Positions 1 through 47,852 of a stretch of DNA of 47,852 nt are shown here, piece by piece. The position numbers and the translations under genes were made by a program. Under the pieces are notes generated by a model. It had not been told where the DNA came from. It did no database searches and saw only the letters and a list, made by a program, of their open reading frames with translations. Position 1 is the stretch's first letter; each line of letters starts with the position of its first letter. Source of the DNA: Sporolactobacillus laevolacticus DSM 442 (GTDB lineage Bacteria > Bacillota > Bacilli > Bacillales > Sporolactobacillaceae); contig NZ_AWTC01000001.1 of assembly GCF_000497245.1 (NCBI RefSeq), positions 7,825 through 55,676 on the forward strand, in the 5' to 3' direction.

Positions 1-9
1 AGCAGTAAT

Positions 10-70
10 CTGCGGGGTCTCACTTGGCTCGCATCAACAATGGCAGTCCCGCAGGAGTCTCGCACTTTCG
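10..70. repeat. Degenerate GC-rich intergenic repeat fragment
   Basis: The leftmost bases form a GC-rich palindromic stretch unlike the AT-rich flanks. CTGCGGG at 10-16 can pair with CCCGCAG at 48-54. The 12-mer CTGCGGGGTCTC (10-21) recurs at 45741-45752. I infer the end of a dispersed REP-like intergenic element of the kind common in Bacillales; the window starts too close to it to define its borders. No gene is visible in 1-213. Confidence 0.4.
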
Positions 71-148
71 TGTTTGAACCTAAATCATTGCGATGGAACG
101 CCGATCATCCTAGTAATTACGCCATGATTTTTAAACTTCCTTATCACG

Positions 149-177
149 CAAAAAAGAGATGCCAATGGCATCTCTCA
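149..177 (-). terminator. Rho-independent terminator of dps
   Basis: A perfect 9-bp stem AGAGATGCC/GGCATCTCT (155-163 with 167-175) is followed, read leftward, by a run of T. It lies about 40 bases beyond the dps stop codon. Confidence 0.8.
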
Positions 178-213
178 AAAAGCTATATCATTTTCAATTA
201 TTATAAAGCAATC

Positions 214-699
214 TCATTTAAGATTGTTTTGAGGAACTGGATCTTTGCCAAGAAAAGCACTGTAAAACCAGATTTCTTTATCAAGTTTGTTTTTTACTGA
301 TACGAGCATATCGTTAGTTACTGCATCTCCCTCACCGTCGGAGAGAACAATCCCTTCTGCAAGTTCATCTCGCAACAGGACAAGATCGTTAATAACAATC
401 TGAACCATTTCGTCTTCAGTCAATGGTGTTGTGTAAGGTTTTTCCTTTAAACTTGCATGTTCGAGAAATTCCTGTAATGTAGAATAGGGTTGACCATCGA
501 TTTGTAGCAAACGTTCAGCTACTTCATCAAGAATAGCGGTCGTTTGATCATAGAGCTCTTCGAATTTCACATGGAGCGTAAAAAAGTTGTGACCTTTCAC
601 ATACCAATGCAATTGATGAAGCTTTGTATAGAATAGACCATAGTTAGCCACCTGTTGGTTTAAAAAGGTTTTCGTGTTTTTTCCTTGTGCGATTGCCAT
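214..699 (-). CDS. dps: Dps-family DNA-protecting ferritin-like protein
   Basis: A 161-residue Dps/miniferritin. These proteins form dodecamers that oxidise and store iron using hydrogen peroxide, and many bind DNA under stress or in stationary phase. The family signature is visible: LHWYVKGHNFFTLH near the N-terminus, then FEELYD and DEVAERLLQIDG, which carry the intersubunit ferroxidase ligands (His, Asp, Glu). The ATG at 699 is chosen because GGAGGAGAG sits just upstream of it; the open frame extends 26 codons further without a start supported by a binding site. Single-gene unit with its own terminator at 149-177. Length is normal for the family. Confidence 0.93.
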   Translation of the reverse strand: MAIAQGKNTKTFLNQQVANYGLFYTKLHQLHWYVKGHNFFTLHVKFEELYDQTTAILDEVAERLLQIDGQPYSTLQEFLEHASLKEKPYTTPLTEDEMVQIVINDLVLLRDELAEGIVLSDGEGDAVTNDMLVSVKNKLDKEIWFYSAFLGKDPVPQNNLK

Positions 700-872
700 A
701 AGAATCTCTCCTCCATTAATTAAAATCATTTCTTTTCTATAATTATTATAATTTGGTATTTGTTGAATGTCTAGCAAAACGTATCTATATGAGAAACTAT
801 TTCATACTCAATTTCAGACCACGAATTAATTTTATCCTAATATTAATGATTCAAACCGTGGAGGTTAAAATA

Positions 873-1841
873 ATGAGCAACAAAACATTTTCCGCTTTAA
901 TTGTTGATAAAAAGGCAAATCAGTTTTCAGTAGAAATAAAAAAGCTGGACATTAAGCAATTGCCGCAAGAAGATGTCTTAATAAAGGTTCTCTATTCAAT
1001 TATTAATTACAAGGATGCTTTAGCTTGCGTACCAGATGGAAAGATTGTCAAAGCGTACCCTTTCATTCCCGGTATTGATCTGGCTGGCATTGTTGTATCC
1101 TCGAAAGATGTACGTTTTAAAGAAGGAGATTCGGTGCTTGCAACCGGATATGAGCTAGGTGTTTCTCATTTCGGCGGGTATAGTGAGTACGCTGCGCTTC
1201 CTGGTGATTGGCTCATTCCACTTCCGCAAAAATTGACGCTAAAAGAAGCAATGATTTTCGGTACTGCAGGATTTACGGCAGCGTTGTCCATCCATAAGCT
1301 CGAAGAAAACGGCCTTACGCCTAACAATGGGAAAGTTCTGGTAACCGGAGCGACCGGCGGTGTGGGAAGCTTGGCGGTTTCCATGTTTTCAAACCTTGGG
1401 TATCACGTCGTTGCAAGCACGGGAAAAACTGAAGAGCATGATTTATTACGAGCACTTGGTGCTTCTGAGATTATCTCCCGAAGTGACGTTTATGATGGAA
1501 CCATAAAAAGCCTGGACAAACAGCAATTTGCCGCAGCGATTGATCCTGTTGGAGGATCTCAGCTTGCAGCTATTTTGAGCAAAATCAGTTATGGAGGCTC
1601 TGTTGCTTTTAGCGGGCTTACCGGCGGCGCCAAAGTCCCCACATCGGTCTTTCCCTTCATATTGCGAGGGATTAATCTACTCGGGGTTGACTCCGTGAAT
1701 TGTCCGCCAGAAAAGAGATCAATCATTTGGCAACGTATCGCTGCTGAAATGAAGGATGAAAAGAAACTCAATTTAATAAAAAAAGAGATTTTATTTCGTG
1801 AACTTCCGAATGTACTACCCCAATTATTAAAGGGAAAATAA
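873..1841 (+). CDS. YhdH/YhfP-type quinone oxidoreductase (acrylyl-CoA reductase-like MDR)
   Basis: A 322-residue zinc-independent medium-chain dehydrogenase/reductase of the YhdH/AcuI/YhfP group, NADPH-dependent reductases acting on quinones or acrylyl-CoA-like enones. Seen: GroES-like N-terminal half with IPGIDLAGIV, then the Rossmann motif TGATGGVGSLAVSMF around residues 150-165 and the typical IDPVGG. No structural-zinc cysteine cluster is present, as expected for this subgroup. The ATG at 873 has GGAGG eight bases upstream; the longer upstream frame lacks a binding site. Transcribed alone, converging on the LysR gene with a shared terminator. Substrate cannot be read from sequence. Confidence 0.9.
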   Translation: MSNKTFSALIVDKKANQFSVEIKKLDIKQLPQEDVLIKVLYSIINYKDALACVPDGKIVKAYPFIPGIDLAGIVVSSKDVRFKEGDSVLATGYELGVSHFGGYSEYAALPGDWLIPLPQKLTLKEAMIFGTAGFTAALSIHKLEENGLTPNNGKVLVTGATGGVGSLAVSMFSNLGYHVVASTGKTEEHDLLRALGASEIISRSDVYDGTIKSLDKQQFAAAIDPVGGSQLAAILSKISYGGSVAFSGLTGGAKVPTSVFPFILRGINLLGVDSVNCPPEKRSIIWQRIAAEMKDEKKLNLIKKEILFRELPNVLPQLLKGK

Positions 1842-1893
1842 GTGGGAAGAATCATTATAAAGATTAATGCATGACAATCGAATGATGGCGGTA

Positions 1894-1930
1894 AAAAGTC
1901 TTGATGTTAAAAGGGTGCATCAAGGCTTTT
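1894..1930. terminator. Bidirectional terminator between reductase and LysR genes
   Basis: A 13-bp stem (1894-1906 with 1918-1930, one G-T wobble) has A-runs on the left and T-runs on the right, so it can stop transcription from both convergent genes. It abuts the LysR stop codon. Confidence 0.8.
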
Positions 1931-2824
1931 CTATTCCTCTTTTAAATACTGTTGAGTCAGCTCCAAAAATACTGAAAGAGCTGGTGACACCCACTTATCT
2001 TTTGGCCAAACGAGCTGTGAATGAACGGTTATCTGATTCCCAGTCCAAGGAAGTGGTTTAATACTGCCTTCAGAAATTTCTTTCTTAACTGTCATTTCCG
2101 GCAATACCGCGACCCCAAGGCCGGCCATCACACATTGTTTTATTGCTTCTACACTCGCGAATTCAAAGATATGTTCTGTTCTTAATCCTCTACTGGAAAA
2201 AACAGCGTCAAACTTGCGCCGATAGCTGCAGTCCTTTTCAGTAAGAAGCAGAGATTCTTGATAAAGGTCTTCAGGACTCACCCAATCTTTCATTGATAAT
2301 AGATGTTCGGGAGAGGCGACAATACAGGATGATTCTTCTCTCAGAGATTCAATCATGAATAGATCAGGCGACGCACACGCATCCATGAGAACAGCAGCAT
2401 CCAGTTTCCCTTTAATTAGCTGGTCAAGAATGTCTTTATCCGAAACACCTGGTGAAAATTGAAATTGAACCTTTGGGCATTGACGTTTAAATGCAGAAAG
2501 TACTGGAGGCAGCCGATAAGTACATAAGCTCTCAATTGCGCCGATCACAAGCGTTCCAGTTGGCTCTTTGTCCACCGCAATTGCTCTTTGTGCTTCAGAA
2601 GTTAATGCAAGAATTCTATTTGTATAACGCTGAAGCTTTCTTCCAGCCTCGGTAAGCACCAGTGTCTTTCCTAGCCGATCAAAAAGCGGGACACCAAATT
2701 CATCTTCGAGTGCCTTAATATGGGCGGTAACGCTGGATTGAGCAAAATTTAACTGTTCAGCGGTACGTGTAAAATTAAGTTGTTCGGCAGCTCTTTGGAA
2801 TGTAACTAGTTGTTTAAATTCCAA
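1931..2824 (-). CDS. LysR-family transcriptional regulator
   Basis: A 297-residue LysR-type activator/repressor with an N-terminal winged helix (FTRTAEQLNFAQSSVTAHIK, about residues 18-37) and a C-terminal periplasmic-binding-protein-like effector domain. It starts at a TTG (2822-2824) preceded by AGGAGAG; the product then begins with the canonical MEFKQL. It is divergent from the APC permease at 2968, so the simplest reading is that it controls that permease in response to its substrate. The 143-bp intergenic region contains repeated sites (see 2854-2927). Confidence 0.9.
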   Translation of the reverse strand: MEFKQLVTFQRAAEQLNFTRTAEQLNFAQSSVTAHIKALEDEFGVPLFDRLGKTLVLTEAGRKLQRYTNRILALTSEAQRAIAVDKEPTGTLVIGAIESLCTYRLPPVLSAFKRQCPKVQFQFSPGVSDKDILDQLIKGKLDAAVLMDACASPDLFMIESLREESSCIVASPEHLLSMKDWVSPEDLYQESLLLTEKDCSYRRKFDAVFSSRGLRTEHIFEFASVEAIKQCVMAGLGVAVLPEMTVKKEISEGSIKPLPWTGNQITVHSQLVWPKDKWVSPALSVFLELTQQYLKEE

Positions 2825-2853
2825 GATTATCTCTCCTATCAGAGTATTGCTCA

Positions 2854-2927
2854 AACGATCAATCGGTTTTGCTGATGGTACCAATCGGAATAATCATCTT
2901 TACCGATCGTTCTTTCTTTTCTATGAT
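2854..2927 (+). promoter_or_regulatory. Divergent LysR/permease control region
   Basis: AACGATC (2854-2860) and GATCGTT (2905-2911) form an inverted pair 44 bases apart, and AATCGG occurs at 2861-2866 and again within 2882-2888. A likely permease promoter is TTTACC (2899-2904), 17 bases, TATGAT (2922-2927), so the right half-site falls in the spacer. Inferred to be LysR binding sites. Confidence 0.5.
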
Positions 2928-2967
2928 ACAGGAAAGAAACAGAGAATCAATACAGGAGGAGAAATAC

Positions 2968-4236
2968 ATGAAAAATGTTGTTAAGCCCACTATCCGACTA
3001 CCTCAAGCGATCGCGCTTTATATCGGTGCTGTTCTCGGTGCGGGGATTTTAATCATACCGGGAATGGCAGCTCAGATTGCTGGTCCGGCTTCACTTGTGG
3101 ATTGGGCACTATTAATGCTGCTTGCGTTCCCTCTTTCTATGTGTATGGCTTATCTAGCACGAAGTTATCCAAACTCTGGAGGGGTGTCCTATTTTGTGAC
3201 CAAGGCTTTTGGGGAAAAAATGGGCCACTTGATCGGCTGGTTTTTCCTAATGTCCGTTCCGATCGGAGCTCCTGTGGCGGCAATAACCGGAGCAGGTTAT
3301 TTAAGCGCTTCTCTTGGTCTGACTGAGAACATGAGAATACTGATTGCCTGCCTCATTCTTTTACTGGCTTTATCTTTGAACTATATCGGGATGAGCGTGG
3401 CCGGTAAAGTTCAGGTTGCAGTTGTTTGCGGCATACTTGCCATTCTTATCGCTGCGATCATTGGGGCTGTTCCGAATGTGAAAGCAGCAAATTTTGAACC
3501 TTTTATGACTCACGGTGCGCTTGGTATCGGCGCAGCTTCGACGATTCTCTTCTGGTGCTTTATCGGCTGGGAGGCAGTATCCCATTTGTCCGAAGAATTT
3601 GTTCATCCTGAAAAAGATGTCACTCAGGCAACGCTTATTTCTGCCGCTTTGATCGGTATCCTTTATTTCTTAAGCGCTGCAGCCGTTATTGGAACAAATA
3701 GTTATAAAATGAGTGCCCAGGCAGCACTTGTCGTCGTAGCAGAACATGCTTTTGGTCGCATTGGCGCGATTTTGATCGGTGTTTCTGCCCTGCTGATTTG
3801 TCTCGCAACGGTTGTGGCCTATATAGGCGCTGCATCACGGCTAGCCTTATCACTTTCAAATAACGGTCACGCACCACGATGGTTTGGAAAAGTCTCCGAC
3901 AAATATCAGACACCATCTGGCGGACTTACCTTTTTGTCACTATGTTTTATCATCATCATGAGCCTGTACGGTATGCATGCCGTAAATCTTGGCACCTTAA
4001 TCCAACTGCCAAACGCAACGTTTCTGCTTACCTATCTCGGAGGATGTGCGGCAGGAGTTAAGCTTTTTAGAAAAGATAAAAAGCCATTCATCACTAGCTT
4101 GATTTCACTAGTTACAACATCAATCATGTTTCTGTTCGTTGGCTGGGCAATCATCTATCCAGCTGCCATTGCCCTATTCGTTTTTTTAGGGAAACCAATG
4201 AAAGTAGGCAGACAGAGCATCATTTCGAAACGATAA
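2968..4236 (+). CDS. APC-superfamily amino-acid permease (YjeH-like)
   Basis: A 422-residue integral membrane protein with about 12 transmembrane segments. The first helix holds the APC signature GAVLGAGILIIPG, followed by the conserved YPNSGGVSYFV loop, resembling the YjeH branch of APC transporters (E. coli YjeH exports methionine and branched-chain amino acids). Start at ATG 2968 after AGGAGGAG; an upstream frame from 2869 overlaps the regulatory region and is not credible. Divergent LysR partner at 2824; own terminator at 4254-4295. Direction of transport and substrate are inferred only from family. Confidence 0.88.
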   Translation: MKNVVKPTIRLPQAIALYIGAVLGAGILIIPGMAAQIAGPASLVDWALLMLLAFPLSMCMAYLARSYPNSGGVSYFVTKAFGEKMGHLIGWFFLMSVPIGAPVAAITGAGYLSASLGLTENMRILIACLILLLALSLNYIGMSVAGKVQVAVVCGILAILIAAIIGAVPNVKAANFEPFMTHGALGIGAASTILFWCFIGWEAVSHLSEEFVHPEKDVTQATLISAALIGILYFLSAAAVIGTNSYKMSAQAALVVVAEHAFGRIGAILIGVSALLICLATVVAYIGAASRLALSLSNNGHAPRWFGKVSDKYQTPSGGLTFLSLCFIIIMSLYGMHAVNLGTLIQLPNATFLLTYLGGCAAGVKLFRKDKKPFITSLISLVTTSIMFLFVGWAIIYPAAIALFVFLGKPMKVGRQSIISKR

Positions 4237-4253
4237 TAAAATTTGTCATTAAG

Positions 4254-4295
4254 AAACACATTGTACTGAGGATTTTCTCTCAACAATGTGTTTTT
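4254..4295 (+). terminator. Terminator after the APC permease
   Basis: Eleven-bp stem AAACACATTGT/ACAATGTGTTT (4254-4264 with 4283-4293) ending in a T run. Confidence 0.8.
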
Positions 4296-4391
4296 ATATG
4301 CTCATTTTGCTCTCTTCTTTGCTCGAATCCCAATTCAAATGAAAATTATTTTTTCTTGATACATACGAATTGTAAAAGAAATGTATTTTGG

Positions 4392-4437
4392 TTGACAGTA
4401 TTAACTATTAATTGTTAACATGGTAAACAGTTAATAC
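4392..4437 (+). promoter_or_regulatory. Promoter and putative MarR operator
   Basis: TTGACA (4392-4397), an 18-base spacer and TAACAT (4416-4421) make a sigma-A promoter. A perfect 9-bp inverted repeat, GTATTAACT (4398-4406) and AGTTAATAC (4429-4437), brackets the -10 element. Position and symmetry fit autorepression by the MarR protein encoded immediately downstream. Confidence 0.65.
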
Positions 4438-4464
4438 AGTTATCTATTTATGGAGGTATGTTAC

Positions 4465-4914
4465 ATGGAATTAGATTCGGTCAAATCCCTGATAAGTGCT
4501 TATGAAGATTTGTCCATCTATACATCTAATAAGGTTCATGAAGCTGTTGAAGGGATTATCAAAGCACATGGCATCACTTATGAGCAGCTTTGTTTACTCC
4601 GGATGTTGGAAAAAAAACCGGGAACTAGCCCTGTCCAAATCGCGAGCCTGCTAGATATCAACAAAAGCGGCGTCAGCATTCGTGTCAATCGATTGGTGGA
4701 TAAAGGCTATATTGAAAAACGGATGATCGATAATCGAAGCTTCGGATTATATAACACGGCCTTAGGAACATCAATCTATCTCGAAGGTGAACGAAAGATT
4801 CATGAGCTTGTCGGAGAATGGATTAAAGAAGTCGGCGAGAAAGACAGCAAGGAATTTATCCGAATCTATTTGAAGATCAACGAAACTATTATGCGACAGA
4901 AGGCGAAAAAATGA
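4465..4914 (+). CDS. MarR-family transcriptional regulator
   Basis: A 149-residue winged-helix regulator of the MarR family: helix-turn-helix around residues 50-85 (SPVQIASLLDINKSGVSIRV) followed by the wing (KGYIEKRMIDNRS). The ATG at 4465 has TGGAGG upstream. Its stop overlaps the start of the MMPL exporter by four bases (ATGA), so the two are translationally coupled, an arrangement like ydgG-ydgH of Bacillus subtilis. It probably represses the operon through the inverted repeat at 4398-4437 and is released by a lipophilic or phenolic ligand (inferred from family). Confidence 0.9.
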   Translation: MELDSVKSLISAYEDLSIYTSNKVHEAVEGIIKAHGITYEQLCLLRMLEKKPGTSPVQIASLLDINKSGVSIRVNRLVDKGYIEKRMIDNRSFGLYNTALGTSIYLEGERKIHELVGEWIKEVGEKDSKEFIRIYLKINETIMRQKAKK

Positions 4915-7900
4915 GAAAGATTATTTCATTAAGATGGGTTTTACTTGGTTTATGGATTATTGGGCTAGCCGCGCTCATCTTTACTTCTCCAAATATGAAT
5001 GAGTTAGTACGTGATAAAGGCGGCTATGCACTTCCAAAGGATTATTCAACCAGTGTAGCCGGGAAAATTGAAAAGAAATTCAGCGGTAAGCAGGATACAA
5101 CCACATATGTTGCAGTGTTCCACGCTAACCAAGGCTTGACTGAACAAAATATGAATGACATTGAAAAAACACTGCAACAGGTCAAAGATCATAAAAAAAG
5201 CCTAAAAATCGAAAGCATTATTGATAGTTTTGATCACAAGGATCTTAAAGACCAATTCGTCTCCAAGAACAAGAAAACACTGATCGCAGCATTCCAGGTA
5301 AAAAATATTAGTGTAGCCAGTGTGCATGCATTGCGCACAAAAATGGATGCCGAAATTAAGACATCAGGCGTCAAAACGTATTTAACCGGCCAGCAATTAA
5401 TTAATGATGATATGAGTACCTCAGCGGAAAGTGGACTTCATAAAACCGAAGGCATTACGGTCGTCTTCATCCTTGTCGTTCTTTTTCTTGTTTTTCGTTC
5501 GTTTGTCGCACCTTTCGTACCTCTCTTTACGGTCGGGCTCAGTTATATGGTGGCTCAGGTTGTCGTCGCTTTTCTCGTAAAATACATGAACTTTCCCGTT
5601 TCTAATTTTACACAAATCTTCATGGTTGCGATTATGTTCGGCATAGGTACGGATTATTGCATCTTGCTTTTGAGTCGATTCAAAGAAGAACTTGCTAAGG
5701 GTAAGGATAAATATCAAGCAGCCCTGACAACCTTTAAAACTGCTGGTACTACTGTTCTGCATAGTGGTATTCCTGTTTTTATCGCTTTTCTGTCACTCGC
5801 TTTTGTGCAGTTTAATTTGTATCGCAGCGCAATGGCTGTCGGGGTCGGGGTTATCTTCCTGCTTCTAGCACTGTTTACTCTGCTCCCGCTCTTTATGGTG
5901 ACCTTAGGCAAGCAATTATTCTGGCCAATGAACGGTACAATCAGAGAGCCAAAAAGTAATCTGTGGGCAGGTGCAGGAAAACTTGCGTTTACACGTCCAA
6001 TCATTGCCCTTTTGATTGTTGCACTCTTTACTATTCCTCCGATTATCACATATAGCGGTCAGCTTTCGTTTAACTCTCCAGAAGAGCTACCTGATCAGTA
6101 CGCAGCGAAAGCCGGATTTGATGTGGTTTCTAAAGATTTCGGGGCAGGCAACATTTCTCCGGCAACCATTTACCTGCAAAACGACGATAACATGCGAACG
6201 ACAGATTATGTCGCACTGATTGAGCGACTTTCCATCGCTATTAAGAAGGATCCAAACGTTGATAAAGTCATGAGTGTTTCTCGACCGCTTGGGAATCGCT
6301 TAGATGATATTTACGTCACAAAACAATCGGATACCATTCACAAAGGTTTGTCGGATGCAACAGATGGTTTGGGAACACTACAGAACAGTCTTCAAAACAC
6401 GAGCAAGAAAATCAATGCATCACAGCTACAGCTTAATTCCGCTCTCACAGGAATAGACAATCTGCAAACGGGTACCAATGACACAAAAAATGGTGTTCAG
6501 AAGATGCAGGATGTGCTTACGCAAATTTCCGACGGCATTAAATCCGGTTCTGCCGGAACAGCAGAGATCAGAAAGAATGTTCAAAGTGCAGAAACACAAT
6601 TGACCCAGCTTCAATCAGGGCAAGAGCAAATCCAAAACGGGTATCAGCAGGTTGCCAAAAATCTGCAGGCCATTTCGGATCAGCTTAGCCAATTCTCAAC
6701 AGGATCTGGCGCACAGCCGGCAATTGATACAACTGCATTAGAAAAAACGCTTGGCCAGATTCAAACGAGTATGCAAGCTTATCTGGCTGCACATCCCGAA
6801 GCGATGCAAGATCCAAATTTCCGTCAACTCGCCGCAGGATTACAGCAATTACCTGCAGACATGAAGAATATGCAAACAGCAATACAATCTGCCATCACAA
6901 AACAAACGCAGAGTGCCCAGACACAGATCACTCAATTGAACAAAGGCATTCAGTCATTGGCAGATGCAATGAATCAGCTGAACAGTCAGTCTACAAAGGT
7001 TACAAACGGTATGAGCGCCTTTAAATCTGGGCTATCGCAATTAGACACCGGTCTCGGTCAGCTTGAAGATGGGTTAAATAAAGCAAGCAGCGGTCAGGAT
7101 CAGGTTGTACAAAATACACCGCAAATTACTAACGCACTGGATCAAATTGCTTCAGGACAAAATCAATTAAAAAGTGGCTTCGGTGACGTCCAAAGCCAGA
7201 TGAAGAGCTTGTCCGGCGGATTGGCTAAAGGGGCAGACGGAGCTAAGAAAATAAAAAATGGTGTCAACTCAGCCAATGATTTTATCGGCAATTGGACCGA
7301 AGTGTCTTACGCACAATCGGGTATTTATGTTCCAGATCAAATTTTCAACAATAAATCGTTTAAGTCAGCACTCGATCAGTACATGAGCAAAGATGGAAAA
7401 ATTACCAGCATCAGCGTCACAATGAAAGATGATCCTTATACAAATGAAGGGATTGCCCATTTCCGAGCTCTGAAGAAAGAACTACCTTCACTATTAAAAG
7501 GAACAAAACTAGAAAATGCGCACGTCGGTATCAACGGCATCGCCAGCTTTAACAGTGATTTGAAACAGCTTTCCGGGTCGGATTACCAAAAGGCTGTCAC
7601 CTTTGTCATCATTGGTGTCTTTATCGCACTCGTGATTGTCTTGCGTTCACTAAGCATGCCAACCTATTTGATGGCTTCCCTGCTCTTAACTTATTTCTCA
7701 TCAATGGGTTTTGCCGAACTCATTTTCACGAAGCTGCTCCATTATTCAGGTCTGACATGGACGACCCAGTTCTTCGGATTTATTGTTCTTGTTGCATTGG
7801 GTATTGATTATTCAATCTTTGTTATGACGCGATTCAATGAATATGCGAGATTAGCAATTAAAGAGCGGCTGCTTTTGACCCTATGGCACATGGGCAGCGT

Positions 7901-8135
7901 CATTTTCTCCGCTGTGCTTATCCTAAGCGGAACCTTCGCTGCAATGATGCCTTCAGGTATGTTATCGCTTGTAGAGATTTCAGCTGTCGTCATCATCGGC
8001 TTGGTCCTTTATGCAGCGGTTATCATCCCATTGTTCGTCCCAGTAATGGTAAAACTATTTGGACGAGGTAACTGGTGGCCATTCATTCCTAAAAAGCCTA
8101 ATGAACTCAAGCTTGACCAAAACGAATCACTATAA
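4911..8135 (+). CDS. MMPL/RND-family exporter (YdgH-like)
   Basis: A 1074-residue MMPL-type member of the RND superfamily. Layout: one helix at residues 7-25, an extracellular domain, a bundle of helices about 175-350 (with GIGTDYCILLLSRF), a very long extracellular region about 370-870, and a second bundle to the end (with ALGIDYSIFVMTRF). The two G-x-D-Y motifs contain the proton-relay Asp of the family. Residues about 480-790 are rich in Gln, Ser, Asn and Thr with heptad-like repetition, predicted coiled coil, making the protein longer than B. subtilis YdgH (about 885 residues). Exported substrate unknown. Ends at a strong terminator. Confidence 0.9.
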   Translation: MRKIISLRWVLLGLWIIGLAALIFTSPNMNELVRDKGGYALPKDYSTSVAGKIEKKFSGKQDTTTYVAVFHANQGLTEQNMNDIEKTLQQVKDHKKSLKIESIIDSFDHKDLKDQFVSKNKKTLIAAFQVKNISVASVHALRTKMDAEIKTSGVKTYLTGQQLINDDMSTSAESGLHKTEGITVVFILVVLFLVFRSFVAPFVPLFTVGLSYMVAQVVVAFLVKYMNFPVSNFTQIFMVAIMFGIGTDYCILLLSRFKEELAKGKDKYQAALTTFKTAGTTVLHSGIPVFIAFLSLAFVQFNLYRSAMAVGVGVIFLLLALFTLLPLFMVTLGKQLFWPMNGTIREPKSNLWAGAGKLAFTRPIIALLIVALFTIPPIITYSGQLSFNSPEELPDQYAAKAGFDVVSKDFGAGNISPATIYLQNDDNMRTTDYVALIERLSIAIKKDPNVDKVMSVSRPLGNRLDDIYVTKQSDTIHKGLSDATDGLGTLQNSLQNTSKKINASQLQLNSALTGIDNLQTGTNDTKNGVQKMQDVLTQISDGIKSGSAGTAEIRKNVQSAETQLTQLQSGQEQIQNGYQQVAKNLQAISDQLSQFSTGSGAQPAIDTTALEKTLGQIQTSMQAYLAAHPEAMQDPNFRQLAAGLQQLPADMKNMQTAIQSAITKQTQSAQTQITQLNKGIQSLADAMNQLNSQSTKVTNGMSAFKSGLSQLDTGLGQLEDGLNKASSGQDQVVQNTPQITNALDQIASGQNQLKSGFGDVQSQMKSLSGGLAKGADGAKKIKNGVNSANDFIGNWTEVSYAQSGIYVPDQIFNNKSFKSALDQYMSKDGKITSISVTMKDDPYTNEGIAHFRALKKELPSLLKGTKLENAHVGINGIASFNSDLKQLSGSDYQKAVTFVIIGVFIALVIVLRSLSMPTYLMASLLLTYFSSMGFAELIFTKLLHYSGLTWTTQFFGFIVLVALGIDYSIFVMTRFNEYARLAIKERLLLTLWHMGSVIFSAVLILSGTFAAMMPSGMLSLVEISAVVIIGLVLYAAVIIPLFVPVMVKLFGRGNWWPFIPKKPNELKLDQNESL

Positions 8136-8154
8136 ACTGTTGCTTTATAAATAC

Positions 8155-8186
8155 AAAAAAAGTCGGACCTAGGTCCGACTTTTTTG
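8155..8186. terminator. Bidirectional terminator between MMPL and chemoreceptor genes
   Basis: A near-perfect palindrome: GTCGGACC/GGTCCGAC flanked by A-run and T-run, centred at 8170. It serves both convergent genes. Confidence 0.9.
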
Positions 8187-8231
8187 TGTGCTTATTTATT
8201 GGTGTCTAATTCAGAATGAAGGTCTACTCGT

Positions 8232-10211
8232 TCAATCACTAACTTTAAATACGGCAACAAGCTGCTGCAGTTCATCTGCCATTGTTGATAAAGTTGTTGC
8301 GCTTCCTGCCACCTCTTCCATTGCTGCTGATTGCTCTTCTGTAGCTGCGGACACATTTTCCGAGTTTTCACTTGCAACAGATGCCAGCTCTGCAATACTA
8401 ACTAGAGCAACATTCACGTTCTCTACTTCACCGGTTATTGTTTTTATTGAATGTGTGACATCAGTGACTTCACTCGATACAGTATTCATTGAATCTTGAA
8501 TTTCAACAAATGACTGCCCAGTTTGATGAACTGTATTGATTCCCTTTTCAATCTCAATTGTGCCGCTTTCCATTGACTTCAAAACAGCTGATGATTTTTC
8601 CTGGATCGAATGAACGACTTCAGAAATCTGTTTCGTGGAATCCGCCGACTCTTTTGCCAATTTACGGATTTCATCGGCAACAACCGCAAAGCCTTTACCT
8701 TCCTCACCGGCACGTGCTGCTTCAATAGCTGCATTTAAAGAAAGTAAATGGGTTTGTGCAGCGATTTCATCAATCAAGCTATTCATTTTGCCAATGTTAT
8801 CTACTTGATTCATGAGTTCATCCAAAGTTGCAGACACCTGTGAATGGGTTTCCTTGATATGACTCATTTGGTTACTTGCTTTCTCTAATGATTGTTGCCC
8901 ATTACCCACTTTTTGTACTGTAGTTACTGAAGCTTGATCAAGCGTGATTGCTTTATCAGAGATCACTACAAGTTCCTTACTAATCGCTGATGAGGATTTT
9001 TTCGTGCCTTCAATCTTTGCTGAAGATTCACCTGCTTCAGAAGCGATGGCTTGAATGGAGTTCGCAATTTCATCTGAAGTGGCTTTATTTTCCTCAGTTG
9101 ATGCCGAAAGTTCCTCGGATGAAGCAGCCAGCATTTCCGACTTTTGGGTAATTTTCTCCATGAGTACTTTCAATTTATCAATCATTTGGTTCGCGAATAA
9201 GCCTAGTTTTGCAAATTCACGATTGACATTGATTTCATCACCAATTTTATGAGTCAAGTCGCCTCCACTAATCTTTGAAAATAGAACAACAAAATGTTCA
9301 AGCGGCTTGATAATGCGTCTTAAAATATAATATAGGGCAAGACTTGAGAAAACGATGAGCAAAGCTGCTGCAATTAAAATAATTTTATATAATAGCGGAT
9401 TAACAACAGCACTCACGTCCTTATTCGCCATAACCCCGCCGATTTTCCAACCAGTTAATGAATTGGTTGAGTAAAAAATGGTATTGTTTTTCCCTTTCTC
9501 AGGGTCTTGCATCATTCCAGCTTTGTTTTTTGATAAAGGATTGATCAGATCGGGATTTGCTTTTGATCCTGTTTTGGCAATAGGATCTGCAATCCAAATT
9601 CCTTTAGCATCAAGTAAAAAGGCGTATCCGTTTTTGCCGACCGATACTTTTTTTACGATTTTTTGAAGTGAACTGATATCGACATCCATCCCCACAGCCG
9701 CTTTTCCGTCAGGTGTTGATTTGGCCATAACAATGGTTAATTTATGATCAAGAGTCGATATAAATGGTGGAGTAATAATTATTTTTCCCGGATTCGCCAT
9801 AGCCTGTTTGTACCATGTTTCGTGATTTACTTTATTTGCCAATACAGCTTGGGGTGAACGTACATATTGTCCTTGATTATTACCTACTGTCACAGCATTT
9901 ATGCTCGCATGTGATTTCGGTACTTGAGACAACAGATCTTGCACGCTCTGCTTTTTGCTCAGATCACCACCGGAAAGCTGTTTACTCACCGCATTAATAG
10001 CATAGGTGTCCTCATTGATGAATTGGGTAATGTTGTCATTTAACATCTGAACATTATTCTTAGCATCAGCGTATAACTGATTGCTAAGCGAGGTTCCAAC
10101 ATCATTGTAGACAATAGAAAAAATAATTAAATCAGGCACAACTACAACAAAAACAATCAGCAAAATTTCAATAGCTTTAAGACTTAGTTTCGACCCCAAA
10201 TTCCCTCTCAT
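8232..10211 (-). CDS. Methyl-accepting chemotaxis protein with dCache sensor
   Basis: A 659-residue chemoreceptor. Helix at residues 12-32, an extracellular double-Cache ligand domain to about 270 (with the segment [14 protein letters not shown]), a second helix about 275-297, a HAMP domain, then the cytoplasmic signalling coiled coil. The signalling tip is well conserved ([20 protein letters not shown], then [14 protein letters not shown]). Cache domains commonly bind amino or organic acids. Start at ATG 10211; the upstream AAGGGA is rather far away, so the start is less certain than the gene. Located alone, as MCP genes usually are; a CheY-like protein lies at 34406. Confidence 0.95.
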
Positions 10212-10274
10212 AAGCTGCTTTGTCCCTTCAGTTGCTTTAATTTTTTCATTGCAGAATTAAAAAGTTAAAAATAA

Positions 10275-10321
10275 CCAATTATCTTGTTTTTTCGGCGTTT
10301 GTTGCGTCTTAAGATAATTGG
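10275..10321 (-). other. Long inverted repeat in the MCP leader
   Basis: Eleven-bp perfect arms (10275-10285 and 10311-10321) enclose a 25-base loop, about 65 bases upstream of the MCP start. Read leftward it is followed by a T-rich stretch, so it could be an attenuator or a 5-prime leader hairpin; it does not match the c-di-GMP-I consensus. Confidence 0.45.
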
Positions 10322-10345
10322 ATTCTCTTTCGTTTGCATGTACAC

Positions 10346-10379
10346 AAAAAAGCCCGCAAATTAAATATCGGACTTTTTT
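10346..10379 (-). terminator. Terminator after argC
   Basis: Stem AAAAAAGCCCG/CGGACTTTTTT (10346-10356 with 10369-10379, one C-A mismatch) with an A-run that reads as T-run on the leftward strand, about 107 bases past the argC stop. Confidence 0.65.
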
Positions 10380-10485
10380 CACTGAAATGAAGTTAATTAT
10401 GATGCAATAGGGAAAAACAGGTATTTTTACCTAGATATATATTTGTAGTTGTTTCATGTGTGCCTTAACGATCGGTAACCCATTT

Positions 10486-11430
10486 TTAAACCAAGCCTGT
10501 CTCCTCAGGGATATTAAGCATAAGGTTCATACATTGGATCGCTGCACCGGACGCTCCCTTGCCTAAATTATCTAATCTTGCCATAAGCTGTATTCTCTCT
10601 GAACTACCAAACACAAAAATATCTGCTCTATTCGTATCGTTGCATCCCGTTATGTCAAAAGTCCCATCTTCAAGTAGTCTTTCATTATCAGAATTTATTA
10701 CTTTTACGAATCTTTCTTCGGAATAATAGTCTTCTAAAAAGTCTCGTATATCCTCAGGTGACTTGTTTCCGGTTAGATACTTAGGAAAAAGCGGGATGCT
10801 CACCGCCAACCCTTTATAGTAATTACAAATGATAGGCGTAAAAAGAGGTTTATCTTTGAGTCCTGTATATTTCATAATTTCTGGCAAATGCTTGTGGTTT
10901 AAGTTCAATGCATAGTGTCTGGGTATTTCTAGATAGGTTTTTCTATTACTTGTTTCATATCGTGCAATCGTATCTTTACCTCCGCCACTATAGCCTGTAA
11001 CGGAAAAAATAGACACTGGATAATCAGATGGAACAATCCCCTTATTAACTAATGGAGCAAGTGCCAGTATGGATGCCGTTGCATGGCAACCTGGAACACT
11101 CACTCGCTTAGAATTTCTAATTTTTTCTCTTTGCTGCGGATCTAGTTCGGGAATGCCGTAAGCCCAGTCATCGTTAGTTCTATGTGCGGTACTGGCGTCA
11201 ATAATTTTCGTTTTATTGTTTTCAACCAATTTAACTGCTTCACGGGCAGCCTGGTCTGGAAGGCATAAAAAGACTAAATCTGCTTCATTCATGTATTTCT
11301 TTCTCGTTTGAAGGTCTCTTCTCTTTTCATAGTCAATAGTTAACAATTCAACATTTTCATGCTTAGACAAATATTCCTGAATTTTTAAACCTGTTGTTCC
11401 ATATTGACCGTCCACATATACATTAAACAT
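10486..11430 (-). CDS. argC: N-acetyl-gamma-glutamyl-phosphate reductase, short ArgC type
   Basis: A 314-residue NADPH-dependent reductase converting N-acetylglutamyl-phosphate to the semialdehyde (arginine pathway). Seen: DGQYGTTGL at the N-terminal nucleotide-binding loop, DASTAHR, the catalytic cysteine in SVPGCHATA and the GYSGGGK motif. It belongs to the short ArgC class (about 310 residues) rather than the 345-residue form. Start at ATG 11430 with GGAAGGCGG upstream. Unusually it stands apart from other arg genes, downstream of thyX with a 78-base gap, as the last gene of a leftward run beginning at 13623. Confidence 0.93.
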   Translation of the reverse strand: MFNVYVDGQYGTTGLKIQEYLSKHENVELLTIDYEKRRDLQTRKKYMNEADLVFLCLPDQAAREAVKLVENNKTKIIDASTAHRTNDDWAYGIPELDPQQREKIRNSKRVSVPGCHATASILALAPLVNKGIVPSDYPVSIFSVTGYSGGGKDTIARYETSNRKTYLEIPRHYALNLNHKHLPEIMKYTGLKDKPLFTPIICNYYKGLAVSIPLFPKYLTGNKSPEDIRDFLEDYYSEERFVKVINSDNERLLEDGTFDITGCNDTNRADIFVFGSSERIQLMARLDNLGKGASGAAIQCMNLMLNIPEETGLV

Positions 11431-11508
11431 GACACACCGCCTTCCAAATGATGATCTCCTATCATAAAGTAGCATTCAGCAACAAGTATCCGAGCTCCAT
11501 AGAAAAAG

Positions 11509-12264
11509 TCATTGTTTGTCTTCTGGAGCAAAAAATTGATTTGTCCAAGGTTCCACTTCGATAACACATCTTCTCAATTCTTCAGCCATATCTGCGATTT
11601 CCCATTGTGCACCATGACCGTGTCTGCGTTTTTCATAGAAGTCAAGCAACGCTCTCAAGTTTGCTGTCATGACAATATTGGTCACAGCTGCATTAGGCAA
11701 TACAGATCTGCTGTCTTCCGGCGGAACACCTTTTTCGCGAAGTGCATCATAATTGTCTTGAAGCACACGCATTGTGGACTCAAAAATAGACACAGCATCA
11801 GCACCCGCTTTCTCAATCGACGGGGGGATCACATAGTTAAATCCGCCTGATTTGTCTTTGCTGCCAAGTCTTGTATACCTCTGGCTCTCTACTGAAAATG
11901 AGAAACCAACCCTGTGCCTGGTTAGTTGAGCGAGAAGTGCCCTGCTCACGTCTTGGATGGAAAAAGTAAAGTTAAGATGTTCCATTGTACTGAGGTGACC
12001 ACTATGAACAATCTGGCGAAATAACCGCTCAGCGTCAGATCCCCTTTCTCCATCCGATGCTTTTCGGCTGAAATATTTCTTGTTTTCTTTTATGAAAATT
12101 TCGCTCGGGTATGTAGAAGAATAGCAGTTTCTTATTGCAGATAAGGCGATAACCTGTCCATCCGTTGGGTTACAGTCCAATTCCTTCAATTGATCCATTT
12201 CCTGCTTAATTTTCTTACGAAATGTTTTGCTTAATTGCGTATGCGCCAGCAACGATACTTCCAA
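11509..12264 (-). CDS. thyX: Flavin-dependent thymidylate synthase ThyX
   Basis: A 251-residue FAD-dependent thymidylate synthase, which makes dTMP from dUMP with methylenetetrahydrofolate and NADPH. Seen: STMEHLNFTFSI, then the ThyX signature RHRVGFSFSVESQRY, and near the C-terminus GAQWEIADMAEELRR. The usual spacing is RHR-x7-S; here it is RHR-x8-S, one residue longer. Start is TTG at 12264 after AGGAGGAG. Preceded by the AhpD-like gene with a 21-base gap, so co-transcribed. No thyA is visible in this window. Confidence 0.92.
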   Translation of the reverse strand: MEVSLLAHTQLSKTFRKKIKQEMDQLKELDCNPTDGQVIALSAIRNCYSSTYPSEIFIKENKKYFSRKASDGERGSDAERLFRQIVHSGHLSTMEHLNFTFSIQDVSRALLAQLTRHRVGFSFSVESQRYTRLGSKDKSGGFNYVIPPSIEKAGADAVSIFESTMRVLQDNYDALREKGVPPEDSRSVLPNAAVTNIVMTANLRALLDFYEKRRHGHGAQWEIADMAEELRRCVIEVEPWTNQFFAPEDKQ

Positions 12265-12285
12265 AAAATCTCCTCCTCTTCCTAA

Positions 12286-12624
12286 TTATTTATCGTTTAG
12301 CAATTCTTCGATCATCTTAATCGCAAATCTTGCGTTCGGATATGTTATAGAACCTCCGCCGATAACACCGATTTTGATCGCTTCAATGAGTTCTTCTTTT
12401 GTCGCTTCCGCCTTGATTGACGTTTCTAAATGATAGAGCACACATTCGTTGCAGCGAGTCACTACGGAAATTGCAAGACCCATTAATTCTTTATTCTTTT
12501 TACTAATTGCACCATCAGCATATGCATTTGCATCGAGTTCACCAAAACTCTTGAAAAAAGAATCCGTTTCAATTAATTTCTGATTATAAGTCATACGTTG
12601 TTGTTTAAGTTGTTCTGCCGTCAA
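12286..12624 (-). CDS. Carboxymuconolactone decarboxylase/AhpD-like protein
   Basis: A 112-residue all-helical AhpD-like protein. The redox motif is present in TRCNECVLYHLE (Cys-x-x-Cys followed by His), the pattern of alkylhydroperoxidase-like peroxidase or disulfide-reductase members. Starts at TTG 12624 with GGGGGAGG upstream. It sits between a GNAT gene (77-base gap) and thyX (21-base gap). Likely a minor peroxide-defence or thiol-reducing protein; the partner is unknown. Confidence 0.85.
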   Translation of the reverse strand: MTAEQLKQQRMTYNQKLIETDSFFKSFGELDANAYADGAISKKNKELMGLAISVVTRCNECVLYHLETSIKAEATKEELIEAIKIGVIGGGSITYPNARFAIKMIEELLNDK

Positions 12625-12701
12625 TTGAATCGCACCTCCCCCTAAAATTTTCTTGCTTAATGAGGAAGAACACTACAAGATGTTCTATTGTTTGAGAGAA
12701 C

Positions 12702-13151
12702 TTAGTCCACTAATTTTTTCTCAAAGCAGACGGATTCAGGCCTGTTCGCATACTTTCCGTAATTTTGAATTCGTTTGTATGATTTACTTTCATAAAAGAG
12801 AACTGCTTTTCGATTGATTACTCTTGTTTCCAGAATTAATTTCGTGTATCCCATTTTTCGAGCTTCCGTTTCCAGATAGTTTAACAGAGCGCTGCCTATG
12901 CCTTTACCGCTTAATCTTGCATACATGCGTTTAACTTCTGCTGTCGTCTCGTCAATTGGACGAATCGCCCCGCATCCCACAGCTTCTTCTTGAAGATAAG
13001 CGACTGCAAAAAGTGAACGTGGAGAACGTACATCCTCGATGTTGAATGACCCGCGTCCGCTGCTCCCTGTGATCTTCTCAAGGATCTGTGAAAGCTCATT
13101 CATTAATTCGAGTGCTTCTGGTTCATTGGAATCTCTCTTGAGGATTTTCAT
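12702..13151 (-). CDS. GNAT-family N-acetyltransferase
   Basis: A 149-residue acetyl-CoA-dependent acetyltransferase. Motif A is recognisable as EVKRMYARLSGKGIGSALL (the GKGIG pyrophosphate loop), followed by LETRVINRKAVLFYESKSY. Its ATG overlaps the stop of the restored Nudix reading frame by four bases (13149-13151), which argues that the two are one operon. Acceptor substrate unknown. Confidence 0.88.
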   Translation of the reverse strand: MKILKRDSNEPEALELMNELSQILEKITGSSGRGSFNIEDVRSPRSLFAVAYLQEEAVGCGAIRPIDETTAEVKRMYARLSGKGIGSALLNYLETEARKMGYTKLILETRVINRKAVLFYESKSYKRIQNYGKYANRPESVCFEKKLVD

Positions 13152-13623
13152 TTTATTTGCCTCTTTTGATTGCTGTGCTTCAGATCGAAAAATTCAGTTA
13201 GGATACGACGATGCTCTGGAAACATCTTTTCTGGTAATTGATCAGAGGAGCGGAATTCAAATGTGTCCGATTCACTTGGATCAATTTTTAACGTCCCTTT
13301 ATAGTCAGTTGTGGTATATAATGTACTGACTGTATAGTATTGATCGCCGTTCTCCGCTTGGTAAAGCTTGATCCTGAGTACACATTGAACAAATGCAGAT
13401 GGGCAATTGTCAATCCGGTTTCTTCAAAGATTTCACGCTTTGCCGTTTCCTTGGTAGACTCGCCAAGCTCCATCATGCCGCAGGGAATACCCCATGTTTC
13501 TGAGGGAAAGGTACGTTTTTGCAGCAGCACCCTACCCAATTCATCCACTATTAAAGCACCGGCAACATTTAAGATAATCGGACGATGTCCGACAAGTGCC
13601 CGTATTTGTTCAATATAACCCAT
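13149..13623 (-). pseudogene. Nudix hydrolase with a frameshift
   Basis: The N-terminal part from ATG 13623 (GGAGGTG upstream) has a complete Nudix box: GMMELGESTKETAKREIFEE, then TGL. After VYSG (about 13372) the frame runs into unrelated residues and stops at 13288. Shifting frame at about 13370 restores a family-like C-terminus (KLYQAENGDQYYTVSTLY, later DQLPEKMFPEHRRILTEFF) ending at a TGA that overlaps the next gene by four bases. Restored length is about 157 residues, normal for small Nudix hydrolases of nucleotide metabolites. Either an inactivated gene or a one-base sequencing error. Confidence 0.8.
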
Positions 13624-13759
13624 AGTCAACACCTCCATGATAAGGAAAATACTAGACTAAAAAACTGAATTTTTATCTATAAAACAATGGGGCATTATAT
13701 AATGATCTGTGTTACTTTGGATTATAATAAAAAAAGATTACTAAAATAGGTGGAGAATC

Positions 13760-14437
13760 ATGTCTATTAAAGCACTATTTCTCGATTTTTACGGAACAGT
13801 GGTTCATGAAGATGGAAAGATCATCAGCATCATTTTAAGTAAAATTCAGAAAAGCTTGCATTCAGAAATCTCTCAATCGGACATTGGCCACTTATGGTAT
13901 ACAAAATTTCAGAAGTTATGTAACAACAGTTATGAAGCAAATTTCAAAACGCAAAGAGAAATTGAACTGCTTGCGCTACGCCAGACACTAAACTTTTTCC
14001 ATTCACCATTGAATGAAACCGAATTGTGTCAGCTTCAGTTCGATTACTGGAAAAAGCCAGAAATTTTTGCAGATGCTGCAGATTTTTTAAAGCAGAACCT
14101 GGTTCCGGTTTATATCGTATCGAATATTGACACAGCCGATCTAAAGGCAGCAATCGCCTATCATCAACTGAATCATATTACGGATGTGATTACGAGCGAG
14201 TCGGTCAAATCCTATAAACCGCAGACTGAGATGTTTCACAAAGCTTTAGAAAAAAGCAATCTATCTGCTGAAGACGTCATCCATGTCGGAGATTCTTTAA
14301 CAAGTGATGTGGCAGGCGCGCAAAGTGCCGGCATCAAAACAGTATGGCTGAATAGAACCCGAAAAATAAATGTGCACAACAAAAAACCTGAATACATCAT
14401 TCATTCATTTGATGATTTGCTCAACATCATTCAATAA
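13760..14437 (+). CDS. HAD-superfamily hydrolase
   Basis: A 225-residue HAD phosphatase with a helical cap. Motif I is LFLDFYGTVV (the nucleophile Asp plus a Tyr where Asp-Gly is common), motif II VSNIDT, motif III the Lys in SVKSYKPQTEMF, motif IV HVGDSLTSDVAGAQSAGIKT. The pattern resembles the YfnB/pyrimidine-nucleotidase and haloacid-dehalogenase-like groups. The Tyr in motif I does not replace a nucleophile; whether the second (acid/base) Asp is missing should be noted, since it is F-Y here. ATG with GGTGGAG upstream. Substrate unknown. Confidence 0.88.
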   Translation: MSIKALFLDFYGTVVHEDGKIISIILSKIQKSLHSEISQSDIGHLWYTKFQKLCNNSYEANFKTQREIELLALRQTLNFFHSPLNETELCQLQFDYWKKPEIFADAADFLKQNLVPVYIVSNIDTADLKAAIAYHQLNHITDVITSESVKSYKPQTEMFHKALEKSNLSAEDVIHVGDSLTSDVAGAQSAGIKTVWLNRTRKINVHNKKPEYIIHSFDDLLNIIQ

Positions 14438-14452
14438 ATTAAATCATTTTCT

Positions 14453-14587
14453 TTAAAAATGAAAAGCACCTGAAGAGTAATAGTAAATCAAAGTCGCAAT
14501 CACGTCGATCACGCAGATTACAGCAATGATGAGTACAATGTTTACTTTCTTTTTTTTGCCTTCTTCACTTTTAATTTTCTTGTCCAC
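14453..14587 (-). CDS. Small single-pass membrane protein, 44 residues
   Basis: A short frame starting at GTG 14587, eight bases after GGAGG, and ending at TAA 14453. The product has a Lys-rich cytoplasmic N-terminus (MDKKIKSEEGKKKK), one hydrophobic helix at about residues 15-35 (VNIVLIIAVICVIDVIATLI) and a short tail YYYSSGAFHF. The strong binding site, positive-inside charge distribution and clean helix support a real gene. It lies between and convergent to the HAD gene, upstream of nothing obvious. Family not recognised. Confidence 0.7.
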   Translation of the reverse strand: MDKKIKSEEGKKKKVNIVLIIAVICVIDVIATLIYYYSSGAFHF

Positions 14588-14729
14588 TGGTTTTTCCTCC
14601 AATATTTTGCTATGTATTTTTTTATTTTATCACAAATAAAATTTCATTGAACTTGCGATTCGTTCGATTATTCGAAACATAATTGATAATTCATTGCCAT
14701 GGACTAACTCGAATTTTGAAGAGAAATGT

Positions 14730-15677
14730 TTACTGATAGATTTCATATAAACGCTTGATCTGATTGCTGATTTCTTTTCGCAACTCATTTGGTTTGATTA
14801 CTTCAACCTCAGAACCCAAGCTTAAGATCTCTCGGACTGCATGAGCAAAATTTTCAAACTGAATGCAGATCAATTGCTTACCATCTTTCTCTTCACTCAA
14901 TTGTTGAAAATTCCGATTTTCACTCACAAGAAATTCATGCAAGGTTTCCAAACTCATACGTAATGTAGCAGAATATTTTGGACGGCTTGTTTCAAAATAG
15001 TGACACCATTTATTCCAAAACTGATCAAGTTCAAAACTTTTGGGAATCAAAAAGCTCTTAGCAACACTTTTTATATCATGAATTCTGGAAACACGATACA
15101 CTCTTATATCTTCACCATGGCTAGCTACCATGTACCAAGTATCCGTTTTGGCAACAAGCCCATAAGGAGCCACTTGTCTTGAAATCACATCACCATTCTT
15201 TTTTACATAATCGATCAAAAGCCATAAGTTGCTATACATAGCTTCGTATATAAGTTTCAAAAAAGGAACAGCTTCTTGCTCATTAAACCAAGTAGTGGAA
15301 TCAAGATAGATACGTTTACTGAATTGATCAGCTTGCTTGCGTTGATTACTTGAAAGGCTTGGGAACAATTTATAAATTATTCTGTAATTTGTGTTTAAAC
15401 CAAGATCAGCAAGTGGATCTGCAGATTGTCTAACAAGTAATTTTTTTATATCTGTCAGATTGATTCCAGAAACATTCGTACGAAAGTGCTCATCCAAGGT
15501 AAAGCCTCCGCATGATCCTCTTAATGAAATAATCGGAATTCCTGCGAAACTAAGCGCATCAATATCTCTATAAATGGTGCGTTCAGAAACTTCTAATCTG
15601 CTTGCGAGCATCTTCGCAGAAACAGTACCTTCCGTTTGCAAAAGCAATATTATTGCCACAAGCCTGTCCGCACGCAT
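14730..15677 (-). CDS. WYL-domain (YafY-type) transcriptional regulator
   Basis: A 315-residue regulator: N-terminal HTH of the DeoR/YafY type (about residues 15-60, SAKMLASRLEVSERTIYRDI) and a WYL domain near 140-210, then a C-terminal extension. WYL domains sense ligands, often nucleic-acid-like. ATG 15677 has AAGGAGA seven bases upstream; a TTG two codons earlier is less well placed. It is divergent from an MFS transporter and the intergenic region carries a TGACA/TGTCA dyad. Likely repressor of the pump and of itself. Confidence 0.88.
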   Translation of the reverse strand: MRADRLVAIILLLQTEGTVSAKMLASRLEVSERTIYRDIDALSFAGIPIISLRGSCGGFTLDEHFRTNVSGINLTDIKKLLVRQSADPLADLGLNTNYRIIYKLFPSLSSNQRKQADQFSKRIYLDSTTWFNEQEAVPFLKLIYEAMYSNLWLLIDYVKKNGDVISRQVAPYGLVAKTDTWYMVASHGEDIRVYRVSRIHDIKSVAKSFLIPKSFELDQFWNKWCHYFETSRPKYSATLRMSLETLHEFLVSENRNFQQLSEEKDGKQLICIQFENFAHAVREILSLGSEVEVIKPNELRKEISNQIKRLYEIYQ

Positions 15678-15700
15678 GATCAATCTCCTTGTTTTTTTTT

Positions 15701-15732
15701 AGTATAGCACGCATACATGACAGTAGATGTCA
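15701..15732 (-). promoter_or_regulatory. WYL-regulator promoter and putative operator
   Basis: A perfect dyad TGACA-N5-TGTCA occupies 15718-15732 between the divergent genes. On the leftward strand an extended -10, TGCTATACT, lies at 15701-15709. The dyad would sit just upstream of that -10, suited to control by the WYL regulator. Confidence 0.5.
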
Positions 15733-15796
15733 GGATTGTCGAATAAAATAAATATATTAACCTATGAAATAGTGCATGAAAGAAGATTGAACAAAG

Positions 15797-17044
15797 TTGG
15801 AGCGATTAAAACACTTCTTGCCCTCTTTTGATAGGAGAATCTGGTGGATTTTATTAGGATATACGGTCTCATTAATCGGAACGGGTATGACAGAACCTTA
15901 CCTTATTATTTATCTGCATCACATACGGAACATCTCTCTCACACTGTCAGGGATTATTATCGGTTCCAGTGGTTTAGCAGGTGTTATTGCAATTCCAACA
16001 GCAGGACTATTGAATAATTGGATCCGTACAAAGCAAATTTTTATTTTCTCACTGTTTCTCGGTTCTTTAGGGCGATTACTTTTTGCTCTTTCGATTAATG
16101 AAAAAATAGCTATTTGCGCAGCAATTGTATCCGGTGCAGCAACGGCAGCATCATGGAATGCTTTGTCTTTAATCCTTAGTCTATCTGTTGCAAAAAGTCA
16201 AAAAAGCAGTATATTTGGCGTTGCATTTGCACTACAGAATCTTGGTTCAGGATTAGGAGCAATGCTAGGTAGTGTTCTTGTTCGTTCACAATCTACACGT
16301 TCATTTCAACTTATATTTATTTTAGACGCGGTTACTTTTATCATTTTTGCGCTATTCAGTGAAAAATGGGTAATGAACATCTCAACCAGAACAGTAACAT
16401 CTCAGCGGAAAAAACACATGTACCTCTTCTCGGACCACATAATCAAGAATGACTACAAAATTCTCATTTTTCTTTCTTCCTGTTATGCTCTTTTTGCCAT
16501 TGTTATGACAGGTGTGTCCACAACATTATTCCCACAATGGGCTATAGTTCAAGCACATGTATCTTTGCAAGTAATCGGTGATGCATTTTTAATCAATAGT
16601 TTAACGATACTAGCCGCCCAGCTTCCTTCACTTCAATGGATCAAAAGGACGCGGCGTACACGTGTTATCGCTTTCGCAGCCTTACTATTTACTGTTGGAT
16701 ACATTGTTATGCTTATTGCAGGATTCCTGAAATCTGAATGTTCAGCTCTTGCACTCATCCTATCATTTGCTGTCACAGCTTTTGGCGAGATCTTTCTATT
16801 CTCAAGCCTACCAGCGCTAGTAAATGATCTTGTCAGGGGAAAAATAAAAAATCATTTTAATAGTGTAATTAACGGTGCTTGGCAAATTGGTTCCATTTTC
16901 GGGCCGATCTTAGCTGGTTCAGGATTGACGCTGCATCTTGCTATCCCGTTATTTCTCGGCTATATTTTTATATTAATGTTGTTGATTCCATCCTTGATTT
17001 TTTTAGAAACACTTATACCAATCGAATTAAACAGAGATACATGA
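15797..17044 (+). CDS. MFS transporter
   Basis: A 415-residue major-facilitator protein with about 12 transmembrane segments; the loop between helices 2 and 3 has the weakened motif LLNNWIRTKQIF, and helix 4 has the antiporter-like GAATAASWNAL. Likely a drug or metabolite exporter controlled by the divergent WYL regulator. The start is the TTG at 15797 (MERLKHFLPSFDRR); no good ribosome binding site is visible, and no other start exists before the first helix, so translation may be weak or the start mis-set. Confidence 0.82.
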   Translation: MERLKHFLPSFDRRIWWILLGYTVSLIGTGMTEPYLIIYLHHIRNISLTLSGIIIGSSGLAGVIAIPTAGLLNNWIRTKQIFIFSLFLGSLGRLLFALSINEKIAICAAIVSGAATAASWNALSLILSLSVAKSQKSSIFGVAFALQNLGSGLGAMLGSVLVRSQSTRSFQLIFILDAVTFIIFALFSEKWVMNISTRTVTSQRKKHMYLFSDHIIKNDYKILIFLSSCYALFAIVMTGVSTTLFPQWAIVQAHVSLQVIGDAFLINSLTILAAQLPSLQWIKRTRRTRVIAFAALLFTVGYIVMLIAGFLKSECSALALILSFAVTAFGEIFLFSSLPALVNDLVRGKIKNHFNSVINGAWQIGSIFGPILAGSGLTLHLAIPLFLGYIFILMLLIPSLIFLETLIPIELNRDT

Positions 17045-17063
17045 GACTTAAACAGCGCTGATA

Positions 17064-17363
17064 TTAAGTGAACAAAATATATAAACCAATAGCTGCTGCA
17101 AGGATGGGTATACCCAAAAAAGCGGTTTTTAAAGCCATGTCAATCCTTTCTTGCCTACCTTCTTTCGTTTCCGCCCAGAAGTTAGCACGGACACGATCTC
17201 CACTAACAAGAGCACCGACTGATGCTGCGGAAATGAAAAAGCTAATCCCTGCAACTATTCCTGCAATATTTGCAACAAGCTTATGATTACTAATCAGTGC
17301 ACCGATAATAAACAGCACTAATCCCAAAACAAAGCCAATAAAGAAATACGTTCTTTTTTTCAT
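17064..17363 (-). CDS. DUF5316-family membrane protein
   Basis: A 99-residue protein with three predicted transmembrane helices (about residues 5-24, 30-55, 80-98) and the family-like segment ASVGALVSGDRVRANF between helices 2 and 3, which I recognise as DUF5316. ATG 17363 is preferred because GGGGGAT lies nine bases upstream; an ATG three codons earlier is possible. Converges with the MFS gene at an 20-base distance. Function unknown. Confidence 0.8.
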   Translation of the reverse strand: MKKRTYFFIGFVLGLVLFIIGALISNHKLVANIAGIVAGISFFISAASVGALVSGDRVRANFWAETKEGRQERIDMALKTAFLGIPILAAAIGLYILFT

Positions 17364-17474
17364 TACCATCATCCCCCAATCAGATTAGCCTTTTTCAGAT
17401 GAACTTGATTTCATTCAATTACTTCTCGAACTACATACTACATGCGCAAGCTCACACTAGCCACATCTTATTCA

Positions 17475-18111
17475 TTACATGCTTGCCGATTCTGATTGAT
17501 GCGATAATTTCACTCTAAACACTCGAACTAATTTGATCAGAATTTTATAGATTAAATAACCAAGTGCAGCTCCTGCCCCATTACAGATCACATCATCAAT
17601 GTCAGCTACTCGAATAGAAGTACCGAAAAGAATTTCAATGAATTGAAGCGTTTCAATAGCAACGGAGACCAGCAGTCCGAAAAAAAACTGTCGCACGAAA
17701 TGTTTGAAATTTCCCACGCCAAATCGGGGCAATGATGCCTAATGGTACAAACAAAAGAATGTTGCCTCCGACATTTTTGAGAATTAATTCGATCATGAAT
17801 AATGAATCTCCGCTATAGGCCGTACCGATCGATCCAACTTCTCTAATAATTGAAATCAAAGGAATGATATTTATCCCATGCCTGATATTGTCGAGATACA
17901 TTGGAGCGCCAATCCTGAACATCAATGGGAATAAGGTTACGGACACAACAAGAACTATGTAAAAAACAAAGAAAAGCTGCACGGTTTCTGCCAACCAATG
18001 GATAGGTAGATGCTTTTTGTGTCTGATATAAAGAAAAATACTACGCACTGCACAATAGATGCCTGTACCAAATAAAGCAAAAAAACAATTGTCAATTAAT
18101 GCATAATACAT
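17475..18111 (-). pseudogene. VanZ-family membrane protein with a frameshift in an A8 tract
   Basis: From ATG 18111 (AAGGTGG upstream) the protein shows VanZ features: helices, INIIPLISII and NVGGNILLFVPLGIIAP. It then leaves frame near 17687 and stops at 17653. The other frame continues the domain: FFFGLLVSVAIETLQF and RVADIDDVICNGAGAALGY, the hallmark C-terminal VanZ motif, ending at 17475. Reading 7 instead of 8 A bases (17680-17687) joins the halves into about 211 residues. VanZ proteins are associated with low-level teicoplanin resistance and other envelope roles. Could be slippage-prone phase variation, decay or a homopolymer error. Confidence 0.85.
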
Positions 18112-18202
18112 ACACTTAGCCACCTTATACTCTTAGAATAACGTTTTATCAATAATGGATTATGTTAGGATAGAGAAAATCGTGATGTAATGGAGGCGAA
18201 TT

Positions 18203-18608
18203 ATTAAAATAGATTTAGGAAAAGCTTTGTATCGAGCAGCTGCCGAGTTAGTCTATAGTAGGTATCCAAAAGGTTGGGGTGGCGCTGCGGCAATGTACAC
18301 TTCCGACAAACGCATTCTAACCAGTGTTGCTCCTGACGTTATCAACGCTTCCTCTTAACTTTGTATGGAAACAGGCGCTCTTAGAAGCATTTAAGTTGAA
18401 CACGGAAATCACACATACATTGTGCATTGCAAGAGAAAATGAACATAGTGCATTTAAAGTTTTGACGCCCTGCGGTATCTGCCAGGAGCGCCTTTATTAC
18501 TGGGGACCAAAAGTTAAAGCGGCTGTCACGAACGATCAGGGCTTACTGGAATTTAAAACATTAGAAGAAATTCAACCGTATCATTGGTATCAAGCATACA
18601 GAAAATAG
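18203..18608 (+). pseudogene. Broken cytidine/blasticidin-S deaminase-like gene
   Basis: Two reading frames together encode a small zinc-dependent deaminase. The first, after TGGAGG (18191-18196), begins at an ATT where ATG is expected and reads YPKGWGGAAAMYT, then VAPDVINASS. A TAA at 18356-18358 replaces what is usually Glu, and the same frame resumes with LCMETGA, the catalytic Cys/Glu zinc motif. After 18379 the frame must shift (net loss of two bases or gain of one) to reach LEAFKLN and then LTPCGICQERLYYWG, the second zinc motif. Restored length about 135 residues, the family norm. Three lesions make real inactivation likely. Confidence 0.85.
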
Positions 18609-18675
18609 TTACTTTTGTATACCTTTTTTAGTAGATCAAGCCTGAATTTTCAGTGAATCTCTCAACATAATTAGA

Positions 18676-19095
18676 TTAAGCTTTACTTTGTGCTTCTTCC
18701 CGCAATTTCAAAAGATACGAAATAATTTCTCGTCTCCGAATAATACCTATAAATACGCCACTGTCATCAACAATAGGCACAAAGTTTTGGGACAAAGACT
18801 TTTCCATAATGTCTTCAATTTCTACATCAATCGAAATAGCCTTTATGTCCCTGTATCTTGGAACATCTTTCAGCAACATCTTTTCGGTATCCCAAAAATC
18901 AAGATCTTCATTCTTCTTTAAATTCCAGAGAATATCTCCTTCTGTCAATGTTCCTACGTAAATGCCCTTTTTATTTAAAATCGGAATTGCAGAGTAACGA
19001 TAATGCTCCATTTTCTCCAGAGCTTGCCTTATCGTCCAATGATCATACACAAACTTAACATCACTTTTTGGCGTAATCAAAAAAGCTGCATTCAT
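18676..19095 (-). CDS. Tandem CBS-domain protein
   Basis: A 139-residue protein consisting of a pair of CBS motifs (about residues 10-65 and 75-130), recognisable by YSAIPILNKKGIYVGTLTEG and FVPIVDDSGVFIGIIRR. CBS pairs bind adenine nucleotides (AMP, ATP, c-di-AMP) and act as stand-alone energy or second-messenger sensors. It is not an obvious relative of DarB/CbpB. Start at ATG 19095; the TTG one codon earlier is slightly better spaced from AGGAG. Converges on the deaminase remnant. Confidence 0.87.
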   Translation of the reverse strand: MNAAFLITPKSDVKFVYDHWTIRQALEKMEHYRYSAIPILNKKGIYVGTLTEGDILWNLKKNEDLDFWDTEKMLLKDVPRYRDIKAISIDVEIEDIMEKSLSQNFVPIVDDSGVFIGIIRRREIISYLLKLREEAQSKA

Positions 19096-19270
19096 CAACT
19101 ATCCGCTCCTCGCTTACACATAACATTCCATCTATCTCTGTTCGTTGTTACCAAACACTCTATGACCATTGAAGATGAAATCGCTTATTACTTTCCTCTA
19201 TTATTTTGCCATAAAAATTGTCCCATTTGATATTTTTTATGTGAAAGTTTAATAAAATAACGCGTCTTTC

Positions 19271-19286
19271 AAGAACGTATGTTCTT
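19271..19286. promoter_or_regulatory. LexA/SOS-box-like palindrome
   Basis: AAGAAC-GTAT-GTTCTT is a perfect 16-bp palindrome with the GAAC-N4-GTTC core of Gram-positive LexA (DinR) boxes, but the flanking C/G of the consensus is A/T here. It lies 77 bases upstream of the hydrolase start. Regulatory meaning is inferred. Confidence 0.35.
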
Positions 19287-19362
19287 TTCTGTGGATAAAT
19301 GGTACACTTATCCTGTGATCACGACGATACATTTTACACTCTTCAAATCAAAGGAGATCATT

Positions 19363-20202
19363 ATGGAAAAAGTTAAGGTTCACAGAAGCGTGGCTAAGTT
19401 GAAGACGATTAACCTGTTTTACTTTGACACAAAAACCAATGGGCCAGTTATTCTATGTCTTCACGGAAGATATGGAAGAGCAGAAACGTGGGTTGATTTT
19501 ATCCAGCACTATGGGGATCGGTACAGAATTATCGCTCCCGATCAAAGAGGGCATGGATTGAGTGATAAGCCGATTGCTAAATATACAACTGAGGAAATGG
19601 CTGAGGACATGATCGAACTACTGGATTTCTTAAAGATTGATTCAGTCATTGTCGTTGGTCATTCAATGGGTGGTGCAATTGCCGGATACTTGGCTGTTAA
19701 GTACCCTCAGTATGTAACAGCAACAGCACTCCTTGACAAATCTGCTTCCGGGCCTGATCAGCCGAACACGTTGCCATTAGACAAAATTCCAGCAATTGAC
19801 CCCGTAACGAACAATTGGCCTTTACCTTTTGCCAGCTTAAGTGAAGCCAAGGCTTTCATTCATCAAGCTATGGATTCGGACTTGAGCTATCAGTATTTCA
19901 TGAATAGTTTAGTTGAAACTGTAGATGGATACGATATGATGTTCAGCGCTCAGGCGATAGCTGCTAACATCGCATATTATGAACGTTGGTTTCATCTGTT
20001 GCCCAGCATCAATTGTCTCGTATTGCTCATTCGTGCAAAAGGCAATGACGCCGTTTCAGACGAAGATTTTATAAAAATGCAATCTCTGCTTCCAAATTGC
20101 ATCGCACGCGAAATGTCTAATCCCAACCATAACGTTCATTTATCAAATAAAGAGGAATTTTATCGTTATTTCGATGAATTTCTTAAAAGAACGTTCAGTT
20201 AA
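19363..20202 (+). CDS. Alpha/beta-fold hydrolase
   Basis: A 279-residue alpha/beta hydrolase. Seen: oxyanion-hole segment LCLHGRYG, the region APDQRGHGLSDKP, the nucleophile elbow VVGHSMGGAIAGYLA (Ser), and a C-terminal His in NPNHNVHLS. This places it with haloperoxidase, esterase or epoxide-hydrolase-like enzymes; substrate not determinable. ATG 19363 has AAGGAGATC upstream; the longer frame from 19279 begins inside the palindrome and is rejected. Cytoplasmic (no signal peptide). Confidence 0.9.
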   Translation: MEKVKVHRSVAKLKTINLFYFDTKTNGPVILCLHGRYGRAETWVDFIQHYGDRYRIIAPDQRGHGLSDKPIAKYTTEEMAEDMIELLDFLKIDSVIVVGHSMGGAIAGYLAVKYPQYVTATALLDKSASGPDQPNTLPLDKIPAIDPVTNNWPLPFASLSEAKAFIHQAMDSDLSYQYFMNSLVETVDGYDMMFSAQAIAANIAYYERWFHLLPSINCLVLLIRAKGNDAVSDEDFIKMQSLLPNCIAREMSNPNHNVHLSNKEEFYRYFDEFLKRTFS

Positions 20203-20277
20203 ATATATGGCGTTACTTTCTAACAGATAATCCCCCTTAAATGTTTTATTAAAAAAACACTCAAGAGGGACATTATT

Positions 20278-21804
20278 TTAATCTATGGTTGAATTATCGG
20301 CTTTTCTTATTTTTAAATAATCGATATGAACATGATCATCCGTCCACAATCTTAGTCCATCAGAGCTGAGTTGAGGGAAAATCAAACTGCTAAGTACATA
20401 CTCCCCATCATTAACAAATATTTCTATAGTACTTCGATCCACTAAGATATCGAGTTTAATTTTTCCATTTTTCGGAGGTATATGAACTTTATATGCTTTT
20501 GCGAAGTCAGTCATACTGACAATACCGCTGTGCGTCCGATCAAATACGAGTTCTTGAATATTTTTATCGTACGTTATATCTGTATGTTCGTCATTTCCAT
20601 CTCTCAATGATAAACCGAATTTTGCACTGGTGGAGTCGTCTACTGTAAACGTTGATTCAATGGAATAAGATGTTTCATGAATATTTTTAAGCAGATTATC
20701 CTGCCCTGTATAAATTACCTGATCACCGAAGTAAGCAAGCTCAGTTAAATTATCTTTTAAATTCCATACAGGATTTTGTACTAATTTAAGACCTTCAGAT
20801 GTATTTCTTAAAGTTAATTCACGTACAACACTGGTGTTCCCGATATAGTTCTCCCAGGGAACCTGACGCGCATAATTCCAGTTACTCATCCAAGATATAA
20901 AGTATCGATAATTTTCATTTGTGTACGGAGCGTCCCATGTTACACCGGTATATGAATCAGGGCCATCCTCCAGCCATTTAACATTTGTTTGATTATGAAA
21001 ACTCTCTCCATCAAAATCACCAATAAAATAAGCGGAACCAGTCGTATGACCATAATTGAATCCATTTCCACCAACCATGAGTACCCATTTTTTCTGATCT
21101 GGATTGCCATCCTCATTCAACTGAAACAAATCAGGACATTCAACAATACCTATATCCTGTCTCACGAACGATGAAGTGTAGGTCCAATTTTTCAGATCAG
21201 ATGAAGTATAAAACCCAACCTTGTCTTTTTCCGCCATCACCATTACCCATTTTTTTGTCGGTTCATACCAAATGATTTTCGGGTCGCGAAAATCCGCGCT
21301 GCCTGTCGGATTGTGCTGCACCAAACCATAATATTTAAACGTATTTCCTCCATCAGTGCTGTACCAAAGATGTGTGGACTGCCCTTCTACAGGCATAGTG
21401 ACCAGTGCAATAACAGCATCTTTCCCGAAACCCGCCGTATTATTTGTATCGACTACCGTACTCCCGGTCCATGGATCCCCATTTGGCGTTTTATATTTTT
21501 CAATCGCTACGGGCTCTCTCTTCCAATGCACAAGATCAGTAGATTCTACATGTGCCCATTCAGTTCCGTTCCCGCCCCAGGAATAATCTTTGTTATACAG
21601 ATAATAAAGGTGATGAACGCCATTGATGTAGAGCGGTCTTTGTACATCATTCATCCATTTAGTCGACGGCGTTACGTGATACAACGGCCTGAATGACTCT
21701 GCTAGTACCCTATCAGGTACACTTACTGTAGATACACCTATTCCAACTACTAACAATGTTAAAAACAAACCCAACCAACTTACAGGTTTTTGCGTTACTT
21801 TCAA
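20278..21804 (-). CDS. levB: Secreted GH32 levanase, LevB-like
   Basis: A 508-residue glycoside hydrolase family 32 enzyme. Residues 1-35 form a signal peptide (Lys-containing start, hydrophobic helix, cleavage near VLAES). The catalytic triad is present: nucleophile Asp in TKWMNDVQRP, transition-state stabiliser in FRDPK, acid/base Glu in VECPDLF. The overall order (YYLYNKDY, NGTEWAH, DPWTGSTVVD, TAGFGKDA) closely resembles B. subtilis LevB endolevanase, so release of short levan oligosaccharides outside the cell is likely; exo-levanase or inulinase is the alternative. Val replaces the usual Pro after the nucleophile Asp-containing WMND. Start is TTG 21804 after GAGGG. No partner levansucrase or PTS genes are in the window. 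Confidence 0.88.
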   Translation of the reverse strand: MKVTQKPVSWLGLFLTLLVVGIGVSTVSVPDRVLAESFRPLYHVTPSTKWMNDVQRPLYINGVHHLYYLYNKDYSWGGNGTEWAHVESTDLVHWKREPVAIEKYKTPNGDPWTGSTVVDTNNTAGFGKDAVIALVTMPVEGQSTHLWYSTDGGNTFKYYGLVQHNPTGSADFRDPKIIWYEPTKKWVMVMAEKDKVGFYTSSDLKNWTYTSSFVRQDIGIVECPDLFQLNEDGNPDQKKWVLMVGGNGFNYGHTTGSAYFIGDFDGESFHNQTNVKWLEDGPDSYTGVTWDAPYTNENYRYFISWMSNWNYARQVPWENYIGNTSVVRELTLRNTSEGLKLVQNPVWNLKDNLTELAYFGDQVIYTGQDNLLKNIHETSYSIESTFTVDDSTSAKFGLSLRDGNDEHTDITYDKNIQELVFDRTHSGIVSMTDFAKAYKVHIPPKNGKIKLDILVDRSTIEIFVNDGEYVLSSLIFPQLSSDGLRLWTDDHVHIDYLKIRKADNSTID

Positions 21805-22016
21805 TGGATTCCCTCTTTTTGATCATAAAGTACCCCATCTTCATTAATTTTTGGAATAAAAATACAATTATGGTAATGGAGCCATAAACTTTATCGGACA
21901 AAAAAGGAAAATATTTCAATTTTTTAATTGTTCTATTATGTAGTTAACATAACAATGTAACGATTTAAGAAAAAAAACGTTGTTTAGTATATATATGGAA
22001 AAGGAGATTTACAAAA

Positions 22017-22778
22017 ATGAAAATTGCTGCACTTTATGATATCCACGGTAATTTTCCTGCACTGAGAGCAGTGCTTGACGAAGTTAATTTCTTACAACCG
22101 GATTGGATTGTAATTGGTGGCGATATTGTTTCAGGACCAATGCCTGTTCAAACGCTAGAGTGTCTTTTTAATTTACAAAAAAATGTAAGAGTCACATTCA
22201 TTCGAGGTAATGGGGATAGAGAAGTTGTCGAAGCATCGAGGGGACTCGGATTAGAAAATCTATCAGAACAGGGGCACAAAACACAACAGTGGGTTGCTGA
22301 ACAATTGACTGACAGGCATATTGAGTTTCTTTCAAATTTAAAAAGCGTTACAAGTCTTCATGCGGAATACATCGGTGACTTGCTATTCTGTCATGCTACA
22401 CCAATCAGTGATTCTGATATTTTCACCCCTAAATCAAGTAAAGAACATTTGGAGAAAATATTTGAGAATGTCAAGCAACCCATTATTGTGTGCGGACATA
22501 CTCATATGCAGTTCAAGTTAAAATTTGAAAAAAAGATTATTTTTAACTCTGGAAGTGTTGGGATGCCCTTTGCTAAACAGCCTGGGGCTTACTGGCTTTT
22601 TATTGATCCAGATGGGATCCAGTTTAAACGAACATCTTATGATTTGAATGCAGCAGCAAAGTTATTTAGACAAAGTAACGATCCATATGTGGATGATTTC
22701 ATCAATCATAATTTACTTCACATTCCCACTGAAGATGAAGCCATGGCATTGCTAAACAAAATCACAAAAAATAGATGA
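22017..22778 (+). CDS. Calcineurin-like metallophosphoesterase
   Basis: A 253-residue dinuclear-metal phosphoesterase. All five motifs are visible: ALYDIHGN, VIGGDIVSG, RGNGDRE, FCHATP and CGHTHMQF. Length and motif spacing fit the bacterial YfcE/serine-threonine-phosphatase-like group that hydrolyses phosphodiesters or nucleotides. ATG 22017 with AAGGAG upstream. Divergent from the levanase; no operon partner. Confidence 0.9.
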   Translation: MKIAALYDIHGNFPALRAVLDEVNFLQPDWIVIGGDIVSGPMPVQTLECLFNLQKNVRVTFIRGNGDREVVEASRGLGLENLSEQGHKTQQWVAEQLTDRHIEFLSNLKSVTSLHAEYIGDLLFCHATPISDSDIFTPKSSKEHLEKIFENVKQPIIVCGHTHMQFKLKFEKKIIFNSGSVGMPFAKQPGAYWLFIDPDGIQFKRTSYDLNAAAKLFRQSNDPYVDDFINHNLLHIPTEDEAMALLNKITKNR

Positions 22779-22963
22779 GTATGTTATTACGTAGTCAGTG
22801 TTTACAGCGTAGATTATAATAGATTTCGATTATGGTTTTCGATTAAGTGGCATAATGGAAAGTCTTCCTCCAATTTCAGACAACCGTCATACAATTGTCA
22901 AATTCGCGTCAGCATTCCGTTACAGCAAGATCAGACGAATGTTTTGCTTGAGCACCTCATGTC

Positions 22964-23326
22964 TTACACAAGATTATCATTTGAACCATTCTCAAGAATT
23001 TCACTGAGACGATTTTCTCTCCCCCATTGCGCCATTAACTCAAGGATTGGGATCAGGCTGTTCCCACGCTCATTGAGACGATACTCTACCTTTGGCGGGA
23101 CTTGAGCATAGTCTATGCGTTCAATTAATTCATCATTGCGTAATTCACTTAAAACTTGGCTCAGCATTTTATGGGTTATTGATGGGAGGTTTCTTTTTAG
23201 TTCACCATACCTCATGACCTTATTTTTAAACAATTTATAGAGAATAAGCCATTTCCATCTTCCCCCTGCAACTGACAACGTATAAGAGATTGAGCAGTTT
23301 CCTTCATCGACGGACCATTTTTTCAT
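22964..23326 (-). CDS. HxlR-family transcriptional regulator
   Basis: A 120-residue winged-helix protein of the HxlR family: the family start with Cys near the N-terminus (GNCSISYTLSVAGGRWKWLI), then LPSITHKMLSQVLSEL and the wing EYRLNERG. HxlR proteins sense electrophiles or redox state through the N-terminal Cys. Divergent from an MFS pump at 23464, which it probably regulates. Confidence 0.9.
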   Translation of the reverse strand: MKKWSVDEGNCSISYTLSVAGGRWKWLILYKLFKNKVMRYGELKRNLPSITHKMLSQVLSELRNDELIERIDYAQVPPKVEYRLNERGNSLIPILELMAQWGRENRLSEILENGSNDNLV

Positions 23327-23345
23327 CTTTACTTTCCTTTCATAT

Positions 23346-23370
23346 AGTATCTAACAATAAAGTGCATACT
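23346..23370. promoter_or_regulatory. Putative HxlR operator
   Basis: AGTAT (23346-23350) and ATACT (23366-23370) make a dyad in the 137-bp gap between the divergent HxlR and MFS genes. Arms are short, so the call is tentative. Confidence 0.35.
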
Positions 23371-23463
23371 GTCTTTTTCTATCATCACTATATACACTGA
23401 TTAGAGAAAATACAAGGATATAGCCTGACGCTGTGGGCGGCTTTATGAAAGGATTGATTACGT

Positions 23464-24621
23464 TTGAAACCGATGTGGAAGATCTATGCCTTAGCAGTAA
23501 TCAGTTTTCTGATCGGAACCTCACAATTTGTGATCTCCGGTTTTCTCGATCAGATCGCTACCACTATGGGCATCTCTGTTGCTAATGCCGGTCAATTTAT
23601 TACCGTGTATTCACTCACCTATGCCATTGCCACGCCTATTCTCATTACATTAACTGTAAGCATCGACCGGCGCAAACTCATCTTATGGTCGCTTGCCGTA
23701 TTCGTCTTTGGAAATTTACTGTCCTACTTCTTCCCAGGCTACGGATGTTTTATTCTATCAAGAATGATCGTTGCTCTCGGAGCTGGAATGGTTATTGTTA
23801 CCACACTTACTATTGCCACAAAAATTGCACCAGCAGGCAAACAGGCAAGCTCAATCGCTGCTGTCACAACAGGTTTTACAACGGCACTTATTCTTGGCGT
23901 TCCGATTGGGCGGCTATTATCCTCTGCTTTTGGATGGAGAAGTGTTTTCCTGGACATTGCTCTCTTTGGGGTGCTTGCAACGCTTGTGATTATTGCAGTC
24001 GTTCCAAACGCAAAGGGAGATGATCCCGTTCCACTTTTGAAACAATTCGCCTTGCTGAAAAATCCAAATGTGTTGACCGGCCTAATCATCACTCTCTTTT
24101 GGCTAAGCGGGTATGCCATTGTGTTCACTTACATATCCCCTTATTTGCTGCAAGGATTGCATTTGCCCGAAGGATTATTGAGTCCAGCGTTATTCGTTTT
24201 TGGGATCGCATGTCTGATCGGTACAACGATCGGCGGGTATTGTGCAGATCGATTTGGTATAACGGCTACATTGCTTATTGGTATGGGAATAAATGTAGTG
24301 TCACTTACCCTACTCTCACTATCTACTGGATCACCTGTCTTCCTTTTCATCTCTCTGTTCATTTGGTCTGCTTCAGTATGGAGTTCCCAACCCACACAAC
24401 AATACAATCTTGTCACACTATCCCCGTCACAATCAGGGATTATGCTTAGTTTAAATCAGTCTGCCAGTCAACTTGCTATGGCAATTGGTGCAGCCGTTGG
24501 CGGTGTTACAATTAACAAGTTCTCCTTACACTCAATCACCTGGTTTGGGACTGTCGGTGTTGCCGCAGCCATGATCCTCGTGTGGGGACTGCATCATATG
24601 CAAATACAACATGCTGATTAA
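23464..24621 (+). CDS. MFS transporter (AraJ/YdhP-like DHA1 exporter)
   Basis: A 385-residue 12-helix major facilitator. Features: motif A region LTVSIDRRKLILWSL, helix 4 SRMIVALGAGMVIVTTLTIA and motif C-like LGVPIGRLL in helix 5, as in DHA1 sugar-efflux and multidrug exporters. Starts at TTG 23464 (AAAGGA upstream); an ATG three codons later is possible. Divergent HxlR regulator suggests induction by toxic electrophiles. Confidence 0.87.
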   Translation: MKPMWKIYALAVISFLIGTSQFVISGFLDQIATTMGISVANAGQFITVYSLTYAIATPILITLTVSIDRRKLILWSLAVFVFGNLLSYFFPGYGCFILSRMIVALGAGMVIVTTLTIATKIAPAGKQASSIAAVTTGFTTALILGVPIGRLLSSAFGWRSVFLDIALFGVLATLVIIAVVPNAKGDDPVPLLKQFALLKNPNVLTGLIITLFWLSGYAIVFTYISPYLLQGLHLPEGLLSPALFVFGIACLIGTTIGGYCADRFGITATLLIGMGINVVSLTLLSLSTGSPVFLFISLFIWSASVWSSQPTQQYNLVTLSPSQSGIMLSLNQSASQLAMAIGAAVGGVTINKFSLHSITWFGTVGVAAAMILVWGLHHMQIQHAD

Positions 24622-24846
24622 ATAGTAGGTAAATTTCAATTGCTCGGAGTCATAACCGAAGTACAAAAAGCTTATTGAAATAATTTTGAACCAACTGATT
24701 AACCAAAGATGCAAAAAGATGTGCGAAAATATAGGAAGTACGTGATTAAAGAACTCTTTTTCTTTTATTCGTCACCCATTGCTTTAGCACTCTTCGTTTC
24801 TAAACACAAAACTAAAAATACGTCTCGATTCATAGGGAGCGATAAC

Positions 24847-25758
24847 ATGGTAAAAAAATTAAGATTATATCAAATTGATGCATTCACAAAAGAAAAATTC
24901 ACTGGAAATCCAGCAGGAGTGGTAACAAATGCGGATGGGTTAACACTGGGTGAGATGCAAAAAATAGCGAGAGAACTAAACAACTCTGAAACAGCCTTTA
25001 TCTTCTCATCCGATCAAAACAATTATGATGTTCATGTTCGGTTTTTCACACCAACAAATGAAGTTCCGATCTGCGGACATGCCACTATTGCTGCTCATTT
25101 TGCTCGTGCCATTGAGAACAATCTTGACGCTTGCAGAGTATATCAAAAAACTGGAGCGGGAATTTTACCCGTTGATCTCATTAAAGAACACGATGATTAC
25201 AGAATGATTATGACTCAAGGAAAAATTGAATTCGGCGATATTATTGATGGAAAACATAAAGCTCATCTCGTCTCTTCTCTTAATATGAGTGAGAATGACT
25301 TATTAGAAAATTATCCGATTCAAATTGTTTCAACTGGCCATTCCAAGGTCATGATCGGCATTAAAAGCAACGACCATTTGAACAAACTGCAACCTAATTA
25401 CGACGGTCTGGCTAATCTGAGCAAGATGATTGGGTGTAACGGATATTATGTTTTTACCATTGATGATTCCCCCAATAGTGACACTTTAGTTCACGGTCGA
25501 ATGTTCGCTCCTGCTATTGGTATTACTGAAGATCCGGTAACAGGAAATGCGAATGGTCCATTAGGCGCTTATCTGGTCCATCATCATTTGGTTAATCAAA
25601 ATCATTCATTATTTAAGTTTAAAGCGAAACAAGGAGAAGCGATAAAACGTCCGGGTACCATGGATGTCGAAGTTAAAATTAAAAATAATGAACCTGAAGA
25701 AGTTAAAATATCAGGACAAGCCGTGATCGCATTTAAGTCGGAATTATTATTGGAGTAA
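24847..25758 (+). CDS. PhzF-family isomerase/epimerase (first copy)
   Basis: A 303-residue member of the diaminopimelate-epimerase-fold PhzF family. Seen: QIDAFTKEKFTGNPAGVV, the catalytic Glu in LNNSETAFIF, VPICGHATIAAHFA, and EDPVTGNANGPLGAYL near the C-terminus. In phenazine producers PhzF isomerises DHHA; most homologues, as here with no phenazine genes nearby, have unknown substrates. ATG 24847 follows GGGAG. A second PhzF-family gene lies at 45839. Confidence 0.9.
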   Translation: MVKKLRLYQIDAFTKEKFTGNPAGVVTNADGLTLGEMQKIARELNNSETAFIFSSDQNNYDVHVRFFTPTNEVPICGHATIAAHFARAIENNLDACRVYQKTGAGILPVDLIKEHDDYRMIMTQGKIEFGDIIDGKHKAHLVSSLNMSENDLLENYPIQIVSTGHSKVMIGIKSNDHLNKLQPNYDGLANLSKMIGCNGYYVFTIDDSPNSDTLVHGRMFAPAIGITEDPVTGNANGPLGAYLVHHHLVNQNHSLFKFKAKQGEAIKRPGTMDVEVKIKNNEPEEVKISGQAVIAFKSELLLE

Positions 25759-25824
25759 AATACATTTCCACGCCTCGACCTTTTATTTTTGAAACAGCTC
25801 TTCTAGCTTATATTGGAGGGAAAT

Positions 25825-26397
25825 ATGAACACTTATATTTACATGGTGAGACATGGAGATTCACCGAAAACAGTGGGAACTGAACGAACAAGAGGGTTAA
25901 CTGCTCGGGGTAAATGCGATGCGCATCGCATAACTGATCTATTACACGGAGAGGATATTGATGTTTTTGTTTCCAGTCCATACAAGCGATCAATTCTCAC
26001 TATCCAGGAGTTAGCTGAACGTTCAGGACAAGAATTAATCGTATTTGAAGATCTTAAAGAGAGGATCTTTTCTACTGACAACAAGCGAATGCCTGATGAG
26101 GAATTATTCCCATTGTTAACGCAATCCTTTGCTGATCCAAACTTTGCTTTAAGGGGAGCAGAGTCTAATGCAGATTGTCAGATCCGGGCAATAAAAGTTT
26201 TAAAGGGATTATTAAAGACTTATCGAGGACAGAAAGTAGTACTAGGAACTCATGGAGCCGTTATGACTTTGATGATGGGCTTTTTTAACAGTCAATACGG
26301 TTTGAACTTTTTACTAAATACATCAAAACCAGATATATACAGAATGGAATTTAATGGTCAAGAATTGGTGGATGTTAAAAGATTATGGAACCGTTAG
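25825..26397 (+). CDS. Histidine phosphatase (phosphoglycerate-mutase-like)
   Basis: A 190-residue branch-2/branch-1 histidine phosphatase: catalytic RHG in YMVRHGDSP, the SSPYKRS arginine motif and the second His in LGTHGAV. These enzymes dephosphorylate small metabolites or proteins. ATG 25825 with GGAGGG upstream, 66 bases after PhzF in the same direction, possibly one unit. Confidence 0.9.
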   Translation: MNTYIYMVRHGDSPKTVGTERTRGLTARGKCDAHRITDLLHGEDIDVFVSSPYKRSILTIQELAERSGQELIVFEDLKERIFSTDNKRMPDEELFPLLTQSFADPNFALRGAESNADCQIRAIKVLKGLLKTYRGQKVVLGTHGAVMTLMMGFFNSQYGLNFLLNTSKPDIYRMEFNGQELVDVKRLWNR

Positions 26398-26538
26398 CTT
26401 CATAACTCTTGAAACGGTAAAAAATGTGTGTAGTACATTGTCATAAAAATTAATGAGGATCAGCCGCCAAACCTATCTTCATTTCTAAACCGCTTCGTGC
26501 TACAATGTCCATAATTTTATTTATCGAGGTGACTATCA

Positions 26539-27164
26539 ATGACACATCTTTTCACATTTGTTATTTTAGCTTTCCTACTTGTCTTACTCCCCGGTCCAGA
26601 TTATGTCATGATAACCAAGAATACTTTAAAAGATGGGACTCAAGCCGGGATGAGAACGCTTTTTGGCACATGTACCGCTTTATGTGCACATACAACATTC
26701 GCTGTCGTTGGACTTTCTGCTATTATCGTAAAATCTGCTTTCTTATTCTCAACTTTTAAAATCATTGGTGCTGTTTATCTCTTTTATCTTGGTGTGAAGG
26801 CATTACTTTCAATGCGAAAAATAAGTGCGAATTCTTTACAACAAACCGAAAAGGAAACGAACACTAAGCAAGAACCAAATTTTAGACAAGGGGTTCTTAC
26901 AAATCTACTAAACCCAAAGGTCGCCGTCTTTTTCCTTACGTTTTTGCCACAGTTTGTAAATCCGAATGAAAATACATTAATTTCTTTTACCTCCTCGGAG
27001 TAATCTATATTTTAATTACTTTCACATTTTTCGTCGTTTATGTACTGCTCATTAATCGTATAAAAATGTTTATGGAAAAGGAATCGACTCAGAAAGCCAT
27101 TCAATGTGTCTCCGGAATCGTTTTAATTGCTTTTGGTGTTAAGCTTGCATTAGAAAAGGCTTAA
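26539..27164 (+). pseudogene. LysE/RhtB-family exporter with a frameshift
   Basis: From ATG 26539 (GAGGTGAC upstream) the protein has the LysE start LVLLPGPDYVMITKNTLKDG and NLLNPKVAVFFLTFLPQF, then stops at 27003. The +1 frame continues a matching last helix pair (FYLLGVIYILITFTFFVVYV, then GIVLIAFGVKLALEKA) to a TAA at 27164. Inserting one T in the T4 run 26985-26988 joins them into 208 residues, the normal length for amino-acid exporters of this family. Either a recent single-base deletion or an assembly error. Confidence 0.87.
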
Positions 27165-27173
27165 TCAATACAA

Positions 27174-27206
27174 AACCTCCGCCAATCAAGCGGAGGTTAA
27201 TTTTTA
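27174..27206 (+). terminator. Terminator after the LysE gene
   Basis: Nine-bp stem AACCTCCGC/GCGGAGGTT (27174-27182 with 27190-27198) followed by AATTTTTA. It sits right behind the restored, not the truncated, stop codon. Confidence 0.85.
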
Positions 27207-27330
27207 TATTTAATTTCACAGAGGACGCCGCGAGTGTGCTTCACAAATTGCTACAAACATTTACAGCAGCGACAATCCATAACTATGGTCATTGTTCAAT
27301 ATAAACCGTATATGGCTTAGTATATATATC

Positions 27331-27705
27331 TTAAAGTTCGAACAAATTAAAAGCTTCTTTCTTCGTGTGTGGATCAAAATCCAATTGTTCAATTGGCACG
27401 CCATGTTTGATACCATAAGTAATAACTTCTTTCCAATCGTTTGGATTAACAGTAGTTTTAAATAGAGCATCCTGATAAACGACAATCATTGTTTCATCCC
27501 TAAAAAAATGACTATACCAGCATTCATCATTGATACGAATCATGCTATTTTGTAACTTTTTCAACTGATTTTCCAGTTCAATCTCAGGGATTGATAGCAA
27601 CAAAAACCTCCAACTGCCTTTTTGCTTTTGTGCAACTAAATCAAATTCATTGATAATATCAGGATTTTTTAATGATTGTTCAATGACTATTCCATAATAG
27701 TTCAT
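27331..27705 (-). CDS. Uncharacterised 124-residue soluble protein
   Basis: Starts MNYYGIVIEQSLKNPDII and contains WYSHFFRDETMIVVYQD, KEVITYGIKHGVPIEQLDF. I recognise the general pattern of a small Bacillales hypothetical family (YYG-I-I-E start, W-Y-H/A-F and G-P/I-E-Q-L-D-F near the end) but no function is known to me. Its ATG overlaps the TGA of a preceding reading frame by four bases (27702-27705), so it was the second gene of a coupled pair whose first gene is broken. An immunity or regulatory role is only a guess. Confidence 0.65.
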   Translation of the reverse strand: MNYYGIVIEQSLKNPDIINEFDLVAQKQKGSWRFLLLSIPEIELENQLKKLQNSMIRINDECWYSHFFRDETMIVVYQDALFKTTVNPNDWKEVITYGIKHGVPIEQLDFDPHTKKEAFNLFEL

Positions 27706-28010
27706 TTATCACGCCCCCAAGCAAACGTATGTTCCTGTTCTTTGGTTATTGTATCCCAATCTATACTATTTAACAACAATCTCTTACGAAAAGAATTTCG
27801 CTTGATTGGCGGGGTTTTTGGTGTTGAGAATTAAATAAATTCATAGCAAAAGCAAAAGACGGCTCATAGTGATCCCGGTTATCACGAAAAAACCGCTCGT
27901 CATCAAAATATATCGCTCGTACTTTTTCTGAGAACATATTCTGTATCATGAGAAGAAACTACAATGCTGTCTACTTGCTGGATTTTTATACGTTTTTTTC
28001 CTCTTTTCAA
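27702..28010 (-). pseudogene. Broken upstream partner gene with two frameshifts
   Basis: Three frames in series look coding: from about 28010, KRGKKRIKIQQVDSIVVSSH to SDIF; then DDERFFRDNRDHYEP to FAMNLFN; then TPPIKRNSFRKRLL to HTFAWGRDK, ending TGA 27702-27704. Joins need one base removed near the T4 run at about 27904 and one base added near 27825. The ATGA overlap with the next gene supports a real former gene. Function not recognised; the basic, aromatic C-terminus has no known motif. The start is uncertain (TTG 28010 is the only candidate without intruding on the cad promoter). Confidence 0.5.
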
Positions 28011-28029
28011 GTAACATTCAAACTTCCCT

Positions 28030-28077
28030 TTGAATAAAATGCACAACAAAGTATAATATAATCAAATGAACATTTGA
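28030..28077 (+). promoter_or_regulatory. cad promoter and CadC operator
   Basis: TTGAAT (28030-28035), 16 bases, TATAAT (28052-28057), then the dyad TCAAATG-AA-CATTTGA at 28062-28077. It closely matches the CadC operator layout known from staphylococcal pI258, covering the transcription start region. Confidence 0.8.
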
Positions 28078-28098
28078 ATGACCAGGAGGATACTTATA

Positions 28099-28473
28099 GT
28101 GGTCGAAAAAGAGACATGCGACATTTATTGCTATGACGAAGAAAAGGTTAATCGCATACAAGCTCTTTTAAAGAAGGAAAATGATGGCCTTTCTCGTATT
28201 GTGCACTTATTCAAAGCGCTTGCTGATGAAAATAGGACAAAAATTGTTTATGCCTTATGCCAAGATAAAGAGTTATGTGTTTGTGATGTTGCAAATATCA
28301 TTGGTTCTTCCATCGCAACAGCATCACATCATCTCCGCACGCTCCGGAAGCAAGGCCTTGTCAACTATCGAAAGGATGGAAAAATGGCGTTTTATTCACT
28401 TGATGATGAACACATAAAGCAATTAATTTTTATTTCAATGACACACAGACAGGAGGAGAAAACCCATGTCTGA
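28099..28473 (+). CDS. cadC: CadC, metal-sensing ArsR-family repressor
   Basis: A 124-residue ArsR/SmtB repressor that releases DNA on binding Cd(II), Pb(II) or Zn(II). The CadC-type ligands are present: N-terminal Cys pair in [13 protein letters not shown] and the Cys pair of [10 protein letters not shown] in the alpha-3 helix; the recognition helix is [15 protein letters not shown] and the C-terminal helix carries [11 protein letters not shown] 28099 is chosen because AGGAGG lies nine bases upstream and the product then aligns with known CadC from its first residues. Overlaps cadA by eight bases. Confidence 0.93.
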
Positions 28474-30580
28474 ACAACGAGTTAAGTCATATCGTGTTCA
28501 AGGATTTGACTGCATCGATTGCGCGAATAAGTTTGAAAAAAATGTAAAACGGTTAGATGGAGTGCTTGATGCTAAAGTGAATTTTGGCGCATCAAAGATT
28601 ATGGTCACTGGAAGCACCACGATTGAGGCATTGGAAAAAGCAGGAGCGTTTGAAAACTTAAAAGTAAGGAACGAATCGGAACAAACAATTGAGCATGAAC
28701 CATTTTGGAAGCAAAAAGAGAATTTTAAAGTCTACATTTCAGCAGTTTTATTGATCATTAGTTGGCTCCTTGGGAACCAGTACGGGGAACAGCATATTTT
28801 TCCTACGATTGGATTTTTGGCGGCTATTATCATAGGTGGCAACTCGTTGTTCATTGAAGGATTTAAAAATCTGATTCGTCTCGATTTTGATATGGATACT
28901 CTTATGACGATTGCTATTATAGGAGCGGCCGCGATAGGTAAATGGGAAGAAAGCGCGACGGTTGTCATTCTCTTTGCGATCAGTGAAGCGTTAGAAGGTT
29001 ATTCAGCAGATAAAGCGAGACACTCTATTCAATCGTTAATGAACATTGCACCAAAAGAAACATTGATTCGTCGGAACGGTCAAGAATTGATGGTTCCTGT
29101 TGAAGCTGTTCAAGTTGGTGACACAATGATTGTGAAACCAGGGCAGAAACTAGCCATGGACGGCGTTGTGTCTAAGGGTACCTCAACACTCAATCAGTCA
29201 GCCATTACTGGCGAATCTGTCCCATTAACAAAAACAATTGATGATGAAGTTTTTGCTGGGACTTTGAATGAAGAAGGTTTATTAGAAGTCAAAGTCACAA
29301 AAAGGGTTGAAGATACAACGCTTTCTAAAATCATTCATTTGGTTGAGGAGTCACAAGCACAAAAAGCCCATTCTCAGACGTTCGTTGATCGTTTCGCAAA
29401 AGTCTACACACCAGCAATTATTATTTTCGCTGTTCTGTTATCTGTGATCCCTCCTCTTTTCATGGGCGCGTCTTGGGGAGATTGGATCTATCGAGGGTTA
29501 GCCTTGCTCGTTGTCGGTTGCCCGTGTGCTCTTGTTATTTCTACACCAGTCGCTATTGTTACAGCAATAGGGAATGCCGCCAAAAACGGTGTTATTATCA
29601 AAGGTGGGATTCACCTAGAAGAAGCTGGTTCTCTCAGTGTCATTGCTTTTGATAAAACCGGTACATTAACAAGAGGAGTTCCAGAGGTTACAGACATCGT
29701 GACTTTTAATGGAAATGAGCAGCAAGTTATCGCCTTAACAGCGGCTCTTGAAAAAGGATCTCAACACCCACTCGCCTCAGCTATTGTTAGGAAGGCTGAG
29801 AAAGAAGGAATGAGACTTAACGATATTGGAATTGAAGATTTTCACTCCATTACTGGTAAGGGTGTCAAGGGTAGAGTTAAACGGACGATGTACTATGTAG
29901 GCAGCCCAAACCTTTTTGAAGAACTACTTAAAAATGGTATTGAAAAGACGATCCATAATCAGATTATTAGCCTTCAAAAGCAAGGCAAAACGGTTATGGT
30001 ATTTGGAACGGACAATGGAGTTCTAGCACTTATCGCTGTGGCTGATAAACTGAGAGATTCAGCGAGAACGATCATTCAGAAACTTCATCAATCCGGTATT
30101 GAACAAACCGTGATGTTGACAGGAGACAACAAGAGTACAGCAGAGGCGATAGGAAAAGAAGTCGGCGTCTCCGAAATTAAGGCAGAATTATTACCGGAAG
30201 AAAAATTGACCTATATTAAGTCCTATAGTAGGAAACAAAAAGTTGCGATGGTTGGAGATGGAGTGAACGATGCCCCAGCATTGGCCGAAGCAACTGTTGG
30301 TATTGCGATGGGGGGTGCTGGAACAGACACTGCTTTAGAGACAGCGGACATTGCACTCATGTCTGATGATTTAACGAAACTCCCCTATACGATAAAGTTG
30401 AGTCGCAAAGCACTGGCTATTATCAAACAAAATGTAACATTCTCGCTGGCCATTAAGGCTATTTCTATATTGCTGATTTTTCCAGGATGGCTAACCCTAT
30501 GGATTGCTATTTTAGCAGACGTAGGAGCTACTTTAATTGTCACACTGAACAGTTTACGACTCGCGAAGGTTAAAGATTAA
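28466..30580 (+). CDS. cadA: CadA, P1B-type Cd/Zn/Pb-exporting ATPase
   Basis: A 704-residue heavy-metal P-type ATPase that pumps Cd, Zn and Pb out of the cytoplasm. Domain order: N-terminal metal-binding domain ([12 protein letters not shown]), membrane helices, actuator (AITGESVPL), channel motif GCPCALVIS, phosphorylation motif [12 protein letters not shown]-binding HP motif in SQHPLASAI, hinge [10 protein letters not shown], final helices. Preceded by AGGAGGAG and coupled to cadC. Together they form a self-contained metal-resistance operon; no transposase or resolvase flanks it, although such operons are often mobile. Confidence 0.96.
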
Positions 30581-30663
30581 TAATACGCAATGTTAACGCT
30601 CAATGTTGATTGGAGCGGAATGTGCGGAACTCTGCTGCGAACTATTGAGCGAGGAGGCTCCCA

Positions 30664-31068
30664 TTGGTTAAAACAAAAGTACTAGAACGAATAAAAGGAA
30701 GTGCCAAAAAATTAAAGAGAGAATTATTTGTCTTACTTTTGGCTTATAAAGATAGTCGCGTGCCTTGGTACGCAAAAGTATTCTCTATATTAATTGTTGC
30801 TTATGCTTTTAGTCCAATTGATTTAATCCCTGATTTTATACCTATATTGGGATATATTGATGATCTCATTCTTATTCCGTTAGGTATTTCATTAGCACTA
30901 AAAATGATTCCACAATCAATTATTGAAGATTTAAGGATTCAAGCTAATGAGATTAAGCATAAGGAAAAACCTAAGAATTGGTTTGTAGGCATACTATTTG
31001 TTACACTATGGATTCTGGTCGCAATATGGTTTGGCAGGTTAATTTATCAGCTTTCCTCGCGGGCTTGA
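30664..31068 (+). CDS. YkvA/DUF1232-family membrane protein
   Basis: A 134-residue protein with the DUF1232 core AYAFSPIDLIPDFIPILGYI followed by DDLILIPLGI, and a further helix at about 105-128. The family is small, membrane-associated and of unknown function. Starts at TTG 30664 after GAGGAGG. Same direction as cadA after 83 bases; may be read through from it. Confidence 0.88.
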   Translation: MVKTKVLERIKGSAKKLKRELFVLLLAYKDSRVPWYAKVFSILIVAYAFSPIDLIPDFIPILGYIDDLILIPLGISLALKMIPQSIIEDLRIQANEIKHKEKPKNWFVGILFVTLWILVAIWFGRLIYQLSSRA

Positions 31069-31071
31069 CAT

Positions 31072-31117
31072 AAAAAAATCACCTCTGCTAGTTGTCTGGC
31101 GGAGGCTTTGGTGTTTA
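31072..31117 (+). terminator. Terminator after the YkvA gene
   Basis: Stem CCTCTGC/GCGGAGG (31082-31088 with 31099-31105, one wobble) flanked by an A run and a short T-rich tail. Confidence 0.6.
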
Positions 31118-31151
31118 ATGAAAACAATGCACCTTATTTAATTTATGGCAT

Positions 31152-31358
31152 TTAACGGGAACACTGAGAAAGAATAAGAAGTCCTCCACCAATAATAATT
31201 ATAATTATAACCAGAGTAATAATGTTTGTGAGACAGCCACCTTTGGTTAATGATTTTAAATCACCAACCATTGAACGATTAATAGAGTCTGAGAGATTGT
31301 GCATTGGATGCTTTTTATATTCTTCTGATTGCTTTTTGTCTCGGTCATCTCGGTTCAT
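31152..31358 (-). CDS. DUF6366-like small membrane protein
   Basis: A 68-residue protein: polar N-terminus (HPMHNLSDSINRS), the segment LTKGGCLTNI and one C-terminal helix (about 45-65). The pattern NP-x-GN-x-SD-x-x-NR and KGG matches the DUF6366 family as I know it. Function unknown. Confidence 0.75.
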   Translation of the reverse strand: MNRDDRDKKQSEEYKKHPMHNLSDSINRSMVGDLKSLTKGGCLTNIITLVIIIIIIGGGLLILSQCSR

Positions 31359-31519
31359 AAAATCCTTCCCCTAAGAACAACTTTTTTATGCGCTTTTTAT
31401 ACTTTCATAATATATGAAATCTACTGTGATTGTATGTGTTTCACTCATTCCACTTATATGAATAATAGCACTACTCCAAGTTCTCGGTCTAGCATCTCCC
31501 CAAATTCTTAAGTTTTCAA

Positions 31520-32095
31520 TCAATCCATAAGAAGCTTTATTGACGGCCAAACAGTTCCCCAATCTTTTTGCCCCACTCTTTTCTTATAAACTTTCATTCT
31601 TTCCTCTGTTTCTTTCGCAGAAGGTGTTGGACGGACCGTCAATGTCAACAAATCTTCGACCCCATGTGGTGCCGTAAGAATAACCTGATCATTTGTGTTT
31701 AATCGAGCACCAATCGCCGTCACGGTTTCCGGGAATTTAGAGATGGCATCTGTTGTTGATATGTATCGGGGGGATCCAGGATGATGAACGTGCATACGTG
31801 CTTCATTTTTCACCTCCCAATTGTAGGCAGGTTCTTTTGTTTTTAGGAGCGTTTGTATCTCTTGCTCATAATCATAATTAATCAATTGCTGATCGAAATA
31901 AACAACGTCTACATCATGAACCGGTGTTTTAAAAGAAAAACCTGATTGGTTATCCCATATTCTTGAACGCAATAAACCGGCACATAACCATGAATCCGAA
32001 AGATCTAATTCACGAATCAATGCAAGTATTTTCATTAATTCTTCGTCATTTTCGATAAATGCCAGAATATCTTCTTCTGTTTCTAATCGACGCAT
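31520..32095 (-). CDS. Nucleotidyltransferase-family protein (DUF925)
   Basis: A 191-residue protein of the nucleotidyltransferase-like family PF06042: LCAGLLRSRIWD, then the metal-binding Asp motif PVHDVDVVYFD and the region NEARMHVHHPGSPRYISTTD. ATG 32095 follows GGAGGG; five extra upstream codons in the open frame are not used. Target unknown. Confidence 0.87.
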   Translation of the reverse strand: MRRLETEEDILAFIENDEELMKILALIRELDLSDSWLCAGLLRSRIWDNQSGFSFKTPVHDVDVVYFDQQLINYDYEQEIQTLLKTKEPAYNWEVKNEARMHVHHPGSPRYISTTDAISKFPETVTAIGARLNTNDQVILTAPHGVEDLLTLTVRPTPSAKETEERMKVYKKRVGQKDWGTVWPSIKLLMD

Positions 32096-32229
32096 AGGTC
32101 CCTCCATCAATCATTATCAAAACAAAACCGAAATGTGTGTTCTCATTTTAATGCAAGAGTTGTTTCATGGCAATGATTTTCCTCCATGATAAATTTGCTA
32201 TTGATTTTCCACTCTGATTTTATTATCAT

Positions 32230-32253
32230 CTAATTAGATATTAATCAAATTGG
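32230..32253. promoter_or_regulatory. 24-bp operator, copy 1 (regulator gene)
   Basis: A 24-bp near-palindrome (CTAATTAGATATT then AATCAAATTGG) ends 12 bases before the ATG of the ArsR-DUF2087 gene. It matches copy 2 at 32860-32883 in 22 of 24 positions. Inferred binding site for that regulator. Confidence 0.7.
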
Positions 32254-32265
32254 ATGGTGTTTTTT

Positions 32266-32841
32266 ATGCAACTTAATCGCATCGTTGAATTCCACAAAGC
32301 ATTGGGTGATTTAACACGAATACGGATCATCGCACTCTTACAACAGGGACCGCTTCATGGCCAAGCGATTGCGGGAAAGCTGTCATTAAAACCACCGACA
32401 ATTACACATCACATGACCAAACTTCGAGAAGTAGGATTAATCAAGGAACGTCGTGATAAAAACACCATTTATTTTTCATTAAATCAAGATGTATTGGAAA
32501 GTTGCGCAAATGCGATTCTAACACTTGGAAAAGAGGCAAAGAACATGGAGATGTCCGTGACAGAAGCAGAACGTGCGGCGATACTTAGCAATTTCTACAC
32601 TGCAGATGGTACATTAAAAAACATTCCCGCTCAACGAAAAAAGAGATTGGTGGTTCTCTCTCATATTGTTAAAGGGCTAGCATTTGGAAAAGTTTATACC
32701 GAAAAAGAAATAAGCGAGTATCTGAGAAAATTCCACCCCGATTACGCAACACTTCGCAGAGAACTCATTATCCACCAGTTTATGTACCGTAAGAACAGTC
32801 AGTATGAAATGAATCCACCGGAACTTTGGAGTTTTCAATAA
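32266..32841 (+). CDS. ArsR-type regulator with C-terminal DUF2087 domain
   Basis: A 191-residue regulator: winged helix at about residues 8-75 (LSLKPPTITHHMTKLREVGL, recognition helix) and DUF2087 at about 115-185 (YTEKEISEYLRKFHPDYATL). No Cys metal ligands, so it is not a metal sensor. ATG 32266 is chosen; the upstream ATG at 32254 has no binding site. Its own leader and the following MFS gene carry the same 24-bp site, so it likely represses both. Confidence 0.88.
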   Translation: MQLNRIVEFHKALGDLTRIRIIALLQQGPLHGQAIAGKLSLKPPTITHHMTKLREVGLIKERRDKNTIYFSLNQDVLESCANAILTLGKEAKNMEMSVTEAERAAILSNFYTADGTLKNIPAQRKKRLVVLSHIVKGLAFGKVYTEKEISEYLRKFHPDYATLRRELIIHQFMYRKNSQYEMNPPELWSFQ

Positions 32842-32859
32842 TGTGTTTTTTTCACCCAA

Positions 32860-32883
32860 CTAATTAGATATTTATCAAATTAG
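32860..32883. promoter_or_regulatory. 24-bp operator, copy 2 (MFS gene)
   Basis: Second copy of the near-palindromic site, 26 bases before the MFS start, with symmetry better than copy 1 (mismatched pairs only at the positions 7/18 and 12/13). A gene-specific promoter is expected here because the MFS gene has its own copy. Confidence 0.7.
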
Positions 32884-32909
32884 TACTTTTTAAAAATTTG
32901 GAGGATCTT

Positions 32910-34133
32910 ATGCATTCATTTTTTCTCGTTAAAGAAAAGCAGTATAGAAAGCTGTTTCTAGCTGGATTAATTAATGGCGTTGGTGATCGTTTCAGTCAAG
33001 TTGCCACGTTAACCTTATTGTTGCAGTTAACAGGTTCTGGTTTCGCCGTAGGTGTTACAATGGCACTCCGGCTGCTGCCCTTTCTGATTTTCGGACCATT
33101 CGGTGGAAGATTAGCTGATCGATACTCAAGAAAAACGCTACTAGTCGTGACAGATTTAGCAAGAATTGCATTTGCCTTATCCTTTTTACTCGTGCATACT
33201 CGGCAAGACATTTGGATTATCTATGTCAGTTCATTTATTCTCGCATCAGGTGAGGCAATTTATGCGCCAACGCGCAAAGCAACACTTCCTCTCTTAATTT
33301 CAAGAAAACAGCTTGTAAAAGTAAACAGTATGGAACAAGTGCTCGTCGGCATTGTGCTGATTGGCGGCGCTTTTGCTGGGGGTGTGGTTTCGTACTTTTT
33401 TGGTCCTGATCTGACATTCTGGTTGAACGGCTTCTCCTTCCTAGCAGCTGCATGGCTCATTTCAACGATTCAATTTATAAATCCGACCCGCCATCATGAA
33501 GATCCAAACACAAAAAAAGAGAGGCTCTCCCTCTCTCTTAAAAACGTAATCCTTCTTTCCATTCCGCTTCAGATCATTTTACTCTGTGAAATTCTCGTAC
33601 CCTTTGTAAATGGAATCGATAACGTACTCATCAGTGTCTATGCCGTAGAAATCTTTCATCTTGACAACGTTGGTGTCGGCACTTTCTATGGTGCGCTTGG
33701 AATTGGATTAATGGCCAGCTTCTCTATTGCCAACCGGATCAATAAACATTATCTCTTGATTGGCCTCTCATGTTTATTTTTCGAAGGATGCATGATGATT
33801 TTTCTCAGTCATGCTTATAGTACTCTGTTTGCAGTGATGATTTTCTGCAGCTCCGCATTTTTCTCAGGTATCGGAAACGCCTGCCTTGATACCGTTCTGA
33901 TGCGGGAAATTCCCGAACAGCATCAGGGCATGATGTTCGCCCTTATGGCGTCACTTTCAAATACACTTCTTGGCCTGTCCATGCTTATAGCCGGCGGTTC
34001 CTTAGATGTTATTTCTCCACGTTTATTAGGCTTTTTGGGAGGAACATCGTTATTGTGTATTTCGGTTTTCCTAATCATGACTTATTTAATAAGAAAGTCG
34101 AAAGAAGTGAGCAGTCAAGATGAAACGATATAA
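32910..34133 (+). CDS. MFS transporter (DHA3-like, macrolide-efflux type)
   Basis: A 407-residue MFS protein with about 12 helices and an N-terminal KQYRKLFLAGLINGVGDRFS, motif A FGGRLADRYSRKTLLV, and FILASGEAIYAPTRKATLPLL, matching the DHA3 group (MefA-like). Likely drug exporter under the ArsR-DUF2087 regulator. ATG 32910 follows GGAGG. Confidence 0.88.
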   Translation: MHSFFLVKEKQYRKLFLAGLINGVGDRFSQVATLTLLLQLTGSGFAVGVTMALRLLPFLIFGPFGGRLADRYSRKTLLVVTDLARIAFALSFLLVHTRQDIWIIYVSSFILASGEAIYAPTRKATLPLLISRKQLVKVNSMEQVLVGIVLIGGAFAGGVVSYFFGPDLTFWLNGFSFLAAAWLISTIQFINPTRHHEDPNTKKERLSLSLKNVILLSIPLQIILLCEILVPFVNGIDNVLISVYAVEIFHLDNVGVGTFYGALGIGLMASFSIANRINKHYLLIGLSCLFFEGCMMIFLSHAYSTLFAVMIFCSSAFFSGIGNACLDTVLMREIPEQHQGMMFALMASLSNTLLGLSMLIAGGSLDVISPRLLGFLGGTSLLCISVFLIMTYLIRKSKEVSSQDETI

Positions 34134-34254
34134 AGCACCTGTCTAATTAAATTGTGAAAGATGTTCCAAGAACGCCTGAAGGAACTCGGACTTATTAAAT
34201 TTTCATTTCATTATCAAAATAATATAGAGCAAGAAATCATTCTGTGATAATATA

Positions 34255-34340
34255 CCTATCGAGGCAAATTTTACGAAAGTATTAGACGCAAAGCCACGGG
34301 CCTAAAGCATTATTCATGTCATGGCAGCCGGGTTGCCAGG
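34255..34340 (+). ncRNA. Cyclic di-GMP-I (GEMM) riboswitch aptamer
   Basis: The sequence matches the GEMM-I consensus: GAGGCAAA (34261-34268), a GAAA tetraloop closed by TAC/GTA (34273-34282), GACGCAAAGCCACGGG (34285-34300), CCTAAAG (34301-34307) and ATGGCAGCCGGGTTGCC (34321-34337). Equivalents of the ligand-contacting bases of the Vibrio Vc2 aptamer are kept: G at 34264, A at 34291, C at 34336, consistent with c-di-GMP rather than cGAMP (which needs A at the first position). It precedes a CheY-like gene by about 65 bases. Confidence 0.93.
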
Positions 34341-34371
34341 AATTCTTCCTGTATAAATTAATGCTCTTTTC

Positions 34372-34397
34372 AAATTTGCCCTTTTATTGAAAAGGGG
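34372..34397 (+). promoter_or_regulatory. Riboswitch expression platform hiding the RBS
   Basis: CCCTTTT (34379-34385) and AAAAGGG (34390-34396) form a hairpin that covers the ribosome binding site AAAGGGG of the CheY-like gene. AAATTTGCC (34372-34380) is complementary over nine bases to GGCAAATTT (34263-34271), part of the aptamer core. The two pairings exclude each other, giving a plausible OFF switch at high c-di-GMP: aptamer formed, hairpin free to sequester. Pairing is read from sequence; the direction of the switch is inferred. Confidence 0.6.
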
Positions 34398-34405
34398 TAT
34401 TTCGT

Positions 34406-34765
34406 TTGAATAAGTCTGTTCTTATTGTTGATGACTCAAAGTTCATGAGATCATATATTGCGAACAAAATTGATAATGAAATTTTCACTGTCGTTGGAGA
34501 AGCATCAAATGGTCTCGAAGCGTTAAATCAATATCTTACTCTTCATCCAGATCTTGTTATCATGGATATAACAATGCCGATTATGACTGGCATTCAAGCT
34601 TTAAGAGAAATCATGGGGTATGATCCAAAGGCCAATGTAATTATATGTTCATCATTAGGAAGCAAACAGTTAATTATTGACGCACTGGTGTATGGTGCTA
34701 AGGACTTTGTATTGAAACCTTATTTCGATCAAATCAATGACCAATTAGAACAGGTTTTATTTTGA
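34406..34765 (+). CDS. CheY-like single-domain response regulator
   Basis: A 119-residue stand-alone receiver domain: acidic pocket DDSKFMR, phosphoacceptor Asp in LVIMDITMP, Ser in ICSSLGS, Lys in KDFVLKPY. It resembles B. subtilis CheY over its length, though there is no kinase or output domain here. Start TTG 34406 with AAAGGGG upstream. Its c-di-GMP riboswitch leader suggests that this motility/chemotaxis output is tied to the sessile-motile decision. No other chemotaxis genes adjoin. Confidence 0.92.
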   Translation: MNKSVLIVDDSKFMRSYIANKIDNEIFTVVGEASNGLEALNQYLTLHPDLVIMDITMPIMTGIQALREIMGYDPKANVIICSSLGSKQLIIDALVYGAKDFVLKPYFDQINDQLEQVLF

Positions 34766-34782
34766 ATCGATGAAACCATTGA

Positions 34783-35481
34783 TCAATGTACTGGAGAATG
34801 CTCAGAGTTGCTCAGATAATTTCTGACCACTGCCATTGCCAAACAGTCTGCAGAATCGACAAAATGTACATGACTATCTGTTTGCTCTGTAACTACATTC
34901 AGATCTGTACATGCGATAATCACGGTATCCACTTTTCCGGATAATTCGTTGATCAGTTCAACCCATAATTCTTTTGCTCGGTCGACTTGATCGGGCTTTT
35001 TTATGTCTGAGATGATTTGATTTACTTTCCCTTGCCAATAAGGCTCAACAACGTATTGAAAACCCGAAGTCAATAACCCTTGTTGATAGAGCTCAGATTC
35101 AATTGTGGAAGGCGTGCCGAGAACAGCTACTTTGGTGGCGGATTGAGGCAGGGTTTTAATCGTTTCATCAACAATATTTAATAGTGGCACATCCAGTGCT
35201 TGCTTGATCTGATCAAAATAAATGTGCGCGGTGTTACATGGCATCGCAATAAAATCAATACCGGTCGCCTCCAACCGCTTTGCTCCATCGATAATCGCCT
35301 GTTCCATCGCTTGCGGATCAATCGGACGATCGACATGAAACGGAGTAGGACATGAATAGATCATCATGTGAGGAAAATCCATATCATTCTTAGCTCCATA
35401 AAGTACCTGACAATAATGAACGACTTTATCAACAAATGGTCCAGTAGATTTTGGACCCATTCCGGCTAATATTCCAATCAT
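34783..35481 (-). CDS. Aspartate/glutamate racemase-family protein
   Basis: A 232-residue amino-acid racemase (Asp/Glu/hydantoin family). N-terminal IGILAGMGPKSTGPF; catalytic Cys pair in MPCNTAH and ACTDLN. The order resembles RacX/YgeA-type broad-specificity racemases that make non-canonical D-amino acids. ATG 35481 with GGGGGG upstream. Converges on the CheY-like gene. Confidence 0.92.
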   Translation of the reverse strand: MIGILAGMGPKSTGPFVDKVVHYCQVLYGAKNDMDFPHMMIYSCPTPFHVDRPIDPQAMEQAIIDGAKRLEATGIDFIAMPCNTAHIYFDQIKQALDVPLLNIVDETIKTLPQSATKVAVLGTPSTIESELYQQGLLTSGFQYVVEPYWQGKVNQIISDIKKPDQVDRAKELWVELINELSGKVDTVIIACTDLNVVTEQTDSHVHFVDSADCLAMAVVRNYLSNSEHSPVH

Positions 35482-35540
35482 TGGATACCCCCCCTTCAAT
35501 TATCTAGTAATGCTCATATATCTTCTTTTATCGTGTCCGA

Positions 35541-36116
35541 TCATGATAGACCTTTATTTTTCATATAATCTTCTTTTATAATGCCGTAGTATATTCGATC
35601 ATCGTATGCATTTTCATCTGTGTAATAAAATGATTTACGTAAAGTACCTTCATACTTCATCATGGATTTTTGCAAAACTTTTCCGGAAGCTGTATTTCTA
35701 CCTCTATGGAACGCCTGCAATCTGTTTAGCGCTGTTTTTTCAAATGTAAAAGCAATAACAGCGGATAACGCTTCAGTTGCATAGCCTATTCCTTGGTACG
35801 TTCTGCTGATGCAATACTCAATATCTGCAAAATGATGATTTAAATCAATGGCACAAAAGGCAATCTGGCCGATATTCTCATTTTTTTCTTTCAAAATCAC
35901 TGCCCACCTGTAGTAATTATGATCAGAATAAGCTGAAATCCATCGATTAAGTAATTCATTGACGGATTCAAGGCTCTCATAAATCGGTTCGCCGTAATTG
36001 GATTGAATCTCTTCATCGTTAATCCAGTTTCGTAGCATATCATCAGTGTCACTCAACGTAAATTTTCTTAAGATGAGCCGATCCGTCTCTATAGTTTTCG
36101 TCCCAATATTTTTCAT
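35541..36116 (-). CDS. RimJ/RimL-type GNAT acetyltransferase
   Basis: A 191-residue GNAT: ETDRLILRKFTLSDTDDML at the N-terminus, acetyl-CoA motif RTYQGIGYATEALSAV, and LNRLQAFHRGRNTASGKVLQ. This is the protein N-terminal/small-molecule acetylating RimJ/L group. ATG 36116 follows GGTGAGG. Adjacent to the racemase gene downstream (60 bases), possibly co-transcribed. Confidence 0.9.
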   Translation of the reverse strand: MKNIGTKTIETDRLILRKFTLSDTDDMLRNWINDEEIQSNYGEPIYESLESVNELLNRWISAYSDHNYYRWAVILKEKNENIGQIAFCAIDLNHHFADIEYCISRTYQGIGYATEALSAVIAFTFEKTALNRLQAFHRGRNTASGKVLQKSMMKYEGTLRKSFYYTDENAYDDRIYYGIIKEDYMKNKGLS

Positions 36117-36232
36117 TTTCGTTATCCTCACCTGTAGTCATTCGCTTCTAAAACAATTGACAGTACATATCAACTATGATAATTCTTTTTAAGAAAAGAT
36201 TAAATCATTTCGGATAAAATGGGGATAGCATA

Positions 36233-37027
36233 GTGAATAAGATTCTCTACCAGGCAGACCAAGCAAAATCAATCGAGATCAAAACATGTGCCAATACGGT
36301 CCATACATCCAGAGCGCATTTTCATGATGAAGTATCGATCGGAATCATTGAGCAAGGAAGCTGCAGAACAGAGATCGGTCATCATTCATTCCATCTATCC
36401 GAAGGAACCCTGCTCATTATCCCATCTAAAGCCGTACACCGTTGCCAACCAAAGGACACTACAAACTGGCGTTTTAAAATGATCTATCTTGGTGACTCTT
36501 TGTTTTCTAAAATTTTCGGTGACATGGTCCGTAATGGAAGTATCTATCCGAAGCTAAAGTCAAGCACATTTCAATACGTCATTAAAACATTTAAGCTGTT
36601 TGAGGAAAGCTTGTTGAACCAGGAAACAGAACCAAAAGTGCTGATTGATCTGATGAACGTCATGGATCTGCATGAAAAAGGCTCCATCAAACAGAATTCA
36701 GAACCACCAAACTCTGAAAAAATTGGTAGCATCATTCAGTATCTCAATAAACATTATCTGAGCAGAATAACAATAGATGACTTGTCGGAGCAATTCGGCA
36801 TCAATAAATATCAGCTGATTCGCCAGTTTCATTTGTGTACCGGGCTGACTCCGCAGAAATACTTGATTAATCTGCGCATCAATGAAGCGAAGAAAATGCT
36901 TCAAAATAATCGACCAATTGCAGATGTCGCTGTTACCTGCGGTTTTTACGACCAAAGCCATTTTGACAAATATTTTAAGGCTTATACAGGGGTCGTGCCT
37001 ATGAACTACTGCCTCCATCAGCCATGA
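36233..37027 (+). CDS. AraC-family regulator with cupin domain
   Basis: A 264-residue regulator: N-terminal cupin (HFHDEVSIGIIEQG, HHSFHLSEGTLLIIPSKAVH) and C-terminal double HTH (TIDDLSEQFGINKYQLIRQF, then DVAVTCGFYDQSHFDKYFK). Start is GTG 36233 with GGGGAT upstream. It converges on the DUF2000 gene, a neighbour seen with this class. Its inducer is unknown. Confidence 0.9.
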   Translation: MNKILYQADQAKSIEIKTCANTVHTSRAHFHDEVSIGIIEQGSCRTEIGHHSFHLSEGTLLIIPSKAVHRCQPKDTTNWRFKMIYLGDSLFSKIFGDMVRNGSIYPKLKSSTFQYVIKTFKLFEESLLNQETEPKVLIDLMNVMDLHEKGSIKQNSEPPNSEKIGSIIQYLNKHYLSRITIDDLSEQFGINKYQLIRQFHLCTGLTPQKYLINLRINEAKKMLQNNRPIADVAVTCGFYDQSHFDKYFKAYTGVVPMNYCLHQP

Positions 37028-37032
37028 ATTGT

Positions 37033-37072
37033 AAAGGACCGATTGCCTGATAATTGAGGAAATCGGTCCTTT
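37033..37072. terminator. Strong terminator between AraC and DUF2000 genes
   Basis: Twelve-bp perfect stem (37033-37044 with 37061-37072) with A-run and T-run ends, usable in both directions. Confidence 0.85.
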
Positions 37073-37090
37073 CAATTACATAATCATTAA

Positions 37091-37513
37091 TTACTTTAGT
37101 GTTGGAAGACTTCCTGTCAGATGGTTCACTGCCTTTTTCTCCCCATATAAGCAGAGACCGAGAAAGTTCAGATCACTTGTTGAAAGAGCAGAAAGTTTTG
37201 TTGCATAATCCTCGTAGTCTTTGCTTCTCTGAGCAGTCGTGGTAAAGCTGATCACTTCAATCTTCTCACTGTACTGTTCTCTGACTTCACGATGCAGCTC
37301 CATCAATCCTTCTTTGGTCGATGATAATACCGGAATGGGGAGATTGACGATCCCTTTATGTAAAAAACCGCTGCCATCCTCAATACTGCTTCCAACCACC
37401 TCACCAAAATCTTTGCCTAAGGTGCAGCCTAGAATCGCTGCTGTATTAGCAATCACACCAACCGGTAATTCATGATCAATCACCATCACGCATTTCTTTG
37501 TTGAATCGGTCAT
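37091..37513 (-). CDS. DUF2000-family protein
   Basis: A 140-residue protein with DUF2000 features: CVMVIDHELPVGVIANTAAI, VNLPIPVLSST and LGLCLYGEKKAVNHLTGSLP. The fold resembles peptidyl-tRNA hydrolase 2, but no enzymatic role is established. ATG 37513 with GGGGAGG upstream. Confidence 0.9.
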   Translation of the reverse strand: MTDSTKKCVMVIDHELPVGVIANTAAILGCTLGKDFGEVVGSSIEDGSGFLHKGIVNLPIPVLSSTKEGLMELHREVREQYSEKIEVISFTTTAQRSKDYEDYATKLSALSTSDLNFLGLCLYGEKKAVNHLTGSLPTLK

Positions 37514-37611
37514 TTTGTACCCTCCCCGTTTCTTCTCAGCTATTCTAAGTGATGAAGACCAGACAAGGATAGGAAAAAATTGATGGACAGCCGTTGGAAG
37601 TTGCCTATTGA

Positions 37612-38400
37612 TTATCTTGATTCAAAGAGCCCGGTAGCTTTTGTGATCTCAATAAAGCCCCCGTTTTTCTTTTTTACTTCTTCTAGATAGTTTATGAATT
37701 GTTCAAGTTTTGTTCCGGATAAAACAGCCTTTGCTTTGGTACCCGATGACAAAATATAGTCAGCGATTGCCTGAACATCATCAATTTGAAGTCCGCCTGG
37801 AAAGCAGGTTAGCTTTACCTGATCAAAAAAATGCTCAAGTTGCTTCGCTCCATTTTCCAAGCCAAAGGCATCCGCTTGAACATTGGTTAGATCAAAACCA
37901 AGATCAGGATCAAAGCGCTTCAGGAGTTCATTAAAGTCTGCCATGTGCTGTTTTCCAATTGTTGACGAGTAAAAAACACCACCCGGCTTTAAAACTCTGC
38001 GGACCTCCTTTAACGCTTGCGATCTATTCGGGACATGATAGAGCATATGGTTTGCGATGACGGCATCAAAACGATCATCCTCAAATGGAATAGCCTGAAT
38101 GTCGATAACCTTGAATGTTACGTTTACGTCGTCCCCTAATTTCCCTTGCGCATCAGCAAGCATGCCAGAAGAGAAGTCGGAAAGCGTGACCTTCCAATCT
38201 TTTGGTACACGATCTTTGTTTTTCATCCAAAAAGTTCCATCACCGGAACCAAGTTCAAGAATTCTGCTGCCAGGTTCTATTGTATAGTGTTCAAAAAGCC
38301 ATTCATGCCAATCCTTTTTATTGGTACTATATTGCTCGTGAATCTTTATCCTAATATCCAAATTTGATGAGTCTCGATATTGTTTGCCTACCTCTTCCAT
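37612..38400 (-). CDS. Class I SAM-dependent methyltransferase
   Basis: A 262-residue methyltransferase: motif I ILELGSGDGTFW (about residue 48), acidic loop LSDFSSGM, post-motif FDAVIANHMLYHVPNRSQAL and EVRRVLKPGGVFYSST. Ubiquinone-biosynthesis-like small-molecule type. ATG 38400 follows TAGGAGG; 43 extra codons upstream overlap the DUF2785 gene and are unlikely. Substrate unknown. Confidence 0.9.
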   Translation of the reverse strand: MEEVGKQYRDSSNLDIRIKIHEQYSTNKKDWHEWLFEHYTIEPGSRILELGSGDGTFWMKNKDRVPKDWKVTLSDFSSGMLADAQGKLGDDVNVTFKVIDIQAIPFEDDRFDAVIANHMLYHVPNRSQALKEVRRVLKPGGVFYSSTIGKQHMADFNELLKRFDPDLGFDLTNVQADAFGLENGAKQLEHFFDQVKLTCFPGGLQIDDVQAIADYILSSGTKAKAVLSGTKLEQFINYLEEVKKKNGGFIEITKATGLFESR

Positions 38401-38467
38401 ATAACGGGTCCCTCCTAAATTGCTTTTAAGCATCCTTACCAGATGGTTTAATGCCTCATGTTGATTT

Positions 38468-39319
38468 TTACACATCAAAAAAATTCGGATTAAACTTATG
38501 TTCCAGTGTGAATAGTTGCTGCTCCTCATCTTTTTCGAGTAAAGCTTTTTCCTTCAGTCTCATGTAAAGGCATCGAATGAACTGTTTGAAAGTAATCCTT
38601 TTCACTTTTGGTCTTTCTGATTGGCTCTCTAATTGATCTATGTCAATTTCTTGAAGCCATTCATGAATAACACTAAAAGGCACTTTTTTCAGTTCAATCA
38701 TTGCGATTACAGGAGTTATTATCCGCTCATCCTCTTCAGCATCAAAAACATTCGGCGCATTGGTGAGCAGTTTCAGAAAGCCTTCTTTCCATAATGCCGT
38801 GCATGTGTCGAGATCTGCAAAGCGGCTTCTAACACACTCATCAAGTGCATCACTGATGTGAGCAGGCGCATGTGCCCATCCTTTTCCGGGGACAAAACTT
38901 CGGTAATCCTTTTCAAGCTTGCAATAGCCGATAAGACGATTTAGTGTTACTTGGTAATTCTCCTTGCTTAAAAAGTGTTCCTTATTATCCCGAACAAGAA
39001 TTAGTGCAATAAGTAATGAAGAAAAAGTTCTTTGAAAAACACTGTCTTTCTCTGATTCGCCAATTTTAAAGTAAAGCATTTCTTCAGATACGGCTTGCCA
39101 TAATAAATCATTTAGCTGTCTTCCATCAAGCAACTGCTTCTCAAGCAATAGCCACTTTAACAAAATCGTATAAGCTAAGTCATCACGGAGTTCTCCATCG
39201 GACGAGCCTAAGGCCGTGATTACTCGTTTCACAGCTTGTTCATCAGTCATCCCATCCGGTAATTGATAGTTGCTGTTTTTTATTGCAAGCAACTCTTCTT
39301 TTAATTGGTTAGATTGCAT
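38468..39319 (-). CDS. DUF2785-family protein
   Basis: A 283-residue mostly helical protein. Recognised by the DUF2785 hallmarks DGELRDDLAYTILLKWL and PGKGWAHAPAHISDALDE. Binding site before ATG 39319 is weak (GGAATGAG). In the same direction and 67 bases before the methyltransferase start, so perhaps co-transcribed. Function unknown. Confidence 0.88.
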   Translation of the reverse strand: MQSNQLKEELLAIKNSNYQLPDGMTDEQAVKRVITALGSSDGELRDDLAYTILLKWLLLEKQLLDGRQLNDLLWQAVSEEMLYFKIGESEKDSVFQRTFSSLLIALILVRDNKEHFLSKENYQVTLNRLIGYCKLEKDYRSFVPGKGWAHAPAHISDALDECVRSRFADLDTCTALWKEGFLKLLTNAPNVFDAEEDERIITPVIAMIELKKVPFSVIHEWLQEIDIDQLESQSERPKVKRITFKQFIRCLYMRLKEKALLEKDEEQQLFTLEHKFNPNFFDV

Positions 39320-39652
39320 CTCATTCCAGCTTTCTTTATGTAATGGATTTAATTCATTTTAGCACGTTAATGATGGTGAAATCTTCCACATCTGATCGTT
39401 TCAAGAACAAAATGATTAAGTTTAGTGTAAATTCTGGATTTTTCCATTCAGATTAAGGTATTGGCAATATTTACAATCAACATTTAACTAGATTGCAAAC
39501 TCTTTTCAAATTTGGTGCGCTACACTAAGTGTATAAATGTTTGCTCGACTTGAATGGTTTGTTACAAACAGTAATTCACATTTACATACATAGTACTCGC
39601 CTACTGGTCAGCATCTTTGCATTTCACAACAATTATAGAGGGGCGAGTTCAA
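39320..39652. other. 333-base intergenic region, divergent promoters
   Basis: AT-rich, no open frame with a binding site. It must hold the promoters of DUF2785 (leftward) and the acyltransferase (rightward). A perfect 13-bp dyad TACACT-A-AGTGTA lies at 39521-39533, a possible operator; I cannot name the regulator. Confidence 0.4.
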
Positions 39653-41560
39653 TTGGCATTCGATCAAAAACACCGCTATATGGGCGGATTGGACGGCCTC
39701 AGAGGACTGTCTGTTCTGGCAGTTATTGCATATCATATGAATCTTCCATGGGCAAAGGGAGGTTTCCTTGGTGTAGGTATTTTCTTCGTGCTTTCCGGCT
39801 ACTTAATTACAGATCTATTAATTCAAGAATGGGAAGAAACCAAAACGATTGATTTAAAGAAATTCTGGATCAGGCGTGCGGAGAGGCTTCTTCCTGCAAT
39901 GCTTTGTCTATTGATTGTCGTTATGGGTTATGTCCTCTTTTTTCACCAATCGTTGCTTCGGACGACACGGATGGATGCAACGGCGGCTCTCTTTTATTTC
40001 AGCAACTGGTGGTCAATTTTTCATCAGCAATCCTATTTTGATAGTTTCGCCAACCCTTCACTTTTAAAGCATTTTTGGTCACTTGCTGTTGAGGAACAAT
40101 TTTACCTCATCTGGCCATTATTTGTGATTATTGGATTACGATTTGGCAAAAGCATTAAAGTCTTATATCTACTCACCATGCTGTTTGCGGCAAGTTCTAT
40201 CCTTTTCATGGGATTCCTATATCAGCCTGATACCGACCCAAGCCGTGTCTACTATGGAACAGATACGCGGGCTTTTGCTTTGCTCTTTGGCGCAATTTTG
40301 GCATACATTTGGCCCAGTAAACACCTCTCAAACGCGGGTTCAAAGATTGTCCATAACTTTTTAGATAGTGTCGGCCTATTTTCACTGATACTTCTTCTTT
40401 TGGCCGTCTATTTCGTCAATCAGTATGAAGACTTTCTCTATACCGGTGGTTTGGCACTTTTTTCTTTAGTCACTGTTATGCTCATATCTGTTCTTGCACA
40501 TCCTTCTACCTTCCTTGGAAGATGGATGGGTGTAAAACCGCTGCGTTGGATCGGCGTTCGTTCCTATGGAATGTACCTGTGGCACTATCCTATTATTCTG
40601 TTAACCACCCCTGCTAGTGAAGTTAATGAGGTACACCCGCTGCGTATTGTTCTACAGTTGGCAATCATTTTTACCGTTTCAACACTATCCTTGCGTTACA
40701 TTGAGAACCCAATTCGCAGGTTAGTAAATAAATCACAAAAGAATTACGGGGTATACGTGATCAAAAAAGCAGGGATCGGTTTATCCGTTCTCTTCCTTAT
40801 CTTTTCTACATCGGTGATCGCTCAACAACCGAATAAAAATCCGATTGCTTCTGAAAAAGTAAAGAGCAGTGGTAATGCCGACAAAGAAACAACTGGATCC
40901 AAGAGTACAAAAAAGAATACGCAGAAAACAGAATCCACTGCAAGCCTTTTAAATGGATCGGGCGTTTCCGAACATTCAAAGACGTCAACTCAGAATAAAT
41001 TGCCTGCCCATAAAGCAGAACCGACAAAAAAGAAACCGATCAAGGCAACAAATGACCAGAACTCTGGAGCTTTATCTAGTCGTTTGTCGAAACAGAAGAT
41101 TACGGCTATAGGAGATTCGGTGATGCTCGGTGCTGAGCCATACTTAAAAAAGTCGATTACTCATTTAGATATTGATTGCAAGATAGGCAGGCAGTTTCGT
41201 GAAGCATTCAGCAAAGTGGCTCAACTTAAACAAGAAGGAAAGTTAGGTCGATATGTACTTGTTGAACTTGGCACAAACGGCTCATTTACTACTGAACAAG
41301 TTAATACTTTGATTGAGTTAATTGGCAATAAAAGAAAGGTTATTCTTGTAAACACACGTGTTCCTCGTCCATGGGAATCAATTGTTAATCAGGTCATTAA
41401 AAAAGCAGCCGACACGCATAACAATGTCATTTTTATAGACTGGCATAGCGCCAGTGAGCAACACGGCAACTATTTTTCAAATGACGGCGTTCACTTAACG
41501 GTGACCGGTGCCAAAAAGTATACTGAACTGATCGTAAAAACCATCGAATCCATGAACTGA
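39653..41560 (+). CDS. OatA/YrhL-like membrane acyltransferase with SGNH domain
   Basis: A 635-residue two-domain protein. Residues about 1-380 are an acyltransferase-3 membrane domain with 10-11 helices (YMGGLDGLRGLSVLAVIAYH; FFVLSGYLITDLLI; SLAVEEQFYLIWPLFV). A Ser/Thr/Lys-rich linker (about 395-480) leads to an extracellular SGNH esterase domain with block I IGDSVML, block III GTNG and block V DGVHL. Such proteins (OatA, B. subtilis YrhL) O-acetylate peptidoglycan or other wall glycans, giving lysozyme resistance. Start is TTG 39653 after AGAGGGG; an ATG at 39617 lacks a binding site. Confidence 0.9.
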   Translation: MAFDQKHRYMGGLDGLRGLSVLAVIAYHMNLPWAKGGFLGVGIFFVLSGYLITDLLIQEWEETKTIDLKKFWIRRAERLLPAMLCLLIVVMGYVLFFHQSLLRTTRMDATAALFYFSNWWSIFHQQSYFDSFANPSLLKHFWSLAVEEQFYLIWPLFVIIGLRFGKSIKVLYLLTMLFAASSILFMGFLYQPDTDPSRVYYGTDTRAFALLFGAILAYIWPSKHLSNAGSKIVHNFLDSVGLFSLILLLLAVYFVNQYEDFLYTGGLALFSLVTVMLISVLAHPSTFLGRWMGVKPLRWIGVRSYGMYLWHYPIILLTTPASEVNEVHPLRIVLQLAIIFTVSTLSLRYIENPIRRLVNKSQKNYGVYVIKKAGIGLSVLFLIFSTSVIAQQPNKNPIASEKVKSSGNADKETTGSKSTKKNTQKTESTASLLNGSGVSEHSKTSTQNKLPAHKAEPTKKKPIKATNDQNSGALSSRLSKQKITAIGDSVMLGAEPYLKKSITHLDIDCKIGRQFREAFSKVAQLKQEGKLGRYVLVELGTNGSFTTEQVNTLIELIGNKRKVILVNTRVPRPWESIVNQVIKKAADTHNNVIFIDWHSASEQHGNYFSNDGVHLTVTGAKKYTELIVKTIESMN

Positions 41561-41657
41561 GCCTCAGCTAATCGTAAAAAATACCGAGAAATGAGGATTC
41601 CTTTTATTTCTATTGCACAGCGGAGCCAATAAGCCCATAGGTAAAGAAATGCAGGTC

Positions 41658-43094
41658 CTACCATCCCAATTCGAGAACTAAATTTCTCAGGACTAGTATG
41701 GCTTGCTCCATTTCCTTGAATGAGGCATAAGCATACGACAGGCGCAAGTATTGCCGAGCGTTGCGATCATACAAAACACCTGGATTTAAGAGAATACCCT
41801 GCTGGAGAGCACGCTCAAATAAAACACGCGGATCAATCGTCGGAATCAGTTTCAGCCAAATATAAAAACCACCCGAGGGCTTGTGCCACTCTGCAAGATC
41901 CTTTAAGTAATTTGTGAGTAGGCTTAATAAATGATCTCGCCTTATCTTTAGCCGATTACGAACATATGAGGAATGTTCCTCATATATCTCTGTTCTCAAA
42001 CATTCGGCAGCGACCCATTGTGATAAAGAACTTGAGCCATAGTCACTCTGCATTTTAATGTCGGCAAGTCGGTCAATGACCGGCTTTGCCCCAACAATCC
42101 AGCCGATTCTCAATCCCGGACTCAAGGTCTTTGACATACTACCGATATAGAGCACGTTACCCGAATGGTCGATGCTCTTCAACGCGGGAGGCGGCGGAGT
42201 TTCAATCCATAGATCACGATAAACATCATCTTCGATCAACGGCATGCGCTCCTGCTCGCAAGCAAATAAAAGTTCTTTTCTTCGCGATAAGGACATCACT
42301 GTACCGGTAGGATTATGGAAAGATGGAATGGTATAAACGATTGCAGAATCCACTTCTTTCTTAAATTCAGAAAGTTGGTCCGGCATGAATCCCTCTGAAT
42401 CCATTGGCAATCCGCAAAACCGCATCCCTGACGATTGAAAGACATGGATCGAATAGAGGTATGATGGCTTTTCCAGCAGCACTGTTGACCCACGATCAAG
42501 CAACCCGATTGAAATAAGCTGCAAAGCCTGTAATGCACCGGAAACAACCAATATAGATGAAGGCTCGGCATTGATTCCATTCTTCTTCAGGTAGTATGAG
42601 ATCTGTTCCCGAAGCTGTAGATCTCCTTTAGGCTCAGAATAGCCCAGTGATCTTGGCTTAAATGAGGATTTTGTAAAAAGATGAATCAATTTTTCACTTG
42701 GAATCAAATCGGGGCTCAGCTCTCCAGTCCCTAACCGAATGATATCTGGGATAAATTCCGCTTCATTAATCGTCCGAATCATAGGAAGATTAGGTTTGAA
42801 CTGACCTGCCTCAACATAGGCACCCCAATCAGCCGGTTTCCGTTTTGCCATAAGGCCCCAGGTGTTATTGACAACCCTTGTGCCTCCGCCTCGTTTTCCC
42901 TCAATCAAGCCCTGTGCCGTAAGCTCTTCGAAAGCTGCAGTCACCGTGCTGCGGTTGACATGAAGCTGATCTGCCAGTTTTCTTTGTGAAGGCAGGCGCG
43001 AACCAGTCACCCATTCTCCATTTGTGATATGACTCGTTATGTACTCCGCAACTTGTTGATGTAGCGGAACTGATGAACCTCGGTCTAATATCAA
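41658..43094 (-). CDS. MocR-type GntR regulator with aminotransferase domain
   Basis: A 478-residue fusion: N-terminal GntR winged helix (SRLPSQRKLADQLHVNRSTV, about 32-51) and a fold-type I PLP aminotransferase-like domain (PSFHNPTG; Lys in GSMSKTLSPGLRIGWI). MocR/PdxR/GabR regulators sense PLP or amino-acid adducts. Start is TTG 43094 after AAGGAG. Divergent from the LysE-type exporter at 43372, its likely target. Confidence 0.92.
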   Translation of the reverse strand: MILDRGSSVPLHQQVAEYITSHITNGEWVTGSRLPSQRKLADQLHVNRSTVTAAFEELTAQGLIEGKRGGGTRVVNNTWGLMAKRKPADWGAYVEAGQFKPNLPMIRTINEAEFIPDIIRLGTGELSPDLIPSEKLIHLFTKSSFKPRSLGYSEPKGDLQLREQISYYLKKNGINAEPSSILVVSGALQALQLISIGLLDRGSTVLLEKPSYLYSIHVFQSSGMRFCGLPMDSEGFMPDQLSEFKKEVDSAIVYTIPSFHNPTGTVMSLSRRKELLFACEQERMPLIEDDVYRDLWIETPPPPALKSIDHSGNVLYIGSMSKTLSPGLRIGWIVGAKPVIDRLADIKMQSDYGSSSLSQWVAAECLRTEIYEEHSSYVRNRLKIRRDHLLSLLTNYLKDLAEWHKPSGGFYIWLKLIPTIDPRVLFERALQQGILLNPGVLYDRNARQYLRLSYAYASFKEMEQAILVLRNLVLELGW

Positions 43095-43165
43095 TAGGCT
43101 GTCTCCTTAAAGGTTAATAACGAAAATGGCACAATCGTCGAAAAGATATCAATATTGATTTGTCC

Positions 43166-43208
43166 ATTGCAGTAAACCATTACCTATATAACATAACTTA
43201 ACTGCAAT
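43166..43208. promoter_or_regulatory. Putative MocR operator
   Basis: ATTGCAGT (43166-43173) and ACTGCAAT (43201-43208) are perfect 8-bp inverted repeats 27 bases apart in the divergent gap. Widely spaced half-sites are usual for dimeric MocR proteins. Leftward TATAAT overlaps the right arm (rc of 43206-43211). Confidence 0.5.
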
Positions 43209-43371
43209 TATAGCATCAAGCCTGTATCCGTCGTGGTGTTCAGCACTTTTCCATTCTGATGAATGATTTCCAATACTATTTTGGCTGGTTTGTTATTTTT
43301 CGTTTGGCTGGTGACAGCATACGATTTTTACGAAAAAATAGAGAAGTGATTTTTTTACAGGAGGAATACTG

Positions 43372-43989
43372 ATGTTTGTAGCGTTTATTCACGGTTTTAT
43401 TTTATCGATCAGTCTTATTTTGCCCCTTGGTGCGCAAAATGTTTTTATTTTTAATCAAGGCGCCCGTTCCAGACGTTTTGTCGACGTATCGGCTGCAATC
43501 ATTACAGCTTCACTTTCCGACACATTACTGATTGTACTTGCGGTAGGTGGCGTCTCACTTCTAATTTTAACTTTTCCATGGTTGATTACAACTTTGTTCA
43601 TTATTGGCATTGTCTTTCTCGTTTACATAGGATGGACAATTTGGTCGGAGTCAACTACTAAAAAAAATCAAAGGTCCGAACGTCTTTCGGCAAAACAGCA
43701 AGTACTCTTTGCTCTTTCTGTTTCATTGCTTAACCCGCATGCCATTCTCGATACTATAGGCGTGATTGGGACAAATGCCATCCACTATTCAGGTGTTGAA
43801 AAATGGTTGTTTGCCGCTTCATGTATATCTGTATCATGGATCTGGTTTTTTTGTTTGGCACTTGTAGGGCATCTAACCGGCAGAGCAGCAAACAGCAGCA
43901 GAACAATGCTTTTTATCAACAAAATTTCCGCTTTGATGATTTGGAGCGTTGCCGTTTACTTGTGTTGGGCTCTTCTTCACAATAAATGA
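43372..43989 (+). CDS. LysE/ArgO-family amino-acid exporter
   Basis: A 205-residue protein with about six helices: start FIHGFILSISLILPLGAQNV, and SVSLLNPHAILDTIGVIG, characteristic of LysE/ArgO basic-amino-acid exporters. Preceded by AGGAGGAAT. Divergent MocR regulator; intact, in contrast with the frameshifted LysE at 26539. Confidence 0.9.
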   Translation: MFVAFIHGFILSISLILPLGAQNVFIFNQGARSRRFVDVSAAIITASLSDTLLIVLAVGGVSLLILTFPWLITTLFIIGIVFLVYIGWTIWSESTTKKNQRSERLSAKQQVLFALSVSLLNPHAILDTIGVIGTNAIHYSGVEKWLFAASCISVSWIWFFCLALVGHLTGRAANSSRTMLFINKISALMIWSVAVYLCWALLHNK

Positions 43990-44018
43990 TGAAACGGATA
44001 CGTGCTGAATCACAGAAA

Positions 44019-44073
44019 AAAACACTCCGACCTTTAACAAGGGATAATGTAAGTGTTTTCATTATTAAAGGTC
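44019..44073. terminator. Interleaved hairpins between convergent genes
   Basis: Stem 1 pairs AAAACACT (44019-44026) with AGTGTTTT (44052-44059); stem 2 pairs GACCTTTAA (44029-44037) with TTAAAGGTC (44065-44073). They interlock and cannot both form as simple hairpins: a pseudoknot, or two alternative terminators for the two strands. Confidence 0.5.
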
Positions 44074-44095
44074 AAAATGCTTAATTAGAGGATTA

Positions 44096-44368
44096 TTATT
44101 CATTTTGCATCGTCAACTCTTCGAACCAGTCTCTATCGTAAGTAGCTAATGCAAGATCAATTAAACTGTCCAATTCTACACGTGTAAAATCAGGACTGTC
44201 TGGAATCACATCCGAGTATGAAATCTCCAGCCATTTCATCCGCGGATGGTTTTCACACTTCGTGACTCTGATCTTGCATCTTTTGAAATCCGGATAATTC
44301 GATGTGACAAACCCAACGCAATCATGTTTCCCCATATACTTTGTACGAACCCATTGTCCTACTTTCAT
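44096..44368 (-). CDS. IDEAL-domain small protein
   Basis: A 90-residue protein with an SH3-like N-terminal part (MKVGQWVRTKYMGK) and a C-terminal IDEAL-type motif (LDSLIDLALATYDRDWFEEL). IDEAL domains occur in short Bacillales proteins thought to bind other proteins. ATG 44368 follows GAGGCGATC; five codons upstream are optional. Confidence 0.75.
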   Translation of the reverse strand: MKVGQWVRTKYMGKHDCVGFVTSNYPDFKRCKIRVTKCENHPRMKWLEISYSDVIPDSPDFTRVELDSLIDLALATYDRDWFEELTMQNE

Positions 44369-44522
44369 GGCTGATCGCCTCACTATGATTCAGGTTGCCT
44401 GGCCATCATCACACTCCCAAGGATCAGAAGATCTGTTAATAGCATATGAATCATTTTCTTTCTATGCCACACATCATTTGCCTGATCCTCATTTTTTTGC
44501 CACTTAAGAAGGTCTCCTTCTG

Positions 44523-44575
44523 TTGACAGGTAAACGGAAAACAATTATATTCAGATTATATTAAACACTGTTTAA
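44523..44575 (+). promoter_or_regulatory. Promoter and TetR operator
   Basis: TTGACA (44523-44528), 17 bases, TATATT (44546-44551), followed by the perfect dyad TTAAACA-C-TGTTTAA (44561-44575) at the expected start-of-transcription region. Inferred autorepression by the TetR protein downstream. Confidence 0.75.
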
Positions 44576-44586
44576 TAAAAAGGGAA

Positions 44587-45198
44587 GTGATTATTATCAG
44601 CACTCCTGTAAGAAAAAACAAGCAGCAAGCAGAGATGCGAGCAGCTATTCTTCAATCTGCTCGTGTGCTACTCACGCATAACGGCATAGAACATCTATCC
44701 ATTCGAAAAGTTGCGCAGCAAATCGATTATTCTCCGGCGATTGTCTATCATTATTTTAATAATAAGGAAGAAATTATTGACGCGCTCTTAGAAGAGGATT
44801 ACGAAAAAATTGTTGAGGTTGTTAAAACGACTGCAGAATACTATTCAAAAAAGGATTTTAAAAATGGAATTGTCGCCTACATCCGGCTTGTTACAGACAT
44901 GGGCGCTTTTTATAAAAACGTGATGATTTCCGATTTACCACGCATACTTCAACGTACATCTGTGCTTCATAAAGGTGCTGCACAAGAGAGACCGGCGCTC
45001 GAAGCGCTATGCAGCGATCTTCGCGTATGCCCGGCATTCGCGAACCAAAGCGATGCGGATATTGAGCTTGCCGCGCAAATCATTTGGAGCACCTTATTCG
45101 GATTGGCGACAAGAATCATTATTGAAGATGTAGACAAAGACCAGAAAGAACGTCTCGCTGAGCAGGCAGCAGAACTTATATTAAAAATGTTTCGTTAA
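44587..45198 (+). CDS. TetR-family transcriptional regulator
   Basis: A 203-residue TetR-type repressor: HTH at residues about 30-60 (LSIRKVAQQIDYSPAIVYHY) and a helical ligand domain. The nominal GTG at 44587 overlaps the sequence AAGGGAAGTGAT (44579-44590), which looks like the Shine-Dalgarno itself, so the true start may be a non-canonical ATT (44590 or 44593) or ATC (44596). Thirteen bases before the flavodoxin gene; one operon under the operator at 44561. Confidence 0.87.
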   Translation: MIIISTPVRKNKQQAEMRAAILQSARVLLTHNGIEHLSIRKVAQQIDYSPAIVYHYFNNKEEIIDALLEEDYEKIVEVVKTTAEYYSKKDFKNGIVAYIRLVTDMGAFYKNVMISDLPRILQRTSVLHKGAAQERPALEALCSDLRVCPAFANQSDADIELAAQIIWSTLFGLATRIIIEDVDKDQKERLAEQAAELILKMFR

Positions 45199-45211
45199 AG
45201 GAGAATGATTC

Positions 45212-45691
45212 ATGAAATCACTAATCATTTACGCAACCAAATACGGAAGCGCTGCTGAAGTTGCACGAAGAATTAAGAACCAATTGGATGGCAACACTGA
45301 GTTAATTAATGTTATGACAGATCCAGCACCGACTCCCAACCATTATGATACTGTGATTCTTGGCGGTTCCATTTACATGGGCAAAATACAAAAGCAACTC
45401 ACCAACTATATCAACAAAAATTTAGAAGAGCTGAAAAAGAAAAATGTCGGTCTTTACATCTGCGCTGGACATCCTGACAAAGATTATGTGCTTAACGAGT
45501 TTAGAAATGCATTTCCAGAAGACTTATATAAGCATGCTTTAGTTAAGGATACTCTTGGTTATGTCTTTAACTTTGAAAAGCTTCGATTCTTTGATAAATT
45601 GATTTTACGTGCTTTTAAGGGCGACAGTGTCAGTACATCAGAATTGTATGATGACCGTATTGCATCATTTTCTCAAGCATTTAATAAATGA
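45212..45691 (+). CDS. Flavodoxin-domain protein (HemG-like)
   Basis: A 159-residue FMN-binding protein: P-loop IYATKYGSAAEVARRI, ILGGSIYMGKIQKQL and YICAGHPDKDYV. The YATKYGS start is shared with menaquinone-dependent protoporphyrinogen oxidase HemG and related flavodoxins. Downstream of TetR in one operon; perhaps redox or heme stress. No heme genes nearby, so HemG function is not claimed. Confidence 0.85.
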   Translation: MKSLIIYATKYGSAAEVARRIKNQLDGNTELINVMTDPAPTPNHYDTVILGGSIYMGKIQKQLTNYINKNLEELKKKNVGLYICAGHPDKDYVLNEFRNAFPEDLYKHALVKDTLGYVFNFEKLRFFDKLILRAFKGDSVSTSELYDDRIASFSQAFNK

Positions 45692-45740
45692 ATTTTAGAC
45701 AAGAAGCGCCCGATCCTTAGTTGATCCGTAGTTCATGTCG

Positions 45741-45756
45741 CTGCGGGGTCTCGCTT
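45741..45756. repeat. Second copy of the CTGCGGGGTCTC motif
   Basis: CTGCGGGGTCTCGCTT repeats the window-start sequence at 10-25 with one mismatch. Probably a decayed end of the same dispersed intergenic element. Confidence 0.4.
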
Positions 45757-45802
45757 TTGAATGAGTAATCCCCTCAAAAAATTATACTTTCCTGTCATTT
45801 AA

Positions 45803-45829
45803 AAAAATCCGGCAAATGCCCGGATTTTT
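45803..45829. terminator. Bidirectional terminator
   Basis: Ten-bp stem AAAAATCCGG/CCGGATTTTT (45803-45812 with 45820-45829), just before the PhzF stop codon, serving both convergent genes. Confidence 0.85.
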
Positions 45830-45838
45830 GGATCACGT

Positions 45839-46711
45839 TTACGAAAGGGAAAGCAAGCGTTTCTGGATGTTTGAAGCCGTCCCCCCTGCTTCGATTTTCT
45901 GAATATGATCACCACTCCATTTGATTTTGGTGAAAATAGTTGATGGCCGGTTCATGCTGTCTCCCTGCCTGAAGATATATGGCTGGACACTTGGATTGGC
46001 TATTTTTTTATATTTATGCAGATAGCAGGTCAGTGCTCCATTTGATGTACCAGTCGCACTTTCTTCCGGAATATCATATAAAGGCGCAAAGTTTCGGCAA
46101 TAAGCTATAACACCTTGCTCAGCATCCAAGGTAAATAGATGATAGCCAATTGTTTTATATTTTTGGCTTACTTGTGCAATTTTTTTAAAATCAGGCACGA
46201 TCCTGTTCAGTGTATCTTGATTTTTAATTGGAACGAATATATCTCTAAGTCCTGTGGAGACAACTTCGACCGGCAACTTTTCATCCAGCATTGCTATGGG
46301 AATATTGAGGGAGTCAGCAATTTCATTTCGATCTGGCTGATCCGAAAATAAAGGCAAAGCCTGGGAAAGAAAAATTCGGTTGCCCTCCTCAGCCGTAATT
46401 TCCAGTACTCCCGCGCCGGTCTCAATTTTATAGACGCCATAACCGATTTTCTTTTGCAGCAGCATCAGGTAAAAGGTGGCAATGGTAGCATGTCCGCACA
46501 AATCGACCTCGGCATTCGGAGTAAAATAGCTGACTTTGTAATCAGCAACTTTTGATTTCTGCACAAAGGCCGTTTCCGAAAAACCGACAAGGCGTGCAAT
46601 CTCTTGCATCTCATTCGGTTTCAAAGTATCTCCACCAAAGACAACACCTGCCGGATTTCCACCATTAGGCTCACTTGAAAAAGCATTTAGGGTAAATACC
46701 TCGACATCCAT
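45839..46711 (-). CDS. PhzF-family isomerase/epimerase (second copy)
   Basis: A 290-residue PhzF-fold protein: FTLNAFSSEPNGGNPAGVV, catalytic Glu in GFSETAFVQ, VDLCGHATIATFYLM and a degenerate EESATGTSNGALTCYL instead of EDPVTG. Divergent in sequence from the copy at 24847, so a different substrate is likely. ATG 46711 with AAGGAACGTGA upstream. Confidence 0.9.
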   Translation of the reverse strand: MDVEVFTLNAFSSEPNGGNPAGVVFGGDTLKPNEMQEIARLVGFSETAFVQKSKVADYKVSYFTPNAEVDLCGHATIATFYLMLLQKKIGYGVYKIETGAGVLEITAEEGNRIFLSQALPLFSDQPDRNEIADSLNIPIAMLDEKLPVEVVSTGLRDIFVPIKNQDTLNRIVPDFKKIAQVSQKYKTIGYHLFTLDAEQGVIAYCRNFAPLYDIPEESATGTSNGALTCYLHKYKKIANPSVQPYIFRQGDSMNRPSTIFTKIKWSGDHIQKIEAGGTASNIQKRLLSLS

Positions 46712-46801
46712 TTTTTATCACGTTCCTTTTTTTCGCTTTTAATCTAATTTTTCGAAACTCAAAAATATAAGATTATTGCATCTTTTTGCCTGTTGAAGTT
46801 A

Positions 46802-47401
46802 TCACTGCCGGTCCGCACGAATAAAATAACCGCTTTTATACCACTCGAGAGGCTCAAGGTAGACGTTCCATCCTCTCTTTCGGTATTCTTCAACAATCTG
46901 TTCCGGAGTGAGTTGGTTTTTCATTCTCTCATTTTGACTGATGAACCAGCCCATTTGTCGAATGCCTGAAGTCACTAGATTGGTTACATCGTCAAAGTAT
47001 CGATCTGTATCCTCAATAAACATAAAAACATCACGACTGACTAAAAAATCCAGAGTCTGTTCAGCAAACACCTTGCTTAATTGAGCAATATCAGAATGAA
47101 GAAACTGAAACTTGCTAAGAACTGTCATATCCGTCAACTGGTCATTACACGCTTCGTCCTGATCAAGTCCATAGATGACCTTAATACGTTTATTGTCCAT
47201 CAAGTACCTACTCAGGAATCCCCCTCCGCATCCCAAGTCAAGTATTGTACCTGAGAGATCATTGAAATAGCTATGAATTCGATGATTGTAATAATAAGCA
47301 GCAGCTTTCTGGTCGACAACATTCTCTGTGCCGCATCTTGGGCATCTAATCTTCAAAGTGAAAGATGTCTCATTCCAAGGATGATGCTCCTTCTGCAACA
47401 C
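46802..47401 (-). CDS. Zinc-ribbon SAM methyltransferase, N-terminus possibly frameshifted
   Basis: A methyltransferase domain (ILDLGCGGGFLSRYL, motif I) follows a zinc-ribbon-like half (IRCPRCGTENVV). The annotated start (TTG 47401) is suspect: the same frame reads LCSKCGYACSVL just upstream (the other Cys pair), yet contains no ATG or supported start. A different frame from ATG 47505 reads MKKFKPDWSGDPLFLG. A one- or two-base indel near 47445 would join them into a full N-terminus. Substrate unknown; a Zn-ribbon partner suggests RNA or protein methylation, which I cannot test. Confidence 0.75.
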   Translation of the reverse strand: MLQKEHHPWNETSFTLKIRCPRCGTENVVDQKAAAYYYNHRIHSYFNDLSGTILDLGCGGGFLSRYLMDNKRIKVIYGLDQDEACNDQLTDMTVLSKFQFLHSDIAQLSKVFAEQTLDFLVSRDVFMFIEDTDRYFDDVTNLVTSGIRQMGWFISQNERMKNQLTPEQIVEEYRKRGWNVYLEPLEWYKSGYFIRADRQ

Positions 47402-47584
47402 GCTACATGCATAACCGCATTTGCTGCATAATGTTCCCCATACGACATTTGAATGCTCCCTAAAAATAATGGATCACCTGACCAATCGGGCTTAAATTTT
47501 TTCATCTATCTAAATGCTAACCTATGTATTCCGCAAGGATCTTAGCTCACAATGAATCTATGAAATTTTAACCTTATTATACTA

Positions 47585-47852
47585 TAAGAGTCTGTTCGAA
47601 AAGGAGGACAAAAAGGACCAAGAAGGTCAAGGAAACGCAGTTTCGAGCACCGGAGCGTGCTTCTACAGGATGTAGTGACTTCAACGTTACGTACAGGACG
47701 TACGCGTTCTTAGTTGAAGTTCCACTATTATGAAAACGTGAGGAGCGAAGAAGCAAGTTGACACAGAGAACTTCCGCAGGATGCGGTGACTTCTGCGTTA
47801 TGCACAGGACGTGCATGTAATTAGCAGAAGATCCTTCTTACCCTTTCCCGGA
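47585..47852 (+). repeat. Structured hairpin-array repeat, possible CsrA-binding RNA, runs off the window
   Basis: A GC-richer, non-coding 268-base element made of consecutive hairpins. H1 GACC-AAGAA-GGTC (47616-47628); H2 GAAAC-GCA-GTTTC (47632-47644); H3 AGCAC-CGGAGC-GTGCT (47646-47661); H4 CTACA-GGA-TGTAG (47663-47675); H5 ACTTCAAC/GTTGAAGT (47678-47685, 47713-47720) containing CGTAC-AGGAC-GTACG; H6 CCGCA-GGA-TGCGG (47774-47786); H7 CTTCTGC/GCAGAAG (47790-47796, 47824-47830) containing TGCAC-AGGAC-GTGCA. H4-H5 and H6-H7 are two tandem copies. The stems differ by compensatory changes, so structure rather than protein is selected. Alternative: a dispersed Bacillales intergenic repeat of unknown role. 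Confidence 0.6.

Follow-up and report, generated by a model that had tools for sequence, protein, structure and literature searches.

The hairpin array at the end of the window (the whole stretch of 47,852 nucleotides analysed here, from Sporolactobacillus laevolacticus DSM 442) is a composite element, a MITE in which Bacillaceae-1 modules are nested. A sequence-only reading of the same DNA had taken the array for a candidate CsrB-like decoy RNA or CsrA-binding repeat. The CsrB-like gene was not borne out: dozens of copies are present, in both orientations and with no preferred direction relative to genes. We consider it probable that we are dealing with a composite mobile repeat, made up of a MITE carrier and inner modules, and not with a CsrB-like gene.

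The four motifs lie where they had been read, with CAGGATG or CAGGACG at 47666-47672, 47694-47700, 47777-47783 and 47805-47811. As a 7-mer, CAGGAYG shows no enrichment across the window (12 occurrences vs. 7.26 expected, a count reached by 11 of 100 shuffles), and the four loops belong to two direct copies of a 64-base unit spaced 111 bases apart. Both units match the Rfam family RF01690 (Bacillaceae-1), for which the gathering score is 35 bits, and the matches are on the minus strand; CAGGAYG is thus the complement of the Bacillaceae-1 RUCCU loops, the consensus loops CGUCCUG and CAUCCUG being the complements of CAGGACG and CAGGATG, respectively. No Csr/Rsm family was found by Rfam scans in the window at gathering scores or in the fetched locus around the element (L001) at E values up to 5. 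Each motif had been placed at the tip of a stem, which held for three of the four in minimum-energy RNA folds of the plus strand: both motifs of 47766-47846 were at tips (z −2.35), and in 47655-47735 the second motif alone was at a tip (z −0.94), the first failing to cap a stem. Elsewhere in the window, a c-di-GMP-I riboswitch aptamer was observed at 34253-34340 on the plus strand (72.6 bits).

As had been noted, the element runs past the end of the window, the last base of which directly precedes an N in the contig (C1:55677). The 83 bases 3' of this N in L001 are an exact repeat of the 83 bases 5' of it. Among the fetched loci of this genome, four of the five distinct one-N joins showed exact overlaps of 62-87 bases, in each case at these repeats (L001 1769, L004 1500, L035 1473 and L047 981); the overlap joins are likely scaffolding artefacts that imitate tandem modules. 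Consequently, the apparent third module of the window element, which follows the N in L001, is probably a scaffolding artefact. At its far end the element carries CTTTTCGAACACCCTC, and TATAA flanks it on both sides. The copy sits between divergent genes, of which the left one (46802-47401) is methyltransferase-like, and a 79-aa ORF that crosses the element was taken as spurious. The features are listed in Table 1.

Table 1. Anatomy of the MITE copy that ends the window; positions are those of the window unless assigned to L001.
Feature	Position	Strand	Remarks
Left target-site duplication, TATAA	47583-47587	.	Partner TATAA outside the window, at L001 1869-1873
Left terminal inverted repeat of the MITE, GAGTCTGTTCGAAAAGG	47588-47604	+	Partner CTTTTCGAACACCCTC at L001 1853-1868
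MITE copy, loaded at sites 2 and 3 with one Bacillaceae-1 module each and empty at site 1	47588-47852	+	Cut by the window end at the N
MITE site 1, empty (GACC-AAGAA-GGTC)	47616-47628	+	From copy comparison; loaded elsewhere, in opposite orientation
Bacillaceae-1 module, site 2	47662-47729	-	64.8 bits; CAGGATG and CAGGACG on the plus strand
MITE middle segment, sites 2 to 3	47730-47771	+	From copy comparison
Bacillaceae-1 module, site 3	47773-47840	-	65.9 bits
Start of the MITE tail	47841-47852	+	Remainder after the N (L001)

In the genome (3.59 Mb in 32 contigs), 76 DNA pieces matched the 268-base stretch, and there were at least 74 RF01690 matches, at least 69 of them over the cut-off with artefact duplicates included. 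Dozens of genome-wide copies is a number that the sequence-only reading had itself set against its proposal. Copy numbers per genome are lower bounds for both Bacillaceae-1 and the MITE, in this genome as in the family and class scans, the class scan having scored up to 12 candidates per genome. The carrier is approximately 155 bases long when bare, with inverted ends (GAGNNTGTTCGAAAAGG) and a 5-bp target duplication. In the window copy the terminal inverted repeats are GAGTCTGTTCGAAAAGG and CTTTTCGAACACCCTC. Exact 5-bp target duplications were found in 46 of 103 elements, compared to a mean of 4.4 and a maximum of 11 in 300 shuffles; the 103 were all elements with both ends in the loci collected, and the duplication length and offsets used were those that scored best when a range was scanned.

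Sorted by eye, 47 copies from this genome comprised 18 bare, 25 loaded and 4 decayed elements. Automatic sorting gave partly different numbers, and the 47 are a part of the genome's set, with additional bare copies listed elsewhere in it. All seven combinations of loaded sites were seen: sites 1, 2 and 3 together in nine copies, 2 and 3 in six, 1 and 2 in three, 1 alone in three, 3 alone in two, and 1 and 3 or 2 alone in one copy each. Orientation is constant per site within Sporolactobacillus; site 1 modules are reversed and of two types, which differ in their left junctions. Carrier bases were replaced rather than cleanly split at sites 2 and 3. One bare MITE folded as RNA into a long hairpin with site 2 at its tip (z −3.3; z −1.5 as DNA). 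By crude ORF calls, 27 of the 47 copies have tandem neighbours, 9 have convergent and 9 divergent ones, and 2 are at an edge; the tandem copies are split between 15 along the gene direction and 12 opposed to it. Two copies lie inside a called ORF and the others between ORFs.

The motif and its carrier were followed into relatives. RF01690 matches occurred in 21 of 26 family genomes, with 0 to at least 124 matches per genome, and in 82 of 398 class genomes, 80 of these over the cut-off. MITE matches, some of them short, were found in 18 of the 26 family genomes, and the pattern of the MITE head was found in 51 stretches of named genomes, the hosts being Priestia abyssalis, Bacillus sp. FJAT-14578, Sporolactobacillus species, Oceanobacillus polygoni and Gracilibacillus lacisalsi. 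In Priestia and FJAT-14578 the MITE is 144 bases long when bare vs. mostly 203 bases when loaded, a difference of one 59-base module at site 3, and the orientation of this module is the reverse of that at site 3 in Sporolactobacillus. In the cleaner copies the module is bounded by GACGCNG and AAATTC, and no duplication is evident; others show a changed left flank, and extra inserts occur in some. Five loci of P. abyssalis and FJAT-14578 (L181, L189, L190, L201 and L203) showed, by eye, a non-Bacillaceae-1 insert of ~61 bases in the MITE after GAGCA.

The same module was found in repeats other than this MITE. The flanks of 171 modules, clustered with blastn (E 1e-4), formed 10 multi-copy groups and 13 singletons. 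The groups were the MITE (106 modules, 20 genomes), carrier a (14 modules, 5 genomes), carrier b (11 modules, 4 genomes), carrier c (10 modules, 5 genomes), carrier d (4 modules, 2 genomes), a tRNA spacer (4 modules, 3 genomes), 5S (3 modules, 3 genomes) and three pairs from one genome apiece. Five dispersed-repeat groups therefore held 145 of the 171 modules and the tRNA and 5S groups 7, in a sample weighted towards our own genome and drawn with a loop filter that missed NTCGT modules beside 16S. Carriers a-d, from other Bacilli, were not joined by flank similarity in this clustering. Bare copies were seen for carriers a, b and c, and none was found for carrier d among the copies searched. 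The module of carrier b has opposite orientations in two genomes (G006 vs. G275), in both lying between GCCCGA and AACAATC, and in carrier a some carrier bases are replaced at the module, so that the insertion is not clean. These orientation claims rest on copies compared side by side; the counts of opposite-orientation pairs from flank clustering may be inflated for the MITE, the arms of which are partly inverted repeats. Pieces of carrier c were also observed to recur every 123-124 bases, resembling a tandem array (G221:C32:3787-4474 and G257:C2:59134-59903).

Modules also adjoin mature rRNAs and tRNAs, as seen in a scan of 12 chosen loci. The match in L122 stops at the first base of 16S and has its UCCU strand in the sense direction; the one in L121, from the same genus, is reversed and shares 5 bases with the start of 16S. 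Matches end immediately 5' of 5S in L135, L132 and L228 and lie between tRNAs in L286 and L132.

Bacillaceae-1 modules are 59-68 bases long and consist of two hairpins with conserved UCCU/AGGA loops. Among the loci collected, a loop-neutral finder recovered 175 modules from 50 genomes (42 modules from our own), with a total of 350 loops. Loop conservation, on which the sequence-only reading depended, held in part: the AGGA core was kept in 301 loops (NTCCT, or AGGAN on the other strand), while 31 were NTCGT (ACGAN) and 18 were other sequences. The AGGAN loops have a free fifth base and are closed by C-G. The stems covaried in an alignment of 48 modules, each from a different genome and chosen beforehand for paired stems and loop type: 167 cells were double-changed, compared to 21-33 when the pairing was slid, and a one-sided change was seen in just 4 of 623. 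Stem pairing of this kind, with few wobbles, can arise through selection on an RNA, through DNA hairpins, or through template-switch correction of palindromes.

Given these positions, we favour the reading that the Bacillaceae-1 module is itself a mobile cassette. The outer unit would be a non-autonomous MITE, presumably moved in trans by a DDE-type transposase; we know of no transposase with ends matching those of the MITE. As the bare and loaded copies suggest, the modules would have entered the carrier either way round, mostly at loops or junctions and with no evident target duplication, and would afterwards have been copied along with it. The same module occurs in several further repeats and in spacers next to rRNA and tRNA genes, and it may have moved into those places too. 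The conserved loops would be what the module's mobiliser recognises, rather than parts of a strand-specific RNA sponge. In its widest form, the proposal is that Bacillaceae-1 across Bacilli is a mobile hairpin cassette and not a small RNA gene: a parasite of other repeats that would insert into the loops of several different MITE-like ones and next to mature rRNA and tRNA ends, either way round and leaving no target duplication, served by a putative mobiliser that reads the UCCU/AGGA loops. We offer this wide form tentatively, as a possibility we would hold at rather less than even. Some of the pattern might have come from carrier copies recombining with one another, and the replaced carrier bases at sites 2 and 3 and in carrier a, together with the single orientation per site within Sporolactobacillus, count against a moving module. 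A host function would also predict the loop conservation (301 of 350), the covarying stems and the weak lean towards the AGGA strand described below. A link of the inner module to IS200/IS605 (Y1_Tnp) was considered and is unsupported: 4 of 14 module-rich genomes lack Y1_Tnp, and a finder requiring NTCCT-type loops detected no module in 30 fetched Y1 loci, which leaves the inner module without a known mobiliser.

In the CsrA reading, transcripts of the plus strand with paired AGGA loops 28 bases apart would titrate CsrA in the manner of CsrB or RsmZ, the repeat acting as a CsrA sponge or CsrA-binding repeat. We judge this unlikely and a weaker reading than the mobile cassette. What stands of the original CsrA interpretation is the resemblance of the loops to CsrA sites on the plus strand and the co-occurrence of csrA; the CsrB-like gene and the novelty do not. 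The form of the AGGAN loops suits a sponge, and the window element has four GGA hairpin loops on its plus strand. On that strand, however, the site 1 modules and Priestia site 3 have UCCU instead, so that site 1 modules place complementary UCCU loops on the same strand as the AGGA loops; the 31 ACGAN and 18 other loops, and the varying orientation in carriers, relative to genes and beside 16S, also argue against a sponge. Mismatches on the UCCU strand lean towards the AGGA strand, with A.C over G.T by 56 to 29 in the 171 modules, which had been picked by NTCCT-type loops with a finder blind to NTCGT loops; collapsed by genome, the numbers were 35 to 23 (p 0.15), and genome by genome 13 vs. 5 with 3 ties, a lean too weak to assign a strand. 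Promoter-like sites did not exceed chance (2 vs. 1.8 expected), and terminator-like sites numbered 2 vs. 0.5 expected, one of them being a module hairpin.

The distribution of csrA bears on the sponge from both sides. Both genes that had been proposed for checking, csrA and fliW, are present in the genome, so the absence of csrA, which would have told against CsrA binding, does not apply; csrA (79 aa) adjoins fliW, and flgL- and flgK-like ORFs, named by eye, are close by. A bare MITE copy (C19:18189-18344) was observed approximately 1 kb from fliW-csrA (L384, G000:C19:15500-23500). In the class, csrA was found in 79 of 82 motif-bearing vs. 154 of 316 motif-free genomes (Fisher p 1e-17, lineage not corrected for), which favours a link as far as counts go, and lineage could explain it. 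Against this, every one of the 26 family genomes has csrA, the 5 that lack the motif among them, and families f19 and f31 have many csrA-bearing genomes and none among the motif-bearing ones. The three motif-bearing genomes with no csrA match were G107 (95% complete), G292 (1 match) and G221, the last with at least 7 matches and 100% completeness. The CsrA proposal itself has a precedent in a paper by Gardner and Eldai (PMC4333381). There, the reverse complement of Bacillaceae-1 is proposed to bind CsrA and the discoverers of the motif are described as unsure of its strand, so the claim that such an element would be new does not stand. A review passage describes FliW as an antagonist of CsrA in Bacillus subtilis (PMC7652899).

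A structured RNA for processing or spacing of rRNA and tRNA operons, copied secondarily to other places, would account for the modules that abut mature 16S, 5S and tRNAs. We consider it improbable, given the reverse orientations beside 16S in one genus (L122 vs. L121), the preponderance of dispersed-repeat groups over tRNA and 5S groups in the flank clusters, and the location of our own copies between ORFs, with two inside a called ORF. Equally improbable is a single vertically inherited composite element with later losses, in which the MITE alone ever moved: the single orientation per site in Sporolactobacillus and the likeness of modules at a given site agree with it, but site 3 is loaded oppositely in two lineages, the modules of site 1 are of two types that differ in their left junctions, and the module is present in other carriers.

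Both strands of Bacillaceae-1 are reportedly expressed in B. subtilis, the reverse complement lying upstream of 16S. A table in Weinberg 2010 lists Bacillaceae-1 as certainly RNA and probably not cis-regulatory (PMC2864571), and the BSGatlas gives eight copies in B. subtilis (PMC8208703). The window modules share with this listed RNA motif the two hairpins, the RUCCU loops and scores well over the gathering score; they differ from it in lying inside a MITE, where an element can hold as many as three of them, and in both orientations. With CsrB, CsrC and RsmZ the repeat has in common AGGAN hairpin loops on one strand, whereas it occurs in dozens of copies with no fixed strand, no dedicated gene seen and no family match. 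MITEs such as Bcr1 of Bacillus cereus, named as a MITE in PMC3733652, are likewise short and non-coding with inverted ends and target duplications; compared by description, the present element differs in having internal hairpin modules common to other repeats. REPs (GTAG/CGTC) and IS200/IS605-derived repeats resemble the modules as short hairpins in high copy, and CGTC-REPs likewise have no known transposase (PMC3733652). Unlike these repeats, the modules have two hairpins with conserved loops and no linked Y1 transposase. Literature searches on Bacillaceae-1, MITEs and nesting returned no account of this MITE or of Bacillaceae-1 nested in MITEs, and it appears that the motif has not been described before as nested in several different repeats.

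In a palindromic repeat, an RNA role is not proved by covariation and loop conservation alone. Should the inner module be capable of moving on its own, it would count as a short mobile element for which no enzyme is known. An Rfam 'sRNA' of unexplained function, for which a CsrA hypothesis has been published, thereby gains an anatomy, that of a module nested in mobile repeats.
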